This document shows, one piece after another, positions 1-59,368 of a DNA stretch of 59,368 nt (its first letter is position 1; each line of letters opens with the position of its first letter). This stretch comes from Gemmatimonas sp. (GTDB taxonomy: Bacteria; Gemmatimonadota; Gemmatimonadetes; Longimicrobiales; Longimicrobiaceae). The stretch spans positions 1 to 59,368 of the forward strand of contig WHSP01000010.1 in NCBI GenBank assembly GCA_009380025.1, in the 5' to 3' direction. The translations under genes and the position numbers were made by a program. The notes beneath the pieces are model-generated. The model was not told where the DNA came from, ran no database searches, and was given only the letters and a program-made list of their open reading frames with translations.

Positions 1-74
1 CGCTTCTCGGTGCGCACGCTTCCTGCACTGTAACTTGTTGTCGGAAAAGGATTAAACCTTCAGGAGGCGCGGAT

Positions 75-347
75 ATGGGCATGCGAAGGAAGATGGCCAG
101 GAGGCTCGACGATATGTCGGTCCCGAAGGTGGGGCTGGCGGAACTGAACCACGGCAAGGATACCGTGGTCAAGGCCGCCTCACGCACCTACGACCGGCTC
201 TCCCCGTCCCGTCGAAGGCGTGCGCGAAGGCGCAGCGCAATGACCGGCATCGGTGCCGCAGCGCTGGCGCTACCCATGGGCCTCTGGCTTGGACGTAAGC
301 TCGTGAGCTCCCGCTACGATCAATCGCCTACGACCAGCTTCTCTTGA
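75..347 (+). CDS. small basic single-span membrane protein, function unknown
   Basis: A 90-residue frame preceded by a good ribosome site (AGGAGG about 8 bases before the ATG), which is the main reason to believe it. The first half is charged. An arginine-rich stretch (about residues 44-53) leads into one hydrophobic segment (about 55-73, GIGAAALALPMGLWLG), and a short polar tail follows. This arrangement predicts a single-span inner-membrane protein with a basic cytoplasmic side. I do not recognise a family. It faces the asd-lysC genes tail to tail, so it says nothing about their pathway. A spurious frame cannot be excluded, but the ribosome site argues against it. Confidence 0.55.
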   Translation: MGMRRKMARRLDDMSVPKVGLAELNHGKDTVVKAASRTYDRLSPSRRRRARRRSAMTGIGAAALALPMGLWLGRKLVSSRYDQSPTTSFS

Positions 348-432
348 GAAGTGTGAAGGTGCGCGGCCACGCAAGCGATCGCGCGGGCCGCGCATCCGAG
401 CCCTCCTCGGTCGGTCATGCGGCGCGGTCGTG

Positions 433-1422
433 TCAGCCGCTCCGAGCCACCACGAGCTCTTCGGCGATCTGAACGGCGTTGGTCGCCGCACCCTTTCTGA
501 GGTTGTCCGCCACGACCCAGAGGTGCAGCGTACGTGGGATGTGCAGGTCCTTTCGGATCCGACCCACGAACACCTCGTCGCGACCGGCTGCGTCGCGCGG
601 CGTCGGGAACCCATCGGGAGCCTCAGCGACGACGACCCCGGGCGCCTCCGAGAAGATCGCCATGACCTCCTCACGGCTCAGGTCCCGGCCTAGCTCAACC
701 ATCATCTCGACCGAATGGCTGACCTCCACAGGCACGCGCACGCATGTCGGGGCGATCCGCAGGTCCGATATCCCCATGATCTTGCGCGGCTCGTTGATCA
801 TCTTGCGTTCCTCTTCGCTCCACCCGTCGGCGTCGAACGGGCCGATCTGAGGGACCGCGTTGGCCGCGATGGACCGGGTGAATGGTGAGTCCGCGGCCGA
901 CTGTCCGGCCGACTCCTGTCGGAGCGCCTCTCTTCCCTTCTCGCCGGCTCCACTGACGGACTGGAAGGTCGTGAGCACGACCCGCGTGACGCCTGCCGCG
1001 CGATGGATCGGCTGCAGGGCAACGACGACCTGGATCGTGGAGCAGTTCGGGTTCGCGATGATCCCCTTCGAGCGATTCGAGAGCGCTTCGGGATTCACCT
1101 CCGGGACGACCAATGGAACCTCCGGATCCATTCGCCAGGCGGAGGAATTGTCCACTACCAGGGCCCCCTCCTCCGCGGCGCGCGGTGCCCATTCACGTGA
1201 TCGCGCACCGCCGGCCGAGAAGAGGGCGACGTCGACACCGCGGAAGGTCCCGTCGCGAGGCGTCCCGATGGTGTACTCGCGACCCTGCCACGACAACCGG
1301 GAACCGGCGCTCCGCTCGGAGGCCAGCAGGGTCAACTCGTCGACGGGGAACTCCCTTTCAGCAAGGACGTCCAGCATGGTTCGTCCCACGGCGCCAGTGG
1401 CGCCGAGTATGGCTACGTGCAT
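433..1422 (-). CDS. asd: aspartate-semialdehyde dehydrogenase
   Basis: Reduces aspartyl phosphate to aspartate semialdehyde with NADPH, the branch point to lysine/diaminopimelate, threonine and methionine; cytoplasmic. The 329-residue length is normal. The N-terminal dinucleotide-binding loop GATGAVG is at residues 7-13, the catalytic cysteine is C127 in NPNCST, and the catalytic histidine is H236 in the RVPVEVSHS motif. The gene begins 8 bases after the end of lysC, so the two are surely co-transcribed and encode consecutive steps. The start chosen puts the Rossmann strand at residue 3, as in the family. A long frame on the opposite strand is a shadow. Confidence 0.97.
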   Translation of the reverse strand: MHVAILGATGAVGRTMLDVLAEREFPVDELTLLASERSAGSRLSWQGREYTIGTPRDGTFRGVDVALFSAGGARSREWAPRAAEEGALVVDNSSAWRMDPEVPLVVPEVNPEALSNRSKGIIANPNCSTIQVVVALQPIHRAAGVTRVVLTTFQSVSGAGEKGREALRQESAGQSAADSPFTRSIAANAVPQIGPFDADGWSEEERKMINEPRKIMGISDLRIAPTCVRVPVEVSHSVEMMVELGRDLSREEVMAIFSEAPGVVVAEAPDGFPTPRDAAGRDEVFVGRIRKDLHIPRTLHLWVVADNLRKGAATNAVQIAEELVVARSG

Positions 1423-1430
1423 AAAGAATC

Positions 1431-2708
1431 CTATCGTTCGCCGGCTGCAGCCCCTGTGGCGGGATCCTCGCCGATCAGTTCCAGGGTGAATGCCTCGTGA
1501 AGCGCCTGCACGGCATCGTCCTGCCGCGCCTCCTCGACCAGGACGGTGATCGTGATTCCGGATGTCGACACGGCGTAAACCTCGATCTCCTTCTCGAGAA
1601 GCGACCGGTAGGCACGGGCGTAGACGCCGGCACGTCGGTGCATCCCGCTTCCGATGAGGGCAATCTTTGACAGACCCCGGCGAACCACAATCCCGCCTCC
1701 TCCCATGCCCGGCAGCATCGCGCTCACAAGATCCCCGGCCTCCTGGACCAATTCGTCGTCGAGCGTCAGTTGGAGCTCGATCCGGCCTTCACTGCCCGCC
1801 GACTCGGAAATCATATCCACGCTGATCCCGGCCTCTGCGAGGCCGACCAGTACGGCTGTCACCGTTCGCAGCCCTGCTGGCAACCCGTTGAGCACGAGCT
1901 TGGCCTGTCCCGATTTCGCCGCGACTCCCGTAAGTACGAGTTCTTCCATGCGCTGAGGCTTCCGGGTGACGAATGTGCCGATCGTATCGTCGCCTGTGTC
2001 GAACGCGGACCCGAGCCGAAGGTCGACGTCGTACTTCGCTGCGATCTCGACGGCCCGAGCATGCATGACCTGGGCACCAGCCGACGCGAGTTCCAGCAGC
2101 TCTTCGAAGGAAACCTGAGGGATGATCCGCGCCTCCGGCACTTTGCGGGGGTCGGCCGTATAGACACCCCGAACGTCGGAGTACACTTCGCAGCGGTCGG
2201 CACCGAGCGCCGCGGCGAGCGCGACCGCCGTGGTGTCGGAACCGCCGCGCCCCAGCGTTGTAATCTCCCGCGCCGCACTCACGCCCTGGAAACCAGCGAC
2301 GATGACGACGTTCCCCTGTTCGAGCGCCGCACGCACCCGGTCGCCGCGGATCTCCTTGATCCGGGCGGACATGTGGGCCCCATCCGTGATGATCGCCGCC
2401 TGGCTCCCGGTCAGCGACACTGCTCCTTCTCCCGCCTCCCGAATCGCCATGGCCAGCAGCGCCATCGAGATTCGTTCGCCTGCCGTCAAGAGCATGTCCA
2501 TCTCGCGTGAGTGCCGGACGGCCGCATCTGCGTCGCCAACTACCTCCGCCGCGAGAGCCACGAGATCGTCCGTAGTGTCCCCCATCGCAGAGACCACCAC
2601 GACGAGCTCGTCACCCCGCCGCACGGCCCGCACGACTCTCGCCGCAACCGCTCGAACTCGCTCCGGCGTCGCAACCGAACTCCCGCCGTACTTCTGAACG
2701 ACAAGCAT
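1431..2708 (-). CDS. lysC: aspartate kinase
   Basis: Phosphorylates aspartate, the first step of the aspartate family pathway. The protein (425 aa) opens with KYGGSS at residues 6-11, the kinase substrate/ATP signature, and ends in two ACT domains that usually bind lysine or threonine for feedback control. The frame is open 69 bases further upstream, but the family starts right at MLVVQKYGG, so the ATG at 2708 is preferred; its ribosome site is weak. The 163-base leader between mlaD and this gene is long enough for regulation, but no recognisable lysine riboswitch or attenuator was seen. asd follows directly. Confidence 0.95.
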
Positions 2709-2871
2709 CTGAAAGCCGTTACCAGGCCGTTGATGAACACGCGTTCGCGAATGCCGAAGAGAAATCGTGCAGACCAAGGCACCCGACGAGCCGCGACCGA
2801 GGCGTACGCCTGTACGCCGCAGGGGGCGGCGAGGAGGCGTAACGCAGAGCTGCGCGATTTATCGAAGGCAT

Positions 2872-3972
2872 TCAGAAGATCCGGACTTCTCCGATATACC
2901 GGCCCGGGTTCGCCTGAAGGTCCGAAAGAACGCGCCGAAGGGTTGCGATCGCCGCCTGGGTCTCCTCGAATAGCGCGGGATCCTCGAGCAATCGGCCGAG
3001 CGTTCCCTCTCCGTTGTCGATCCGAGCTGCCGCTCGCTGCACGACGGCGATGGCTTCCCGCGCTTCGACGATCGTCGGGCCGAGCTGGTCGATCTCCGGT
3101 CCGAGCGACTCGAACAGCCTGGACGCACTGGTTGAAAGCTCACCCAGCTCGCCGATTGTCGTGTCCGCCTGTGCGATGAGGGAAGGCACGCCGACAACGG
3201 CGTCGTCGATACTTTGGCTCAGCTCCTCCAGATTCTGGCTCGCCCGCTCCGCGTTGGCGAGAATCTGCTCGATCCGTCCACCCTCGACGAACGCTGCTTC
3301 CACAGACCCTGCAACACGGTCGAATCGCTCCGTCGTCTGGGTGATGTTGTCGGTGGCCACCAGGACGCTCTGGGAGACGTCCCGGTAGGTCTGCGTCTGC
3401 TGGTCGACGAAGCCGGTCAACTGCTCGCTCATCGCCTGCACGTTCTCGATCGTCTCCCGGATTTTGATCGCGGTCTCTTCAGTGAACGCCAGTTCGACAC
3501 GCTCCGCGAGCGTTTCGAGATTGCCGGCGATCCGCGCGCCGACCGCGGTCAGCTGCGTGATGTCGGGAAGCGTGGCGCCAGATAAAACCTGACCTTGTCG
3601 GGCCGTGGTGAATTCCAGCTCTGGATAGCTCGAGCGCGACACGATCGAGGCTTGCCAATCCCCGAAGAGAGACGCGGGGGCGAGCAAGACCGCGGCATCG
3701 GCGGGCGGCACTACCCGCGGGGAAATCTGCATCGCAACGACCACTCCCTCTCCCTCCGCGTCCAGGTCGATCCCCGCCACCCGACCCACCTCGACGCCCC
3801 GGAACTTCACCGGATTGCCCTGTCTCAGCTCTCCGACCTCGCGGAAGACCGCCGCCACTTCGATCGGCTCCTCACCCCATGGGCGGCCGCTCAGCCAGAA
3901 CGCCGCCACGACCGTGAGGATGATCCCCGCAACAACCACGATCCCCACCGCGGCTTCGTTGTTCAGCTTCAT
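2872..3972 (-). CDS. mlaD: MlaD-type MCE-domain lipid transport protein
   Basis: Periplasmic substrate-binding subunit of an Mla/MCE ABC system that moves phospholipid or other lipid between the membranes. Residues 7-27 form the single N-terminal membrane anchor, followed by an MCE domain (about 37-115, with VKFRGVEVGRVAGI typical of the family). A long helical region rich in coiled-coil-like heptads covers the rest. At 366 aa it is longer than E. coli MlaD (about 180 aa) and resembles the extended MCE proteins with a helical needle. It overlaps mlaF by four bases (ATGA), so translation is coupled. The lipid carried cannot be told from sequence. Confidence 0.9.
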   Translation of the reverse strand: MKLNNEAAVGIVVVAGIILTVVAAFWLSGRPWGEEPIEVAAVFREVGELRQGNPVKFRGVEVGRVAGIDLDAEGEGVVVAMQISPRVVPPADAAVLLAPASLFGDWQASIVSRSSYPELEFTTARQGQVLSGATLPDITQLTAVGARIAGNLETLAERVELAFTEETAIKIRETIENVQAMSEQLTGFVDQQTQTYRDVSQSVLVATDNITQTTERFDRVAGSVEAAFVEGGRIEQILANAERASQNLEELSQSIDDAVVGVPSLIAQADTTIGELGELSTSASRLFESLGPEIDQLGPTIVEAREAIAVVQRAAARIDNGEGTLGRLLEDPALFEETQAAIATLRRVLSDLQANPGRYIGEVRIF

Positions 3973-4763
3973 ATCCGCCTCCGGCTAGCCGGCGTGTTTG
4001 CAAAAATTCTCATCCCTCCCGATCCCTCCTCGACGAGTTCTGGCCGGCCCTCCACGAACCCCTTGACCACGGGGTGCTGTGAACGCCGAATCTCTTCCGG
4101 CGTCCCCTCCTGCAACACTCGGCCATCGTAGAGCATTGCGATGCGATCGCTGATGCAATACGCACTGTCCATGTCGTGGGTGATCACCAGGCTGGTGACT
4201 CCCAGCTCATCCCGCATCTTCAAGATCAGCCGGTCGATCACGGTTGTCGTAACCGGATCGAGGCCGCTGGTCGGCTCGTCGTACAGGAGGTACTTGGGCC
4301 CAAATGCAATCGCACGGGCAAGACCGGCCCTCTTCCGCTGTCCGCCGGAAAGCTCCGCCGGAAAATTCTCCTCATAACCCTCCAGCTCTACGCGCTCCAG
4401 CGAGTCCGCGATTCGTTCTTCGATCTCATCCTTCGAAAAGCCCCCATGTTTGATCAACCCCATGGCCAGGTTCTCCGCGACCGTCATCGAATCGAAGAGC
4501 GCGGCGAACTGAAACACGTATCCCACCCTCCGGCGCAGCTCGTACAGGTCCGGCCGACTCAACGACGGGACATCGGTCCCATCCACCCTGACCGTCCCCA
4601 TGTCCGGCTGGAGCAGGCCAACAATGTGCTTCAAGGCAACGGATTTCCCCGCACCAGAAAAACCGACCAGGGCGACTGTATCGCCCTCGCCTACACGCAA
4701 GCTGAGGCCGTTGAGGACCACCTTCGGTCCGAACGACTTGTGCAGGTCGATCATCTCGATCAT
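3969..4763 (-). CDS. mlaF: MlaF-type ABC transporter ATP-binding protein
   Basis: ATPase of the Mla-type lipid ABC transporter (264 aa). Walker A GFSGAGKS is at 34-41, the signature LSGGQRKR starts at 138, and Walker B with DEPTSGLDP is at about 159-170. The open frame extends far upstream inside mlaE, but the ATG at 4763 overlaps the mlaE stop (ATGA) and puts the first beta-strand of the ATPase at the N terminus, so it is the start. An alternative ATG lies three codons later. It is coupled to mlaE upstream and mlaD downstream and should act with both at the inner membrane. Confidence 0.93.
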   Translation of the reverse strand: MIEMIDLHKSFGPKVVLNGLSLRVGEGDTVALVGFSGAGKSVALKHIVGLLQPDMGTVRVDGTDVPSLSRPDLYELRRRVGYVFQFAALFDSMTVAENLAMGLIKHGGFSKDEIEERIADSLERVELEGYEENFPAELSGGQRKRAGLARAIAFGPKYLLYDEPTSGLDPVTTTVIDRLILKMRDELGVTSLVITHDMDSAYCISDRIAMLYDGRVLQEGTPEEIRRSQHPVVKGFVEGRPELVEEGSGGMRIFANTPASRRRI

Positions 4764-5557
4764 GGCTGCAGCAGCACCACGGCCCAGAAAGCATCGAAGA
4801 CAAGAATCAGCATGCTGCTGATCACGACGGCTCGGGTCGTCGACCGACCCACACCCTCCGCGCCCCCCTTGGTCGCGAAACCCTCGAAGCACCCTACCGC
4901 TGTGACGACCAGCCCGAACGAGGTGGCCTTGATCAGCGAGAAGGTGATGTCGAACGGCTCGTAGAAGAGCCGGAGCCCACGGATGAAATCGTCGGTGGAC
5001 ATTTGCAGCAGGTTGATGGCCGTGATCCACCCAGCGACGATTCCGATGGCGTTGGCGAAGATCACGATCACCGGAAACATCAGGATCCCGGCGAGCACCC
5101 GCGGCACGACCAGATAGGCCACGGGATTGTACGCCAGGGTCTCCAGAGCATCGATCTGTTCGGAGACCCGCATCGTCCCGAGTTCTGCTGCGATGTTCGC
5201 GCCCACCCGCCCGGAAAGCGCGAGTCCGGAGAGCACCGGGCCCAGCTCGAGGATCATCGTCTTCCCGACCAGCGCTCCCACGAAGTAGAGCGGAACTGCT
5301 CCGGTGAAGGTGTAGGACGCCTGCAGCGCCAGCACGATCCCCGTGAACGCGGCGAGAAAGAGAGCGATGGGGATCGAATCGACGCCGAGGTGCCGCATCT
5401 GTCCCACGAGGAGGGGGACCCAGGTTCCGACATCGCGAAGGGACCGGAGCATCTCGACGAAGAAGGTCCCAAAACGACCGAAGGCGGCGAAGAAGCCGCC
5501 CGCGGACCGCCCGACGGCGGCGAATGGTCGCGCCCAGGTGGCAGTACGAGCAGTCAT
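4760..5557 (-). CDS. mlaE: MlaE-type ABC transporter permease
   Basis: Membrane permease (265 aa) of the lipid ABC system. It has the MlaE fold, with several hydrophobic spans (for example about 50-70 and 140-175) and the conserved GPVLSGLALSGRVGANIAAE region that marks this permease family. The start at 5557 is chosen because it overlaps the hemQ stop codon (TGATG); the upstream extension of the frame is Arg/Pro-rich and runs through hemQ in another frame. No separate MlaB or MlaC gene is seen nearby, so the complex may be the minimal E-F-D type or have distant partners. Confidence 0.92.
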   Translation of the reverse strand: MTARTATWARPFAAVGRSAGGFFAAFGRFGTFFVEMLRSLRDVGTWVPLLVGQMRHLGVDSIPIALFLAAFTGIVLALQASYTFTGAVPLYFVGALVGKTMILELGPVLSGLALSGRVGANIAAELGTMRVSEQIDALETLAYNPVAYLVVPRVLAGILMFPVIVIFANAIGIVAGWITAINLLQMSTDDFIRGLRLFYEPFDITFSLIKATSFGLVVTAVGCFEGFATKGGAEGVGRSTTRAVVISSMLILVFDAFWAVVLLQP

Positions 5558-6366
5558 CACAGGGAGAGGAGCCGGGGCCACTCTTCGGCATCGAGGCGGA
5601 CGCCCGTGAAGAAGCGTCCGAACTCGCCATAGCGTGCGCTCGCCTCGTCGTATCGCATCTCCGTTACAATTCGCTTGAACTCGAGGGGGTCCCTCGCGAA
5701 GAGGCTGACACCCCACTCCCAATCATCCAGCCCGATCGACCCGCTGATCACCTGGAAGACCCGTCCGGCGTAACGGCGGCCGGTCAGGCCGTGCTCCCTC
5801 ATGAGCTGATTCCGCTGGTCTACATCGAGAACGTACCAATTGTCGTCATGTGAACGACGCTTGGTCATCGGGTAGAAGCTCAGATACCGCATCTCCTCCG
5901 GCGGGACGGGGTAGAGCCGCGTCCTCACATGGGGGCTCGCCGCTTCCGCCTCCGCCTCCGCGGCCAGTGCTCTCTGGTAGTCCGCGCTGTTCGGCTCGAA
6001 CTGCTTGGCAACGTCTGCCGTGGCGTGATAGAGGCCGGCTTCGGTGACGGCCAGGTAGTCGTAGCGCAGGGTGAGAAAGTCGCCGAGCAGGCAACGCTTG
6101 ATCCGCATCTCGAGGTCGTTGAGCTCGTCGATGGACGACCGGAAGTGGACGAAGAGCACGTCCGCACCACCACCGACGACCCGATACGCTGCGCTCCAGC
6201 CCTGCTCGGTCGGGGGAATGGCGATTTCGAGGAACAGGGCCCGCGCCTCTTCCGCAACGGCGGCCCGATCATCGCGGGAGAGCCGGCGCAGTGCGGCGTA
6301 GTCGATCTCGAACGCCTGATGCAGCGAGTACCACCCTTCGACGGTGGCTGGCGGTAGTGCGGACAT
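5557..6366 (-). CDS. hemQ: coproheme decarboxylase HemQ (ChdC), chlorite dismutase family
   Basis: Converts coproheme III to protoheme with peroxide, the last step of the coproporphyrin-dependent heme route. At 269 aa it has the usual length. The key residues align with the Firmicutes enzymes by spacing: Tyr165 in FYPMTKRR (radical tyrosine), Met167 and Lys169 (which can cross-link or bind propionate), axial His192 and distal Gln205. The conserved SIGLDDWEWGV and YGEFGRFF segments follow. The start at 6366 begins the conserved domain; upstream frame extension is not protein-like. It is first in an operon with mlaE-mlaF-mlaD and overlaps mlaE (TGATG). That partnership with lipid transport is unusual. 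Confidence 0.95.
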   Translation of the reverse strand: MSALPPATVEGWYSLHQAFEIDYAALRRLSRDDRAAVAEEARALFLEIAIPPTEQGWSAAYRVVGGGADVLFVHFRSSIDELNDLEMRIKRCLLGDFLTLRYDYLAVTEAGLYHATADVAKQFEPNSADYQRALAAEAEAEAASPHVRTRLYPVPPEEMRYLSFYPMTKRRSHDDNWYVLDVDQRNQLMREHGLTGRRYAGRVFQVISGSIGLDDWEWGVSLFARDPLEFKRIVTEMRYDEASARYGEFGRFFTGVRLDAEEWPRLLSL

Positions 6367-6398
6367 GAACCGTATGGGACCTTTCGTGTATGACGCAT

Positions 6399-6418
6399 GG
6401 CCGTCCCGAGAGACGGCC
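6399..6418. promoter_or_regulatory. hairpin in the hemQ leader
   Basis: A perfect 7-bp stem (GGCCGTC / GACGGCC) with a 6-base loop sits about 33 bases before the hemQ start. A run of T-rich bases follows on the plus strand. Read as hemQ leader RNA it would be a stem near the ribosome site. Read on the plus strand it looks like a weak terminator, although no plus-strand gene precedes it. Role unknown. Confidence 0.3.
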
Positions 6419-6624
6419 TTTCCTTTGCGAAGATAGTCGCTTAGGCTGATCGTGGGCAACCGGGTTCGGGGCCCGTGGCAAAGGTAACGCCGCAGCGGAT
6501 CGCGCCTTCTCGCGGCGTGAACCGTATCCGCGCACCACGGAGCAAGAATCATCAACCGTTTCGGGACTTCGGGCGGGCCGCTATATTGGCCCATCCCTTC
6601 TCCTGCTGGCAGCCGAAGAGGCAA

Positions 6625-8106
6625 ATGACTGCATTGCTCGCGCACCCCCTCATCATTCAAGGTGGCATGGGAGTCGGCGTTTCCGACTGGGTCCTCGCAA
6701 AGGCAGTTGCCATGCGAGGCCAACTCGGGGTCGTCTCCGGGACCGCCCTCGACACGCTCTTTGTCCGGAGGCTTCAGGATGGCGATGTCGGCGGCGATCT
6801 CCGGCGGGCGATGGAGCATTTTCCGATCCCGGGCGTCGCCTCCGAGATCCTCAAGCGCTACTTCGTGGCCGAAGGAGAGCGGGGCGAGTCACCGTACAGG
6901 CCGGTCCCGATGTACAAACAGGTCGTCAGCTGCGTTCGTCATCAGCTCACGATGATGGCGAACTTCTGCGAGGTGTGGCTGGCCAAGGAGGGACACGAGG
7001 GGACGATCGGCATCAACCTGCTGACGAAAGTCCAGATGCCGAACCTCGGCTCGCTCTACGGAGCGATGTTGGCCGGCGTCGACTACGTTCTGATGGGCGC
7101 CGGGATCCCGAAAGAGATCCCCGGAGCACTCGATCGCCTCGCCGAGCACCGTGCGGCCTCGATCAAACTCGACGTCGAAGGGCTGGGCCGCGATGAGGCT
7201 GAGTACCTGACGTTCGATCCCCGTGAACATTGGGAGGACGGCGACCCTCCGGCCATCCGCCGTCCCTTCTTCTTCCCGATCATCGCCTCGAACAGCCTTG
7301 CGACGATGCTGGCCCGCAAGGCGTCCGGGAAGGTCGACGGCTTCGTGGTCGAAGGCCCAACCGCCGGCGGCCACAATGCTCCACCGCGAGGCGACCGACA
7401 GTTCAACGAGCGCGGGGAGCCGATGTATACCGAACGGGACGAAGTCGATCTGCCAAAGCTCGGCCAGCTCGGCCTCCCGTTCTGGCTTGCGGGCGGAACC
7501 GGTGCGCCCGACAAGTTGACGGAAGCGCTGGACAGCGGCGCCGCCGGTATCCAGGTCGGGACCCTGTTCGCGTTCTCACGCGAATCCGGGATTCGGACCG
7601 ACCTGAAACGGGAAGTACTGGAACAGGCGGTGGACCGCCCCGTGGACGTGTACACCGATTCCCGCGCGTCGCCTACGGGCTTTCCCTTCAAGATCGTACA
7701 GCTCGGCGACACGATGGCGAGCGAGGACGTCTACCAGGCGCGAGAACGAATCTGCGATCTGGGTTACCTTCGAACGGCTTATCGCATCGAAGGCGGCCGC
7801 GTCGGCTACCGATGCCCAGCGGAACCCGTCGATACGTTCGTGCAGAAGGGCGGCGAGCTGCAGGAGACCGTCGGCCGCAAATGCCTCTGCAATGCTCTGC
7901 TGGCGGACATCGGGCGGGGCCAGGTTCGGAAAGGGGGGATTGTCGAGAAGCCCCTGCTGACGAGTGGCGACGAGCTAAGCAAGATCGGCCAGTTCGCGCA
8001 GGGCCGCCTCGAGTACTCTGCGGCGGACGTGATCGACTATCTACTGTCCGGCCTGCGGGGCCATGTCGCGAAACGGGATCTCTACGAAGCGGCTACGCCT
8101 GGGTAG
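6625..8106 (+). CDS. nitronate monooxygenase-like FMN enzyme (NPD/FabK family)
   Basis: A 493-residue flavoprotein of the 2-nitropropane dioxygenase/FabK TIM-barrel family. It shows the N-terminal IQGGMGVGVS nucleotide loop, the catalytic-type histidine H250 in VEGPTAGGHNAP, and the FMN phosphate loop in the GGTGAPDKL...GAAGIQVGTLFAFS region. The family oxidises alkyl nitronates or reduces enoyl-ACP; it is longer than typical nitronate monooxygenase (about 350 aa), having an extra middle segment and a C-terminal extension with cysteines (about 415-440), so the substrate is unsure. The start at 6625 is preferred over the open upstream frame because the conserved strand starts there. It is divergent from hemQ. 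Confidence 0.85.
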   Translation: MTALLAHPLIIQGGMGVGVSDWVLAKAVAMRGQLGVVSGTALDTLFVRRLQDGDVGGDLRRAMEHFPIPGVASEILKRYFVAEGERGESPYRPVPMYKQVVSCVRHQLTMMANFCEVWLAKEGHEGTIGINLLTKVQMPNLGSLYGAMLAGVDYVLMGAGIPKEIPGALDRLAEHRAASIKLDVEGLGRDEAEYLTFDPREHWEDGDPPAIRRPFFFPIIASNSLATMLARKASGKVDGFVVEGPTAGGHNAPPRGDRQFNERGEPMYTERDEVDLPKLGQLGLPFWLAGGTGAPDKLTEALDSGAAGIQVGTLFAFSRESGIRTDLKREVLEQAVDRPVDVYTDSRASPTGFPFKIVQLGDTMASEDVYQARERICDLGYLRTAYRIEGGRVGYRCPAEPVDTFVQKGGELQETVGRKCLCNALLADIGRGQVRKGGIVEKPLLTSGDELSKIGQFAQGRLEYSAADVIDYLLSGLRGHVAKRDLYEAATPG

Positions 8107-8215
8107 CGCTCCTTACCCGCCGTTGGGCAAGACTCTGGCGGTAGGGGCCATCGGCCGATACTCTGGAGTGACGAACGCGTGACCGGGCGCTCGAATCCAC
8201 TGAGTTCGACTATCT

Positions 8216-9526
8216 ATGAAGAAGCGCCGTCGGTACAGCACCAAAAGCCGTGTCCCCTCGCGCCGGTGGCACGTTCCCCCGCCCCTCATCCACGGTCCGG
8301 AAACCCTCGAGGGGGGAGAGATCCTGCAGGAGTGGGGAAGCGGACTGGGAGTGATCCTCTGGCAGGCCTTTCGGGACTCCGTGCTTTGGGCGACGTCGGC
8401 TCCCGAAAGCCGTGCTGAGACGTTTGTGACCGTCGGCAGGTCCGAGACGCGGGGTAGCCCGGAGGTCGCGACCGAGCCGGATCCCCGCCTCGAGGCGGGG
8501 TTGCGGATCCTCCAACGGATAGTAACCAAGCCCGATTCGATCCGGGAAGCGCAAGTTGCCCGGGCGTGTCGGCAGCTCTCCGAATGGGCGGATGACAAGG
8601 GTCGCCTGGAAACTGCCCTCGCTTTCGCTCAGAGCGCCGCGCTGGCGGTTGCGCAGGACGCAGCCGCGGCCTTCTGGGTCGCCACCATCGCCGTCCGCCT
8701 GAACGATCACGCGCGCGCGGAAGTCTGGTTCCGCAGAGCGATCGGCCTTGCACGGCAGAGCCGCGACTGGCGGATGTACTCGCGCTCGTTCGGTGGTCTC
8801 GGGAACCTCTACATCCGCCGCGGCAACCTCCCCGCAGCACGACGTCTCCACACCCGGGCCCTCCGCGGAGCTCGCCGGGGTGGCATGCGCCGGGAACAAG
8901 CAACCGCCCTGCACGATCTCTTCGCCGTAGCCGTCGAGACCGGCTCTGCCGACGAAGCCGAGCGCTTCGCCCGTCAGGCCTTGGAGGCCTACGGCATCCG
9001 CAATCGCAGGGTACACGTGCTAGCCCACGACGTTGCGTACTTCTGGATGGAACGGGGCCACTTCGCCCGCGCCCTGCCTATCTTCCAAGCCGTACTCCCC
9101 CTTATGCAACGTCCCATCGAGCGGCTCTTCGTCGCCGCGGACATCGCCCGTGCCGCCGGTGGCGTCGGAGACCATGCCACCGCCGAGGCCTCGGCCGCCG
9201 AGGTCTGGAGCGCCGCCGTCGAACCGGAAATCGAGCCCGGTGCCGCACGCGCCCTTCTGGAAGTCGCTCGTGGCTACGTCAGCCTGGATCAGACGGAACG
9301 GGCCCGCTCCGCCGCCGAGCGGGCCCTCGCCCTGGCCTCCAAACACCGAGAGAGCAGAGTGCGGTTCGCAGCTGAGGCACTGATCGATTCGCTCGGCACC
9401 CGCCCCGAAACCACGATCGAGGAAGAGGTCCCCTCTCCCCTCGCCCAGCCCAACCCCGATTCCGGGGACCAGCTTGCCGCAGACCTGGTCCGGACTCTCG
9501 AAGTGATCGCGGGCGAGGCTCCCTGA
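8216..9526 (+). CDS. TPR-repeat protein, unknown role
   Basis: A 436-residue soluble protein made largely of degenerate tetratricopeptide-like helical hairpins, recognisable for example in GLGNLYIRRGNLPAARRLHTRAL and in the Ala/Arg/Glu-rich segments between about residues 125 and 400. The first 100 residues are different, with a basic start (MKKRRRY) and no signal peptide, so it is cytoplasmic. Such proteins bind partner proteins or peptides. The gene faces a tiny lipoprotein gene 62 bases beyond its stop and sits upstream of an orphan response regulator, which makes a sensing role possible but unproven. The ribosome site is weak, so the start could lie further in. Confidence 0.8.
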   Translation: MKKRRRYSTKSRVPSRRWHVPPPLIHGPETLEGGEILQEWGSGLGVILWQAFRDSVLWATSAPESRAETFVTVGRSETRGSPEVATEPDPRLEAGLRILQRIVTKPDSIREAQVARACRQLSEWADDKGRLETALAFAQSAALAVAQDAAAAFWVATIAVRLNDHARAEVWFRRAIGLARQSRDWRMYSRSFGGLGNLYIRRGNLPAARRLHTRALRGARRGGMRREQATALHDLFAVAVETGSADEAERFARQALEAYGIRNRRVHVLAHDVAYFWMERGHFARALPIFQAVLPLMQRPIERLFVAADIARAAGGVGDHATAEASAAEVWSAAVEPEIEPGAARALLEVARGYVSLDQTERARSAAERALALASKHRESRVRFAAEALIDSLGTRPETTIEEEVPSPLAQPNPDSGDQLAADLVRTLEVIAGEAP

Positions 9527-9588
9527 GCTCGCCCGCGTCGATTCCAACCGTCTGCTCGCCTGTGGCGGCCTGTCGCGTCAACTCCCTC

Positions 9589-9726
9589 TCATGTCCCTAC
9601 GCCAGAGCCAATGATCGGCCGCGAGCTCTCCCCTGGTGTGTCAGCAGCTCCGGTTGGGTGTGAGTCGCACGCCGAGAACGTGACGACGAGGACGATGGAC
9701 GCAAACAGGGCGCGGGTGATTCTCAT
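9589..9726 (-). CDS. 45-residue lipoprotein, unknown
   Basis: A short minus-strand frame, too small for ordinary gene calling. It starts ATG at 9726 behind a ribosome-like GAGG about 10 bases upstream and ends TGA at 9589. The product has a basic start (MRITR), a hydrophobic core (ALFASIVLVVTF) and a lipobox FSAC with the predicted lipidated cysteine at position 20. A mature tail of only 26 residues follows (DSHPTGAADTPGES...). The Cys-Asp-Ser-x-Pro-Thr-Gly style is common in small exported proteins of Gemmatimonadota. It lies tail to tail with the TPR gene. It could be a membrane-tethered peptide or the source of a released peptide; function unknown. Confidence 0.6.
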   Translation of the reverse strand: MRITRALFASIVLVVTFSACDSHPTGAADTPGESSRPIIGSGVGT

Positions 9727-10117
9727 GATGACCAACCTCGCTGCGAGGGCGAACGATTAGATGGAGATTTCGTTTCCCAGCATAGGGATGTGTAGGCCGA
9801 AAGGCCCACGCCCGGGCAACCCAAATGCGCTCCTTTTAGGCCATAACGTGAATCGTACGAACTCGTTACCCGTCACCGCCGTTCACGTTACATGGACTCC
9901 TGACCTTCCCGGAAGTAAGCACCGCAGCCGTCTCCTTCCAAAATCAAGTTATCGTATCGCCTTTTCTGCTGCTTGGGGGATCTGACATCCGGAGTTGAGT
10001 CCCTGTGTGAACGGGCTGGGCGAGCTCTCGGCACGGGTTGCCAGGGGGTCACGCGAGATTGAGATTCATCAGACCATCGGCCTGGCAAGCACCGTAGCGG
10101 CACGGAGGGATAAGGCT
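9727..10117. other. intergenic region between the small lipoprotein and the response regulator
   Basis: About 390 bases with no convincing gene; a 74-codon frame here has no protein-like features. It holds the divergent control region for the lipoprotein (minus) and the response regulator (plus), including a perfect inverted pair described separately and a small GGCC-GAAA-GGCC hairpin near 9798. Confidence 0.5.
9844..9890. repeat. inverted repeat TAACGTGAA / TTCACGTTA
   Basis: Two perfectly complementary 9-base arms (9844-9852 and 9882-9890) separated by 29 bases, with further partial match outside (CCAT / CATGG). They lie in the region between the divergent lipoprotein and response regulator genes. 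The arrangement fits two half-sites of a transcription factor, perhaps the regulator itself, but this is inference. Confidence 0.4.
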
Positions 10118-10123
10118 GTGACC

Positions 10124-10771
10124 ATGAGGATTCTGTTGGTTGACGACCACGCCGTTCTGCGGGCGGGATTGAAGTCGTTGTTGGAAGCTGAGGCGGGCAT
10201 GGAGGTGGTGGGCGAAGCGGGAACAGGAGAGGAGGCGATCGAGCTCGCCGAGCGGATGAAGCCCGATGTGGTGGTGATGGATCTATCCATGCCTGGAATC
10301 GGGGGCTTGGAGGCGACGCGTCGAATAGCGGAGATGGACCAGGGAGCGCGGGTTCTCGTGCTGACGATGCACGGAGAAGAGGAGCATTTGCTCCCGGTTC
10401 TGGAGGCAGGCGGCTCCGGCTACGTGAACAAGCGGAGCGCGGACGAAGAGCTGATCGAGGCCATCAGAACGGTTGCACGCGGGGATGTGTTCCTGTACCC
10501 GAACGCCGCCAAGCTCCTGCTCCAGGGGTTTCGGGGGAAGGGTGAGCGGGGGGAGACTGAGGATCCACTGGATAGGCTGACTGACCGCGAAAGGGAAGTA
10601 CTGAGTCAGACGGCGGAGGGCTACAGTTCGGCGGAGATCGGGAAGAAGCTGTTCATCTCACCCAAGACGGTGGACACGTACCGATCCCGGATCATGGAAA
10701 AGTTGGGACTCCACCATCGGAGTGAACTCGTACGATTCGCGTTGCAGCAGGGGCTCCTGAAGGCCGAGTGA
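10124..10771 (+). CDS. LuxR/NarL-type response regulator (orphan)
   Basis: A 215-residue two-domain transcription factor. The receiver domain has the acidic pair D7-D8, phospho-acceptor D53, T81 and K103. The LuxR-type helix-turn-helix covers about residues 148-205 (LTDREREVL...AEIGKKLFISPKTVDTYRSRI). The ATG at 10124 is used here; a GTG six bases earlier (10118) is equally good and better spaced from GGAGG near 10104. No histidine kinase lies in the window, so its partner is elsewhere. Its stop is 9 bases before the fabF start, so the two are probably one transcript, which suggests a link to fatty-acid synthesis or simple co-location. Confidence 0.92.
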   Translation: MRILLVDDHAVLRAGLKSLLEAEAGMEVVGEAGTGEEAIELAERMKPDVVVMDLSMPGIGGLEATRRIAEMDQGARVLVLTMHGEEEHLLPVLEAGGSGYVNKRSADEELIEAIRTVARGDVFLYPNAAKLLLQGFRGKGERGETEDPLDRLTDREREVLSQTAEGYSSAEIGKKLFISPKTVDTYRSRIMEKLGLHHRSELVRFALQQGLLKAE

Positions 10772-10779
10772 GGAGCGTG

Positions 10780-12048
10780 ATGGAAAGAACGGATCGGCGA
10801 GTGGTGATTACTGGTGTCGGCCTAGTAACGGCACTGGGGAACACGTCGGAGGCGACGTGGAGAGGCGTTGTTGAGGGTCGATCGGGAATCGGGTCACTGA
10901 CGCGTTTCGACTCCGGTGATCTGCCGGAAGCGGTCAGGATCGCCGGTGAAGTAAAAGACTTCGTTGTCGAGCCTGTGCTGGATCGGAAGGAGGCCCGCCG
11001 GATGGACCTCTTCATCCAGTACGCGCTCGTAGCGGCTGACGAGGCGTTGCGTCATGCCGGGATGGGTGGGCTGACGAGGGTCCTGGATCCGGATGAGACG
11101 GGCGTTATCGTCGGGTCGGGGATCGGGGGAATCGGAACGATCCTGGACACCGCGGACCTGGCAAGAGAGAAGGGGACCGGTCGGGTGTCCCCTTTTTTCA
11201 TACCGGGCGTCATTGGCAATCTGGCGGCCGCCCAGATCGCGATACGAATCGGAGCACGAGGGCCGAACTACGCCACCGTATCGGCGTGTGCATCGAGCAA
11301 CCACGCGATCGGAGACGCGTACCATGTGATCCGCCGTGGCGATGCGACGACGATGGTCGCGGGTGGGGCCGAAGCTGCGTTGACGCAGCTGTCCTATGCC
11401 GGGTACCATGCGGCTCGGGCGCTGGCCACCGAGTACGACGCTCCGGAGACGGCATCGCGGCCGTTCGACCTACGCCGCAATGGCTTCGTTCACGCGGAAG
11501 GCGCGGGAATCTTGGTCCTCGAATCGTTGGAGAGCGCGCTCGATCGGAGAGCGACGATTCTCGCCGAGGTCCTCGGGATCGGTCTGAGTGCCGACGCGCA
11601 CCACGTAACGGCCCCCCCTGAGGACGGGGGAGGGGCCGGGCTGGCGATGCAGCGCGCTCTCCGGAGCGCCGGCTTGGGGCCGGAGGAAGTGGACTACATC
11701 AACGCGCACGGCACGTCGACGCCGGTCGGAGATCTGGCCGAGACGCGCGCAATCCGAAGGGTCTTTGGTCCGCACGCGGACCGGATCCCGATCTCGTCCA
11801 TCAAGTCCATGCTCGGTCATGCGCTGGGAGCGTCCGCCGCAATCGAGGCCGTGGTTTGCGTGAACGCGCTCCGGGAGAGCATTGTACCGCCGACGATCAA
11901 CCTGACGGACCCGGATCCCGAGTGCGATCTGGATTACGTCCCGCACGAGGCGCGGAGGGCCGATCTTCGGACGGCAATATCGAATTCATTCGGCTTCGGG
12001 GGCGCCAACACGGCTTTGGTCCTCGGCCGCTGGGAGAATAGTGAATAG
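10780..12048 (+). CDS. fabF: 3-oxoacyl-ACP synthase II (beta-ketoacyl synthase)
   Basis: Condenses malonyl-ACP with an acyl-ACP in fatty-acid chain elongation; cytoplasmic. The 422-residue protein has the complete Cys-His-His triad: C170 in SACASSNHAIG, H310 in NAHGTSTPVGD and H347 in KSMLGHALGASA. GAG ahead of GTGATG gives a ribosome site, and ATG 10780 is taken as start (GTG 10777 or 10768 are alternatives). It directly follows the response regulator. No acpP, fabG or fabD is adjacent, so this may be a second, specialised synthase and not the housekeeping copy; sequence alone cannot decide. Confidence 0.93.
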   Translation: MERTDRRVVITGVGLVTALGNTSEATWRGVVEGRSGIGSLTRFDSGDLPEAVRIAGEVKDFVVEPVLDRKEARRMDLFIQYALVAADEALRHAGMGGLTRVLDPDETGVIVGSGIGGIGTILDTADLAREKGTGRVSPFFIPGVIGNLAAAQIAIRIGARGPNYATVSACASSNHAIGDAYHVIRRGDATTMVAGGAEAALTQLSYAGYHAARALATEYDAPETASRPFDLRRNGFVHAEGAGILVLESLESALDRRATILAEVLGIGLSADAHHVTAPPEDGGGAGLAMQRALRSAGLGPEEVDYINAHGTSTPVGDLAETRAIRRVFGPHADRIPISSIKSMLGHALGASAAIEAVVCVNALRESIVPPTINLTDPDPECDLDYVPHEARRADLRTAISNSFGFGGANTALVLGRWENSE

Positions 12049-12095
12049 TGAATGGATGAACGCGTTTACCATTCACCTTTCACCATTCACCATTC
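12036..12095. terminator. inverted GTGAATGGTGAAT-type repeat, likely bidirectional terminator
   Basis: The left arm (12036-12055, repeated GTGAAT units that include the fabF stop) pairs with a right arm rich in ATTCACC units (12069-12095). It sits exactly between the convergent fabF and CBS genes. A second structure built from the same units is at 35960-36036, again between convergent genes. Confidence 0.5.
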
Positions 12096-12112
12096 CCGCC
12101 GGTCTTCTGACT

Positions 12113-13015
12113 TCAGGCGGATGCCCTGCCCTCCGTAGCCATCCGCTCGGGGTGAGCGGGCTCACTGATCGTTTCGACGACCGAGCCAACCTCCCGCTCG
12201 CGGTCGCGGTCGCGACTCGCGTAGTCCACCGCCAGGTCAGCCTGGGCAATGATGCCGACGAGGCGGCCCTCCCGATCGATGACGGGAACTCGCCGCACCT
12301 GCTCCTGCCTCATCACCCGCATTACGTCGCGAACCGAGTCGTTTTTGTTGACGCACCGGACGCGGTGGGTCATGCAATCGCCGACGTTGAGATTGCCGTC
12401 CTTGCCCTCGGCGACGGCGCGAACTGCAATGTCCCTATCGGTGATGACTCCCTTCAGGCGCCACTTGTCCGAACCATCCACTACCGGGATGATGCCGACG
12501 TCGAGGTCGCGCATCAACGTGGCGGCCTCGGAGACCATTGCTTCGGGTGTGACGACTTGCGGATCCCCGGTCATGATCTCCGACGCCCGCATCCGGTGCC
12601 TCTCGTCCGACCGGGAGCGTGTCGGAGCCTCTGCGAGCTCGCCCCAGCCGCCACCGTATCCGGACTCCATCGAGGGATAGCCGGCGCCCCAGCCAGCGGG
12701 AGGATAGCCCCCGCCCGGCGATCGGAAACCCGGACCGAAACCTCCGCGGAAGTCGGCTCCGTACCCCGCGGGCAAACCAAACCGACCGGTCCGTGATCCT
12801 CTGATTTCCCACTCGTCGGCGCGGTTGGGTTGATCGTACCCGGCGTTCGGCATACCGGCGTAGCCCTCGCCGTACCAACCCTCCTCCCCCGGGAAGTCGC
12901 GCCAATCCGATCCCCAGCCATCGGAGCGCATGCCCCCAATCGCAGCTCCGGGTGGCTGCCAACGCCCGTAGTCCCGTCCGTAGTCTCGGCGGAAATTCCT
13001 GTCGTAGGGTGCCAT
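12113..13015 (-). CDS. CBS-domain protein with Gly/Tyr-rich N-terminal extension
   Basis: A 300-residue protein with two parts. Residues 1-140 are low complexity, rich in Gly, Tyr, Trp, Arg and Asp (RDYGRDYGRW, GYGGGWGE), with no signal peptide. Residues 145-200 and 212-265 form a CBS pair (SEIMTGDPQVVTP..., VGDCMTHRVRCV...), each ending in the usual G-x-ITDRD or G-IIAQADL strand. CBS pairs bind adenine nucleotides such as AMP, ATP or SAM. A strong ribosome site (GGAGG) precedes the ATG at 13015. The extension looks disordered and may drive self-association; the role is unknown. It is last in the minus-strand block after SURF1. Confidence 0.88.
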   Translation of the reverse strand: MAPYDRNFRRDYGRDYGRWQPPGAAIGGMRSDGWGSDWRDFPGEEGWYGEGYAGMPNAGYDQPNRADEWEIRGSRTGRFGLPAGYGADFRGGFGPGFRSPGGGYPPAGWGAGYPSMESGYGGGWGELAEAPTRSRSDERHRMRASEIMTGDPQVVTPEAMVSEAATLMRDLDVGIIPVVDGSDKWRLKGVITDRDIAVRAVAEGKDGNLNVGDCMTHRVRCVNKNDSVRDVMRVMRQEQVRRVPVIDREGRLVGIIAQADLAVDYASRDRDREREVGSVVETISEPAHPERMATEGRASA

Positions 13016-13144
13016 CGTCGCCTCCTGCTCACGGTGGGGGATCCAGCACTTCGGGGGCGGGACAGGGGATGCAAGGAATACACCGGTTGCCGCGATCGGT
13101 TTGTCACGCGAATGGTGTTGTCTCGGACGTCGAACCCGTGGAAG

Positions 13145-13177
13145 CAACTGGCAACTGGCCGCTGGCAACCAGGAGCC
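13145..13177. repeat. degenerate CTGGCAA-unit repeat
   Basis: Three CTGGCAA/CTGGCC-type units in tandem just downstream of the SURF1 stop. Similar units occur at 17596-17657, just downstream of the corA stop, and both copies are followed by CCTCTC. They may form part of a 3' end structure. Confidence 0.35.
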
Positions 13178-13179
13178 TC

Positions 13180-13941
13180 TCATCCGGAATCCAGCGGAGC
13201 TCCAGGCCGTTGCCGCAGCCACCTTCCGACGAGAGTCAGATAGCCGAGGACCGCGATCGCGGCGAAGCTGAACCATTGAAACGCATAGCCGAGGTGGGGG
13301 CCCTCGTCCAGGGCGGGAAGCGGGACCGGAACCGGGGATGGTTCCCCGCCTGTCGTCGACGTGGCTTCCAGATAGAGGGGGAGGAGGGGAAGATCGAGTT
13401 GGTCGACGAGGGTTCGATAGTCGAGACGACGGAATGTGGCGATCGCGGTATCCGCGACCTGAATCGCCAGCGGAGAGGCGTCCGCCCCGGCGTCTGGGAT
13501 CGATCGGAGAATCCCTTCGAATACGTGGCGCCCACGAAGCGCGAAGGGACGTGGGTCGAGAGTCGCGGCGTCGGGAGACGGAAGCCATCCGCGATTGACC
13601 AGCACGAGCTGCCCGGATTCGGCCGCTCTGAGGATAGAGGTAAGGTGAACGCCTGGGCTACCGTTGTGAGAACGCCCGCGGAGTAGCAGGTCGCTGCCTT
13701 CGATCACGGTTCCTCGGGCGATCGACCGGCGGTACTGGTAGGCTTCGGGGTGGGAGGCGACCGCGGACATGGCAACGGAATCGAGCTCGATCGGAGGCTC
13801 AGCGAGAGCGCTGGATAGAGAGGCATTCAGCTCTCGCCGCTGCTCCAGCCGGTCGAGCTGCCAGAGACCAAGGCGTATGCAAACGGCTGCGACCACCACG
13901 GCGACGATCCCAGCTACGACTCCCGCGGTGGAGACCTTCAT
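13180..13941 (-). CDS. SURF1-family cytochrome oxidase assembly protein
   Basis: Inner-membrane protein of 253 aa that helps insert heme a into cytochrome c oxidase subunit I. It shows the family plan: an N-terminal membrane span (about 5-22, GVVAGIVAVVVAAVCIRLGLWQLDRL, with the conserved GxWQxxR-like end), a periplasmic domain with VNRGWLP, and a C-terminal span with the family pattern HLGYAFQWFSFA. The start ATG 13941 is just before the span; the upstream frame is not protein-like. The preceding tiny membrane protein ends 16 bases before. Oxidase subunit genes are not in the window. Confidence 0.9.
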   Translation of the reverse strand: MKVSTAGVVAGIVAVVVAAVCIRLGLWQLDRLEQRRELNASLSSALAEPPIELDSVAMSAVASHPEAYQYRRSIARGTVIEGSDLLLRGRSHNGSPGVHLTSILRAAESGQLVLVNRGWLPSPDAATLDPRPFALRGRHVFEGILRSIPDAGADASPLAIQVADTAIATFRRLDYRTLVDQLDLPLLPLYLEATSTTGGEPSPVPVPLPALDEGPHLGYAFQWFSFAAIAVLGYLTLVGRWLRQRPGAPLDSG

Positions 13942-13957
13942 TCGCCTGGTTCTCCGG

Positions 13958-14182
13958 TCAGCGCCACTCCTCGTCGTCGGATTCCGCCCATGGCTCCTCG
14001 TGGAGCCACTCGTCCTCTGCCTCACGGATCGCCTCCACGTCGAGCTCGCCGCCATCCTCGCCTAGCGAAGCCCGCCACGGTTCTTCCTCGTATTCCCGCG
14101 ATTCGTAGGACTTGCGCTTCCGCATCGCAGCGGCGGCCCCGATCATCACGAGGACGGCCATCAGGATCCAGAGCATGGTCAT
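13958..14182 (-). CDS. tiny acidic single-span membrane protein
   Basis: A 74-residue product with an N-terminal hydrophobic span (MLWILMAVLVMIGAAAAM) followed by a short basic stop-transfer stretch (RKRK) and a very acidic tail rich in Glu, Asp and Trp. The frame opens much further upstream, but only this part looks like protein; ATG 14182 or 14176 fits. The stop is 16 bases before the SURF1 start, which suggests co-expression and perhaps a role in oxidase assembly, as for other very small oxidase-linked proteins. I do not recognise a named family. Confidence 0.6.
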   Translation of the reverse strand: MTMLWILMAVLVMIGAAAAMRKRKSYESREYEEEPWRASLGEDGGELDVEAIREAEDEWLHEEPWAESDDEEWR

Positions 14183-14527
14183 TTCCAGCAGTAGCGGAAA
14201 CGAACGGTACATCTTCCTGTAAGGTACGGCGGGTGGGCCGGATACAGCAACGTGGATAGCGGTCTTGACCGATGTAGGGAGCGAATAGGCGCCTCCAGAC
14301 CGCGGGCACGGGTCCGGCGACGGGATTCGCGCTTGCGCGACCGTGTCAGAAGGGCGGAACCCATTGACGATGGCTACAGCTTCCTGGGACCGCGGTCCCA
14401 CATGGACACCGCGTGCCGCGGCGAGTCGCCCGCGCTCCCAGGAGGATCGCGAGTGGTTCTGCACTACTTCATGGATGGAACTAACGGTTTCTGGCCTGCG
14501 GGCTCCAGCGGCAATTGGGGCATGGAT
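14183..14527. other. intergenic region, no gene seen
   Basis: About 345 bases between the DUF3618 gene and the tiny membrane protein. No frame looks protein-like on either strand. It contains a perfect 16-bp palindrome, TGGGACCGCGGTCCCA, at 14385-14400, which could be an operator; nothing else stands out. Confidence 0.4.
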
Positions 14528-15070
14528 CTAGAAGCGCCTCCGCCATCCATCGGCGATGATGTCCGCCGCGCCCACGACGTATTCGCCGAGTCGGCCCGAG
14601 ACCACGTCGCGAAAAGCGCTGAACCTGGAGCGGCCGTTTCGGTGCTCCTCCGCCTCCCAGTCGTCATCGTCCCATTCATCCTCCTCAATGGGAGGAGGCG
14701 CCGCCAGGTCGGCGGCTGTCTCGAGCTCCTCGAGCTCGTCCTCCTGGGAGCGAGCGATCGCCAAGAGTCTTCGAGCACGCGATTCCCACAGTGCCGCGCG
14801 CGCTTCCGCCTTCGGATCTCGCGGTTCCTCCTCGCCGCCTCCAGTCAATAGGCCGAGGACGAGACCAACGACGAGCGCCGCCCCGGCCGCCTGAAGGGGC
14901 CGCTCCCGAATCTTCGCACCGATGTCGAGACGCTCCCTCAATCGCTGCCGCTTGCGAAGGAGGACGTCCTCGATTTCATCGATGGTGTGGGACATGCGAT
15001 CCCGTGTCCGCTCGATTTCGGCTCGGGCGGCTTCGGGGTCGTTCGGGGGCGATTGGATTTCGTGTGGCAT
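14528..15070 (-). CDS. DUF3618-type membrane protein
   Basis: A 180-residue protein. It begins with the DUF3618 pattern (about residues 10-45, ARAEIERTRDRMSHTIDEIEDVL), a charged amphipathic helix, followed by a hydrophobic GAALVVGLVLGLLTGG segment (about 67-82) and a long acidic C-terminal half (EEDEWDDDDWEAEE). Proteins of this family occur in stress or envelope gene sets; the molecular function is unknown. It follows the ferritin-like gene by 10 bases and is surely co-transcribed with it. Confidence 0.8.
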   Translation of the reverse strand: MPHEIQSPPNDPEAARAEIERTRDRMSHTIDEIEDVLLRKRQRLRERLDIGAKIRERPLQAAGAALVVGLVLGLLTGGGEEEPRDPKAEARAALWESRARRLLAIARSQEDELEELETAADLAAPPPIEEDEWDDDDWEAEEHRNGRSRFSAFRDVVSGRLGEYVVGAADIIADGWRRRF

Positions 15071-15080
15071 GGCGTCTGAC

Positions 15081-15929
15081 CTATCGGAGGATCCGGCCGA
15101 GCACGAAGCCGATACCGAGTGAGGCGAGGAGCGCGGGAGCCGGACTCCCCCGGACCGCCCGCTCGAGCATCTGCGTCGGATCGCCGCCGTCTCGCAGATA
15201 GGAAGCTGTCGACTCGAGGCCGCGAGCCACTCGCTGTGCACCCTCGCCCACCTTCCCTCGCATCCCGTCCGCCCCGCTTTCTTCAGCCGCAATGCGATCC
15301 AACTGGACGGCAGCCTCATCGAGCCCACTTGCGGCGCGCCGGAGCGCGACGTGTGCGGCGCCCTCGAGACGCACCTGCGCCTGCTCGCCGAGTCGACGAA
15401 CACGAGCGACCCCATCTCGCACCTGGTGCGCCAGTTCCTGCTCGGACGATTGGCCCCCGCCCATCAGCTCGAGAACCCAGTCATAGTGCCGTCTTTCGTC
15501 CAGCGCATGCCGATCGACGAGAGTCTTCACCGGGCCGTTCCAGGACTCCGCCTTCCGCGAGTAGCGTCCATACTTGCGCAGGATCCGCAGCTCGTTCCGG
15601 CGCCAGACCCGGAGGAGGCCGGAGTCGCCAGCGGCACCACTGATTTCCTGCACCGCCTGCCTCAACGGGCCCATGACGTGTGGCTCGTTCATGGGCCGCC
15701 CCCCGAGATCCAGGATCAGATCGTTCAACGCACGGATGTGATCCTGGTGATCGCGCTTGAAACCCTCGATCTGACGGACGTGCTCCGGGTTCTCGAGTTG
15801 TTCGATCGCGATCTCATACGCTCCGATCGCATCATGGTCGAGCTGGAGGAGATCGTTGAGTCCGTCGATCATCTCGGATACGGCTACGCGGCCGGCACCG
15901 TCCGTTGCAGGATCCCCTATCCTTGTCAC
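15081..15929 (-). CDS. ferritin-like four-helix protein (DUF2383-like) with C-terminal membrane helix
   Basis: A 282-residue protein. The first part (about 20-150) resembles the DUF2383/PA2169 ferritin-like bundle, with LLQLDHDAIGAYEIAIEQL, FKRDHQDHIRAL and HALDERRHYDWV spaced as helices with possible metal-binding His and Glu residues. Residues about 170-240 are a helical linker, and the C terminus (PALLASLGIGFVLGRILR) is a glycine-rich membrane helix of the kind seen in DUF883/YqjD-like proteins. The start is GTG 15929 with GGGAG seven bases upstream; ATG 15872 is an alternative. Together with the DUF3618 gene it suggests a membrane-linked stress function, by inference. Confidence 0.75.
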   Translation of the reverse strand: MTRIGDPATDGAGRVAVSEMIDGLNDLLQLDHDAIGAYEIAIEQLENPEHVRQIEGFKRDHQDHIRALNDLILDLGGRPMNEPHVMGPLRQAVQEISGAAGDSGLLRVWRRNELRILRKYGRYSRKAESWNGPVKTLVDRHALDERRHYDWVLELMGGGQSSEQELAHQVRDGVARVRRLGEQAQVRLEGAAHVALRRAASGLDEAAVQLDRIAAEESGADGMRGKVGEGAQRVARGLESTASYLRDGGDPTQMLERAVRGSPAPALLASLGIGFVLGRILR

Positions 15930-16117
15930 GGCTTCTCCCTCACTTTCTGGAGGCGACCACCGAGCGTTCCGAGCCTTTCCAGCCCCGAGGTACCTGCCCG
16001 TGGCGCGAAATGTCAGGACGCACTAAGCATTCCAGCCCCCAGTCGCGACAGCAGGCCTCGAGTCGATCACCGCGGCTGGCTTGCTCGAGGAGCCCGCGGA
16101 ACCCGAAACCCAGAACC

Positions 16118-16406
16118 ATGGGAAACGTCGAGGACAAGGTAGTGATGATCACGGGGGCCTCCCGTGGCCTGGGCGCTGCACTCGCGGAGGTTTGCGCGGC
16201 CGCGGCCCCAGCCCTTCGATCTGCGCGCGAGATCCGGACGCCCTCGGGGAGGTGCGCGGTCGCGTCGTACGAATGGGGCGAGCAGCCGGAGAGTGTCAAG
16301 GCACCGGTTCGGTGGCTCCTCTGCTGTGCTGGCTGGCGAGCACCCATCGGCAACGGTGTCGGGACGGAGATTTGCGGCCGACGACTGGCTCGATGAACGA
16401 GCCTGA
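16118..16406 (+). pseudogene. remnant of a short-chain dehydrogenase/reductase
   Basis: Starts like a true SDR (MGNVEDKVVMITGASRGLG with the TGxxxGxG nucleotide motif). Similarity then stops after about 28 residues, resumes as a possible ESVKAPVRWLL piece, and ends in another frame with a family-like tail (TVSGRRFAADDWLDERA) that stops at 16406. A functional SDR is about 250 residues. The catalytic Ser-Tyr-Lys region is missing, so internal deletion plus a frameshift is the simplest reading. Confidence 0.6.
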
Positions 16407-16439
16407 AGTGCAAACAAAACTTGCCTCTGGGATAACCAC

Positions 16440-16973
16440 ATGAGCCGTTTTTCAAGGGATCGCACCGTGCGTTTTGGCGCCCTCATCGCGCTCACGTTTG
16501 TCAGCTTGTCGGTCGCGGGGTGCGCCGCACTCGGCGGGCTCGGGATCCAGGCCCCGACCTTCAACGTCGTGCCGGACCAGCCCTCAGAGCTACGGCTGAT
16601 GGGTCCCTCGATTCAGAATCCCTTGGGCGGCGCTTCGGTCAGACTCTTCGCACGTGTCGAGAATCCGAATCCCGTCGGTATCACGCTGACCTCTGTCGCG
16701 GGCACCCTTCGCCTCGAGGGCCAGGAGGCCGCCGACGTCGACTTCCCCGTCGGCGTACCGCTCCAGGCAGGGGGCTCGACTGTCGTACCCCTCGATCTGA
16801 CGATCGGCTTCGCCAACCTCGCCGAATTGGCCGATGTCATCAGGCGCGCGGTTGGCCGGGGCGAAGTCGGCTTCTCCCTCCGTGGCACTGCGACGGTCGA
16901 TGCCGGCGTCCTGGGGCAGCCCACCTTCGGCCCGATGACCCTGCTCGAGGGATCCTTGGACGCGGGTCCCTGA
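16440..16973 (+). CDS. LEA14-like (late embryogenesis abundant type 2) lipoprotein
   Basis: A 177-residue exported lipoprotein. The signal peptide has hydrophobic residues 12-26 and lipobox VAGC, with the lipidated cysteine near residue 28. The mature part resembles the WHy/LEA-2 beta fold (FARVENPNPVGITLTSVAGTLRLEG...VPLQAGGSTVVPLDLTIGF). These domains occur in proteins linked to desiccation or envelope stress; no enzymatic residues are expected. It is preceded by a dehydrogenase remnant and has no clear operon partner. Confidence 0.8.
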   Translation: MSRFSRDRTVRFGALIALTFVSLSVAGCAALGGLGIQAPTFNVVPDQPSELRLMGPSIQNPLGGASVRLFARVENPNPVGITLTSVAGTLRLEGQEAADVDFPVGVPLQAGGSTVVPLDLTIGFANLAELADVIRRAVGRGEVGFSLRGTATVDAGVLGQPTFGPMTLLEGSLDAGP

Positions 16974-17054
16974 TCGGGTCGCCTCGGGGAAAAAAGGGGG
17001 GGCGATCGATGTGAGTCGACCACCCCCGGCAGTAGTATTCGGTCACCGACGACT

Positions 17055-17348
17055 TCAGTCCCCGTAAACCGCCCCCGCAAGGATTCCGATCGCCCGCTGG
17101 CAACGGTGGCAGTACAGGGCCGCGGCATAGTCGCCTTCCGGCTCGGTCATCGAGGCGAATCCGTCAGAATCGATCTCCGGCTCAATGAAGGCGAGAACTT
17201 CGATCTGTTCCGGCCCACAGGTGGGGCACGGAACGTTGGAGGGATCTCGGCGATACGCCATGAGGAGCTCCAGCGCCTCCGCGTCCGTGAAGGGCCCGCT
17301 CGGCTGCGGCAGCTCCGCCCCGGCCATCAAGTGCGCTATGCGGTTCAT
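17055..17348 (-). CDS. small zinc-ribbon-like protein
   Basis: A 97-residue soluble protein with two CxxC pairs, CPTC at about residues 41-44 and CHRC at about 80-83, spaced to form a single zinc site. An acidic middle segment lies between them, and there is no signal peptide. The start has an excellent ribosome site (AAGGAGG, seven bases from ATG 17348). A sigma70-like promoter is visible about 90 bases upstream. I do not recognise a named family. A role in binding nucleic acid or protein is possible but unsupported. Confidence 0.75.
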   Translation of the reverse strand: MNRIAHLMAGAELPQPSGPFTDAEALELLMAYRRDPSNVPCPTCGPEQIEVLAFIEPEIDSDGFASMTEPEGDYAAALYCHRCQRAIGILAGAVYGD

Positions 17349-17436
17349 CCGCCCCTCCTTATCCGAAAAGGGTCCGCCGGGGTTGACCCGAACAAAGCCC
17401 TATCCGTTGTATTGCAAGGTTCTGACGTCGTCCCAC

Positions 17437-17465
17437 CTAATACTCTTTGCAACAACCGTTCTCAA
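17437..17465 (-). promoter_or_regulatory. putative sigma70-type promoter of the zinc-ribbon gene
   Basis: On the minus strand, TTGAGA (17460-17465) and TATTAG (17437-17442) are separated by exactly 17 bases, reading toward the gene that starts at 17348. Matches to consensus are 5/6 and 4/6. The leader would be about 80 bases. Confidence 0.45.
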
Positions 17466-17595
17466 ATTGTCAGTTGATGTAAATATATGTTATTTCGTGC
17501 TTTATGACGTTTTTGCAAGGAGTTTCCGCCGGTTGGGTGCCGCGAGTGGACGCCGTCGGGGACACGTGTGTGAACGGGCTCCGCTGCCGGCCGCC

Positions 17596-17657
17596 GGTTG
17601 CCGATTGCCAGCTCCGCAGACTCGAATTCCGCGCCGTTGACTGGCATCTGGCACCTG
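17596..17657. repeat. degenerate CTGGCAA-unit repeat, inverted
   Basis: GGTTGCCGATTGCCAGC (17596-17612) and CTGGCATCTGGCACCTG (17641-17657) are opposed arms related to the units at 13145-13177. The element sits just after the corA stop and could end that transcript. Confidence 0.35.
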
Positions 17658-17670
17658 AAAACCTCTCAGT

Positions 17671-18681
17671 TCAGAGCCACCCTCGCTTCCGGAAGAAGCG
17701 CAGGAGAGCAGCGCCGGTCACGAGCATCGTGATGAGCGCGAACAGGTATCCCCACCTCCACCGGAGTTCCGGCATGAACACGAAGTTCATCCCGTAGATA
17801 CCGGCGATGAGGGCCATCGACATCAGAATGATGGACCACCCGGTGAGGGTCTGCATCGTCCGATTGAGCTGGTTGGCCGAGTTCCCGGAATTGACTTCCA
17901 TGAGGCCCGCGACGAGCTCGCGGAAGGTGTCTATTTCTTCGGCCACTCGGAGAATATGGTCGTGGACATTCTGAAAGTATGGGATCAGCTCCGGGTGGAC
18001 GAAGGGGAGATCGCGCCGGAGAAAGGAGCTGAGGACGTCTCGCTGCGGAGCCAGCACCCTGCGCAGGAGCACGAGCTCGCGTCGGAAACGAAGGGCTTGC
18101 TCTATCGACGATTCCGCCAGACCGCTGAAAACGCCTTCCTCGAGTTTCGCGAGGTAATCGGAGAAGTGCTCGATAACGGGGAAGTAGTTGTCTGTAATTG
18201 CGTCCAGGACGGCGTGCGCCACCGTTCCGGAGTCGTTGAATCGGGCCGGGTCTTCGCACCATTCAGCGAGGAGCTCGTCGACCTCCGGGATGACCTTGTC
18301 GTGGACCGTAATGAAGAACGTCGGCCCGATGAAGAGGTGGACCTCGTTGAGGGCCATGCGCTCACGATCGAGGTTGAGTTGGGTCGTATAGACGACCAGG
18401 AATGAATAGTTGTCGTAGCGGTCGATTTTGGGTCGCTGTCGCCCGCGGAGGCAGTCCTCGACGGCGAGCGGATGAATGAGGGCCCTGTCCCGGAGAAAGG
18501 CGGCTTCCTCAGCGGTCGGCGAGAGGACGTCGATCCACGTTAGCGAGGGGGTGTCCGCAGGTGGGGAGGTAGCGAGAGCCTGGCGCACTCGTGCCGCGGC
18601 TTCATCCTTATCGATAGCCTGGACTGTATCGCCATCGCCCGCATAGCAGCGGATCTTGGGACCGTTTTGGTCTGAACCCAT
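17671..18681 (-). CDS. corA: CorA-family magnesium/divalent cation channel
   Basis: A 336-residue inner-membrane channel for Mg2+ (possibly Co2+ or Ni2+). The long soluble N-terminal domain contains the family helices (ALIHPLAVEDCLRGRQRPKIDRYDNY). Two C-terminal spans follow, the first ending in the diagnostic G-M-N motif at 297-299 (IYGMNF) and the second close to the C terminus, which ends in basic residues (RFFRKRGWL). ATG 18681 has an AGGAAG ribosome site; a longer upstream frame is unlikely. It is preceded by a BtuF-like gene, but no functional link is evident. Confidence 0.94.
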   Translation of the reverse strand: MGSDQNGPKIRCYAGDGDTVQAIDKDEAAARVRQALATSPPADTPSLTWIDVLSPTAEEAAFLRDRALIHPLAVEDCLRGRQRPKIDRYDNYSFLVVYTTQLNLDRERMALNEVHLFIGPTFFITVHDKVIPEVDELLAEWCEDPARFNDSGTVAHAVLDAITDNYFPVIEHFSDYLAKLEEGVFSGLAESSIEQALRFRRELVLLRRVLAPQRDVLSSFLRRDLPFVHPELIPYFQNVHDHILRVAEEIDTFRELVAGLMEVNSGNSANQLNRTMQTLTGWSIILMSMALIAGIYGMNFVFMPELRWRWGYLFALITMLVTGAALLRFFRKRGWL

Positions 18682-18788
18682 CGCTGGAGCTTCCTGGTTC
18701 CTGCAAGGGATGTCCGCTCGCGGCGGCTCGAGGTCGTCCGGGAGTAGAGCAAGTTGCCGCCTTCCGGAGATGCTGACGCGGACGCGGG

Positions 18789-19697
18789 TCAGCGCCAAGC
18801 ACGCGCGACGGCTGGATCTGCCGACTCAGGGAAGCGATGAGGATGAAGCAGCCTCGCAAGGGTCTCGATGCCCGCTACGACCCGAGGGCCTGAGCGGCTG
18901 AACCAGGCGCTGTCCAGGAGCCATGCTCGCCGCTCCCGCATAGCTCGGTAAGCGACGTTTTCGAGGCGGGTCCTCATTCGTTCCGCATCGAGATGGGCTC
19001 GATCGAGATCGAACCCGCACGGTTCGATCAGTAGCACGTCCGGGTCCATCGGGGCGAGCAACCCCCAATCCGTTTCCGCAGATCGCAACCCGACGCGGCC
19101 GATGAGGTTCCTGCCCCCGGCTCGATCGACCATTTCCGGAACCCAGTGACCGGGAGCGAACGGTGGGTCCAGCCATTCGAGCAGTAGCACCCCTGGGATC
19201 GCCTCGGAGACCACTGCCCTCGCGACTGTCCAGAGCCTTTCCCGCAAGCACGACACGGTCTCGATGCCGCGGTTCGGCACGTCGCCGGCTTCAGCCACCT
19301 GCTCGATCGTGAAAAAGATCCCATCGAGGGTGTGGGAGTCGAGAGATGCCACCTCGACGGAGCGAGACAATTCGGCAACGGCGGCCTCGACCGATCCCGT
19401 CGGAACCGCGCAGACCTCGCAAACCGCCTGGGTGAGCACGAGGTCGGGCCGAAGGCTCTCTAGGAGCCGCGTATCGACTTCGTAGACACTTCCATGCTCG
19501 AGCATGGAGTGCCGAACGGCGGCGTCGATTTCCCCGCTGTCGAGGCCCGAAGGATCGAACCTGGGTCGGCTGACCCGTGGCAGCGACGTGGCCTGAGGCG
19601 GGTAGTCGCACTCGTGGGAGATCCCGACGAGCGATTCACCGAGACCCAGCTCGAAGACAATCTCCGTTGCGCTCCCAAGGAGTGAGACGATTCTCAA
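18789..19697 (-). CDS. BtuF-like cobalamin/siderophore-binding-type protein without signal peptide
   Basis: A 302-residue protein of the periplasmic-binding fold class III (TroA/BtuF). It shows MRIVSLLGSATEIVFELGLGESLVGISHECDYP at the start, SLRPDLVLTQAVCEVC in the middle and a VPEMVDRAGGRNLIG turn. Related exported proteins bind vitamin B12 or iron chelates. Here the domain begins at residue 1 with no signal peptide or lipobox, and no permease or ATPase gene adjoins. It may be cytoplasmic, and the ligand cannot be named. The two cysteines in CEVC are notable. It ends 107 bases before the corA start. Confidence 0.82.
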   Translation of the reverse strand: MRIVSLLGSATEIVFELGLGESLVGISHECDYPPQATSLPRVSRPRFDPSGLDSGEIDAAVRHSMLEHGSVYEVDTRLLESLRPDLVLTQAVCEVCAVPTGSVEAAVAELSRSVEVASLDSHTLDGIFFTIEQVAEAGDVPNRGIETVSCLRERLWTVARAVVSEAIPGVLLLEWLDPPFAPGHWVPEMVDRAGGRNLIGRVGLRSAETDWGLLAPMDPDVLLIEPCGFDLDRAHLDAERMRTRLENVAYRAMRERRAWLLDSAWFSRSGPRVVAGIETLARLLHPHRFPESADPAVARAWR

Positions 19698-19773
19698 AAT
19701 CGGCTTTCAGAGGACATGGAAAATGACCTGCGCGAGACGGCGCCACGACGGCCGACACCAGGGATCACGCGGC

Positions 19774-19802
19774 TTGTCGCGCCTGCTGAACGGGGGTAAC
19801 TT
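19774..19802 (+). promoter_or_regulatory. putative thyX promoter
   Basis: TTGTCG (19774-19779) and TAACTT (19797-19802) are separated by 17 bases, about 35 bases before the thyX TTG start and just ahead of its GGAGGG ribosome site. The -10 match is weak. Confidence 0.35.
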
Positions 19803-19836
19803 ACGCCCCTCTTTCCCCCTGACGGAGGGCCGTTCT

Positions 19837-20643
19837 TTGCAGACGATCCATCAGCCGCCTTTACAGATCATTCATCAGCCGCGTGTCACGCTGATCGCTC
19901 GTCAGGAGTTCATGCATCCCGAGCACATTCACTGGGAGAGCGACTCGGACGTGCCGGCTCAGGCACTCACCGAGTTCTCCGGCCGCCTCTGCTACCTCTC
20001 GTTCGGCAAGGACGCGGGTCTGGAAGGCGGCCACAAGACGATCGGCGGGCGCACGACGAACGAATCGTACCTGGCGAACATTCTGAAGGTGAAACATGGG
20101 AGCGTCCTCGAGCATGCTGCCTGGACGCTATTGCTCGAAGGGGTGAGCCGCGCGCTCACCCACGAGCTGGTTCGCCACCGTGCGGGGTTCGGATTTTCAC
20201 AGCTCAGCCAGCGGTACGTGGACGAGTCGGGCATCGGCTTCGTCGTTCCCCCTGAGATTGCAGAGGGAACGAAGGCGTACGAAGCATGGACCCGCGCGTG
20301 CAGAGAGTCGTTGGAGGCCTATCGTGAGATCCTGGCGGCGATGATCGCCCAGATCGGCGAGGACGGAAGCGCGACCATGAGGAAGAAGCGAGCTCGCCAG
20401 GCGGCTCGCTCGGTTCTTCCCAACTCGGCGGAAACGAAGATCGTGGTGACGGGCAACGCCCGGGCGTGGCGTCATCTCATCGAGATGCGCGGGAGCGAGA
20501 CGGCGGATGCAGAGATCCGACAGCTGGCCATCGCCGTACTTCGGGTCCTTCAGCCGGAGGCCCCGCACATCTTCGGCGATTTCCAAATCGTCCCGCAGGC
20601 GGACGGGACGGAGATCACCGAGACCGAGTACTCCAAGGTCTGA
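19837..20643 (+). CDS. thyX: flavin-dependent thymidylate synthase
   Basis: Makes dTMP from dUMP using FAD, NADPH and methylene-tetrahydrofolate. The protein is 268 aa from the TTG at 19837, chosen because GGAGGG lies nine bases upstream and because earlier frame is not protein-like. The signature is RHRAGFGFSQLSQRY (113-127): the RHR and the final S-x-RY are kept, but the spacing between RHR and the serine is eight residues where the classical motif has seven, a subgroup form. Conserved H-x-SVLEHA (about 87-94) binds flavin/dUMP. Its last 94 bases overlap a convergent membrane protein gene on the other strand. Confidence 0.94.
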   Translation: MQTIHQPPLQIIHQPRVTLIARQEFMHPEHIHWESDSDVPAQALTEFSGRLCYLSFGKDAGLEGGHKTIGGRTTNESYLANILKVKHGSVLEHAAWTLLLEGVSRALTHELVRHRAGFGFSQLSQRYVDESGIGFVVPPEIAEGTKAYEAWTRACRESLEAYREILAAMIAQIGEDGSATMRKKRARQAARSVLPNSAETKIVVTGNARAWRHLIEMRGSETADAEIRQLAIAVLRVLQPEAPHIFGDFQIVPQADGTEITETEYSKV

Positions 20644-21494
20644 GGACGTCCCCCTTCCGGAGCCGCAGTCGAGCCCAGGAGCCCACCGTGCGGCTGCTGG
20701 AAGGCGATCGCGTAAGTACCGACGATCAACACCCAGATCGTGACGTAGATGGGCACGAAGTAATGCCTCAACTTCAGCATGCGTGGATGGAGAATCGGCT
20801 TTCCAGCGAATTTTCCCCGTGGCTTGTTCGGGAAGAAGAAGGTCTTGTAGGTCTCGATGGTCGCAACGCTGTATCCGGCGGCGCCGATGCCGATGTAGAC
20901 CCAGTCGGTCGTGAAGAAGGCGAGCAGGGAGGCCCAGAACAGCGACACTGCTGGACTACGAAAGAACTTCAGCGTTTCGAATCCCTCCACGGGGGCATCC
21001 TTCCACGCCCCGCCGAAGGCGGTCAGCCAACCTCCAAGGCTTCCCACGGTGACCAGAATGAGCCAGGGAGGCAGATTCGGCCGATTCTCCTGAAGGGTCG
21101 CAACCCCCCAGATCGAGACGGCGAGTAACGCTACGATGCCGACCAGCGCGCTCCACCGGATCCGCCGGTCGTCGATCGGTCTCCCTCCGATCCCGAACTG
21201 CATGGGAATGAAGTACTTGGTCTGGTCCTCCTCGCGTATGAACCCCTTCCAGAGCTCGAGCGTAAGCCGCTCGAAGCCATAGATCAGCCCGAAGAAGACG
21301 ACCATGCCGGCTGGCCGTGCCAGGTCGATGTCAGTCACCAACATGGCGATGACCGCCAGTGTGGATCCGACGACCACACTCCGGAAGTACTTTGGCCAAG
21401 TGAACCCTTCGTGGATCGAGTCCTTGTACATCCCCCAGGTGGAGATGTGAGCGCCGGCCAGAACACCGATGAGGATGGCGATGATCAGCTGCAA
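20550..21494 (-). CDS. multi-span membrane protein, unknown
   Basis: A 314-residue protein with about seven predicted membrane segments (near 1-20, 38-57, 60-76, 117-135, 143-160, 183-210 and 250-270). Between them lie polar loops with charged aromatic clusters (WKGFIREEDQTKYF, AWKDAPVEGFETLKFFRSP). The two similar loop motifs, each G-x-W or M-Y-K-D-x-x-x-EGF followed by a hydrophobic run, suggest an internal duplication (first about 20-60, second about 160-200). No family recognised. Its last 31 codons lie antisense to the end of thyX, so either the true protein ends there or translation includes unusual tail sequence. It probably belongs with the upstream oxidoreductase genes. Confidence 0.78.
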   Translation of the reverse strand: MQLIIAILIGVLAGAHISTWGMYKDSIHEGFTWPKYFRSVVVGSTLAVIAMLVTDIDLARPAGMVVFFGLIYGFERLTLELWKGFIREEDQTKYFIPMQFGIGGRPIDDRRIRWSALVGIVALLAVSIWGVATLQENRPNLPPWLILVTVGSLGGWLTAFGGAWKDAPVEGFETLKFFRSPAVSLFWASLLAFFTTDWVYIGIGAAGYSVATIETYKTFFFPNKPRGKFAGKPILHPRMLKLRHYFVPIYVTIWVLIVGTYAIAFQQPHGGLLGSTAAPEGGRPQTLEYSVSVISVPSACGTIWKSPKMCGASG

Positions 21495-21552
21495 GGGTCG
21501 GGTTGCTCCTCGATTCGCGATGAAAAGTCTGGGCGACGGATCCGGGATTGGA

Positions 21553-22515
21553 TCAGGCGCCGCCCGCGGTTGCGGTTTCGTAGATCCGTTCGACGAGCTC
21601 GAGGTCGCGACGGGCAGCCTCGAGCTCGTAAAGGGCAGGACGTCCCGTGCGGATCGCCCCGAAGAAGTCCTCGAACATCGCCCGATAACCGAGCAGGTCT
21701 CTTGGGTTGGGCACGGAGATGCGTCGGGTACGGCCGCGAACGCCCAGAAGGAGGCCGTTGGACTCGAAGGTGATCGCGCCCTCGGATCCGTAGATCGCGG
21801 AAAGCCGGAGCCCCCGGGTCGGGGATCCTATCTCCCACGAATAGAGCAAGGTGCCAACGGCCCCTTCGGCGTAGCGGAAGACGGCGACCATCGTCCTGTC
21901 CGGGCGGTCGGGAGGTCCCGGCCGAAAGCCGTGGACGTCGATTACGGTCAGGCCGAGGTTGGCCATGAAGTCGACCCAGTGGATGCCCCCCTCGAAGAGA
22001 GCCCCGCCCTCGCTGAGTTCCGTTCGATCCCGCCAGTCGCCCGTGGTCTGCTGCTTGAGGGCATTGACGGTAATGATCCGCGGGTCACCGATCGCACCCC
22101 GAGCGATCGTTTCTCGAAGCTCTCGAAGCAGTGGCTTATAGAAGTAGTTTTCGGCGACGAAAACCCGACACCCGGCACGCTCCGCGAGCTCGCGGACCTC
22201 GTCGAAATCCGTTGCCCGGAGGAAGGGCGGCTTCTCGACGATGACATGCTTTCGGGCCACGAGGGCCTGGCGTGTGAGGTCCAGGTGGGTGGAGGGCGGT
22301 GTTGCAATCAGGACGACGTCTGTGTCCAGGCTTTCGATGGCGGCGGAATACCCCCCGAAGTGGCCCGCACCCGCGTATCGATCGCAGTACGAGCGCGCCC
22401 GCGATGCGTCGCGGCTTGCGTAGTACCGGCGGATGTCGGGTATCCGTTTCAGCGTGCGGCTGTGGAGCCGGGTCGCGAAGCCGCAGCCCAGGAGGGCGAT
22501 TCGCAGATCGGTCAT
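21553..22515 (-). CDS. Gfo/Idh/MocA-family NAD(P)-dependent oxidoreductase
   Basis: A 320-residue two-domain dehydrogenase. The N-terminal Rossmann fold has GCGFATRLH (10-18) and the family lysine in VEKPP (K95). The C-terminal alpha/beta domain contains GGALFEGGIHWVDF, where the histidine region contributes to catalysis. Members oxidise sugars, inositols or amino sugars, or reduce biliverdin, so the substrate is not assignable. It overlaps the GMC oxidoreductase gene by four bases (ATGA). The pair likely works on one metabolite. Confidence 0.92.
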   Translation of the reverse strand: MTDLRIALLGCGFATRLHSRTLKRIPDIRRYYASRDASRARSYCDRYAGAGHFGGYSAAIESLDTDVVLIATPPSTHLDLTRQALVARKHVIVEKPPFLRATDFDEVRELAERAGCRVFVAENYFYKPLLRELRETIARGAIGDPRIITVNALKQQTTGDWRDRTELSEGGALFEGGIHWVDFMANLGLTVIDVHGFRPGPPDRPDRTMVAVFRYAEGAVGTLLYSWEIGSPTRGLRLSAIYGSEGAITFESNGLLLGVRGRTRRISVPNPRDLLGYRAMFEDFFGAIRTGRPALYELEAARRDLELVERIYETATAGGA

Positions 22516-24044
22516 GCGGTGCGGGTCAGGACCGTTCCCACACGAAGCGCATTCGCGGCGATCGTCAAGCTAGGGTTGACGCCACCGCTGGTCGGGAAGA
22601 CACTTCCGTCCGTGACCCACAGGTTGTCGATCCCGCGGAATCGGCAGTCGCGGTCGAGAGCCGAGGCCCTCGCGTCGTTTCCCATTCGGACCGTTCCGAC
22701 GGCGTGCGAGAACGTGCTCACGTTCCAGGTCAGGCTGAACCGGGACCCGGCCCGGCGTAGGATTTCGCGAGCCCGACGGACGAGAGCCGCCCGTGCGGCG
22801 AAGTCGCGGCGGCTATAGCGATGTCGGATCCGGGCGCCGGGGAGGCCGAAGCGATCCTTGACAGCCGAGTCGACCTCAACGCGGTTTACGGATCGCGGCT
22901 GATCTTCAGCGATCACGAGCAGACCCGTCAGGTTGGCGACGAGGGCACCGACCGGAACAGCCAACGCCTTCGGCAGGAGCGCCCGGACGAGGCCCGTTGG
23001 CGGCGCCATCACCTGTTGGATGTTTCCGAGCTTTCCGAGGTCTGGAAGTCGCGGGTCGCCGAAGTAGAAATCGTGAATCGCGAGCTGTTTGTGGTGCTCG
23101 TCCTCCGCATTCGGAGGTGACCGGAAGAAGCCGTACGTCATCGCATTGCAATGCCGCATCAAGTACCGGCCGATGACCGACCCGCCGGGGCTGACGTTCT
23201 GAAGGCCTGAGGCGAGGAGGAGGTGCGGGGTGGCGAGAGCGCCCGCCGCCAGCACTATCAGTTCTCCCCGAAAGCGTAAACGTGCCTCCGTCTTGGCATC
23301 GACCGCGTCGACAAAAGCAACCCTCGAACCCGACCGACCTAGGCGCGTCACGACCGTGCTGGGCCGGAGCACCATTCCTCGCGCGAGCATGCCGGGGATC
23401 AGTCGAGTCGCGAGGTCGTTCTTCGCGCTGACCGCACAGGCGAAGGCATCACACGTCGTGCAGGAGTGGCAACGGGCCGCGTCGATCGCCATCGGGATCC
23501 GGAAGGGGCGCAGGCCCAGCGAGTTGGCGGCTTCGGCGATGCGGGTCGCCACCGTCGCGAGAGGTGGAGATCGATGACCGTACGGCTGGCTCCGCGCGGG
23601 CTCGGTCGGATCGACACCCGGTTCTCCGGCGATGCCCAACACCTTCTCAACCCGTCCATAGAACGGTTCGAGCTCCGCGTAGCCCAGCGGCCAGCATGCG
23701 GCCGGATCGGTGGAGATCTCCGGCGCCGTGTCGAAGTCTGCTTCGCGGAATCGGAAAGACGCGCCGCCGTAGAAGACCGACGGTCCGCCGACGCAGGCGC
23801 ACAGCCCCTGCTGGCGCCACCCCATCGGGGTCCGACGCGCGTAAGCACTCTCTGTCGTGTAGTGAGGGGTGAGAACGAAGGCGCCTTCTTCACGCCAATT
23901 GTGTTCTCCACGAACAACCCAGTCTCCGCGCTCGAGCATCAACACGCTTGCGCCAGCCTCGACCAGGGGGAGCGCGGCGAGACACCCCCCGAAGCCGCTG
24001 CCAATTACGATCGCGTCGTACTCCTCCTCTGCTGGAGCGGACAT
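22512..24044 (-). CDS. GMC-family FAD-dependent oxidoreductase
   Basis: A 510-residue glucose-methanol-choline oxidoreductase. Its FAD dinucleotide motif is IVIGSGFGG (12-20), and the C terminus carries the catalytic HAVGTVRMG histidine region and the GVNPSLTIAANALR segment. A cysteine cluster (CHSCTTCDAFAC, near residue 205) resembles the Cys-rich insertion of sugar dehydrogenases and cholesterol-oxidase-like members. It has no signal peptide or Tat motif. ATG 24044 begins the FAD fold; longer frame upstream is not protein-like. Coupled to the Gfo/Idh gene, it may oxidise a sugar or sterol-like alcohol, with electrons passed to an unknown acceptor. Confidence 0.9.
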   Translation of the reverse strand: MSAPAEEEYDAIVIGSGFGGCLAALPLVEAGASVLMLERGDWVVRGEHNWREEGAFVLTPHYTTESAYARRTPMGWRQQGLCACVGGPSVFYGGASFRFREADFDTAPEISTDPAACWPLGYAELEPFYGRVEKVLGIAGEPGVDPTEPARSQPYGHRSPPLATVATRIAEAANSLGLRPFRIPMAIDAARCHSCTTCDAFACAVSAKNDLATRLIPGMLARGMVLRPSTVVTRLGRSGSRVAFVDAVDAKTEARLRFRGELIVLAAGALATPHLLLASGLQNVSPGGSVIGRYLMRHCNAMTYGFFRSPPNAEDEHHKQLAIHDFYFGDPRLPDLGKLGNIQQVMAPPTGLVRALLPKALAVPVGALVANLTGLLVIAEDQPRSVNRVEVDSAVKDRFGLPGARIRHRYSRRDFAARAALVRRAREILRRAGSRFSLTWNVSTFSHAVGTVRMGNDARASALDRDCRFRGIDNLWVTDGSVFPTSGGVNPSLTIAANALRVGTVLTRTA

Positions 24045-24176
24045 CCGTGCCCTTCCCGAGGTCTCGTTGTGCGATGTAACGGAGCCAACACCGCACGGTC
24101 TGAGGCGGCAGGAACGTATCCGGAGTCGACCGGTGGTACAAGGGGCCCGAAAATCGCGTAAGGCCATCAGCCACCA

Positions 24177-24246
24177 GCTATCGGCGATCAGAAATGACAG
24201 CGAGTCATAGCCGATCCCTCAGGTGCTGGTCGGCGATTCGCCGACC
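24177..24246. repeat. GCTATCGGCGATC-type repeat and GGTCGGCGA hairpin after the HIT gene
   Basis: The stretch holds GCTATCGGCGATC and a following inverted CCGATC unit (24177-24216), then a near-perfect palindrome GGTCGGCGATTCGCCGACC (24228-24246) ending at the stop codon of the HIT gene. Related TATCGGCGAT units lie at 28901-28932 and 46286-46308. The palindrome probably acts as the HIT transcript terminator, though no T-run follows. Confidence 0.4.
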
Positions 24247-24728
24247 TACCTACCGCGTGCTACCTCTTCCAGGATCTCGAGATCGCGCTCCTGGTGGATG
24301 CACTGATTGATTCTGGCAGCCATCACATCAAGCTCGGATCGGGAAGGTACGGAGGCCGAAGGATCCGGAAGCTGAAGCGGGAAGGGAGCACCTTCGGGTA
24401 CGGGGATCAGGTGGAGGTGGAAGTGGAAGACGTCCTGGCCCCCGTGCGCGCCGTTCGGGGAGAAGAGGTTGATGGCGCGCGACCCGGTCGCTCGGCGGAG
24501 CCCGGGTAGAATCCGGCGGGCCACGGCGAAGGTCCGTGCCGCGAGTGCCTCCGGTACGTAGAAGAGGTTCTTGTAGTGTCGCTTCGGTACTACAAGTACA
24601 TGCCCTCGGTGTAAGGGCTGGACGTCGAGGAAGGCGATCACCTCGTCGCTTTCATAGAGGACGCTGACCATTTCGTCGCCGCCGATGATGCGGCAGAAGA
24701 CGCAAGAAGGGTTTTGATCGGGGCTCAT
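24246..24728 (-). CDS. HIT-family nucleotide hydrolase/transferase
   Basis: A 160-residue histidine-triad protein that hydrolyses or transfers nucleoside phosphates (Hint or Fhit-like). The active-site motif is H102-F-H104-L-H106 (HFHLHLIP), with the middle histidine being the nucleophile. An N-terminal CVFC pair (9-12) with a downstream HxxxH-like site can bind zinc, as in Hint proteins. The long C-terminal helix (about 130-160) is typical of the Fhit-like branch. The substrate in the cell is not predictable. It is divergent from the V4R-like gene. Confidence 0.92.
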   Translation of the reverse strand: MSPDQNPSCVFCRIIGGDEMVSVLYESDEVIAFLDVQPLHRGHVLVVPKRHYKNLFYVPEALAARTFAVARRILPGLRRATGSRAINLFSPNGAHGGQDVFHFHLHLIPVPEGAPFPLQLPDPSASVPSRSELDVMAARINQCIHQERDLEILEEVARGR

Positions 24729-24867
24729 CCGTCCTCCAGAGGTTGTTTCGGCTGTCCTCGCGAAGGGTGCAAGAGGTACGCCTTGTTCGTCGGGCGCGGG
24801 CCTGGCCTTGGGAACCGTCGGCGGTCGCCACCGAACATAGCCGTGGCTCACCAGGTACTCATCGAGT

Positions 24868-25545
24868 ATGCAATCAACCGAGACGTCGTCCAGGAACCCA
24901 TCGCACCCGCCGGATGACAGTCCGGCCCCGCCCTCGGTGACTCCAGCGCTGCCGCTTCTCCTGCTGGAGACCCTCCGCGATCGCGACCAGCCCGAAGAAG
25001 TACTCGAAGATGAGGACATCTCCACCAGCCTGCCCCGGCGCCTCGGGCTCAGCGAGGTCGTGCGCCTGCAGATTCGCCGGTTCGAAGAAGAAGTCAAGCT
25101 TCGTCGTCCGCAGGGGCCTTCCCAGATCGAAGATCTGATGCGTCTCGTGATCCGAAGACCCGACTCAGAGGCGATCTTTGGAGAGGCGGGTCGACGAATC
25201 GCAGAGCGCTATTGGCATCAGCGCGCATCGGGGCTTCGAGCGCTGGTCCGCTTCCTTCCCCGGGCAATCGCCCTGCTGTTCGCGCAACGTGCCGGCAAGA
25301 GGATGTTCGGCGAGCTCGTCGGCCCCTCGAGCTTCACGATCGGCCGCAGACCGGAGAGCCTACGGATCGACTCGCCAATGACTTGTCGCGCCGATCCCAG
25401 CGGCGCTGCGTGCTCCTTGTACGCCGGCGCCTTCCTGGCCTTGCTCGAGCTCTATACTGGCCGTCGATACCGGGTCCTTCACACGTCGTGCGCCACCAGT
25501 TCAGGAGAGGAGCTCTGCGAGTGGTCTGTCGAGATGAGGGAATGA
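24868..25545 (+). CDS. V4R-like cysteine-rich C-terminal domain protein
   Basis: A 225-residue soluble protein. The first 60 residues are Pro/Glu-rich, and the start is uncertain because no ribosome site is visible (an alternative start GTG is near 24937). The C-terminal part (SSFTIGRRPESLRIDSPMTC..., then C.....G...CEWSVE) resembles the end of V4R (4-vinyl reductase) domains, where cysteines sit in the order C..C..C..C; these domains bind small ligands or metals. The middle is helical. I would call it V4R-like only with caution; the function is unknown. Confidence 0.6.
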   Translation: MQSTETSSRNPSHPPDDSPAPPSVTPALPLLLLETLRDRDQPEEVLEDEDISTSLPRRLGLSEVVRLQIRRFEEEVKLRRPQGPSQIEDLMRLVIRRPDSEAIFGEAGRRIAERYWHQRASGLRALVRFLPRAIALLFAQRAGKRMFGELVGPSSFTIGRRPESLRIDSPMTCRADPSGAACSLYAGAFLALLELYTGRRYRVLHTSCATSSGEELCEWSVEMRE

Positions 25546-25583
25546 AGCGATCAGCTTTCAGCGCCTGATCTGACAACTGGTTG

Positions 25584-26753
25584 CTATTCCACCTTCTTAT
25601 CCAGGCCGGCTGCTTCGAACAGCTTCCGGCGAATCTGGCGGTCGAAGATGACCCATTTCTCCTCCCTCTCGTCCGTGTCGTCGCCCGCCCCGGCCAGGAA
25701 ATCGAGCTCGATCTCGAAGCCACCTGCACGCAACCTGCCGCCCCCGTAATACCTCCCCGACGAATTCATTCCCAACGCAGACTTGAGGAACGCGTCGACC
25801 GCCAAGGTCGCGTCGTTGGTCCGGAGGCTACCGATGAGCGATTCGCTTCCGTTACCCTCGGCCAGCATTCCGTAGACGATGGCGGTCTTCACATTCTCCT
25901 CCTTCAGGAGGAAGTCGGCCGCCTGGGGGATCGCGTCACGATCGGCCCACCGCAGGCACCCGACACCTGCGAGCGAGAGACCTCCGCGAAGGATTCGACG
26001 CCCGAGTGCGGCGTGAATCGTCTCCATCGTACCACGCGACTTCTGAACGCAAAGCACCCGCTCGAGGAGCACACGGTCGGCAAACTGGCTCAGGTAGGCA
26101 GCAGCATCGTACTCGCTACCCGTCGCGCGGATCAGGCTGCTCGTCTCGCTGTGTAGGCCATGAAGAAGGGCAGTCGCGAGCGAAACGTGGACGCTGTTCC
26201 CCGGGTCGAGCTCGAGAAACGCGCCGGAGGCGAGGTACTCGGCAAACTGGGTCGCGGCCGCTCCGAGTGGCCGGACGTCACTGAAGATCGGGTCGAGGAG
26301 GTCCTGGGGATCGTGGTGATCGATCACCGCAAAGGTCGGGATGCCCGCGTTCCGCAGCCGACCCGTGAGCCGGGTAGTGGTTCCCTGATTGTCTACGAAT
26401 ACCGCCGCGTCGTAACGACTCAGGTCGATTTGCTCGGTGAATCGAATGAGCTCGATCTCGAGCAGGTTGACCAGCGCTAGATTTTCCGGATGACTGATCA
26501 GCCCGTCATAGACGATGTCCGACTCGATGCCGAATGGACGCGCGATTTCTCGGTAGGCGAGGGCGGACGAGATCGCATCCGGATCAGGATAGTCCTGGAT
26601 GGCGACGACGTGGGATTCGCCTCGGCGGCCCGAGAAGAGCTCGCGCAGCAGATGCGGAAGGTCTGCCGGTATTTCGCCCGCCGTGGCATCCTCGGCGGGC
26701 GTGGGTTCCGGCACGTCCGATCGGTCTACACTCACTTCCGCGGGCTGGGTCAT
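25584..26753 (-). CDS. DHH/DHHA1-type phosphoesterase
   Basis: A 389-residue protein of the DHH superfamily (NrnA, c-di-AMP/oligonucleotide phosphodiesterase or RecJ-like). It has metal-ligand motifs DYPDPDAI (D57, D59), VDN (D121), DHH at 145-147, and a C-terminal DHHA1 substrate domain ending in the glycine-rich GGGRLRAGGFEIELDF. The length and DHH-DHHA1 order fit the NrnA/oligoribonuclease group, which clears nanoRNA, pAp or cyclic dinucleotides. Its neighbour is an EAL protein, so a shared role in dinucleotide turnover is conceivable but not shown. The stop is 39 bases from the end of the upstream convergent gene. Confidence 0.9.
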   Translation of the reverse strand: MTQPAEVSVDRSDVPEPTPAEDATAGEIPADLPHLLRELFSGRRGESHVVAIQDYPDPDAISSALAYREIARPFGIESDIVYDGLISHPENLALVNLLEIELIRFTEQIDLSRYDAAVFVDNQGTTTRLTGRLRNAGIPTFAVIDHHDPQDLLDPIFSDVRPLGAAATQFAEYLASGAFLELDPGNSVHVSLATALLHGLHSETSSLIRATGSEYDAAAYLSQFADRVLLERVLCVQKSRGTMETIHAALGRRILRGGLSLAGVGCLRWADRDAIPQAADFLLKEENVKTAIVYGMLAEGNGSESLIGSLRTNDATLAVDAFLKSALGMNSSGRYYGGGRLRAGGFEIELDFLAGAGDDTDEREEKWVIFDRQIRRKLFEAAGLDKKVE

Positions 26754-26829
26754 GCGACTCCTCTCACGCCTGCCGCCGTTTGAAAAAACGCCATGCGTTC
26801 GGCAGCCATCGTAGCGAGGGCTGTGCCAG

Positions 26830-28497
26830 TCAGTCCGCGAGCTGCTTCACCTTCGGCCTCCCGGCATAGCGAGGCTGATGGAAGAGGAACCCCTGCGTGA
26901 GGTGAACGCCGAGCCCCTTCACCGTCTCGTACTCTTCATCGCGCTCGACTCCCTCGGCGATGACCAGGATGCCGTGGTCGTTGGCGAAGGACACCATCGT
27001 CTCGACCAGGTTCTGCTTCATGAAATTCGTGTCGATCCCGGAGATCAGGGAGATGTCGAGCTTGATGTAATCAGGGGCGAGGTTCGCGATGCTGCCGAGC
27101 CCGGCATACCCCGAGCCGGCATCGTCGACTGCGAAACGGAATCCCTGATCTCGGAAGTTACGGAGGTGCTCCTGGAAAGCGGGATAGTCGGTGATTGCCG
27201 TTCTCTCGGTGATCTCGAAGACGATCAGCTCGGGATGCTGGATTCCGAGGTCGTCGACGTCGAGGTAGCGAAACGTCGGATCGCGGAAGTCGTGCGGATC
27301 GACGTTGAGGAAGAGAAACTGGTCCGGATCGAGAAGACTGGCCATCCCCTCGATCGCGCGCCGGCGGCACAGGCGGGATAACTCCCAGATCAAATTCGCC
27401 TCTTCGGCCACGCTGAACAGCACCTCGGGAGAACGAAGTCCGCGGAGCGAGCCGCGCGCAAGGGCTTCGTAGCCGTAGACGTCGGCCGTCTCCGTGACCA
27501 CGATCGGGTGATACTCGACGTAGACGGCACCTCGGCGAAGCGTGGTCTTCAGGTCGGCGATCTTGCGGGTCCGTTCCCGGTGCACGACGCTACGCGCCGC
27601 CTGTGCCGCTTCGCGAATACCGCGATAGAGGTTCCGCTCGGTGCGAATTTTTGGATTGCGGAAGATCGTTGCCGCCCCGACGTAGATGCCGAACAACCCC
27701 GCGATGTCTTCGCCATGGTCCTCCTCGAGACGCGTCCTCACATCCGCCTCGAGCCGCTCACTCACCTCATTGATCCGCTTGTCGGTAACCTCGGGAGAGC
27801 CCCGCAGGTCGGTGAAGAAGATGAAGTCATCGTCTCCCGCGTGGGAAACCATGAGGAGATTCTCTTCCTCGCCCCGCTCGCGATCGTAGAAGTCGCGAAC
27901 CCCGTTGGCAGTCGTCTGGAGAACTTCATCGAGCTTCTGCCAGCCGTAGATCTCCTCCAGCTTCGAGTACCGAACGAACTCGATATACAGGATCGTCACG
28001 CGCCCGGTCCGCTCCAGCATCTCCCGTCCTCTCTCGACCATGACGGGAAGCGTGGGGAACCCTGTGAACCGGTCGTAGAGAAGTTCCTCGTACTGAAGGT
28101 ATTCTGCGGTTCGGGCCTGCCCCCGCGAGGCAACATCGGGGTCGACGCGAATGGCCGCAGCTTGGATGCGACCCTCGACCTCCTCCACGGAGAACGGGTA
28201 CGTGAACCACTCGTCGACCTGGGCGCGCGCCGCGCTCAACCCCTCCTCCCCATTGCGGCAGACGGTGATCAGCCCGATCCCTCGGGCGCGGGTTTCCGCC
28301 CGTAGCTCCCCGAGCGAACCCGCCAATTCGTATTCGATCAGGACGAGGTCCGGATGAGTACGCAGCGCATCGACGAGCTGGTGGTCGTTGTCGCCCTCCT
28401 CCCCGCCAATGACAATCAACTCCGCCTCGAGCGCTCCGGCCGCCTCCGTCACCGTATTCAGCAACTCCCCATCCCGAACACGGGCCACTATCTTCAC
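26830..28497 (-). CDS. EAL-domain c-di-GMP phosphodiesterase with degenerate receiver and GGDEF domains
   Basis: A 555-residue protein. Residues 1-115 resemble a receiver domain, but the phospho-acceptor is replaced by glutamate (E55 in PDLVLIEYELAG). Residues 130-300 form a GGDEF fold whose active-site loop reads AGDDDF (220-225) and is expected to be inactive. Residues 315-550 are an EAL domain with conserved EALARG (E344), FEITERT, DDAGSGYAG, KLD and AEGVE, hence probably active in hydrolysing c-di-GMP to pGpG. It overlaps the upstream receiver gene by four bases (ATGA). The receiver-like part may respond to that partner. Confidence 0.92.
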   Translation of the reverse strand: MKIVARVRDGELLNTVTEAAGALEAELIVIGGEEGDNDHQLVDALRTHPDLVLIEYELAGSLGELRAETRARGIGLITVCRNGEEGLSAARAQVDEWFTYPFSVEEVEGRIQAAAIRVDPDVASRGQARTAEYLQYEELLYDRFTGFPTLPVMVERGREMLERTGRVTILYIEFVRYSKLEEIYGWQKLDEVLQTTANGVRDFYDRERGEEENLLMVSHAGDDDFIFFTDLRGSPEVTDKRINEVSERLEADVRTRLEEDHGEDIAGLFGIYVGAATIFRNPKIRTERNLYRGIREAAQAARSVVHRERTRKIADLKTTLRRGAVYVEYHPIVVTETADVYGYEALARGSLRGLRSPEVLFSVAEEANLIWELSRLCRRRAIEGMASLLDPDQFLFLNVDPHDFRDPTFRYLDVDDLGIQHPELIVFEITERTAITDYPAFQEHLRNFRDQGFRFAVDDAGSGYAGLGSIANLAPDYIKLDISLISGIDTNFMKQNLVETMVSFANDHGILVIAEGVERDEEYETVKGLGVHLTQGFLFHQPRYAGRPKVKQLAD

Positions 28498-28883
28498 TGG
28501 CGCCGGCCTCCAGCGGACAGATTCCGCTCGATCTTCTCCTCCAGCTCGTCCAGATCGACTGGTTTTACGACGTAGTCGTCAGCGCCCGATCTCATCCCCT
28601 CGAACTTGTCTTCGAAACCGCCCTTGGCGGTGACCATCACGACTCGCGTCGAACCGTACTCGGGGTGGCTCTTGATCGTCCGGCAGACCTGCCAGCCGTC
28701 CATACCCGGCATCATCACGTCGAGGAGGACGAGGTCGGGGTGCACCTCCTCGAGCCTCGAGAGCGCCGCCTTGCCCTCCTCGGCGACGGCGACTCGGTAG
28801 CCGCGCGATTCGAGAAACGCGCTGAGGATGTCAACGTTGTCGCGGTTGTCGTCAACGACGAGAATCGTCTCCTGTCTATCCAA
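28494..28883 (-). CDS. single-domain response regulator (CheY-like)
   Basis: A 129-residue receiver with acidic pair D11-D12, phospho-acceptor D55 in LVLLDVMMPG, T85 and K107 in YVVKPVD, so it should be phosphorylated. No output domain follows. It overlaps the start of the EAL protein (ATGA), and the two must be translated together, which suggests the receiver controls the phosphodiesterase by binding. No kinase gene is adjacent. It is preceded by the repeat-rich spacer from the ABC exporter gene. Confidence 0.93.
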   Translation of the reverse strand: MDRQETILVVDDNRDNVDILSAFLESRGYRVAVAEEGKAALSRLEEVHPDLVLLDVMMPGMDGWQVCRTIKSHPEYGSTRVVMVTAKGGFEDKFEGMRSGADDYVVKPVDLDELEEKIERNLSAGGRRQ

Positions 28884-28900
28884 GGCAGGCCTCCCAGAGG

Positions 28901-28932
28901 GGCTATCGGCGAATCAACGATCGGCGATCCGT
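28901..28932. repeat. CTATCGGCGAT-type repeat
   Basis: GGCTATCGGCGAATC followed by CGATCGGCGATCCG, units shared with 24177-24190 and (inverted) 46286-46308. It lies in the spacer upstream of the receiver gene start, between it and the ABC exporter gene. Confidence 0.4.
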
Positions 28933-29017
28933 TGCTCGGATCGCGATCGTCCAACTGAAGGCAAGAAGCGAGCCATCAAAATGGTACAAGTAACTGCAGG
29001 AACATATTTTAGGACTG

Positions 29018-30892
29018 TCAGGCGGCCGGCGTACGCAGAGCTTTGCCGGATGCTCTGGCCTCCGGACCCGCCGCAAACTGCAGCTCGTGGAGCCGGCTGT
29101 AGAGCCCGCCCGTCCGCAGGAGCTCGGCGTGCGTCCCGTGTTCGCGAATCTCTCCGTGATGGAGGACCAGGATCTGATCCGCCGACTGAACGGTCGACAG
29201 CCGATGGGCGACCACGAGGGTGGTCCGGCCCCGCATGAGCTCCTTGAGTGCCTCGTCGATCCGGGCTTCGAGCTCGCTGTCGACCGAACTCGTCGCCTCG
29301 TCGAGCACGAGGACGAGGGGATCGAAGGCCAGGGCGCGGGCGAAGGATACGAGCTGACGTTCGCCAACAGAGATCGATGCGCCCCGCTCGCCGAGCACGT
29401 GATCGTAGCCGTCGGGAAGGCGTCGGATGAACGTGTCGGCCCCGACGCGGCGGGCGGCTGTCTCCGCGCGAGCCACGGCGCTCTCGGAACGCCCCAGGTC
29501 GATGTTGCTTCGGATGTCCTCGCTGAACAGGAAGACGTCCTGGAGAACGAGGCCGATCCGATCCCGCAGCTCGCTCGTCCGGACCTGCGAGATGGGAACG
29601 CCATCGAAGAAGATCCCCCCGCGCTGCGGCTCGTAGAACCGCATGAGCAGGTTGATGATCGTCGACTTTCCGGATCCCGTCGCTCCGACGACGGCTACCC
29701 GATCGCCCGGCCTGATACAGAAGCTCACTCCACGCAGGACCCACGCGTCGCCCCTCTCGGGCTCGCCAGCTTTGTCCGACGATTGCTCAGGGGTCGGTTC
29801 ACTGCCATAGTGAAACCAGACGTCACGAAACTCGATTTCGCCGTTGCCGGGGGCCGGGAGCGGAAGGGGCTGCTCGACGTCTACTACATCGGGCGGAGTG
29901 TCCAACAATCGGAAAATGCGCTCGGACGATGCGACCGCACCCTGCAGCAGGTTGTACTTCTCCGAGAGGTCCTGGATCGGTCGAAAGAATCGCCGCCCAT
30001 ATTGAAGGAAGGCGGCTACGACGCCGACGGTCATCGTGCCCTGCAAGATGCTGAGCCCCCCGTACCAGAGGATCAAGGCGAAGGCGACGGCGGTCAGGAC
30101 TTCGATGATCGGAAAGAAAAGGGCGTAATACCGGATGGCGTGGAGATTGGCCTGCAGGTGATCCCGATTCACCGACTCGAAGCGCCGCGCGGTGTCGTCC
30201 TCGCGACCAAAGAGCTGAACGACGCGTATCCCCGTGATCCGCTCCTGAAGGAATGCATTGATCCGGGCCAGGCGTATGCGGATCTCCCAGGAGGCTTTGC
30301 GGATCAGACCGCGGAACACGAAGGCCGCAAGGAACACAAAGGGGAGAACGGCCAGCGTGACCATCGCCAGGCGCCAGTCGAGGAGGAACATGGCGATGAC
30401 GATGAACAGGACGGTGAAGAGGTCCCCGAAAACGGTCACGACGCCGGAGCTGAAGAGCTCGTTCAGCGTCTCGACATCGTTGGTGACCCTCGTCATCAGC
30501 CGCCCGACGGGGTTGCGGTCGAAGAAGCGAAGGCTCAGCCCCTGCAGGTGCCGGAACAGCTCCATCCTGAGATCGTTCATCACCCGTTGCCCGATCCAGG
30601 TCGTCAGGAGGGTCTGGAGGTATTCGAACAGGAAGGCGGCGAGGATCGAGCCGAGAAAGAGCAGGACGAGGCGAACGAGCTGGGCGATGTCGTTCTCCGG
30701 GATCGCCTGATCGATGGCGACCTTCGTCAGGTACGGCCCGACCATCTCGACCGCCGCGCCTCCCATCAGAAGCAGGATGGCGATCGCGATCTGCGCACGA
30801 TAGGGGCTGGCGTAACGCAGCAGACGTCCCGTCAGGGCAGCGTCGTACGCCCTGTCCGACCTTTCCTCCTCGGGTGCGGACCGGTCCGTCAA
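29018..30892 (-). CDS. MsbA-like ABC exporter (fused permease and ATPase)
   Basis: A 624-residue half-transporter. The N-terminal six-span permease (about 25-330) is followed by an ATPase with Walker A GATGSGKST (near 405), signature variant SVGERQLVSFARAL (the usual form is LSGGQRQ) and Walker B LVLDEATSSVD. The family exports lipids, peptides or drugs; the substrate is unknown. Its start at 30892 overlaps no neighbour, and a saccharopine-dehydrogenase-like gene starts upstream in the same direction 37 bases away. An antisense 663-codon frame over it is a shadow. Confidence 0.92.
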   Translation of the reverse strand: MTDRSAPEEERSDRAYDAALTGRLLRYASPYRAQIAIAILLLMGGAAVEMVGPYLTKVAIDQAIPENDIAQLVRLVLLFLGSILAAFLFEYLQTLLTTWIGQRVMNDLRMELFRHLQGLSLRFFDRNPVGRLMTRVTNDVETLNELFSSGVVTVFGDLFTVLFIVIAMFLLDWRLAMVTLAVLPFVFLAAFVFRGLIRKASWEIRIRLARINAFLQERITGIRVVQLFGREDDTARRFESVNRDHLQANLHAIRYYALFFPIIEVLTAVAFALILWYGGLSILQGTMTVGVVAAFLQYGRRFFRPIQDLSEKYNLLQGAVASSERIFRLLDTPPDVVDVEQPLPLPAPGNGEIEFRDVWFHYGSEPTPEQSSDKAGEPERGDAWVLRGVSFCIRPGDRVAVVGATGSGKSTIINLLMRFYEPQRGGIFFDGVPISQVRTSELRDRIGLVLQDVFLFSEDIRSNIDLGRSESAVARAETAARRVGADTFIRRLPDGYDHVLGERGASISVGERQLVSFARALAFDPLVLVLDEATSSVDSELEARIDEALKELMRGRTTLVVAHRLSTVQSADQILVLHHGEIREHGTHAELLRTGGLYSRLHELQFAAGPEARASGKALRTPAA

Positions 30893-30929
30893 ATCCGACC
30901 CTCCCCGTGGGGCGTCAACATCCAGCCGA

Positions 30930-32105
30930 TCACAACGCCACCCCCCTCGACGACTCCGAGTACTGGATCAAGATCCCGCGGTGCTCCAGTTCTTCGACGT
31001 AGGGCCCAGCGGGGACGACCTCGTCGGGAGTCCAAGCACCCGACTCGATCTGACCCGAAGCCTGGAGCAAGGCCGTGATGGAAAGGGAAAATCCCGTCGT
31101 ACGCATCATCGCGGTGATGCCCGTCGCGGGATCGTATCGGTCAACGAGATCCCAGCTCAGGGTCACCTCGCGCCCGTTCCGCTCCCCGCAAACCTCGACC
31201 CGCATCGCAACCAGGTCGGGGTTCTCCTGCGGATCTTTGCTCAACTTGGGGCCGGCGGCCGCGATGAAGAGATCGCGCGGCGCGACGCGGCAACTTTTGA
31301 CATCGAGCGGTTCGGTGGAGAGGAGGCCGAGCTCCCGAATCGTCCGCATCGCCCGCGCGTGACCGGGGTAGCGGAGGGTCTTGTACTCCATCCGCTCGAG
31401 ATGGCCCGCGTAGGTCTGTGCCATCAGGGAAAGGCCACCGGCAGTATGGAACGCCTCCAGTTCGCCTACCTCTGGGAACTCGAGACGCTCACACTCCGAA
31501 AGCGCCTCCATCTGCCGCGGCTCGCCGTCACGCAGCACCCAGGAGCGCGTGGTGTAGTAGTCGAGAACGCCTTCGAGGCTATATACTACCTGATAACGTA
31601 GGGGCGGCTCGGGATTTTGAGGAAGGCCACCCACTTTCATGTAGACTTCCCGAGGACGATCGAGCCGCCGGATGCCTTCGGCCGCGAGGATGTTGACCAT
31701 CCCCGGCGCGAGGCCGCAATCCGGAACGATGCTGACGCCGATCTCCATCGCCGGACCGGCGAGTTCCTTCTGCTGCAAGACAATCTCCGTATTCCCGCCG
31801 AGGTCGCAGAAATGAGAGCCAGCGTCGACCGCCGCCTCCGTCATCGAAAGATTGTAGTAGTAGGGAAGCGCGCTCATCGTCGCCGCGACACCGTCCATGG
31901 CCGAACGGACCGCCGTGTGATCGTCGGCATCGAGCAACAGCATCTGTAGCCTATCGCCGATCCAGGGTTCCAGGAACGCGGGCACTCGCTCGATCGCACG
32001 GTCGGCAAGGACCACATCGTGGTCGGTCGTCTTCAGGAGGTCATAGGCACAGGCGCTGCCTTGCTGTCCTGCCCCCAACACCAGCAATCGCATCTCGTCG
32101 CTCAC
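30930..32105 (-). CDS. saccharopine dehydrogenase-like NAD(P)-binding oxidoreductase
   Basis: A 391-residue enzyme of the Lys9/saccharopine-dehydrogenase family. It has an N-terminal dinucleotide fold (LLVLGAGQQGSACAYDLLK), an IVPDCGLAPGMVNILAAEGIRR segment and a C-terminal catalytic domain. The family includes saccharopine reductases and carboxynorspermidine synthase-type enzymes acting on amino-acid derivatives; a lysine-degradation role is a guess. The start is GTG 32105 or ATG 32093; no strong ribosome site favours either. It is divergent from infA and followed by the ABC exporter, with no clear pathway partner. Confidence 0.85.
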   Translation of the reverse strand: MSDEMRLLVLGAGQQGSACAYDLLKTTDHDVVLADRAIERVPAFLEPWIGDRLQMLLLDADDHTAVRSAMDGVAATMSALPYYYNLSMTEAAVDAGSHFCDLGGNTEIVLQQKELAGPAMEIGVSIVPDCGLAPGMVNILAAEGIRRLDRPREVYMKVGGLPQNPEPPLRYQVVYSLEGVLDYYTTRSWVLRDGEPRQMEALSECERLEFPEVGELEAFHTAGGLSLMAQTYAGHLERMEYKTLRYPGHARAMRTIRELGLLSTEPLDVKSCRVAPRDLFIAAAGPKLSKDPQENPDLVAMRVEVCGERNGREVTLSWDLVDRYDPATGITAMMRTTGFSLSITALLQASGQIESGAWTPDEVVPAGPYVEELEHRGILIQYSESSRGVAL

Positions 32106-32213
32106 CGTTCGATGTTGCCGCTACTTGCTTCCTCGAGGACGCCCGTCGAGGCTACCACCCGAAGCACCGCTGCGCAAAGACAGCACCACAGGCGCGCACG
32201 CCTTCGCTTTTCA

Positions 32214-32241
32214 TTGCGGCCCCATGAATGGCCACTATATT
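32214..32241 (+). promoter_or_regulatory. putative infA promoter
   Basis: TTGCGG (32214-32219) and TATATT (32236-32241) separated by 16 bases, about 60 bases before the infA start. The -10 is a good match and the -35 weak. The same CTATATTG string occurs upstream of the nitronate-monooxygenase-like gene at 6581-6588. Confidence 0.35.
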
Positions 32242-32300
32242 GCTTTGTTGCCCCCGCTACATCGAATCATATGACATTCACCCGTTAAAAGGAGCACTGC

Positions 32301-32516
32301 TTGGCGAAGGACGCGATCGAAATGCAGGGCACAGTGACCGAAGTACTGCCGGATACGAACTTTCGGGTCGAGTTGGAGAACGGGCACAAGGTACTCGCCT
32401 ACATATCCGGCCGAATGCGCAAGAACTACATCCGTATCCTCGAGGGCGACCGCGTTACGGTCGAATTATCTCCGTACGATCTGTCTCGAGGTAGGATCAC
32501 CTACCGCTTCAAATAA
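32301..32516 (+). CDS. infA: translation initiation factor IF-1
   Basis: A 71-residue S1/OB-fold protein that binds the 30S A site during initiation. It matches IF-1 over its whole length ([47 protein letters not shown]...). Translation starts at TTG 32301 with AAAAGGAGC eight bases upstream, which leaves the canonical MAKD N terminus. It stands alone here and not in the ribosomal-protein operon, so it is a single-gene transcript. Confidence 0.96.
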
Positions 32517-32528
32517 GGCCAATCCGCT

Positions 32529-33500
32529 TCAGCCGGACCCCATCAGGCTCGTCCTCCCAGCACGGCTCTCGAGGAGGTCCAGCACAAACGGTGTCACTTC
32601 GCGGATCGAGCGGATTCGCTCCACAGCGGCCGGGCCACCGACTCCGACGGTCAGCAAGGGCACGTCGTTCGAAGTGTGCCCCACCGTGGTGTCCTCCAGG
32701 TTTCCGTGATCGCTGGTGACGAGGAGGAGGAGATCGGAGGGGAGGTGTTGGACGAGGCCGCCGAGGAAAGCGTCGACCCGCTCAATCGCCACGACCCCAC
32801 GGTGCAAGTCGCGCCCATGGCCCGCGAGGTCCGTATCGTAGTGGGCGAAAACCGTCAGGTCATGATCGCTCGCGATCTCCGCGAGAACGCGACCCGCTCG
32901 AACAGGCTCGACGACCGGCGCACGGGGGTCGACATGCTGACGCCAGGTCTCGGTGGTGATGCCGGAGACGACCGCTCGGAAGTTGCGAACCTCCGACTCG
33001 GTACGCACCAGGAGGCCGGCGGCGTGCGCCGCCAAGGGGAAGGCGCCCGGGCGCCGCGTTCCCCGCCCCCCTCGATCCATGTACCCCGTCGGATAGGCAT
33101 TGGGGAAGGCGACCCGGAGGCCCATGCGGAGCGCCCTGGCGAAAAGGCTCTCCTCGATGAGCAGCGGCCGGAGTGCGGTCGGAACCCATGGACCAAAATG
33201 GCGGCCGAGCCTGGCCGCCGCGTTGACACCCGTGAGGAGCGAAGTCTGACCCGTCCCGCTTTGCGGTCTCCCTTCGACCCCCAGCGTGGCGTCGATGGGG
33301 ACCAGGCGCGCTCCCGGCCCGATGATGCCCGACTCCCTGACCTGGTCCGCGACCGGCCGCGCTCCGTCCAGAAGTGACTCGAACGTGGGGAGATCGGCGG
33401 CGGCGATGGGATTGCGGGCGGCATCGGAAGGCGCGATTCCGACGCCGTCGATGAAAACCAGGACGACGCCTCGGGGAATCTCGCCAGCGGGAGAGGTCAG
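32529..33500 (-). CDS. alkaline-phosphatase-superfamily metalloenzyme (phosphoglycerate-mutase/phosphopentomutase-like), CTG start
   Basis: Ordinary start codons place this gene at 33125, but the frame continues upstream as convincing protein to 33500. The N terminus is VLVFIDGVG (metal-ligand Asp), followed by a catalytic Ser/Thr region GQTSLLTGVNA. Later come FAHYDTDLAGHG, SDHGNLED and HTSNDVPLL, all metal ligands of the iPGM/phosphopentomutase superfamily. Between the upstream gene's stop and FIDGVG there is no ATG, GTG or TTG. A CTG at 33500 overlaps that stop and lies seven bases after GGAGG. The product is then 323 aa. The exact substrate is unknown. Confidence 0.8.
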   Translation of the reverse strand: MTSPAGEIPRGVVLVFIDGVGIAPSDAARNPIAAADLPTFESLLDGARPVADQVRESGIIGPGARLVPIDATLGVEGRPQSGTGQTSLLTGVNAAARLGRHFGPWVPTALRPLLIEESLFARALRMGLRVAFPNAYPTGYMDRGGRGTRRPGAFPLAAHAAGLLVRTESEVRNFRAVVSGITTETWRQHVDPRAPVVEPVRAGRVLAEIASDHDLTVFAHYDTDLAGHGRDLHRGVVAIERVDAFLGGLVQHLPSDLLLLVTSDHGNLEDTTVGHTSNDVPLLTVGVGGPAAVERIRSIREVTPFVLDLLESRAGRTSLMGSG

Positions 33501-34240
33501 GTCTCATCCTCCAGATCGGGGGGCAGTTCGGCGCCGTCCAGCCAGGCGACGGTTCGTTCGACGGCTTCGAGGTACCCGGCGACGACCGGGTCATCGACAG
33601 AGGGCGTGAACGGCGCCCCCTTGGACCGGACTCTCGAGACCTCGAGCAAAGGCTCCGCGGAAAAGCCTGCGCGAGCCGCGACGGCCTCGATCACGTCCGA
33701 CGCCGTCGAAGGCGGGGCCTCGCCGTCCAGACGGAGCACACCCCGAAATAGAACCAGGAAAGTCGAGAGGGAGCGGACCAGGAGCTGTCCCAGCTCCTCC
33801 GGACTCTCTGCCGCAACGAGAATGCCCTCCCGCAGCTGAATCTTCTTCGATCTAAGCTCATGTTCGAGCTGCAGCCGTAGATCCCCGCGCTTGATTCGCA
33901 TCTCCGCAACAAGGTCGCGGCCGGCGAGCACGACGTACGAATCACGGATGTCGCTGTACTCGAGCGGAAAGACGTCAGCGGACTCCCTCCACTCGGACTC
34001 GCTCATGAGAAGGGGTGGTGGATTTCCCTCCGCCACCCAGGCTCGAGTCTCCTTGGCGGCTTGCCGCAACTGCGGGAGGCCGAGTTCCTTCAGCACCACC
34101 AGCAGGTTGAGATCCGAAGATCCCGCACGGAATTCGCCACGCGCGGCGGAACCGTAGAGTAGTGCGGTGACCAGCCCCTCTCCGTAGATCCGGCCGAGCT
34201 CCTCGGCAAACTCCTTCGCCCTCCGCCGCTCCTCACTCAT
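33497..34240 (-). CDS. nucleotidyltransferase-fold protein with altered active site
   Basis: A 247-residue protein with the N-terminal polymerase-beta-like fold: LLYGSAARGEFRAGSSDLNLLVV, in which the motif G-S...D-x-D reads S-D-L-N. The second metal-binding aspartate is therefore asparagine and catalysis is doubtful. The C-terminal half is helical. ATG 34240 has a strong AAGGGAG ribosome site; the longer frame is a shadow of the neighbouring glycine-rich gene. It is coupled to the metalloenzyme downstream by a four-base overlap (CTGA). It could be a regulatory pseudo-enzyme or a substrate-binding protein. Confidence 0.8.
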   Translation of the reverse strand: MSEERRRAKEFAEELGRIYGEGLVTALLYGSAARGEFRAGSSDLNLLVVLKELGLPQLRQAAKETRAWVAEGNPPPLLMSESEWRESADVFPLEYSDIRDSYVVLAGRDLVAEMRIKRGDLRLQLEHELRSKKIQLREGILVAAESPEELGQLLVRSLSTFLVLFRGVLRLDGEAPPSTASDVIEAVAARAGFSAEPLLEVSRVRSKGAPFTPSVDDPVVAGYLEAVERTVAWLDGAELPPDLEDET

Positions 34241-34259
34241 CCTTGCTCCCTTTCGACGC

Positions 34260-35132
34260 TCACCATCGGCCGCCTGCCCCTCCGCCGCCGAAACCACCGC
34301 CCCCACCGAAGCCACCGAACCCGCCGCCACCAAACCCACCACCACCGAAACCACCACCACCGAAACCTCCCCCGCCCCAGCCTCTCCCGATAGGAAACGG
34401 GATGATGATCGGAACCGACCTCCCTCGCCGACCGCCACCCGAGCGCCCACCACCACCTCCTCCTCGACCGCGCCGGTTGGCAAAAAAGAGGATCAGCAGT
34501 AGGATGACGACGAAGATGAACCCGAGGTTCGGACGATCTCGGCCGCCTGCGGGCTGCTCGACGTCAGGGATCTCACCGGTGAGCTGAAAATCGAACTGGT
34601 CGGCGTACGCTTGCGCGAGCGCCGCGACCCCCATCAAGAGGCCCGTTCCGTACTCCTCGTTCTGGAAGTGGGGAACCATCAGGTCGCGACCGATCCGACC
34701 CGCCTCGGCGGCGGTGATGAACGTCATCGTCCCGGTGCCGGTCTCGATCCGCCATTCGCGTTCGGAAGGGACGACGAGCAACACTGCGCCCGTGTTGCGC
34801 GCTGGATCGCCCGGATCCCCACGCTGCCCGATCCGCCACTCCCGACCGATCTGGAGCGCAACCTCTGCGGGACTTCGTCCCTCCAGCGAGGGTAGCGTGA
34901 CGACGACAATCTCACCGCCCGACTTCGCGCGCACCTCCGCGGTGATCGCTTCGATTCGGTCCCGTTCGGCGGCGGGGATCACACCCGCGAAGTCGTTGAC
35001 GTAGCCGGCGGGCTCCGGCAGCGCCAACTGGCCCGCCGCATGAGTCGGCAAACCGAAAAATGACGCCAACAGGCCGATCCAGAGCGCTGCGGCCCGGGTG
35101 CACGGTACTTGATAATCGAAAACGCTGCGCAT
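34260..35132 (-). CDS. TPM-domain membrane protein with Gly-rich tail (YgcG-like)
   Basis: A 290-residue exported protein. The signal peptide (about 8-33) is followed by a TPM domain (about 38-170, YVNDFAGVIPAAERDRIEAI...GGEIVVVTLPSLEGRS), a single membrane span (about 205-220, FIFVVILLLILFF), an Arg-rich turn and a glycine-rich tail ending in GGGGAGGRW. TPM domains occur in thylakoid and bacterial membrane-quality-control proteins and some have phosphatase activity. ATG 35132 begins the basic signal peptide; ATG 35156 is possible. It is divergent from the lipoprotein gene and followed by the nucleotidyltransferase-like gene. Confidence 0.85.
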   Translation of the reverse strand: MRSVFDYQVPCTRAAALWIGLLASFFGLPTHAAGQLALPEPAGYVNDFAGVIPAAERDRIEAITAEVRAKSGGEIVVVTLPSLEGRSPAEVALQIGREWRIGQRGDPGDPARNTGAVLLVVPSEREWRIETGTGTMTFITAAEAGRIGRDLMVPHFQNEEYGTGLLMGVAALAQAYADQFDFQLTGEIPDVEQPAGGRDRPNLGFIFVVILLLILFFANRRGRGGGGGGRSGGGRRGRSVPIIIPFPIGRGWGGGGFGGGGFGGGGFGGGGFGGFGGGGGFGGGGAGGRW

Positions 35133-35180
35133 ACCTTGCTGCCAAGTTTCTCTCACCTACAACCCACGCTGGAGCTGCTG

Positions 35181-35954
35181 ATGAAGCGTTTCCTTGTGCT
35201 TGTTGCCATCTTCGCCCCGCTCGCGATGACCGGCTGTGGTCAGCCGGAGGTCATTGCGGAAGCAGCGATCGCGGACGAGGGAACCGGTGAGCGACTCGCA
35301 TTGGGCGACCTGCCGATCCGCATTCTTCCCTACGATCGGGACGCGATCTTCGACTCCCTCGAAGCCGCATATCCCGATCCGGAGCCGCCGGTCCCCCAGG
35401 TCATCCTGGACCAGCAGCAGCAGGTGCAGGAAGCGCAGACGGCCTGGCGCGTCGCGGAGGAGCGTTGGGCGGCCGTCCGCGACTCTCTGCGGACGCTCTC
35501 GGACCAGCTCGCACAGATGCAGAACCAGGGTCTTCGCGGAACGCCTCAGTACTCTCAGGCATTCGAACAGTTTGGTACAATAGAATCCCGCGAACAGCAG
35601 GTCAACCAGCAGATGGAACAGGCATTTGCGCAGTTCGACCAGCTTCAGCAGGCAACGCTCGCTGCGGCGGATTCGGTCCGCATTCAGCGCGACATATGGG
35701 CTGAAGAGGCGTTCGTGGACTTCGAAACCGTCATTGCCGAGAGGCTCCGCGAGACGGGCCGCGAGGAGTATGGCGACACCACCAATGCCCAGGGGATGGC
35801 GGAGTTCCAGGTCCCCGAGGGACAGTGGTGGATCTACGGTCGGTATACCCTTCCCTACGAGGAGCTCTACTGGAATATCCCGGTCGACGTTGCCGGTGAC
35901 AGCTCGCACGTCGTCCTCGACCGAAACAACGCGGAGTCACGACCGGTCCTCTGA
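35181..35954 (+). CDS. coiled-coil lipoprotein, unknown
   Basis: A 257-residue lipoprotein. It has signal peptide MKRFLVLVAIFAPLAMTGC with the lipidated cysteine at about 19, then an extended Gln/Glu-rich helical middle (about 85-190, QQQQVQEAQTAWRVAEERW...) likely to form a coiled coil. A C-terminal beta-rich domain (TTNAQGMAEFQVPEGQWWIYGRYTLPYEELYWNIPVDV) looks like a carboxypeptidase-regulatory or transthyretin-like fold. It is presumably attached to the outer or inner membrane facing the periplasm. No partner is evident; it diverges from the TPM-domain gene. Confidence 0.85.
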   Translation: MKRFLVLVAIFAPLAMTGCGQPEVIAEAAIADEGTGERLALGDLPIRILPYDRDAIFDSLEAAYPDPEPPVPQVILDQQQQVQEAQTAWRVAEERWAAVRDSLRTLSDQLAQMQNQGLRGTPQYSQAFEQFGTIESREQQVNQQMEQAFAQFDQLQQATLAAADSVRIQRDIWAEEAFVDFETVIAERLRETGREEYGDTTNAQGMAEFQVPEGQWWIYGRYTLPYEELYWNIPVDVAGDSSHVVLDRNNAESRPVL

Positions 35955-35959
35955 AGGGC

Positions 35960-36036
35960 GAAGGGTGAATGGTGAATGTGCCGGCCCTCGAAGCGGTCGA
36001 TCTGATTCTCTATTCACCCTTCTCCATTCACCATTC
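35960..36036. terminator. inverted GGTGAATGGTGAAT repeat, likely bidirectional terminator
   Basis: The left arm (35960-35978, with GGTGAATGGTGAATG) is complementary to right arms at 36012-36022 and 36024-36036 (CCATTCACCATTC). It sits between the lipoprotein gene and the convergent tamB. Its units match those at 12036-12095, which also lies between convergent genes. Confidence 0.5.
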
Positions 36037-36044
36037 TGGTTCCC

Positions 36045-39000
36045 TCAGTCCTGGAGGTTGAGCGTGTCGGCGGGGGAAGGAGCGGGCGGCAGCGGTGGCC
36101 CATCGATGCCGGGAAGGGCCTCTTCCGGCGTGAGGTCGACCTCCGGCTCACGACTCGGGAGCCCGTACTCCCACCGGCGGCGGAGGTCGGTCGAGAACTG
36201 TCGGGCGGGGGTATCACCGAAGATTCCAAATGCCGGGTCCCGAAGCACTGACCCGTACGAAGCCTCCCACATCCACTGGTCGTCGATCTGCCATTCGACG
36301 CCGAGAAGCCAGTCACTGAAGTCGCCGCCGAAGAGGCCACCGATGCTGGTGCGAGCGGTGAGGAAAAGATCCGGGGCAAGCTCCGTCCCGCATTCGATCA
36401 AGGTACCGGCGAGGGGGCTCCCGCCGACGAGGCTCGCGAACGAGCTCGTCACCCCCGGTCGAACACGGACCCAGTCGCAGATCCCCGCCCGAAGGAGCGG
36501 CCGCTCGATCTCGGTCGCTAGGAAGCCGCCCACGAACTCCTGCACCAGAACCTGCTCGGCGAACGCTTGGTTGACGCCGCCGAGCTCAAAGCTCGGCTGT
36601 CCGAACAGCAGGTAGCTGATCAGGTCCGCTTCCGACACCGGAACCGGGGTATCAGCGGCCAACTGGACCCTCGGCGAGCGGAGCGTTCCCGACACCTCGA
36701 CCAGGACCGTGAGGTCACCGCCGCTGCCGACAGTCGGTCCGCGGACCTCATACCCTGCGACGATATCGAGGGAGGGGTTCATGTCACCGGTCCCGAAGAA
36801 CTGTACACGCCCACTGACGACATCGAACTCGCGAGTAATCCCGCTGAGCTCGAGTGTGTAGGTTCCCCTCACCGCCTCGAGCGAACCGAAGACGCGGAGG
36901 TCCTCGCTGGTCCGATACAGCACCAGGTCGCCCGTAAACTGTACACGCAGATCTGGCGATTCGAGCCAGACGCTTTCATCGATGTTCACCTCGACACCGT
37001 CCACTCGGATATTGCCCAGGATCGGTGGTACGAGGGTCAGGTCCCCGTTCGGCGTGGCGGAAAACTGGTCGACGTCGGCATAGGCGAGGTCGAATCCCGG
37101 CTGGGCGGCCCTGAGCTCCGGGACCTGGAAGGTCGACTCGTTGAGCTCGACCCTTCCCGTTACGACGGGTGTGCTCAACGCGCCAGCGAACGCAAGCTGA
37201 CCCGAGACGTTCAATTCAGTCGCCTCGGGGTTGTTTATTGCCTCGAATTCATCGAACGTCGCGTTCAGCGAGAGCTGCGGGTCTCCACCCGGAATGAAGT
37301 CGACCGTCCCGTTCGCCACGAGAGTTCCACCGCTCGACGCCGCGAGTCGGTCGATGGTCACACGGTTGCCGCTGAGGGTGAGATTGCCCTCGATGCCGGT
37401 ATACGTAACGCCGGCACTCTCGCTTTCGATGGCGCCATTCTGCAGGGTCGCCGTCCCGTCCAGGGTGGGCGACTCGATCGTTCCGCCGATCTGGACCTGA
37501 GCGCTCGCAAACCCGGAGAGCGCCGTGAGCCCCGGCATAGGTGCCGTCAGAAAGCCGAGCGGCATCGAATCCGCCGCGACAACTACTTCGAGGGGCGCGG
37601 TCGATAACAACTCGGCCGATACCTGGAGATCCTGGAGGGACACGGACATCGGTATGGCCATGTCGGCGTCGAACATCTCTTGTCCCTGCATCGTCCCGGT
37701 GGCCGTCCCCGTGAGGCGATTCCCCGAGTAGACGGCATCCAAGGTCACCAGGTCGGCGTCGACTCCTTCGTAGGTCAGGTTGACGGCTTCGCCCTGGATC
37801 GACACCTCGGGGTTCTCGACAGGCCCGGCGATGAGCAGGTCGAGCGTCACCTCACCGCTGATCGCTGGGGCCGACTCGTTGATCCGGTGCAGATCCGCGA
37901 GGTCGAAATTCGTTGTCGCAATGCTGAAATTGGCGATCCCTTGCGGGGGAAGGGTCCCGTTGATCGCGATCCGTCCGGATTCCTCCCCGGCGCGCTGGAG
38001 TTCGAGATCTTCGACGGTCACCCCGGTGTCTTCGGCGTATTGGACCCGAGCCGGGTCGACCAGCGACCACATGACTCCGTCGACCCTCAAGCCCATCGTC
38101 TGAAGACTGATCCCGCGCGGGATGGCACCTTCGAGCTCGAGCAAGCCAGAGAACGCGATGTCGCTTTCGAAATCTCGACGCGCGAACAGACCGACCGCGA
38201 CCTGGCTCTCGTCGCCGCTCGCTTCGAGTCGAACCGTTTCGAAGCTGTCGATCCGCGGCAGCTCGAGGTTGTCGCTCTCCGTTGCCAGTTCGCCAGACCA
38301 CCCCATGATGCGATCCCTCGCAACGTCCGCATCCAGGGTCAGACTGCCTGCTCTCCAGTCCTCGTAGCGAAGATCCTGGCCGACGAGAGCCGTCCTGATC
38401 TCCGGAAACTCGAAGCTCCCGCCGACCTCGCCCTCCGCGCTGACGCTTCCCTCGATGTCGGGCGGAATCAGCTCCCCCCGCGCGAACAGCCGATTGAGGG
38501 CACTGAGGTCCTGCGATACGAAGCTGTACCGAAGTGGCTCCGTGGCAGGCGACGTCAGGCCCCATCGCCCTTCGGCGCTCAGCTGGGTGTCTTCGAGCTG
38601 AAGTTGGAGGGTGTCCACGACAGCCACACCGGACTGGATGGACACCTCGGCCAGGGCCGCATTGACGGTTATGTCCGCGACGGTCGATGCCGTGAAATCG
38701 AAGGCATACTCGCCCGAGATCGTGTTGACGTCCGTGCCCATGCCCGCGACATCCACGCTGCCGGTGAGGTTCGTTGGCGGGAGTCCGAGATCGAATGGCA
38801 ACTGGCTCAGATCCAACCCTGCTACCGCTCCAACCGCCTCGTACCGAGGTATGGCCCCTGGTTCATAGAAGCCTGCGAGATCCAGTCTGCCGACCGAACC
38901 CTGGAGATCGATATCGAAGACGTACGGCTGCGCCCCTCCTCCCCTGAGGTCGATCTCTCCCGTGAGGGGATCGGGGAAGAGCTCGGGCGCGCCCAGGAGG

Positions 39001-40961
39001 GATCCGACTCGGAAGTTGGTCACCTCCCCGGCAACCTGGAAAACGGGATCTCCAGGGCCGAAGTCGACGGTTCCGGCCAAGGCGAACTGCCCGTCGGTCT
39101 GGGCGAAATCGACGTCGAACGCGAACTCCTCGGTCGTCCCTTCGATCGAGAAATCGCCGGTGAGCGGCCCCTCGATGGGAACCTCGGGACGCAAGATCAT
39201 ACCAGCGGCAAACGCACGCAGGGAGCCGTCGAAGTCGAAGCGCAGAGGGTCGTCGAAGCCGAGCGAGCCGGTGAATTGAAGGCCACCGGCAGCGCCGGTC
39301 AGATCCGCACTCATTTCCGCACTCTCGCCATCGCCGGCGATCTCGATAGGACCGGACAGCGTCGCCGAACGAACCGGCAGCGCCGGGAAGAGCTCGCTGA
39401 GGGTGGCCAAGGCAAGGGGATCCGAGATTGCGCTGAATTCGTAGCTCATCTCGTCCCCGAGAACGAGTCGACCCTCGAGTCCGCTGAAACTGGAAGTCGG
39501 CGCATCTCCAACCGCGTACGAGAGATCTCCCCCCGAGATCTGAATCTCGTCGAGGGTCCCGGCCAGCGTCGCTATCCCGCTCACTTCTCCTCGGAGCCGG
39601 TCCTCCTGGTCCGGCAGGAAGGGGCGAAGCGTCGCGAGGAAGAGCGGCTGAGCACTCACGGCGAGGCCGTCCAGGCGAATCGGCTCGTTCGGGTCGCCAA
39701 TGGCGATATCGCCGGTCGCGAAGAGGATCGACGGCTCCATGGCTGGGCTCTCGACCGGAATCAGGCTCATGCTCAGGTCGACGTCGGCAGAGCCGGCGGC
39801 GGCACCCGCGGTCGTGACGCTCCCCGTGATGTCCCCGAACAGCGGGAGCTCCTCGTCGACGATGCCGAGCTCGGCGAACGTACCGAGCTGCAGCGGATCG
39901 AGCTCGAGGTCTGCATCGAGCAGCGCGATCGGCTGATCGCCGCCGACCGCCAGGGCAATCGAGCCTCGCACCGTCGATCCCGCAGCCGTGACGTCCGCTT
40001 CCGAAAAGGCGAGTCGTAGGCGGTCTGGCGCGACGGTCTCCAGGTCCAGGGCGAACGAGGCCGTACCCTCCGCCTGGAGATTCGGGAAGAAGGGCTGTAG
40101 GTCGGCGAGATCGAGATCAGCATCGAACTCGGCGTCCCATGTCAATGCGTCATCGGTGGAGCGGGCGGTCCCGGTCCCGCTCACGAAGGAGTTGCCGAAG
40201 CGGAGGGCGGCCAGGTCGAAATCGACTCCGTCCTCATTCTCCTCAAAGACTCCAGCGAACTGATCGATCCGCAGGTTGGGCTGAACCAGCTCGGCGGTCA
40301 ACGACTCGACGACGGCGCTCCACCCCTCTTCGCCGCCAAACGTGACGACGGGAAGGGTCGCCTGTACCTCGACGAACTCGAAGAACTGGAACGGCTCCCC
40401 GCCGATCATGAGGTGCGGTACGTCGAGGGCGAAACGACCCTCGCTCGGCAGGCCGACGTCCGTCGGGATGGCGATCTCGAAACGCCCGTCCTCAATCGAA
40501 ATATCACGCAACACAAACGACCGCCCCTCCCCGATCTCTACCGGATCTCCTCCTGCGGAGATGCCGACGACCCCGGCCATGTTCCAGTCCCCATCCGGCG
40601 TCTGGACAAGCCTCGCGGTCGGCTCGCGAATCTCGACGTCGTAGAACTCGAGGGGGCCGTCGTCGTCCAGGGACGCCAGGTCGAGCGTAAGCGCAACCTC
40701 GGGAGCCTCGACGATGGGCTTGCTCTGCTCGTCGTAGAGTACCACGTCACTGAGGACGGTGCGGATCGCCTCCTCCTCTTTGGCCACTTCGACGTCCGCG
40801 ATCGCCTCGCTGGCGATCTCCAGACGGTCGCCGATGGCGCTGCGCGCTTCATCGATGCGGGCTGCCTGCAGATAGAACCAAAAGCCGATGGCGAGGCCGA
40901 GCAAGCCCATAACGACACCCGCGAAGACGAGAGCTGCCTTGCGGAGCGCCGATGGGTTCAT
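36045..40961 (-). CDS. tamB: TamB-like inner-membrane/periplasmic lipid-bridge protein
   Basis: A 1638-residue protein. It has an N-terminal membrane anchor (about 10-32, AALVFAGVVMGLLGLAIGFWFYL), a very long series of beta-rich AsmA/TamB repeats and a C-terminal DUF490 domain (last about 350 residues, with YTLELSGITREFDVVSGRVQFFGTG...). Such proteins form a hydrophobic groove across the periplasm that carries phospholipid or aids outer-membrane assembly. Its start overlaps the stop of the upstream TamA-like gene (TGATG), so the two are co-translated. Long frames on the plus strand (up to 779 codons) are shadows. Confidence 0.93.
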   Translation of the reverse strand: MNPSALRKAALVFAGVVMGLLGLAIGFWFYLQAARIDEARSAIGDRLEIASEAIADVEVAKEEEAIRTVLSDVVLYDEQSKPIVEAPEVALTLDLASLDDDGPLEFYDVEIREPTARLVQTPDGDWNMAGVVGISAGGDPVEIGEGRSFVLRDISIEDGRFEIAIPTDVGLPSEGRFALDVPHLMIGGEPFQFFEFVEVQATLPVVTFGGEEGWSAVVESLTAELVQPNLRIDQFAGVFEENEDGVDFDLAALRFGNSFVSGTGTARSTDDALTWDAEFDADLDLADLQPFFPNLQAEGTASFALDLETVAPDRLRLAFSEADVTAAGSTVRGSIALAVGGDQPIALLDADLELDPLQLGTFAELGIVDEELPLFGDITGSVTTAGAAAGSADVDLSMSLIPVESPAMEPSILFATGDIAIGDPNEPIRLDGLAVSAQPLFLATLRPFLPDQEDRLRGEVSGIATLAGTLDEIQISGGDLSYAVGDAPTSSFSGLEGRLVLGDEMSYEFSAISDPLALATLSELFPALPVRSATLSGPIEIAGDGESAEMSADLTGAAGGLQFTGSLGFDDPLRFDFDGSLRAFAAGMILRPEVPIEGPLTGDFSIEGTTEEFAFDVDFAQTDGQFALAGTVDFGPGDPVFQVAGEVTNFRVGSLLGAPELFPDPLTGEIDLRGGGAQPYVFDIDLQGSVGRLDLAGFYEPGAIPRYEAVGAVAGLDLSQLPFDLGLPPTNLTGSVDVAGMGTDVNTISGEYAFDFTASTVADITVNAALAEVSIQSGVAVVDTLQLQLEDTQLSAEGRWGLTSPATEPLRYSFVSQDLSALNRLFARGELIPPDIEGSVSAEGEVGGSFEFPEIRTALVGQDLRYEDWRAGSLTLDADVARDRIMGWSGELATESDNLELPRIDSFETVRLEASGDESQVAVGLFARRDFESDIAFSGLLELEGAIPRGISLQTMGLRVDGVMWSLVDPARVQYAEDTGVTVEDLELQRAGEESGRIAINGTLPPQGIANFSIATTNFDLADLHRINESAPAISGEVTLDLLIAGPVENPEVSIQGEAVNLTYEGVDADLVTLDAVYSGNRLTGTATGTMQGQEMFDADMAIPMSVSLQDLQVSAELLSTAPLEVVVAADSMPLGFLTAPMPGLTALSGFASAQVQIGGTIESPTLDGTATLQNGAIESESAGVTYTGIEGNLTLSGNRVTIDRLAASSGGTLVANGTVDFIPGGDPQLSLNATFDEFEAINNPEATELNVSGQLAFAGALSTPVVTGRVELNESTFQVPELRAAQPGFDLAYADVDQFSATPNGDLTLVPPILGNIRVDGVEVNIDESVWLESPDLRVQFTGDLVLYRTSEDLRVFGSLEAVRGTYTLELSGITREFDVVSGRVQFFGTGDMNPSLDIVAGYEVRGPTVGSGGDLTVLVEVSGTLRSPRVQLAADTPVPVSEADLISYLLFGQPSFELGGVNQAFAEQVLVQEFVGGFLATEIERPLLRAGICDWVRVRPGVTSSFASLVGGSPLAGTLIECGTELAPDLFLTARTSIGGLFGGDFSDWLLGVEWQIDDQWMWEASYGSVLRDPAFGIFGDTPARQFSTDLRRRWEYGLPSREPEVDLTPEEALPGIDGPPLPPAPSPADTLNLQD

Positions 40962-43132
40962 CAGTAGGCCTGCCCGAGCGCGAACTGGACTCGGAAGCGC
41001 TGCCAGAACGTCGGGGCCGGAGGCCGATAGGAGGATTGAGCGAGGATCAGACCGATACGGTCATCGACGAGGTAGAGCCTCCCGGCTTCGCGCTGATAGG
41101 GGTTATAGGCCACGTCCAGGCGGAACGGGCCGACGGGAGTAAGGAAGCGTACCCCTACGCCCGGCGTGATCCGAATCCCCTCGGGCGAGATGAAGTCGGC
41201 CCCCGGGGCGGTCACCGTACCCGCGTCGACGAATGCCGCGAGACGCACGGCATCGCCCAACCAGGGGGACGGCATTCTGAGCTCAGTGGAAGCCACGAGC
41301 ATCTGTGTTCCGCCGGTCGCCGAGCTGACTGTGTCGTTCGACTCGGGCAGCACGATATAGGAAATCGGGCCGAGCGCGTTTCGCGAGTACCCTCGAACGC
41401 TGTTGGGGCCGCCCGCATAGAAGCGCCGTTCCGGGGGAATGTAACCCTCCTCCGGCGCGAGAATCCCTTTCAGGAACTGCCCGACGCGAAGATTTGATGC
41501 CAGGACCCACCCCGGCTGTAGGGGGAAGTTGTACGTCGCCTCAGCAAGGGCGCGGAGGTAGTCATCGTCCGAACCAATGGCGGGAGCCGACCAGTCGAGC
41601 GCACCCCTGAGCACGTACCCTCGAGTCGTGACGCCGAGGGTCGTCTGCCGGTCGCGAACCACGCCGAGCGAAAGGGTGTTCGACCAACGCGACTGCCTCA
41701 GCAGATCGAGATCCTGCTGGCCGCACGTGTCGAAGCCAACGCAGAGCAGGGCCGGACTGGCGAGTGTCCGACCGCGAGCGATCTGGGCGGTGCTCGAGAT
41801 CACCGTCTGCGACCCTTCGAGCTCGCGCACCAGGCTCACTTGTCCGCCCGTCGATTCACGAATGTACGCTTCCACCTCCGAGACCCGCTCGCTATGCAGG
41901 TTCAGAGCGAGCTGGTTCTGCGTCCCGAAGAGGCTCGGCTGCTGCATATCGAAGGAAAGCAGATAGTCGAGACGATCTTCGGCCCCCACCGTCGTGATCC
42001 CGAGCAGGCCCTGCTCCCCGAGGGCGGCGCAAACGCTCTCATCCAGCCCCATGTCGGCAGGGTCGCCAACGCCGACGCGCGCCACCGACCCGACTACGTC
42101 GAGGGTTCGACCGCCCCCCAGGAAGTTCCGGTTCGTCCAACCCGCGTTTCCCCGGATACAGTCGACGGTGCCAAAGCCGACCGCCGCCTCGACCGCGTAC
42201 TGGGCTGCCTCGACGACCTCGACCAATACCGTCGCCTCCGATGGATCCTGGTCGACCTGAAGCGTATCAGGCGCCAGGCGGACGGAGGCAAAGCTCACCA
42301 TGTTCAGGCCATACAGGTTTCGCTGGCTGCTGCTGAGCTCGTCCGCCCGCAAGAGCTCGCCCTCATCGAACGTCATCTGTCGTCGCAGGGCGCTGTCGCT
42401 CAGACGCTCATTCCCCGCGAAGATGATCGTGTCGACCACTACCGCCGGACCAGGAATCACGACGAACTCCGCTTCCGCCGCCCCCGCGATCGTGTCGATC
42501 GAATAGTTCCTGAGCACGTCCGCGTATGCGTAGCCGCGCTCGAAGAGCGCCCTCCGGATCGCATCCGCCGAAGTCAGGAAATCCGCGCGTCCGAACGGCT
42601 CGCCTGCCTCCAGCGGTGTGATCTCCTCAACCCCCTCCGGCGGAATGATCGTGTCCACGCCCGTGACGGTCAGGTCCTGCAGAATGACCTGACTGCCCGG
42701 CGCGATCACGAAATCGACGGCAACCTCATCCTCCTCCGCCGATTCGACGTCCGGCGCCACCAACGCGCCATAGAAGCCGTGATCGCGATGGTAGAGCTGG
42801 ATCCGCGAAACGTCCTCCGCGAGCTGATCCAGGTCGAGATAGTACTCCTGATGGCCGAGACCGAAGGGGAGGCAGATCGGAATGAAGAGGAACCGGCAGC
42901 GACTGGCGCGGGTCTGGACGATCGCACGAAGGGAGTCCTCCGGGACGCGAATGTCACCAGAGAAATCGACGCTGCGTACCAGATCACCGTCGTACTCCGA
43001 ATACCGTGGGAATGGCCCCGTCGGCGCCTGCTGAGGGGCACAGGCGCCGACGACCAGGACGGCCGAGCAGACGGACAGCCAGAGAAACGGTCCACCCCGA
43101 ACGGCGGGGCGGAAGCCCGAAACGATCGCCAT
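40961..43132 (-). CDS. tamA: TamA-like Omp85-family outer-membrane protein with lipobox
   Basis: A 723-residue Omp85 protein: an N-terminal signal with lipobox VVGAC (about residue 31), then POTRA-like repeats (for example VRSVDFSGDIRVPEDSLRAIV, QDLTVTGVDTIIPPEGVEEI..., DTIIFAGNERLSDSALRRQM) and a C-terminal 16-stranded barrel, with the lid-loop motif GGPNSVRGY near residue 575. Lipidated TamA relatives (TamL) are known from Bacteroidota; here the protein also carries a lipobox although the gene set is not Bacteroidota-like. It is co-translated with TamB (TGATG overlap). It probably acts as the outer-membrane end of a TamA-TamB bridge. Confidence 0.9.
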   Translation of the reverse strand: MAIVSGFRPAVRGGPFLWLSVCSAVLVVGACAPQQAPTGPFPRYSEYDGDLVRSVDFSGDIRVPEDSLRAIVQTRASRCRFLFIPICLPFGLGHQEYYLDLDQLAEDVSRIQLYHRDHGFYGALVAPDVESAEEDEVAVDFVIAPGSQVILQDLTVTGVDTIIPPEGVEEITPLEAGEPFGRADFLTSADAIRRALFERGYAYADVLRNYSIDTIAGAAEAEFVVIPGPAVVVDTIIFAGNERLSDSALRRQMTFDEGELLRADELSSSQRNLYGLNMVSFASVRLAPDTLQVDQDPSEATVLVEVVEAAQYAVEAAVGFGTVDCIRGNAGWTNRNFLGGGRTLDVVGSVARVGVGDPADMGLDESVCAALGEQGLLGITTVGAEDRLDYLLSFDMQQPSLFGTQNQLALNLHSERVSEVEAYIRESTGGQVSLVRELEGSQTVISSTAQIARGRTLASPALLCVGFDTCGQQDLDLLRQSRWSNTLSLGVVRDRQTTLGVTTRGYVLRGALDWSAPAIGSDDDYLRALAEATYNFPLQPGWVLASNLRVGQFLKGILAPEEGYIPPERRFYAGGPNSVRGYSRNALGPISYIVLPESNDTVSSATGGTQMLVASTELRMPSPWLGDAVRLAAFVDAGTVTAPGADFISPEGIRITPGVGVRFLTPVGPFRLDVAYNPYQREAGRLYLVDDRIGLILAQSSYRPPAPTFWQRFRVQFALGQAY

Positions 43133-43470
43133 GACGTCCCCGAAGCGACGAGAGCACGAATACGGACCGGCCCTCCTCCGCCAGGTGCCGGGAGCGTGGG
43201 CCGGGGCTCAATCTTACAGTCGCGCTACGAAGAGCGCGACCCGCAAGTCCTTTCGTTGCATCCTTTATTCCAGGCCACCCTCCGTGTACTCCAGGACGGC
43301 CTGCAGGTTGCACGCTTGGGCAGACACAGGGCGTTGATGGCAGACGCCGAGCTCTGTTTTCAACTGAGAAATGAGCGTGGAAGTCACGGTAGCGCCATGC
43401 CATTCGGCTCATTACTATAAGTCGTTTCGCCGGATCTCCGGCGTCGCCATAGCACGGCTTTCGACTTACC
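43133..43470. other. divergent control region between tamA-tamB and suc genes
   Basis: About 340 bases without a gene. It carries a strong 7-bp hairpin TCGCGCT/AGCGCGA at 43220-43239, and a TATAAG -10-like box at 43416-43421 with no convincing -35 at usual spacing. The suc promoter probably lies in the right part and the tam promoter in the left, but neither is clear. Confidence 0.4.
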
Positions 43471-46284
43471 ATGTCTGACCTACGGTCATTTCACGGGCCC
43501 AACGCAGCATACGTTCTGGAGCTGTACGAGAAGTATCGAAGCGCCCCGAATTCGCTCGACCCTAGCTGGCGCTCTTTCTTCGAGAGCTTCTCGCCCGGTA
43601 ATGGAACCGAGGTCACCGCGGCAGCGGGTGCCCCTTCCAGCTCCTCCATCGAAACGATCCTGAGCGCGCACCGGCTCGCGCAGGCGATCCGAGCGCGCGG
43701 GCACACGGCCTCGCAACTCGATCCGTTGGATGGCAAGCCGGAGGAAGACCCCGCGCTCAGACCGGAAACGTACGGGATCACGGAACAGGATCTCGAAGAG
43801 CTTCCTTCGTCGGTGGTTCGGGTCGCTGGATATGTCGCTTCGCGGACGAAGACGGCGGGCGAAGCGATTCGACTACTCCGAGAAATCTATTCGGGAACGA
43901 TCGGCTACGATTTCGGCCACATTTCCAATCCCGAGGAGCGGCGCTGGCTGCGGGAGCAGATCGAGTCGGGCGAAGTTCGCGAGCCACTCACGGCGGATGA
44001 GAAGCTGGTCGAGTTGGAGCGGCTCTCGGCCGTTGAGGGGTTCGAGAAGTTCCTCCACAAAACGTACTTCGGACAGAAGCGCTTCTCGATCGAGGGGACC
44101 GATACCCTGGTTCCGATCCTCGACGAAATCATCCTCGCCTCGGCGGCAACGGGAGCGCGTGAGGTGTTGATCGGGATGGCTCATCGCGGCAGGCTGAACG
44201 TCCTCAGCCACGTGCTGGGCAAGCCCTACGAGCTGATCCTTGGAGGCTTCCACGGGGGACCCCGGACCGCCGACGGATCGCTCGCTCCGGACGACTTCAC
44301 GGGCGACGTCAAGTACCACATGGGGTGGGAAGGGCTCCATGCGGGGACGTCGTCCGACGTGAAGGTCACGCTGGCACCGAATCCCAGCCATCTGGAGTTC
44401 GTGGATCCCGTCGTGATGGGGATGACACGGGCGTCCCAGGACGACACGAGCGTCCCGGGTGGAGCCCCGCCCCGAGCCACGGAGGCCGCGGTCCCGATCC
44501 TGGTGCATGGGGACGCTGCGTTCCCCGGTCAGGGGGTCGTTGCGGAAACGCTGAACATGTCCGGTCTTGACGGCTATACGGTCAGCGGGACCATTCACAT
44601 CATCGCGAACAACCAGGTCGGCTTCACAACGAATCCGTCGAACGCTCGGTCGACGCGGTATGCAAGCGATCTCGCGAAGGGGTTCGAGATTCCGGTCGTG
44701 CACGTCAACGCCGACGACGTCGAGTCCTGCATCATTGCCGCGAGGCTCGCGGCAATTTATCGGGAGCGGTACCGGAAGGATTTCCTGATCGATCTGGTCG
44801 GGTATCGGCGCTGGGGGCACAACGAGGGCGATGAACCGCTCTTCACCCAACCGCGGATGTACGAAACCATCCGAGCGCACCCGACGGTGCGGGAGAAGTT
44901 CGCGTCGGACCTCGTTCGCGAAGGGCTCATCACCGAAGAGGAGGCCAAGGAGGCGTTGGATCGGGTCTTCGAGCGCCTGGAAAAGACGAAGGCGGGGCTC
45001 GAGCAGGCCGTCGCGACGGATCCGGACTCCTCGATGGCAACGTCCGCCCGGGAGCTCGACCTTCCGGTGACTCAGAGCGCCGTTCCCGCACATCAGCTCG
45101 TCGAGCTCAATGACGCTCTCCTGACCTGGCCGGAAGGCTTCACACCGAATCGGCGGCTAGCGAAACAACTCGATCGCCGGCGGGCAGCCTTCGGACCGGA
45201 CGGCGGAATCGATTGGGGGCACGCGGAGAGCCTCGCATTCGCCTCTCTACTCGTCGAAGGGGTTCCCATCCGACTCACGGGGCAGGACGTGGAACGCGGG
45301 ACGTTCAGCCACCGGCACCAAGTGCTCTTCGACGCGGAGACGGGGGAGTCGTACACGCCGCTCGCAAGCCTTCCGAACTCGCGTGCCTCTTTCGAGATCC
45401 ACAACTCGCCCCTCTCGGAGATGGCGGTCGTCGGGTTCGAGTACGGATACAGCGTCCGGGACCCGGACGTGCTCGTTCTCTGGGAAGCGCAGTTCGGGGA
45501 CTTCACGAACGGAGCGCAGGTCGTTGTCGATCAGTTCATCGCGGCAGCGGCCGTGAAGTGGCAGCAGACATCGGGGCTCGTGATGCTGCTCCCCCACGGC
45601 TATGAGGGGCAGGGACCAGAGCATTCGAGCGCACGTCTCGAGCGCTTCCTGCAGTTGGCCGCACAGGCGAACTTGCGTGTCGCCAATTGTACGACCTCAG
45701 CGCAGTACTTCCACCTACTCCGCCGTCAGGCCCTTCTCCTCAGTAGGGACCCACGGCCGCTCGTGGTGATGAGCCCGAAGAGCCTCCTGCGGCACCCGAT
45801 GGCTGCATCCAGCCTGCGGGACTTTTCGGAGGGCCGGTTTTACAGCGTGCTCGGCGACGAGGAAGCCAGCGCTCGCGTCGCGGAGATCACCCGTTTGCTC
45901 CTGTGTAGCGGAAAGGTCTACGTCGATCTTGCCTCCGGCGATCAACGGCAGAACGCACCGAGGGTCGTCCTGGTCCGCGTCGAGGAGCTCTTCCCCTTCC
46001 CGAAGGAGGAGATCCGCGCCCAGATCGAAATGTACCCGAATCTCCAGGAGATCGTCTGGGTCCAGGAAGAACCCAAGAACATGGGTGCGTGGAACTTCAT
46101 CGAGCCATGCCTTCGGACACTCGTTGAGGGGCACCTCCCGATCCGCTACGAGGGCCGACCGGGACGCGCGAGCCCTGCGGAGGGATACTCCTACAAGCAT
46201 GCTGCCGAGCAGGCTCGCATCGTCAGCGCCGCGTGGGAGGGAGCGCCGGAACGCCCTCGGCAGCGCCAGGCCAAGAGGGCCTGA
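43471..46284 (+). CDS. sucA: 2-oxoglutarate dehydrogenase E1 component
   Basis: Thiamine-diphosphate enzyme that decarboxylates 2-oxoglutarate and passes the succinyl group to E2 in the TCA cycle. The 937 residues show the N-terminal SucA helix (FHGPNAAYVLELYEKYRSAPNSLDPSW) that contacts E2, the GDAAFPGQG...NNQVGFTT thiamine-binding core (350-390) and the GYEGQGPEHSSARLERFLQL C-terminal region. No ribosome site stands out before ATG 43471, but the N terminus matches the family. sucB follows after 165 bases that contain a hairpin, then lpd. Confidence 0.95.
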   Translation: MSDLRSFHGPNAAYVLELYEKYRSAPNSLDPSWRSFFESFSPGNGTEVTAAAGAPSSSSIETILSAHRLAQAIRARGHTASQLDPLDGKPEEDPALRPETYGITEQDLEELPSSVVRVAGYVASRTKTAGEAIRLLREIYSGTIGYDFGHISNPEERRWLREQIESGEVREPLTADEKLVELERLSAVEGFEKFLHKTYFGQKRFSIEGTDTLVPILDEIILASAATGAREVLIGMAHRGRLNVLSHVLGKPYELILGGFHGGPRTADGSLAPDDFTGDVKYHMGWEGLHAGTSSDVKVTLAPNPSHLEFVDPVVMGMTRASQDDTSVPGGAPPRATEAAVPILVHGDAAFPGQGVVAETLNMSGLDGYTVSGTIHIIANNQVGFTTNPSNARSTRYASDLAKGFEIPVVHVNADDVESCIIAARLAAIYRERYRKDFLIDLVGYRRWGHNEGDEPLFTQPRMYETIRAHPTVREKFASDLVREGLITEEEAKEALDRVFERLEKTKAGLEQAVATDPDSSMATSARELDLPVTQSAVPAHQLVELNDALLTWPEGFTPNRRLAKQLDRRRAAFGPDGGIDWGHAESLAFASLLVEGVPIRLTGQDVERGTFSHRHQVLFDAETGESYTPLASLPNSRASFEIHNSPLSEMAVVGFEYGYSVRDPDVLVLWEAQFGDFTNGAQVVVDQFIAAAAVKWQQTSGLVMLLPHGYEGQGPEHSSARLERFLQLAAQANLRVANCTTSAQYFHLLRRQALLLSRDPRPLVVMSPKSLLRHPMAASSLRDFSEGRFYSVLGDEEASARVAEITRLLLCSGKVYVDLASGDQRQNAPRVVLVRVEELFPFPKEEIRAQIEMYPNLQEIVWVQEEPKNMGAWNFIEPCLRTLVEGHLPIRYEGRPGRASPAEGYSYKHAAEQARIVSAAWEGAPERPRQRQAKRA

Positions 46285-46285
46285 C

Positions 46286-46308
46286 AGCCGATCGCCGATA
46301 GCCGATAG
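46286..46308. repeat. CCGATCGCCGATAGCC repeat (inverted form of the TATCGGCGAT family)
   Basis: Three overlapping CGATAGCC/CGATCGCC units right after the sucA stop. They are the reverse complement of the units at 24177-24190 and 28901-28932. Confidence 0.4.
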
Positions 46309-46316
46309 TCTTTTCG

Positions 46317-46358
46317 GGGTAGGAGTCGCACGGCATTCGCCATCGTGACTTCCTACCC
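46317..46358. terminator. hairpin between sucA and sucB
   Basis: GGGTAGGAGTC (46317-46327) pairs with GACTTCCTACCC (46347-46358) with one bulged base and a 19-base loop. No U-run follows, so it may act as a processing or partial-termination site that sets relative amounts of E1 and E2/E3. Confidence 0.45.
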
Positions 46359-46449
46359 TTCAGAGTTTCCAGTGAGGTGAACCCGGGCGTAGCGCTTGCC
46401 TAGCGGCTCGACATGCCCGGTATTCGCAAAGGCACCAGAGAGAGCGAGA

Positions 46450-47781
46450 ATGGCGGTTGAGATACGTGTACCTCCCCTGGGGGAGTCGGTAGTCGAGGCC
46501 ACCGTTGGCCAGTGGACGAAGGCCGAGGGTGATGCCGTCCAGAAGGATGAGATCCTCGTCGAGCTCGAGACCGATAAGATCACGGTCGAGGTCGCAGCTC
46601 CGGAGGACGGCGTCCTCGAGAAGGTCGAGAAGCAGGAGGGGGCGACGGTCGGCGTTGACGACCTTCTCGGGGTGATGGAGGCGGGGAAAGCCCCGGCGGC
46701 GCCGACTTCCGAGGAACCCGAAGAGGCAGCGACCGCGGAGGCGCCGACTTCCGAGGAACCCGAAGAGGCACCATCCCCCGCCCCGGAAGCCACTGCCGGA
46801 GACGGTGCCGTGCCAACCTCGCCTGCAGCTCGAGCGATCGCTGCCGAACATGAGATCGATCTGGGCAGCCTTCGCGGAACCGGGCCGAACAATCGAATCA
46901 CGAAGGATGACGTCTTGAAGGCAGTGGAGGCCAAGACGGCGCATGCAGTAGGTGCGCCCACGACTGAACCCACCCCTCCGGCACCATCCACCGCACCGCC
47001 CTCGCCGCCAGCCTCGCGGCCAGCACCGTCTCCACAGCCAGCTCCGGCTCCGGCCCCGACGCCGGCCCCGGCTGCGAAGAGCGACCGCGAGACCCGGCAC
47101 CGAATGAGTCGCCGCCGCAAGACCATCGCTCGGCGCCTCGTCGAGGCGCAACAGACGACAGCCAGCCTCACCACGTTCAACGAGATCGATCTCTCGCGCG
47201 TCTTCGAGATCCGCAAGCTCCGACAGGACGACTTCGTGAAGAAACACGGCCTGAAGCTCGGCTTCATGTCGTTCTTCACCAAAGCCGCGGTCGGCGCCTT
47301 GAAGCAGTTTCCGTTGCTGAACGCGGAGATCCAGGGCGACGAGATCGTCGAGAAGCACTTCTACGATATCGGGATCGCGGTGGGCACGGACGAGGGTCTC
47401 GTGGTCCCGATCGTCCGTGACGCCGACCGCAAGAGCTTCGCGGACATCGAGCGAACGATCGGTGAGCTCGCAGTGCGCGCCCGGGACGGCAAGCTGTCCC
47501 TCGACGACCTACAAGGCGGGAGCTTCACCATCACCAACGGTGGCATCTATGGGTCGATGCTCTCGACACCGATCCTCAACCCCCCGCAGGTCGGCATCCT
47601 CGGGATGCACAACATCGTCGAGCGCCCTGTCGTCGTCTCGGGCAAGATCGAGATCCGACCTATGATGTACGTCGCCCTTACGTACGATCACCGGATGGTG
47701 GACGGGAGTGTAGCCGTGCGCTTCCTCGTCGCGATCAAGCAGATGATCGAAGATCCGGAAATCATGCTCCTCGAAGGCTAG
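46450..47781 (+). CDS. sucB: dihydrolipoyllysine succinyltransferase (2-oxoglutarate dehydrogenase E2)
   Basis: A 443-residue E2 core. The lipoyl domain is N-terminal with lipoyl lysine K43 (ETDKITVE), followed by a long Ala/Pro/Glu hinge with duplicated TSEEPEEA blocks. The E1/E3-binding domain follows (SPAARAIAAEHEIDLGSLRGTGPNNRITKDDVL), then the C-terminal catalytic domain with DHRMVDG (H414, D418). The start ATG 46450 lies at the first residue of the lipoyl fold; an upstream in-frame ATG at 46396 lacks similarity. lpd begins 6 bases after the stop, so E2 and E3 are made together. Confidence 0.95.
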   Translation: MAVEIRVPPLGESVVEATVGQWTKAEGDAVQKDEILVELETDKITVEVAAPEDGVLEKVEKQEGATVGVDDLLGVMEAGKAPAAPTSEEPEEAATAEAPTSEEPEEAPSPAPEATAGDGAVPTSPAARAIAAEHEIDLGSLRGTGPNNRITKDDVLKAVEAKTAHAVGAPTTEPTPPAPSTAPPSPPASRPAPSPQPAPAPAPTPAPAAKSDRETRHRMSRRRKTIARRLVEAQQTTASLTTFNEIDLSRVFEIRKLRQDDFVKKHGLKLGFMSFFTKAAVGALKQFPLLNAEIQGDEIVEKHFYDIGIAVGTDEGLVVPIVRDADRKSFADIERTIGELAVRARDGKLSLDDLQGGSFTITNGGIYGSMLSTPILNPPQVGILGMHNIVERPVVVSGKIEIRPMMYVALTYDHRMVDGSVAVRFLVAIKQMIEDPEIMLLEG

Positions 47782-47787
47782 GAGCGG

Positions 47788-49176
47788 ATGCCAGATACGC
47801 CATTCGACCTCGTCGTACTGGGCGCCGGACCGGGCGGATACATCGCCGCGATCAGGGCGGCGCAACTCGGGATGAGGGTCGCTTGCGTGGAGAAAGAGGA
47901 TGCCCTCGGCGGGACCTGTCTGCGCGTCGGGTGCATTCCGTCGAAGGCCCTGCTCGACTCATCGGAGCTGTACCACCAGATGCTCCACAAGGCTTCGCTC
48001 CACGGCTTCACGGTGGAGAACATCGGGGTCGATGTCAGCGCGATGCTCCGGCGCAAGGACGAAGTGGTCACTGGGCTGACGCGCGGTGTCGAGGGGCTTT
48101 TCAAGAAGAATCAGATCGAATGGATTCGCGGGTTCGGGCGACTCGCTTCCGACGATTCGATCTCGGTGGAGGGGAGCGAGGGATCCCGGGCCATTCGGGC
48201 CGACAACATCCTCATCGCAAGCGGCTCCGTCCCCGTCGAGCTCCCTTTTCTTCCGTTCGACCATGAACGGATCATCGACTCCACCGTGGCTCTTTCGATC
48301 TCGGAAGTGCCAGAGCACCTGGTCGTCGTCGGCGGAGGCGTGATCGGGCTGGAGCTGGGTAGCGTCTGGCTCAGGCTCGGAGCGAAGGTAACCGTGCTCG
48401 AAGCCATGCCAACGATCCTCCCCGGCATGGATGGGGAGGTTGTGAAGCAGGCGTCCCGCATCTTCAAGAAGCAGGGTTTCCACATCCAGACGGGAGCGAA
48501 GGTGACCGGAGCGACTCGGGACGGGGATCGGGTCACCGTAGATGTGGAAGGAGCGGAGTCTATCCACGCGGACTATCTTCTCGTCGCCGTCGGGCGCCGC
48601 GCCTACACGGAAGAGATGGGGTTCGAGGATGCCGGAATCCGCATGGAACGCGGGGTCATCCAGGTCGACGAGCGATACCACACAGGCGTCGGGAATATCT
48701 ACGCGATCGGGGACGCGATCGGCGGGAGGATGTTGGCGCACAAGGCGGAGGAGGAGGGGATCGCGGCCGTAGAGTTCATGGCTGGCAAGCAGGGACACGT
48801 GAACTACGATGCAGTAGCCAATGTAGTCTACACCTGGCCGGAGATCGCGTCGGTGGGCAAATCGGAAGAGGAGCTGAAGGAAGCGGGGATCGAGTACCGG
48901 GTCGGGAAGTTTCCCTGGGCTGCGAACGGTCGGGCGAAGGCGATGGCAGAAGCGGATGGAATGGTGAAGATCCTTGCCGATGCATCGACCGACCGCCTTC
49001 TGGGCGTGCACATTCTTGGACCGCGTGCGTCTGATTTGATAGCCGAGGCGGCCGTGGCGGTGGAGTTCGAGGGCTCCGCGGAAGACATTGCCCGGTCGGT
49101 GCATGCCCACCCGACGCTTCCGGAGGCGATGAAGGAGGCGGCTCTCGCGGTCGACGGCCGAGCGATCCACTTCTGA
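47788..49176 (+). CDS. lpd: dihydrolipoyl dehydrogenase (E3)
   Basis: Flavoprotein (462 aa) that reoxidises dihydrolipoyl groups of E2 with NAD+. The FAD motif is GAGPGGYIAA (12-20) and the redox disulfide is C44-C49 (GGTCLRVGC). An NAD motif VVGGGVIGLELGSVW lies near 178-195. The C-terminal catalytic dyad is H441-E446 (HAHPTLPEA). It follows sucB by six bases and completes the E1-E2-E3 operon; it may also serve pyruvate dehydrogenase or glycine cleavage if those lack their own E3. It converges on the lipid kinase gene across a T-rich spacer. Confidence 0.96.
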   Translation: MPDTPFDLVVLGAGPGGYIAAIRAAQLGMRVACVEKEDALGGTCLRVGCIPSKALLDSSELYHQMLHKASLHGFTVENIGVDVSAMLRRKDEVVTGLTRGVEGLFKKNQIEWIRGFGRLASDDSISVEGSEGSRAIRADNILIASGSVPVELPFLPFDHERIIDSTVALSISEVPEHLVVVGGGVIGLELGSVWLRLGAKVTVLEAMPTILPGMDGEVVKQASRIFKKQGFHIQTGAKVTGATRDGDRVTVDVEGAESIHADYLLVAVGRRAYTEEMGFEDAGIRMERGVIQVDERYHTGVGNIYAIGDAIGGRMLAHKAEEEGIAAVEFMAGKQGHVNYDAVANVVYTWPEIASVGKSEEELKEAGIEYRVGKFPWAANGRAKAMAEADGMVKILADASTDRLLGVHILGPRASDLIAEAAVAVEFEGSAEDIARSVHAHPTLPEAMKEAALAVDGRAIHF

Positions 49177-49237
49177 TTACGATCCCCCGGCGCCTTTTTT
49201 TGGGGCGGTCGTGATAGCCTTGCCTTCGTGCATTTGT

Positions 49238-50164
49238 TTAGGCCAGAACGGTAAGCCTCCCCGGCACGATCTCGATCTCGAGCTCGGTGACCCAATCGGC
49301 GACGAACTCGCCGTCCGCGTGGATGGGAAGCCGTTCCGTGCTACGGACGACGACGCTGCGTCCGCGATGGAGCTCGACGCCCCATTGCCCCAGGTGCTTG
49401 CCTACCATGACCCGTGGGAGGAGGCGCAGGACCCTGGGAAGGCTTCGGCCAGTGGCGATGAGGATGTCGAGCGCGCCGTCGTCGACCTCGGCCCCTGGGC
49501 AGAGCCAAAAATTCCCACCGTGGCACGGCCCGTTGCTGACCGTGGTGAGGATCAACGCTCGATCCGAGATCTGCACTCCGTCCACGAACACGTCGATCCG
49601 GGGCGAGCGAAGCTCTCGTAGCGCCTTCAGCAGAGCCCAGGCGTAGATCGCAGCGCCGCGCAGCCGTTTGATCGCCCTGGCATGGGTCGCCACCTGCGCG
49701 TCGAAACCGACGCCGACTCCGTTCGTGAAGTACCAGGCCCCATCGGGTCCGCCTCCCGTGCAGTGTCGCACTACCTTCCCTACGTCGACCGGCCGCGGCT
49801 CGGCCGTGAGGATTCGACGAACCGCCTCGCCCGGCCGATGTGGGGGCACACCGAGCATCTTCACGAAATCGTTCCCGCTGCCGACCGGCACGATACCGAC
49901 TGGGACCGTAACTCCGTTTCCGGCGGCACACATCAAACCGTTCACTACTTCGTGGACGATTCCGTCACCCCCCACGGCGACGATGGCGGACCACCCATCC
50001 CGAACGGCATCCTGAGCGAGCTCGACTGCGTGCCCGCGATACTCGGTCGGAACCAGGCGGTAGTCGGCGCCGCCGGCCGCAAAGGAGGCCTCGATCGTTG
50101 CCCTCGATTTCGCGGCGCGCCCCCGGCTAGCCAGCGGATTGAAGATAACGAAGTAGGATCTCAA
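49238..50164 (-). CDS. YegS/DagK-family lipid kinase
   Basis: A 308-residue member of the diacylglycerol/lipid kinase family: GGDG at 65-68 followed by EVVNG, a GSGNDF turn at 95-100 and the family's C-terminal beta domain (SNGPCHGGNFWLCPGAEVDDGALDI). Such enzymes phosphorylate diacylglycerol, phosphatidylglycerol or sphingoid bases. The start TTG 50164 overlaps the fumC stop (TTGA) and has AAGG close upstream; it puts the first strand (SYFVIFNPLASRGRA) at the N terminus. It is translated with fumC, but the functional tie is unclear. Confidence 0.88.
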   Translation of the reverse strand: MRSYFVIFNPLASRGRAAKSRATIEASFAAGGADYRLVPTEYRGHAVELAQDAVRDGWSAIVAVGGDGIVHEVVNGLMCAAGNGVTVPVGIVPVGSGNDFVKMLGVPPHRPGEAVRRILTAEPRPVDVGKVVRHCTGGGPDGAWYFTNGVGVGFDAQVATHARAIKRLRGAAIYAWALLKALRELRSPRIDVFVDGVQISDRALILTTVSNGPCHGGNFWLCPGAEVDDGALDILIATGRSLPRVLRLLPRVMVGKHLGQWGVELHRGRSVVVRSTERLPIHADGEFVADWVTELEIEIVPGRLTVLA

Positions 50165-51573
50165 CCCTTCCCACCTGGAATGCCCGGCTCCGTCATCTCG
50201 CGCACGTTCAATACTGCGTCGAGCTGATCGTCCGAGAGAAGACCGCGCCGCCTCACGACATCGCGAACGGATTCGTAATTCTTCGCCGACTCCTTGGCCA
50301 CGGACGACGCCTCGTCGTACCCGATGTACGCGTTCAGCGCCGTTGCGATCGACGGGTTCCGCTCCAGGAGCTGGCGGCACCTCTCCCGGTTCGCTGAGAT
50401 GCCTTCGAGCGCTCGTGTCCGAAATGCATCGCACCCCCGGCTGAGGATGTCGACCGACTGCAAGAAGCTATTAGCCATCACAGGCATCATGACGTTCAGC
50501 TCGAAGTTGCCGTGCTGTCCGGCAACAGTGATCGTCAGATGGCTCCCCATCACCTGCGCCGCAACCATCATCAGTGCCTCGCTCATCACCGGGTTCACCT
50601 TTCCGGGCATAATCGAGCTTCCGGGCTGGATCGCGGGTAGAGAGATCTCGGCGAGTCCCGACGTCGGACCGCTCGCCAGCCACCGGATATCGTTCGCGAT
50701 TTTCAGGAGAGCAACGGCGAGGGTATTGAGCGCACCCGCGGCGAAGACGAATGCGTCTTTTGCCCCCTGTGCCTCGAAGTGGTTGGCGGCTTCGCGGAAC
50801 TCCAGACCGGTCATCTCGTTCAGCCTGGCGATCGCCACACCCGGAAATTCCGGGAGCCGATTGGTTCCCGTCCCAACCGCCGTTCCACCGAGCGCCAACT
50901 CGGAGAGCTCATCCCCCGCGAGGCGAAGACGTCGAATGCAGTGATCGACCTGCGCGGCATACCCCCCGAACTCCTGGCCGAGCCGGACCGGCGTGGCGTC
51001 CATCAAGTGGGTTCGTCCACTCTTGACGACGTCATCGAACTCGGTCGCCTTGACGTCGAGCGCGTCGCGTAGCCGTTCCAGCGAGGGGATGAGGTCGCGT
51101 TCGAGCGCGGCTCGCGCCGACACGTGCATCGCCGTGGGGATCACGTCATTCGAGGACTGCCCCATGTTGACGTGGTCGTTCGGATGTACGGCGCTCGCAC
51201 GCTGTTGCCCGAGTAGCTGCGCCGCCCGGGCGGCGATCACCTCATTGGCGTTCATGTTGCTCGAGGTTCCGCTCCCGGTCTGGAAGATGTCGAGCACGAA
51301 GTGATCGTCCCATCGTCCTTCGCTGACCTCGTCGGCTGCCCGAACAATAGCGTCGCCAATCGTCGAATCGAGCTGATTCAGCTCCATGTTCGCGAGTGCG
51401 GCGGCCTTCTTCACGTGGCCCAACGCGGCGATGAAATGCCGCGAGAACCGAAACCCGCTGATGGGGAAGTTCTCGACCGCGCGCTGAGTCTGCGCGGCAT
51501 ACAGCGCACTCGCGGGCACACGCATCTCGCCGAGCGAATCCTTCTCGACCCGAAAGCCGTCCTCACCTTGCAT
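50161..51573 (-). CDS. fumC: fumarate hydratase class II
   Basis: Hydrates fumarate to malate in the TCA cycle. A 470-residue tetramer-type fumarase with the superfamily signature GSSIMPGKVNP (318-328; catalytic serine 319 or 320), the conserved H189 in GRTHLMDA and the TGSGTSSNMNANE region (99-111). The start ATG 51573 fits the family; a longer frame upstream crosses a dispersed hairpin repeat and is not protein-like. It overlaps the lipid kinase. With sucA-sucB-lpd close by, the area groups TCA-cycle functions. The accessory element begins just upstream of this gene. Confidence 0.96.
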   Translation of the reverse strand: MQGEDGFRVEKDSLGEMRVPASALYAAQTQRAVENFPISGFRFSRHFIAALGHVKKAAALANMELNQLDSTIGDAIVRAADEVSEGRWDDHFVLDIFQTGSGTSSNMNANEVIAARAAQLLGQQRASAVHPNDHVNMGQSSNDVIPTAMHVSARAALERDLIPSLERLRDALDVKATEFDDVVKSGRTHLMDATPVRLGQEFGGYAAQVDHCIRRLRLAGDELSELALGGTAVGTGTNRLPEFPGVAIARLNEMTGLEFREAANHFEAQGAKDAFVFAAGALNTLAVALLKIANDIRWLASGPTSGLAEISLPAIQPGSSIMPGKVNPVMSEALMMVAAQVMGSHLTITVAGQHGNFELNVMMPVMANSFLQSVDILSRGCDAFRTRALEGISANRERCRQLLERNPSIATALNAYIGYDEASSVAKESAKNYESVRDVVRRRGLLSDDQLDAVLNVREMTEPGIPGGKG

Positions 51574-51685
51574 GAGCACCTCTGACAGTACGGGCGTAGA
51601 CTGAAGGCTGTGTGCAGCAGCCTGGTCACTGGAAGCGAGCAGATGAGAATGTGGCGGGGCCGTGGCAGGGATGGCAAATTCCATC

Positions 51686-51754
51686 GTCATTCCCGCGAAC
51701 GCGGGAATCCAGCCACTGTATCCTCACTGGATCCCCGCCTGCGCGGGGATGACA
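51686..51754. repeat. dispersed hairpin repeat (REP/MITE-like)
   Basis: A 69-base element. Its two arms each form a hairpin (TTCCCGCGAACGCGGGAA and ATCCCCGCCTGCGCGGGGAT) and are also complementary to each other (ATCCAG / CTGGAT, GTCAT / ATGAC). This is the widespread 'ATTCCCGCG...GGAATCCAG' type of intergenic repeat. It lies upstream of the fumC start and just before the replication-protein-like gene. A degenerate third arm is near 51809-51833. Confidence 0.75.
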
Positions 51755-51773
51755 AGAGCGACCTCCGGGATCG

Positions 51774-52796
51774 ATGCGTCTGACCTGGGACGGTACGCCC
51801 GGTCGATCGTCATGCCACCCAAGGCGGGGAGTCGTTGCCTGCCTCGAGGGCGAACTCCGCTCCGCCCTTGCCAAGCGGATCTACCAGGTGCTCGCGCTGC
51901 GGATGGCCCGCGGGGTGCGGCCGCCGTTCGTCTTTACGCTCGCTGACTGCCTGGACGAGATCGCCTTCGGTAATGGCCGGAAACCAGGCATGCAGGCAAA
52001 GCAGATATCCTCTGCACTCTGCAGCCTGCAGAAGGCCAGCATCGTACTCTCCCACGAGGTCCGGGAAATCGGCCACGGTGCATACGAGATCGTCGTAGTC
52101 CCTGGGGAGCGGCTGCACGCGGCCGGTCTTTTCCGTGGCGTCGGGGCTCAGGACAAGACGTGGACACGGACTCTTCTCTACCACCTCGGCATCTTCGGCA
52201 TCTCCCTGTCGACGGGCCGTCAGCTCCTCCGGTCCTTCCCGACCCAGACCGTAAACGTTCTGCGGCGCGCCTACTACCTCCAGACGGAGAAGGGAGGCAT
52301 GGATATGAACGGGCGCCCGGTTGAAAACTGGGGCGGGTGGATTCGCGGGGGGATCGAGAACGGGTGGGAGTTTACAGAGCCAGGGTACCTTCGCTGGCTC
52401 GACCGTATGAGCGGTCGGGCGCTCGACGAAGAATCCCTCGTGACGCCGGTAATCGACATCAAGGCCCCGGTCCGGGAACCGAAGGAGACCTCACCTGATC
52501 AATCCCCAACGGCACCGCCGTCGTCGGTAGACGCCGAGTTACCGGCAGGCGAGTGGGGCCAGGCTCTGGAGCGCTTCCGCCCGCAGGTTCCGGCGCTAAC
52601 CTTCGATAGCTGGCTGCGCAACACGTGGCAGATTGAGGTCACCAATGCTCAGGTTCGCGTCGGCACGCCCAACACCTTCGCGGTGGGGTGGATCCAGGAC
52701 AAGTATGGGGAGGCCCTTTCCGCGATCCTTAGCGAGCTTCTGGAGAGGCCCATCTCTCTATCAGTGCACCACGAGGCAGAGCCGCAGTCCGACTGA
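51774..52796 (+). CDS. replication-initiator-like protein with C-terminal DnaA N-domain
   Basis: A 340-residue protein. Residues 25-112 look like a winged-helix DNA-binding fold (CLEGELRSALAKRIYQVLALRM... TLADCLDEIAFG...QISSALCSLQKASIV). Residues 115-215 are helical, 216-258 a Pro/Ser linker, and 259-331 match the DnaA domain-I fold (EWGQALERFRPQVPALTFDSWLRN...VGTPNTFAVGWIQDKYGEAL). DnaA domain I contacts helicase or partner proteins, so this protein may recruit the host replisome. The first 20 residues come from repeat-derived sequence, so the native N terminus is probably lost or the start is internal. An iteron-like region follows. Confidence 0.7.
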   Translation: MRLTWDGTPGRSSCHPRRGVVACLEGELRSALAKRIYQVLALRMARGVRPPFVFTLADCLDEIAFGNGRKPGMQAKQISSALCSLQKASIVLSHEVREIGHGAYEIVVVPGERLHAAGLFRGVGAQDKTWTRTLLYHLGIFGISLSTGRQLLRSFPTQTVNVLRRAYYLQTEKGGMDMNGRPVENWGGWIRGGIENGWEFTEPGYLRWLDRMSGRALDEESLVTPVIDIKAPVREPKETSPDQSPTAPPSSVDAELPAGEWGQALERFRPQVPALTFDSWLRNTWQIEVTNAQVRVGTPNTFAVGWIQDKYGEALSAILSELLERPISLSVHHEAEPQSD

Positions 52797-53055
52797 GCCG
52801 AGACTGACGCTCCCGAGACCATAGGCCGCGGTGCCGCCGCCGGGCAGTTTCGGCCGATTTTCCGAAGGACCTGGGATCTCCGGCGGTTCCCCCGTCGTTG
52901 TTCTGTCTTCCTGTGATTAATCAAAAGTACACCACACGACACTACAAAGGATGGCCGATTCCTCGGCGTATGCCGTTATAGCATAAGTACTTGGCGTTTC
53001 AATAGGTCTTCACTCGGCCGGTGGTCTGGCATGCGGATGCCCCTCTCAGGGGGGT

Positions 53056-53477
53056 CACTCTACCCCACCTCGGATTCCTAGTCCGCCGCATCGGCGTATC
53101 ATCCTCAAAGGGATACCACTCTACCCCACCCGACCGCGTCCCGGGTCGATTTGCTTCGAGGAAGCCCGTCACATCGAATCCCCGCTCTGCAAGATAAAGA
53201 GCAGATGGTAGGGCGAAGATTGGAGAACGGGCGGCGGTCGACGGACCCAAGAGGGTACGCGTACGGACCGCGATCTTGCGGTAGGCTGCGCCGAACGCCT
53301 ACAGTAGCAAGGTATCAGGTAACGTCTTGTCCCTCCGGGGGACACCATCGCGTACCACCCGGTGAAGCAATCGCGGTAGGGTTCGTGGGGGAGCCGCGAT
53401 TGGGTGGGGTAGAGTGGTGTCCCTTTACCAGCCTATCCCGAACCGGGGTAGAGTCCCATTCCGGAGTGGGGTAGGGG
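53056..53477. repeat. five GTGGGGTAGAGTG iteron-like repeats
   Basis: Copies: CACTCTACCCCACC at 53056-53069 and 53117-53130 (one orientation), GGTGGGGTAGAGTG at 53403-53416, GGGGTAGAGT at 53445-53454 and a divergent GTGGGGTAGGGG at about 53466-53477 (opposite orientation). Spacing is irregular (61, about 286, about 40 and 23 bases). The first two face the last three, a divergent layout around about 270 bases. Confidence 0.7.
53107..53426. repeat. 25-bp inverted pair (24/25 match) flanking about 270 bases
   Basis: The arm at 53107-53131 (AAAGGGATACC... to CCC) is the reverse complement of 53402-53426 except for one base. Each contains the iteron core plus a shared AAAGGG outer end. It could be terminal inverted repeats of a MITE-like element; flanking target duplications were not seen. 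Confidence 0.6.
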
Positions 53478-53514
53478 AGCGGTTGATTTACAGGTAGGAT
53501 GTTATCGACAGGCG

Positions 53515-54258
53515 ATGACTGCACACGGCTCGATCGACAGCAGGCGCACCGACCCACAGGTTCTCTCGATCAGCTCGGGAGGGAACCTGGTGGTGTCGGT
53601 GACGGCGGTGCTCGGAGCGATCCATCATGCGGCCGGACCGCTCGCGTCGAGCAAGATGCCTCGGAAGCCGACTTCTGTGGATATGCGCAACGCCGCCGGG
53701 ATCGCGCTGTCAATTTCGGAGCTGGTCCGCGAGTCGGAGGTGCACGCCCGCGAAGCACTCTGGACTGTGGAGGTGCCGGAGGACCCGGTGGAGCTTTCCA
53801 GGCGTGCGGGGGCCTCGCTCGACAAGACCGAGGACGCTGTGCGCTTACTCGTTGCCGCGGAGGTCGTCTCGCGCGTGGGATTGACGGGAGGAGGTGCGCG
53901 CCTGCGGGTGGAGGAGGCGATGTTCGCAGAGGAGCCTGTGCTGGCACAGGTGGCGTGGGAGGAGGTTCGTGAGCGGCTCGCTGCGGTGCGCGCCAGCGTC
54001 ACGCCGGCACTGGCCGTGGTGCGGGAGTTGGCGCGCTCAACACGTTTGGCTGAAACCAAGGAGGCCGGGAGCAGCTGGGCCAGCCTGACTCTCGGCCGAT
54101 TCGTTGAGCGGACGCTCTTCCAGCGCACGGCTGTGTCCAGGGCGATATCAGCCTTACAGGAGGCTGGGGTGATCGAGCGGGGACAGCCGCGGGGACATGA
54201 GGGGCAGTACCGGCCTGTTGCCGGTGGCGTTCGGCTTCGCAGGAGAGCCGTTCGATAA
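53515..54258 (+). CDS. winged-helix DNA-binding protein
   Basis: A 247-residue protein. Two helix-rich segments resemble winged helices: about residues 75-130 (DPVELSRRAGASLDKTEDAVRLLVAAEVVSRV) and about 185-235 (SLTLGRFVERTLFQRTAVSRAISALQEAGVIERGQP). The second has the classic recognition-helix/wing pattern. Residues before 60 look disordered. The start ATG 53515 is supported by domain content; another ATG in a different frame is nearer a ribosome-like site. It sits right after the iteron region and could repress it or act as a partition or replication regulator of the element. Family unassigned. Confidence 0.65.
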   Translation: MTAHGSIDSRRTDPQVLSISSGGNLVVSVTAVLGAIHHAAGPLASSKMPRKPTSVDMRNAAGIALSISELVRESEVHAREALWTVEVPEDPVELSRRAGASLDKTEDAVRLLVAAEVVSRVGLTGGGARLRVEEAMFAEEPVLAQVAWEEVRERLAAVRASVTPALAVVRELARSTRLAETKEAGSSWASLTLGRFVERTLFQRTAVSRAISALQEAGVIERGQPRGHEGQYRPVAGGVRLRRRAVR

Positions 54259-54505
54259 CAACTCCGGGGTGCCTACGCCGTCAGATCGGCCAAGAGGGGC
54301 CGCTGAGGTGGTGGTATCTCCGCCGCGTGCCCCTGCGGCACCTGTGGTTCCACCTTCCACACAGGCGGTAGGCCCCAGGCCGCGGGTTCATGTCGGTGGC
54401 ATTCCAGTCGAGGTCCCGCAGGGCATGTCAGTTCGAGTTGAGCTGGATGCTGAGGGACGCCAGTACGTGCACATCGGCCCGCACGTGGTGATCGGACCGT
54501 TGTAG
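54197..54505 (+). CDS. small accessory protein, unknown
   Basis: A 102-residue frame overlapping the end of the winged-helix gene by 62 bases in another frame. Its first half is Pro/Ala-rich, and its end (VHVGGIPVEVPQGMSVRVELDAEGRQYVHIGPHVVIGPL) alternates hydrophobic residues like beta-strands. Only a short GGGG precedes the ATG, so a start further in is possible. No known family. The overlap suggests translational coupling with the regulator, typical of compact element genes. Confidence 0.45.
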   Translation: MRGSTGLLPVAFGFAGEPFDNNSGVPTPSDRPRGAAEVVVSPPRAPAAPVVPPSTQAVGPRPRVHVGGIPVEVPQGMSVRVELDAEGRQYVHIGPHVVIGPL

Positions 54506-54608
54506 CACCCGCACAAAAGAGCCGGGCCAATATCTCTGAGCGGACCGCCTCGGACGGGCCGTCCCGCATCATCCGTGGGTGCGGCGAGGCACGACTTTAA
54601 GGTTCGCC

Positions 54609-56111
54609 TCAGTTAGAATAGCTGCCGAGGATGCCCGAGAACTCAAAAGGTTCTTGTAGTATCCCGCTGCAGGTAGGGGATGCCCAGGGAGTGATGCCTT
54701 CCGGGCATTCCACGTCCCGGGTCATCGACCACATCGAGAGCGAGCCGAACTGTATCTGCCCAGCAAACTCGAGCAGCTCAAGCGCGTCCTGCTGGCGAAA
54801 GACCTCTGATTGCACGTCGTTTTGACCGATCATCACGGTCACTTCGACCATTGCCCACAGCTCGGCAGTTGAGCGATTCGGATACAGCTCCGCGAGCTGC
54901 TCTTGGGTATTGGTCGCGGCCTCGATCGCGAATTTGCCCATGCGGCCGTCTGGATCTGGAGCGACCGCATCGCCGTAATCCATCGCCATGATGTTTACGC
55001 CATCGATACGCACACCAGAGGCGATCGCGCTCATCAACACTTGGAGGCCATCTGCAGTAAGGCCCTGCGGCAGCACTGGCAGGGTGAGCGAGACGTCGAG
55101 CGCACGCCCTGCTTCTTGTGCCCGCCGCTGCAGCTCGGCGATCGCCTGCGAGCGCCGCTCGATTGAGACAGGATCGGCAATTGCGCCACCCTCGATGTCG
55201 AAGTCTACCTTGGTGAGCCCGTAGAGGTCGACCACCGCTGCGTATTGGGCGACCAGCGAATCAACGGATGAGCACGACTCGGCGAGCTCGACGCCGTTGG
55301 CGCCACCGAAGGAAATTCGGACATCGCCACCGGTCGAGCGTAGGTCGCGAATCTCCTCGCTCATGAAGTTCTCTGAAAGTGGTATTACTCCGCCCCAAGC
55401 TGCCTTACATTGGCTGGCACCGTTGACGATGAAGGCGAGGTTGAAGTGCGTGACGCCGGCCTCAACAGCGAGCGCATCGAGGTCGGGGGGCGGGGACAGG
55501 AGCACGTCGAGGTAGGGCGAGAACTCATCCCTGCCCGAGGTGCCGTCGCCGGCATCGCTGCCGTCACCAGGGGCACCATCGTCCCCGTCGTCTGGCGGAT
55601 CGCTGTCTTCCCCACCTCCAGCACAGAGCTGGTCGTTCAACAGACAGTTCGACGGGTCGCTCCAGACGCCCGAGTAGGTGCCCTCGAAGCCGATGGTCAC
55701 AGTCGCGTCCGGCGGGATCGCCTCCGTCCAGGGTACGGGGGTGATCGTCACCTGGCCGCCCTGGCTCTCGAGCTGGCCGTTCCATGCGCTGGTAATGTTG
55801 ATGTTCGACGGCAGGTTGAACTGGAGGCTCCACCCCCTGAGGGTCGAGTCAGTTCCGTTGTAGATCCGGTACTCGGCCACGAACCCGGTGCCCCAGTCTG
55901 AAGTCTTGACAAAAGTGGCGATTGGCGGTCGAAGTCCTGCCTCTTGGGCCTGAGCCGACAGCGGGTTCAGCGAATCCTCCGGTTGCTCGGACCCCGGCTC
56001 CGACATCGTTACATCGCTACAGGCCAGCGCGGGTAGCGTGACAGCGGCGAGCAACGCGTTGAAGGCTCGTTGGCGTGCACTACGTGCGAGGCGAGGCGCA
56101 GTGAGGGACAT
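54609..56111 (-). CDS. chitinase-type GH18 lipoprotein with CBM2-like domain
   Basis: A 500-residue exported glycoside hydrolase. The signal peptide ends in lipobox A-L-A-C with the lipidated cysteine at 31. Next come a CBM2-like cellulose/chitin-binding module (about 63-165, SDWGTGFVAEYRIYNGTDSTLRGW...), a Gly/Asp-rich linker (166-196) and a GH18 barrel (197-495) with D303-F-D305-I-E307. E307 is the expected catalytic acid, and the family's DxxDxDxE reads here with its first Asp missing (LTKVDFDIE). Chitin or a related glucan is the likely substrate. A GGAGGG ribosome site precedes ATG 56111. It was probably acquired with the accessory region. Confidence 0.9.
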   Translation of the reverse strand: MSLTAPRLARSARQRAFNALLAAVTLPALACSDVTMSEPGSEQPEDSLNPLSAQAQEAGLRPPIATFVKTSDWGTGFVAEYRIYNGTDSTLRGWSLQFNLPSNINITSAWNGQLESQGGQVTITPVPWTEAIPPDATVTIGFEGTYSGVWSDPSNCLLNDQLCAGGGEDSDPPDDGDDGAPGDGSDAGDGTSGRDEFSPYLDVLLSPPPDLDALAVEAGVTHFNLAFIVNGASQCKAAWGGVIPLSENFMSEEIRDLRSTGGDVRISFGGANGVELAESCSSVDSLVAQYAAVVDLYGLTKVDFDIEGGAIADPVSIERRSQAIAELQRRAQEAGRALDVSLTLPVLPQGLTADGLQVLMSAIASGVRIDGVNIMAMDYGDAVAPDPDGRMGKFAIEAATNTQEQLAELYPNRSTAELWAMVEVTVMIGQNDVQSEVFRQQDALELLEFAGQIQFGSLSMWSMTRDVECPEGITPWASPTCSGILQEPFEFSGILGSYSN

Positions 56112-56372
56112 TGCGTGGAACCCTCCGGTGACGGGGACGAGGCCATTTGATGTGAGCCGTTGCTTTGGGCCCAAAGCTTAGCTGGTAGATCTTGCACGTC
56201 AATGCCTGCTTCAATCTCCGAAGTTTTCCCATGAGCTGCTGACGGTTACCGACCGACAAGACTTTCCCCGCCAGGCGCAACCGGCCACCAGGAGAGAAGA
56301 GGGAGAGAGTGAACGGAAACCGGTTAGTCCGATCCGTCATCACCGATTCCTCACACCACCAGGAGGACCGCA

Positions 56373-57203
56373 ATGCCTGCTGAACTCGCCTACACCGACG
56401 GCACCGCCGATTTTCTCGAGGTCGGCACCGGGCGCAGCGCCTGGCACCGGGAGGGCCACCTCATCCCACACGGCCGCGAGCTCACGATAGCGGCTGCTTT
56501 GGAGCTGATCCACGGCGACTACGAAGTCGTGCGTCAACCGACGTTCTACGCACCGGACGAAGCGGGCATTGAGATCCGCCAAAGCAGGCGCGCGTTCCTG
56601 ACTGTTCGCAGCGACACGGGCCAGGAGCTCGGCGCCGTCGGGCCGGGCTACACGGTGCTCCAGAACCGCGATGCGTTCCGAGCGCTTGAACCGCTCGTGG
56701 ACGAGGGCGTGGTCCGGCTCGAGACCGGCGGGGTGCTGCGGTCCGGCGCCGACATCTGGATGCTCGGCCGGTTTGACATCGAGCGGTTCGGGCTGGTGGT
56801 ACGCGAGGTATTCGCCGATGAGGTCGTACCGTTTGCCCTGTTTAGCAACAACCACAGTGGCCGTCGCACCGCGTGCGTGGCGCTGACGCCGATCCGCGTG
56901 GTTTGCGGAAACACGCTCGGGTTCGCCGAGCGCCGCGGCGACAGCGGCACGGACCGCATGATCAAGATCAGCCACACCGGCGAGGCGGCGACGAAGATGG
57001 TCGAAGCCGCGGAGACGCTGCTCGGCGGGCTGATCGAGCGGTTCGAGGCGGTCGCGAGGCAGTACCGTCGGCTCAAAGCTACGCGTCTGCCCGAGTACCT
57101 GTTCACCCGTCTCGTCCTGGACGAGGTCGCGCCCGACCCGCGCTGGCGCCCGAACTTCAACCCGGAAGCTCGGACTGCTGAACTGGTGCTCCGCCGCGCG
57201 TAG
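56373..57203 (+). CDS. DUF932 (phage/plasmid-type) protein, cut short by a stop codon
   Basis: A 276-residue product of the DUF932/TIGR03299 family found on plasmids and phages. It matches the family from residue 1 (AWHREGHLIPHGRELT, SRRAFLTVRSDTGQELGAVGPGYTVLQNRDAF, LFSNNHSGRRTACVALTPIRVVCGNTL). An AGGAGG ribosome site precedes ATG 56373. Translation stops at TAG 57201-57203. In-frame sequence after it (KRDELRRLWDEGEGHTGDHSAW) still looks like the normal C-terminal region of this family, so the gene is truncated. It is probably inactive or read through. Confidence 0.85.
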   Translation: MPAELAYTDGTADFLEVGTGRSAWHREGHLIPHGRELTIAAALELIHGDYEVVRQPTFYAPDEAGIEIRQSRRAFLTVRSDTGQELGAVGPGYTVLQNRDAFRALEPLVDEGVVRLETGGVLRSGADIWMLGRFDIERFGLVVREVFADEVVPFALFSNNHSGRRTACVALTPIRVVCGNTLGFAERRGDSGTDRMIKISHTGEAATKMVEAAETLLGGLIERFEAVARQYRRLKATRLPEYLFTRLVLDEVAPDPRWRPNFNPEARTAELVLRRA

Positions 57204-57299
57204 CGGAAGCGCGACGAGCTTCGCCGGCTTTGGGACGAGGGCGAGGGCCACACAGGCGATCATAGCGCCTGGGATTGCTGTTCATACTGCACCTCCTGA
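57204..57299 (+). pseudogene. broken C-terminal tail of the DUF932 gene
   Basis: Continues the DUF932 frame after the TAG for about 23 codons with family-like residues (RKRDELRRLWDEGEGH...SAW), then changes to unrelated Cys-rich codons and stops at 57299. The switch falls at about 57275, next to the end of the recombinase frame, which suggests the element border cut this gene. Confidence 0.5.
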
Positions 57300-58775
57300 C
57301 GTGGATTGAACACGAATGGACTGCTTTCGCTTGCGCCTGCGCGATGTTTGGGTGCTGGCCTCATCATTCTTCGGTCGCTCGAAGAGGAGCTGGCCGCGTC
57401 CATCACAGCGGTATCCGGATAGCGTGCCTCTGGCGTGGCGATTCAGGACAGCCGACGGAGTGATCCCCAGGTGGGCGGCCAACTCAGCGACGGTCCACAG
57501 CCCGCGGTCCCGGAGCCGCTGATAGCGACTCTTGATGCCGTGCCGGCAACGGAACTCGCGAACGCGCTCCAATGTGAAGGGAAGGCCGGCTCCGGTACGC
57601 AAGCCCTCTTGGTTGAGCCGCTCGGCGATCTCGTCTTCGGCGTAGTCGTCTAGCATGCGATCGATCCGTTCGCGGACGGCAGGGTCGGCTCGTCGAAGAT
57701 CAGCGGCGGAACGCGGTAGGGGAAGCGCCAGGCTGCGGGTTGCGCCGCCTTTGAACCGGATATGAGCTTCGATGGCCCCGCCCTTGATCAGGGTGACGTT
57801 CTCGATGATCAGGCGCGCCAGCCGTTTCTTCTCCCGCTGGGGCGTACGCGGATCTCGCCAGAGGCGCGGAAAGTCGGTGGCAAGAGCCAGGATCTCCTGC
57901 TTCTGCGCCTCGTCGGTGCCCTCGAGGTCGGCCTTTCGCTCCCGTTCATAGACCTCGCGTGCCTCGGTGAGACGACGGAGTGCGTCGTTCCAATCCGCTT
58001 CCAGCGCGTCCGCAACCAAGCGGTGATTTGGGTCGACTTGGCGGTAGCGCCGCTCTGCGAGCTCGGCCTCATAGCGGGCACGCTCTACGTGCTGACGACG
58101 CAGTCGGTCCAACTCCTCGGACCGTCGCTCTATCTCGTCTCCCACGGCGAGGGCGACCTCGAGATCCAGAGGGGTCAGGACCTCTACAAGCAGATTCCCG
58201 ATGGCTTCGTCCACGGCTTTGCTGTGGATACTTTGACAAGGGGGTCGGCCGTGAAACACCCGGTGGGTAAGGCAGCGGTAGGTCGGCACCTTGGTGCCAT
58301 CGCTTCGGACGTAATAGTGGACCGTCATCCGTGCTCCACAGCGACCGCAGAGCACGAGTCCCTGGAGCAGTGCGGGGCCTTCCCGCGGCGGGCCGCGGTG
58401 CCGATCGGCTCCATAGGCCCAGGCGTTTTCCCGGAGGCGCTGCAAGTTTGCCTCGTATTGCGCCCAAGTGATATAGCCCTCGTGGGCGTCAGGGATCAGT
58501 ACCTGCCAGTCCTGCTGGGGCAAAGGCTCGGTCCGCACCCCGCCGTCGGGTTTGCGGCGAGAGCGGGTGCGTCCGTACACAAAGGCTCCGGCGTAGCGGG
58601 GGTTGTGCAGGATATGGACAGCCCGGGGGAAAGTCAGCGAGCGGAAGGTTACCTCTCCCTTGTGAGCGCGGTACTCACTACGTACTGCGGGGCCGCTCCT
58701 ACCGGACGCGACATCACAAAGAGGAGGTGAATCCACCCGCGGAGGAGGCCGCCTAGCTTCGCCCGGTGACGACAT
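57282..58775 (-). pseudogene. large serine recombinase lacking its N-terminal catalytic domain
   Basis: A 497-codon open frame that matches only the C-terminal two thirds of a large serine recombinase. It has the recombinase domain (from about residue 38, TFRSLTFPRAVHILHNPRYAGAFVYGRT), the zinc ribbon (LCGRCGARMTVHYYV...YRCLTHRV), a long coiled coil and a further helical and helix-turn-helix tail (GLWTVAELAAHLGITPSAVLNRHARGTL). The resolvase domain with the nucleophilic serine is absent; the first 38 residues look unrelated, and only about 130 bases separate it from the next promoter. It cannot catalyse recombination alone. Its end touches the broken DUF932 gene. Confidence 0.8.
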
Positions 58776-58842
58776 TGTTTAGAGAGAAACCGCGACAAAA
58801 TTCAGAGAACCCACATCGACCGAGGGCGCCCGCAACCACCGG

Positions 58843-58870
58843 GCCGAAGGCGGCGGAACCGCCCCTTCGG
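58843..58870. repeat. CCGAAGGCGG hairpin
   Basis: CCGAAGGCGG and CCGCCCCTTCGG form a GC-rich stem between the recombinase remnant and the operator region. There is no U-run, so it is a candidate insulator or terminator only. Confidence 0.35.
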
Positions 58871-58900
58871 GGAGACAGTCCGGCCCCCGCGTGGATCATG

Positions 58901-58958
58901 TATTAGGTGAGGTTTGACTTCGACCTAATACCACGGTAGTATTAGGTGATCGCCTAAT
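58901..58958. promoter_or_regulatory. operator-like ATTAGGTGA palindromes overlapping a promoter
   Basis: Four ATTAGG half-sites: TATTAGGT (58901-58908) paired with ACCTAATA (58923-58930), and the near-perfect 18-bp palindrome ATTAGGTGATCGCCTAAT (58941-58958). The second overlaps the -10 box and the predicted transcription start, and the first brackets the -35. This is the classic layout of a repressor site. Confidence 0.7.
58914..58942 (+). promoter_or_regulatory. sigma70-type promoter of the ATPase gene
   Basis: TTGACT (58914-58919; 5/6) and TAGTAT (58937-58942; 4/6) with a 17-base spacer. Transcription would start at about 58949, 27 bases before ATG 58976, which has GAGGTGGG just upstream. 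Confidence 0.65.
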
Positions 58959-58975
58959 GCTGCTGAGGTGGGATC

Positions 58976-59368
58976 ATGAGACCAGCGCCGCTGCCGACAC
59001 CGTGGAACCTCTACAACCTCGAGGGCTCACCGTATTTCCAGAACACGTTGGAGACGGCCGAGCATTCGGCAGCGCCGCTGAGCCTGTTTGTCGGCCGCCA
59101 GGTCGAATTGCAAGACATCCGATCCAGCATCCATGGATCAGATCGTCATGGTTCGCGCCAAGCGATCGCAGGCATTCCCGGAGTGGGGAAAACCACTCTA
59201 GCCCAGGCGGTCAAATCCGCGCTCCTCGAAGACGGATATCTGACGACCGATTCATTCGTTCCGATCCTGCCGAACGACACGCCGGAAACCTTGTTCGGAA
59301 GGGTCTTGGGCATCCTCTACGACACGATCTTGGCGAATCGCCCGGCCACGCTCAATCATCAGGCCATG
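58976..59368 (+). CDS. P-loop ATPase (AAA/STAND-like), partial at window edge
   Basis: The first 131 codons of a gene that runs off the window. After a polar start (MRPAPLPTPWNLYNLEGSPYF) comes FVGRQVELQDIRSSI, the box found before the P-loop in Orc1/Cdc6-like and STAND ATPases. Walker A GIPGVGKTTL follows near residue 66, then FVPILPNDTPETLFGRVLGILYDTIL. It sits behind a tight promoter-operator. On mobile elements such ATPases serve in replication, partition, transposition or antiphage defence; without the rest no choice can be made. Confidence 0.75.
   Translation, partial: MRPAPLPTPWNLYNLEGSPYFQNTLETAEHSAAPLSLFVGRQVELQDIRSSIHGSDRHGSRQAIAGIPGVGKTTLAQAVKSALLEDGYLTTDSFVPILPNDTPETLFGRVLGILYDTILANRPATLNHQAM

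Follow-up and report, generated by a model that had tools for sequence, protein, structure and literature searches.

The window examined here, a stretch of 59,368 nucleotides from contig C11 of a Longimicrobiaceae genome (G000), holds an open reading frame of 340 amino acids (51774-52796, forward strand), followed by a gene-poor region with repeated motifs and by a winged-helix gene. On its other side, the frame lies head to head with fumC. In the following, genomes of relatives are designated by G numbers and their loci by L numbers. The features are collected in Table 1.

Table 1. Features of the rep locus and its flanks in the window
Feature	Position	Strand	Evidence or remark
fumC (class II fumarate hydratase), chromosomal flank left of the junction	50161-51690	-	same-family relatives at 73-81% identity
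REP-like palindrome (51686-51753; GTCATTCCCGCGAACGCGGGAATCC...GGGGATGAC) and decayed second copy (51809-51830)	51686-51830		chromosomal side of the junction; inverted repeat I4
Recombination junction; full-length Rep homology starts (Rep residue 244)	51831-51855		tblastn/blastp start points
RepC, C-terminal portion of a split RPA-type initiator: second winged-helix-like region, then linker and DnaA domain I	51846-52796	+	31-34% identity, alignment A1
DnaA domain I (PF11638), C terminus of RepC	52554-52733	+	E=6.7e-10; alignment A6
AT-richer patch	52897-52976		up to 57% AT per 60 bp within a 64% GC region
Iteron, left cluster, copy 1	53056-53069	-	
Iteron, left cluster, copy 2	53117-53130	-	
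Iteron, right cluster, copy 1	53403-53416	+	faces the left cluster
Iteron, right cluster, copy 2	53445-53454	+	degenerate
Iteron, right cluster, copy 3	53466-53474	+	degenerate; 23 bp from copy 2, a spacing also found in relatives
Winged-helix protein, frame broken	53515-54258	+	relatives' counterpart lies between iterons and ParA; 25% identity (A2); 34% over 92 aa to the L044 gene, E=6e-8
C-terminal tail of the winged-helix gene, out of frame	54197-54505	+	VHVGGIPVEV...IGPHVVIGPL; relatives MRLPTNAPIQIGGE...IGPVRIGPYDG
Genes in the place of ParA-ParB: GH18/CBM2 chitinase, DUF932 protein, serine recombinase lacking the catalytic N-terminal domain	54609-58775		
AAA ATPase, cut by the contig end	58976-59368	+	44% over 112 aa, E=4e-21, to the gene 3' of ParAB on the G010 replicon contig

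An initiator family ending in DnaA domain I

The C-terminal DnaA domain-I fold proposed in an earlier note was confirmed by a Pfam profile search, which placed DnaA_N (PF11638) at residues 261-320 of the open reading frame (E=6.7e-10; 39 bits against a cut-off of 24.6). A profile of the protein family (Rep) described below also matched solved DnaA domain I chains (4tps, E=4.8e-7; 2e0g, E=1.4e-5). In alignment A6 the equivalents of E. coli DnaA W6, W25, F46 and W50 are invariant, F46 being presumably a residue that contacts DnaB; the equivalent of E21 is not conserved. The cut-off is likewise reached by the relatives in G010, G013 and G184 (39-45 bits). The C termini of Gemmatirosa and of some other Rep proteins have diverged and are still DnaA-domain-I-like (83% probability and E=8.7e-6 in a profile comparison built on shallow alignments).

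Outside DnaA_N, Pfam named no family in the open reading frame. The winged-helix-like character of residues 20-230 was not shown by Pfam and is deduced from the homology to RPA-type initiators. An AlphaFold model of the window protein, computed with no alignment supplied, reached a mean pLDDT of 39, too low to be of use. A phage search gave no match, PHROGs contained nothing for the window protein and IMG/VR returned none.

Intact relatives of the window protein comprise 551 and 552 amino acids, and the window sequence aligns to residues 244-546 of these at 31-34% identity (alignment A1). The open reading frame thus represents only the C-terminal ~55% of an RPA-type initiator of ~550 amino acids; it is called RepC below. 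Of 60 relatives searched, three further Longimicrobiaceae genomes (G013, G010 and G005) gave matches extending beyond the shared DnaA domain; all remaining matches were to DnaA itself. Against a plasmid collection, tblastn gave matches only on the two megaplasmids of Gemmatirosa kalamazoonensis, which are circular and 1,106 and 1,041 kb in size (PMC3974934). Three Rep family members match the Pfam family Replication initiator protein A (PF10134) with 35.3, 28.8 and 27.9 bits against a cut-off of 27 bits; others score lower.

A contig search across genomes gave no match with the window protein as query, and with the G010 Rep its sole match was the Longimicrobiaceae contig JAUJOM010000075.1. Rep-positive genomes are few within the Longimicrobiaceae, and ParB was found in 3 of 20 relatives. 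This rare and patchy occurrence argues for an accessory element. G010 holds another, differently truncated rep copy on its contig C41. G265 carries at least three distinct family members on separate contigs (C1, L132; C3, L138; C4, L127), and several secondary replicons may coexist in this genome.

Facing iterons and the gene order of the replicon

The intergenic region (52797-53514, 718 bp) is gene-poor and contains five repeats with a GGGGTAG core. Their relatedness, noted earlier, stands: the family of repeats scores 56, whereas 30 dinucleotide shuffles averaged 31.9 and did not exceed 40. Among the repeats are two inverted 32-nt arms, separated by 256 nt and complementary at 91%. The 12-mer GGGGTAGAGTGG has only two exact occurrences in the 5-Mb assembly, and both belong to this locus. 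The left and right clusters, on the reverse and the forward strand, face each other across about 280 bp. The AT-richer patch is present as described before. The two DnaA-box-like sites of the earlier note also exist, with one mismatch each (52912, reverse strand; 53502, forward strand). However, the window holds 13 such sites where 15.7 are expected by chance, and the two intergenic ones are not conserved in relatives; DnaA boxes were consequently discarded as evidence for an origin.

Facing clusters, 210-290 bp apart, lie between rep and the winged-helix gene at L042, L043, L044, L041 and L127, and spacings of 23, 49 and ~72 bp recur among the related loci. This conserved topology upholds the iteron-type nature of the repeats. 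At three loci these spacings stand in mirror order on the two sides (L042, 7528-8072; L043, 8370-8935; L044, 833-1400), which may reflect a fixed nucleoprotein geometry. The iteron sequence itself is lineage-specific: relatives in the Longimicrobiaceae have TCCGGTGGCGCCCCTATGT, Gemmatirosa plasmid 2 has GGGACCTCCAACGTTCAC and the window has GGTGGGGTAGAGTGGTGTCC. The likeness between the window and its relatives is one of layout only. On Gemmatirosa plasmid 2 (L041) the repeats beside rep score 76 against a shuffle maximum of 58. Facing inverted repeats beside rep also occur on Gemmatirosa plasmid 1 (L040), where the family score is not above that of the shuffles; the score at L127 did not exceed all shuffles. 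Rep followed by repeats is thus found on free plasmids, those of Gemmatirosa. Both checks by which the earlier note could have failed, on the DnaA_N hit and on homologues with repeats on plasmids, therefore came out in its favour.

In G013 and G010 the gene order is Rep, iteron region, winged-helix gene, ParA and ParB. A 284-kb contig of G265 and the Gemmatirosa plasmids likewise encode ParA and ParB near rep. With relatives on circular megaplasmids beside ParAB, the plasmid-type replicon proposed in the earlier note is supported.

The winged-helix gene of the window stops early, and its conserved tail runs on in another frame. Its product, the winged-helix regulator of the earlier note, is only weakly MarR-like (E=1.7e-4, below the Pfam cut-off), and the winged-helix protein of G013 found no match when searched in G000. 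It is consequently the match to L044, together with the tail and the position, that makes the gene homologous to that of the relatives. The AAA ATPase gene at the window end matches the plasmid backbone. Between the backbone genes sits a chitinase gene (GH18 + CBM2, 54609-56174).

The two halves of rep and their junctions

The missing N-terminal half of the initiator lies elsewhere in the same genome. When a profile of the N-terminal Rep region was searched against 395 genomes of the phylum, G000 was matched again, on contig C222 (77090-77767; profile positions 14-233; E=2.3e-45), and the window covers positions 228-396 of the same profile. This segment, RepN (C222:77093-77784), corresponds to residues 22-247 of the L043 protein at 39% identity, and RepC corresponds to residues 244-545 at 31%. 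RepN ends with ...WLDVEVHNSLQ and RepC starts with EGELRSALAKRIYQ. With PF10134, RepN scores 21.4 bits (E=2e-4), below the 27-bit cut-off.

At the window junction, RepC adjoins fumC; the chromosomal location assumed earlier is supported. The reciprocal junction lies near position 77784 of C222, where a gene of the HAD family (77764-78288, reverse strand) stands tail to tail with RepN and has its stop codon at the junction. HAD and fumC occur in one copy each in G000. The two junctions predict that both genes were once neighbours, and this prediction held in relatives. In G003 (fumC 62346-63815, HAD 63947-64447) and G010 (fumC 2139-3548, HAD 3693-4211) the genes form a tandem on the reverse strand, with fumC directly downstream of HAD. 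They share orientation within 7 kb in G013, G014 and G006, and are adjacent and convergent in G009. In total, 6 of the 10 relatives having HAD carry both genes on one contig within 7 kb. A reciprocal exchange between the interior of rep and the HAD-fumC spacer thus explains both contigs; for a single recombination within rep, each of the two reciprocal junctions is in hand. No target-site duplication was seen at the junctions.

The REP-like palindrome next to the window junction has about 50 matches across the assembly. To the earlier note, the N terminus of the protein appeared overwritten by a dispersed repeat. An insertion of this kind was rejected because the N half exists on C222; the gene was instead severed by recombination, and the repeat belongs to the fumC side.

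The recombination was most likely the integration of a plasmid, or else possibly a later inversion. An exchange between plasmid and chromosome gives the former and an exchange within one molecule the latter; the junctions are identical either way. The composition of C222 left of RepN is farther from that of the chromosome (mean r about 0.86, against 0.93 on the right side and 0.91 in the window), which leans towards integration. A SecD-like gene, usually chromosomal, lies on the same side at 5.9-7.7 kb and leans away from it. Terminase-like and transposase-like genes at C222:15503-33651, also left of RepN, suggest a prophage or other mobile element there.

If an inversion between rep and the HAD-fumC spacer had split the gene, the replicon would have been integrated elsewhere earlier. 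The locus would still be a dead plasmid origin, and the HAD-fumC spacer would not be the integration site. Such an event yields exactly the two junctions with the orientations seen, and the varying spacing and orientation of HAD and fumC in relatives (convergent in G009, spaced in G013 and G014) indicate that rearrangement at this place is not rare. Nevertheless, one extra event would be required, the relatives of Rep sit on plasmids and the composition is shifted left of RepN, so that we consider the inversion unlikely.

A much smaller chance is given to the possibility that C11 and C222 are chimaeric assemblies and that the real organism holds an intact rep on a free plasmid. G000 is a draft of 478 contigs in which the two junctions are unconnected, and some 90 bp separate the C11 junction from a dispersed repeat. 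However, repeat-driven misassembly is not expected to create two reciprocal chimaeras at the same codon with ancestral neighbours, HAD and fumC, as partners. Moreover, the C222 junction has no REP copy and the other lesions (missing ParA, ParB fragment) are independent of such an error.

Lesions and probable decay of the locus

Several lesions accompany the split. RepN has no in-frame ATG, GTG or TTG where relatives start, and the ATG upstream is out of frame. No ParA of the plasmid type was found in G000; its sole ParA is of the chromosomal type and is encoded on C277, which also carries the organism's own dnaA. ParB is represented in G000 by a 71-residue fragment only, at the edge of C179 (C179:5-205) and 56-64% identical to ParB of G010. 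C179 is a 3.4-kb contig on which the fragment sits beside unrelated sequence. A complete rep and partition genes beside it, both found in relatives, are absent from G000, which marks the window locus as a remnant. Single-base frame breaks may be assembly errors, which would leave the split of rep, the absence of ParA and the ParB fragment unaffected. Both RepN and RepC are still long open frames, so the decay is recent or a part has been kept.

In another reading, RepC would be a live, domesticated protein, short and made of a winged helix plus DnaA domain I, which attaches to the iterons and either supplies helicase or controls genes in the vicinity, in the manner of the HTH_36-DnaA_N proteins on Bacillota plasmids. 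A 340-aa open frame is indeed retained, the iterons are still recognizable and an equally short architecture (HTH_36 plus C-terminal DnaA_N) occurs on pTHECO01 and pDMT04. Against this, RepC has no start signal in common with its relatives, the adjoining gene is frame-broken and no ortholog with the same truncation start was seen in other genomes; domestication is accordingly very improbable. Least probable of all is the remnant of an integrative conjugative element: a recombinase gene is nearby and such elements, too, can carry initiators of the RPA and HTH types, but the window contains no tRNA, no relaxase or conjugation gene was recognized beside rep, and the family members with ParAB reside on large circular plasmids typed as non-mobilizable.

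A dead integrated replicon is the best reading of the locus, and its origin in G000 is most likely silent. The earlier suspicion that the locus may be dead is thereby strengthened to probably dead by the split rep, the lost RepN start, the broken frame and the state of ParA and ParB. The locus is probably what is left of the origin region of a plasmid, perhaps a megaplasmid, which recombined with a Longimicrobiaceae chromosome by a crossover inside rep.

In intact relatives, an initiator of ~550 amino acids, composed of an RPA-type N half and a second winged-helix-like half, would bind the two facing iteron clusters. Bound between rep and the winged-helix gene, it would melt the DNA. Its C-terminal DnaA domain I may then bring in the host DnaB helicase without a separate DnaA, and ParA-ParB would segregate the copies. 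In G000, a crossover inside rep near residue 245 would have joined the plasmid to the chromosome between HAD and fumC, leaving RepN beside HAD on C222 and RepC, the iterons and the winged-helix gene beside fumC in the window. The crossover would inactivate the initiator, so that the second origin would be silenced. For iteron plasmids a contact between Rep and DnaB is reported to be necessary, and DnaA domain I takes part in helicase loading (PMC4980987); the proposed helicase recruitment would carry this over to the Rep family.

Relation to known initiators and significance

The N half of the Rep family resembles RPA initiators (PF10134; E=2e-4 for RepN, relatives above the cut-off). Unlike these, the family adds a second winged-helix-like half and the C-terminal DnaA domain I. 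RepE of F, TrfA of RK2 and pi of R6K, which have two winged helices, would be comparable in that Rep is expected to bind iterons beside its own gene. In contrast, no significant sequence match links them to the family (TrfA reaches only E=0.022, for one relative). Furthermore, their iterons are arranged head to tail instead of in facing clusters, and the helicase contact of the Rep family would come via a DnaA-type domain. The HTH_36-DnaA_N proteins of the Bacillota plasmids pTHECO01 and pDMT04 share an N-terminal HTH and a C-terminal DnaA_N, but are shorter, belong to another HTH family and have no RPA part. Chromosomal DnaA has the same domain I with the W6, W25, F46 and W50 equivalents; it also possesses the AAA+ domain III and the DNA-binding domain IV, both of which Rep lacks, and the domain I of Rep is C-terminal. 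As pTHECO01 and pDMT04 show, plasmid replication proteins equipped with a DnaA domain I are in themselves no novelty. The union of an RPA-type Rep with DnaA domain I and its spread in Gemmatimonadota were not described in the literature searched, the coverage of which was limited; the same literature yielded no paper on Rep proteins bearing a DnaA_N domain, although such papers may well exist.

A wider proposal, which we make tentatively and with more doubt than confidence, is that Gemmatimonadota megaplasmids use a widespread initiator with its own DnaA domain I, through which the helicase would be recruited without DnaA, and that G000 represents the fusion of a megaplasmid with the chromosome in which the second origin was silenced in the same step. 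G000 measures 5.0 Mb and its congener G001 2.8 Mb, both being nearly complete. A replicon of megabase scale absorbed by the chromosome would fit this gap in size; other causes fit too.

It is a standing question how plasmid initiators come into contact with the helicase of the host, and for this family the answer may lie in the fused DnaA domain I of Rep. The family can also serve to mark secondary replicons in this poorly cultivated phylum; the megaplasmids of the phylum are unannotated in the plasmid collection used. Finally, a split rep with both of its junctions offers a direct trace of how a chromosome can absorb a replicon with a competing origin.
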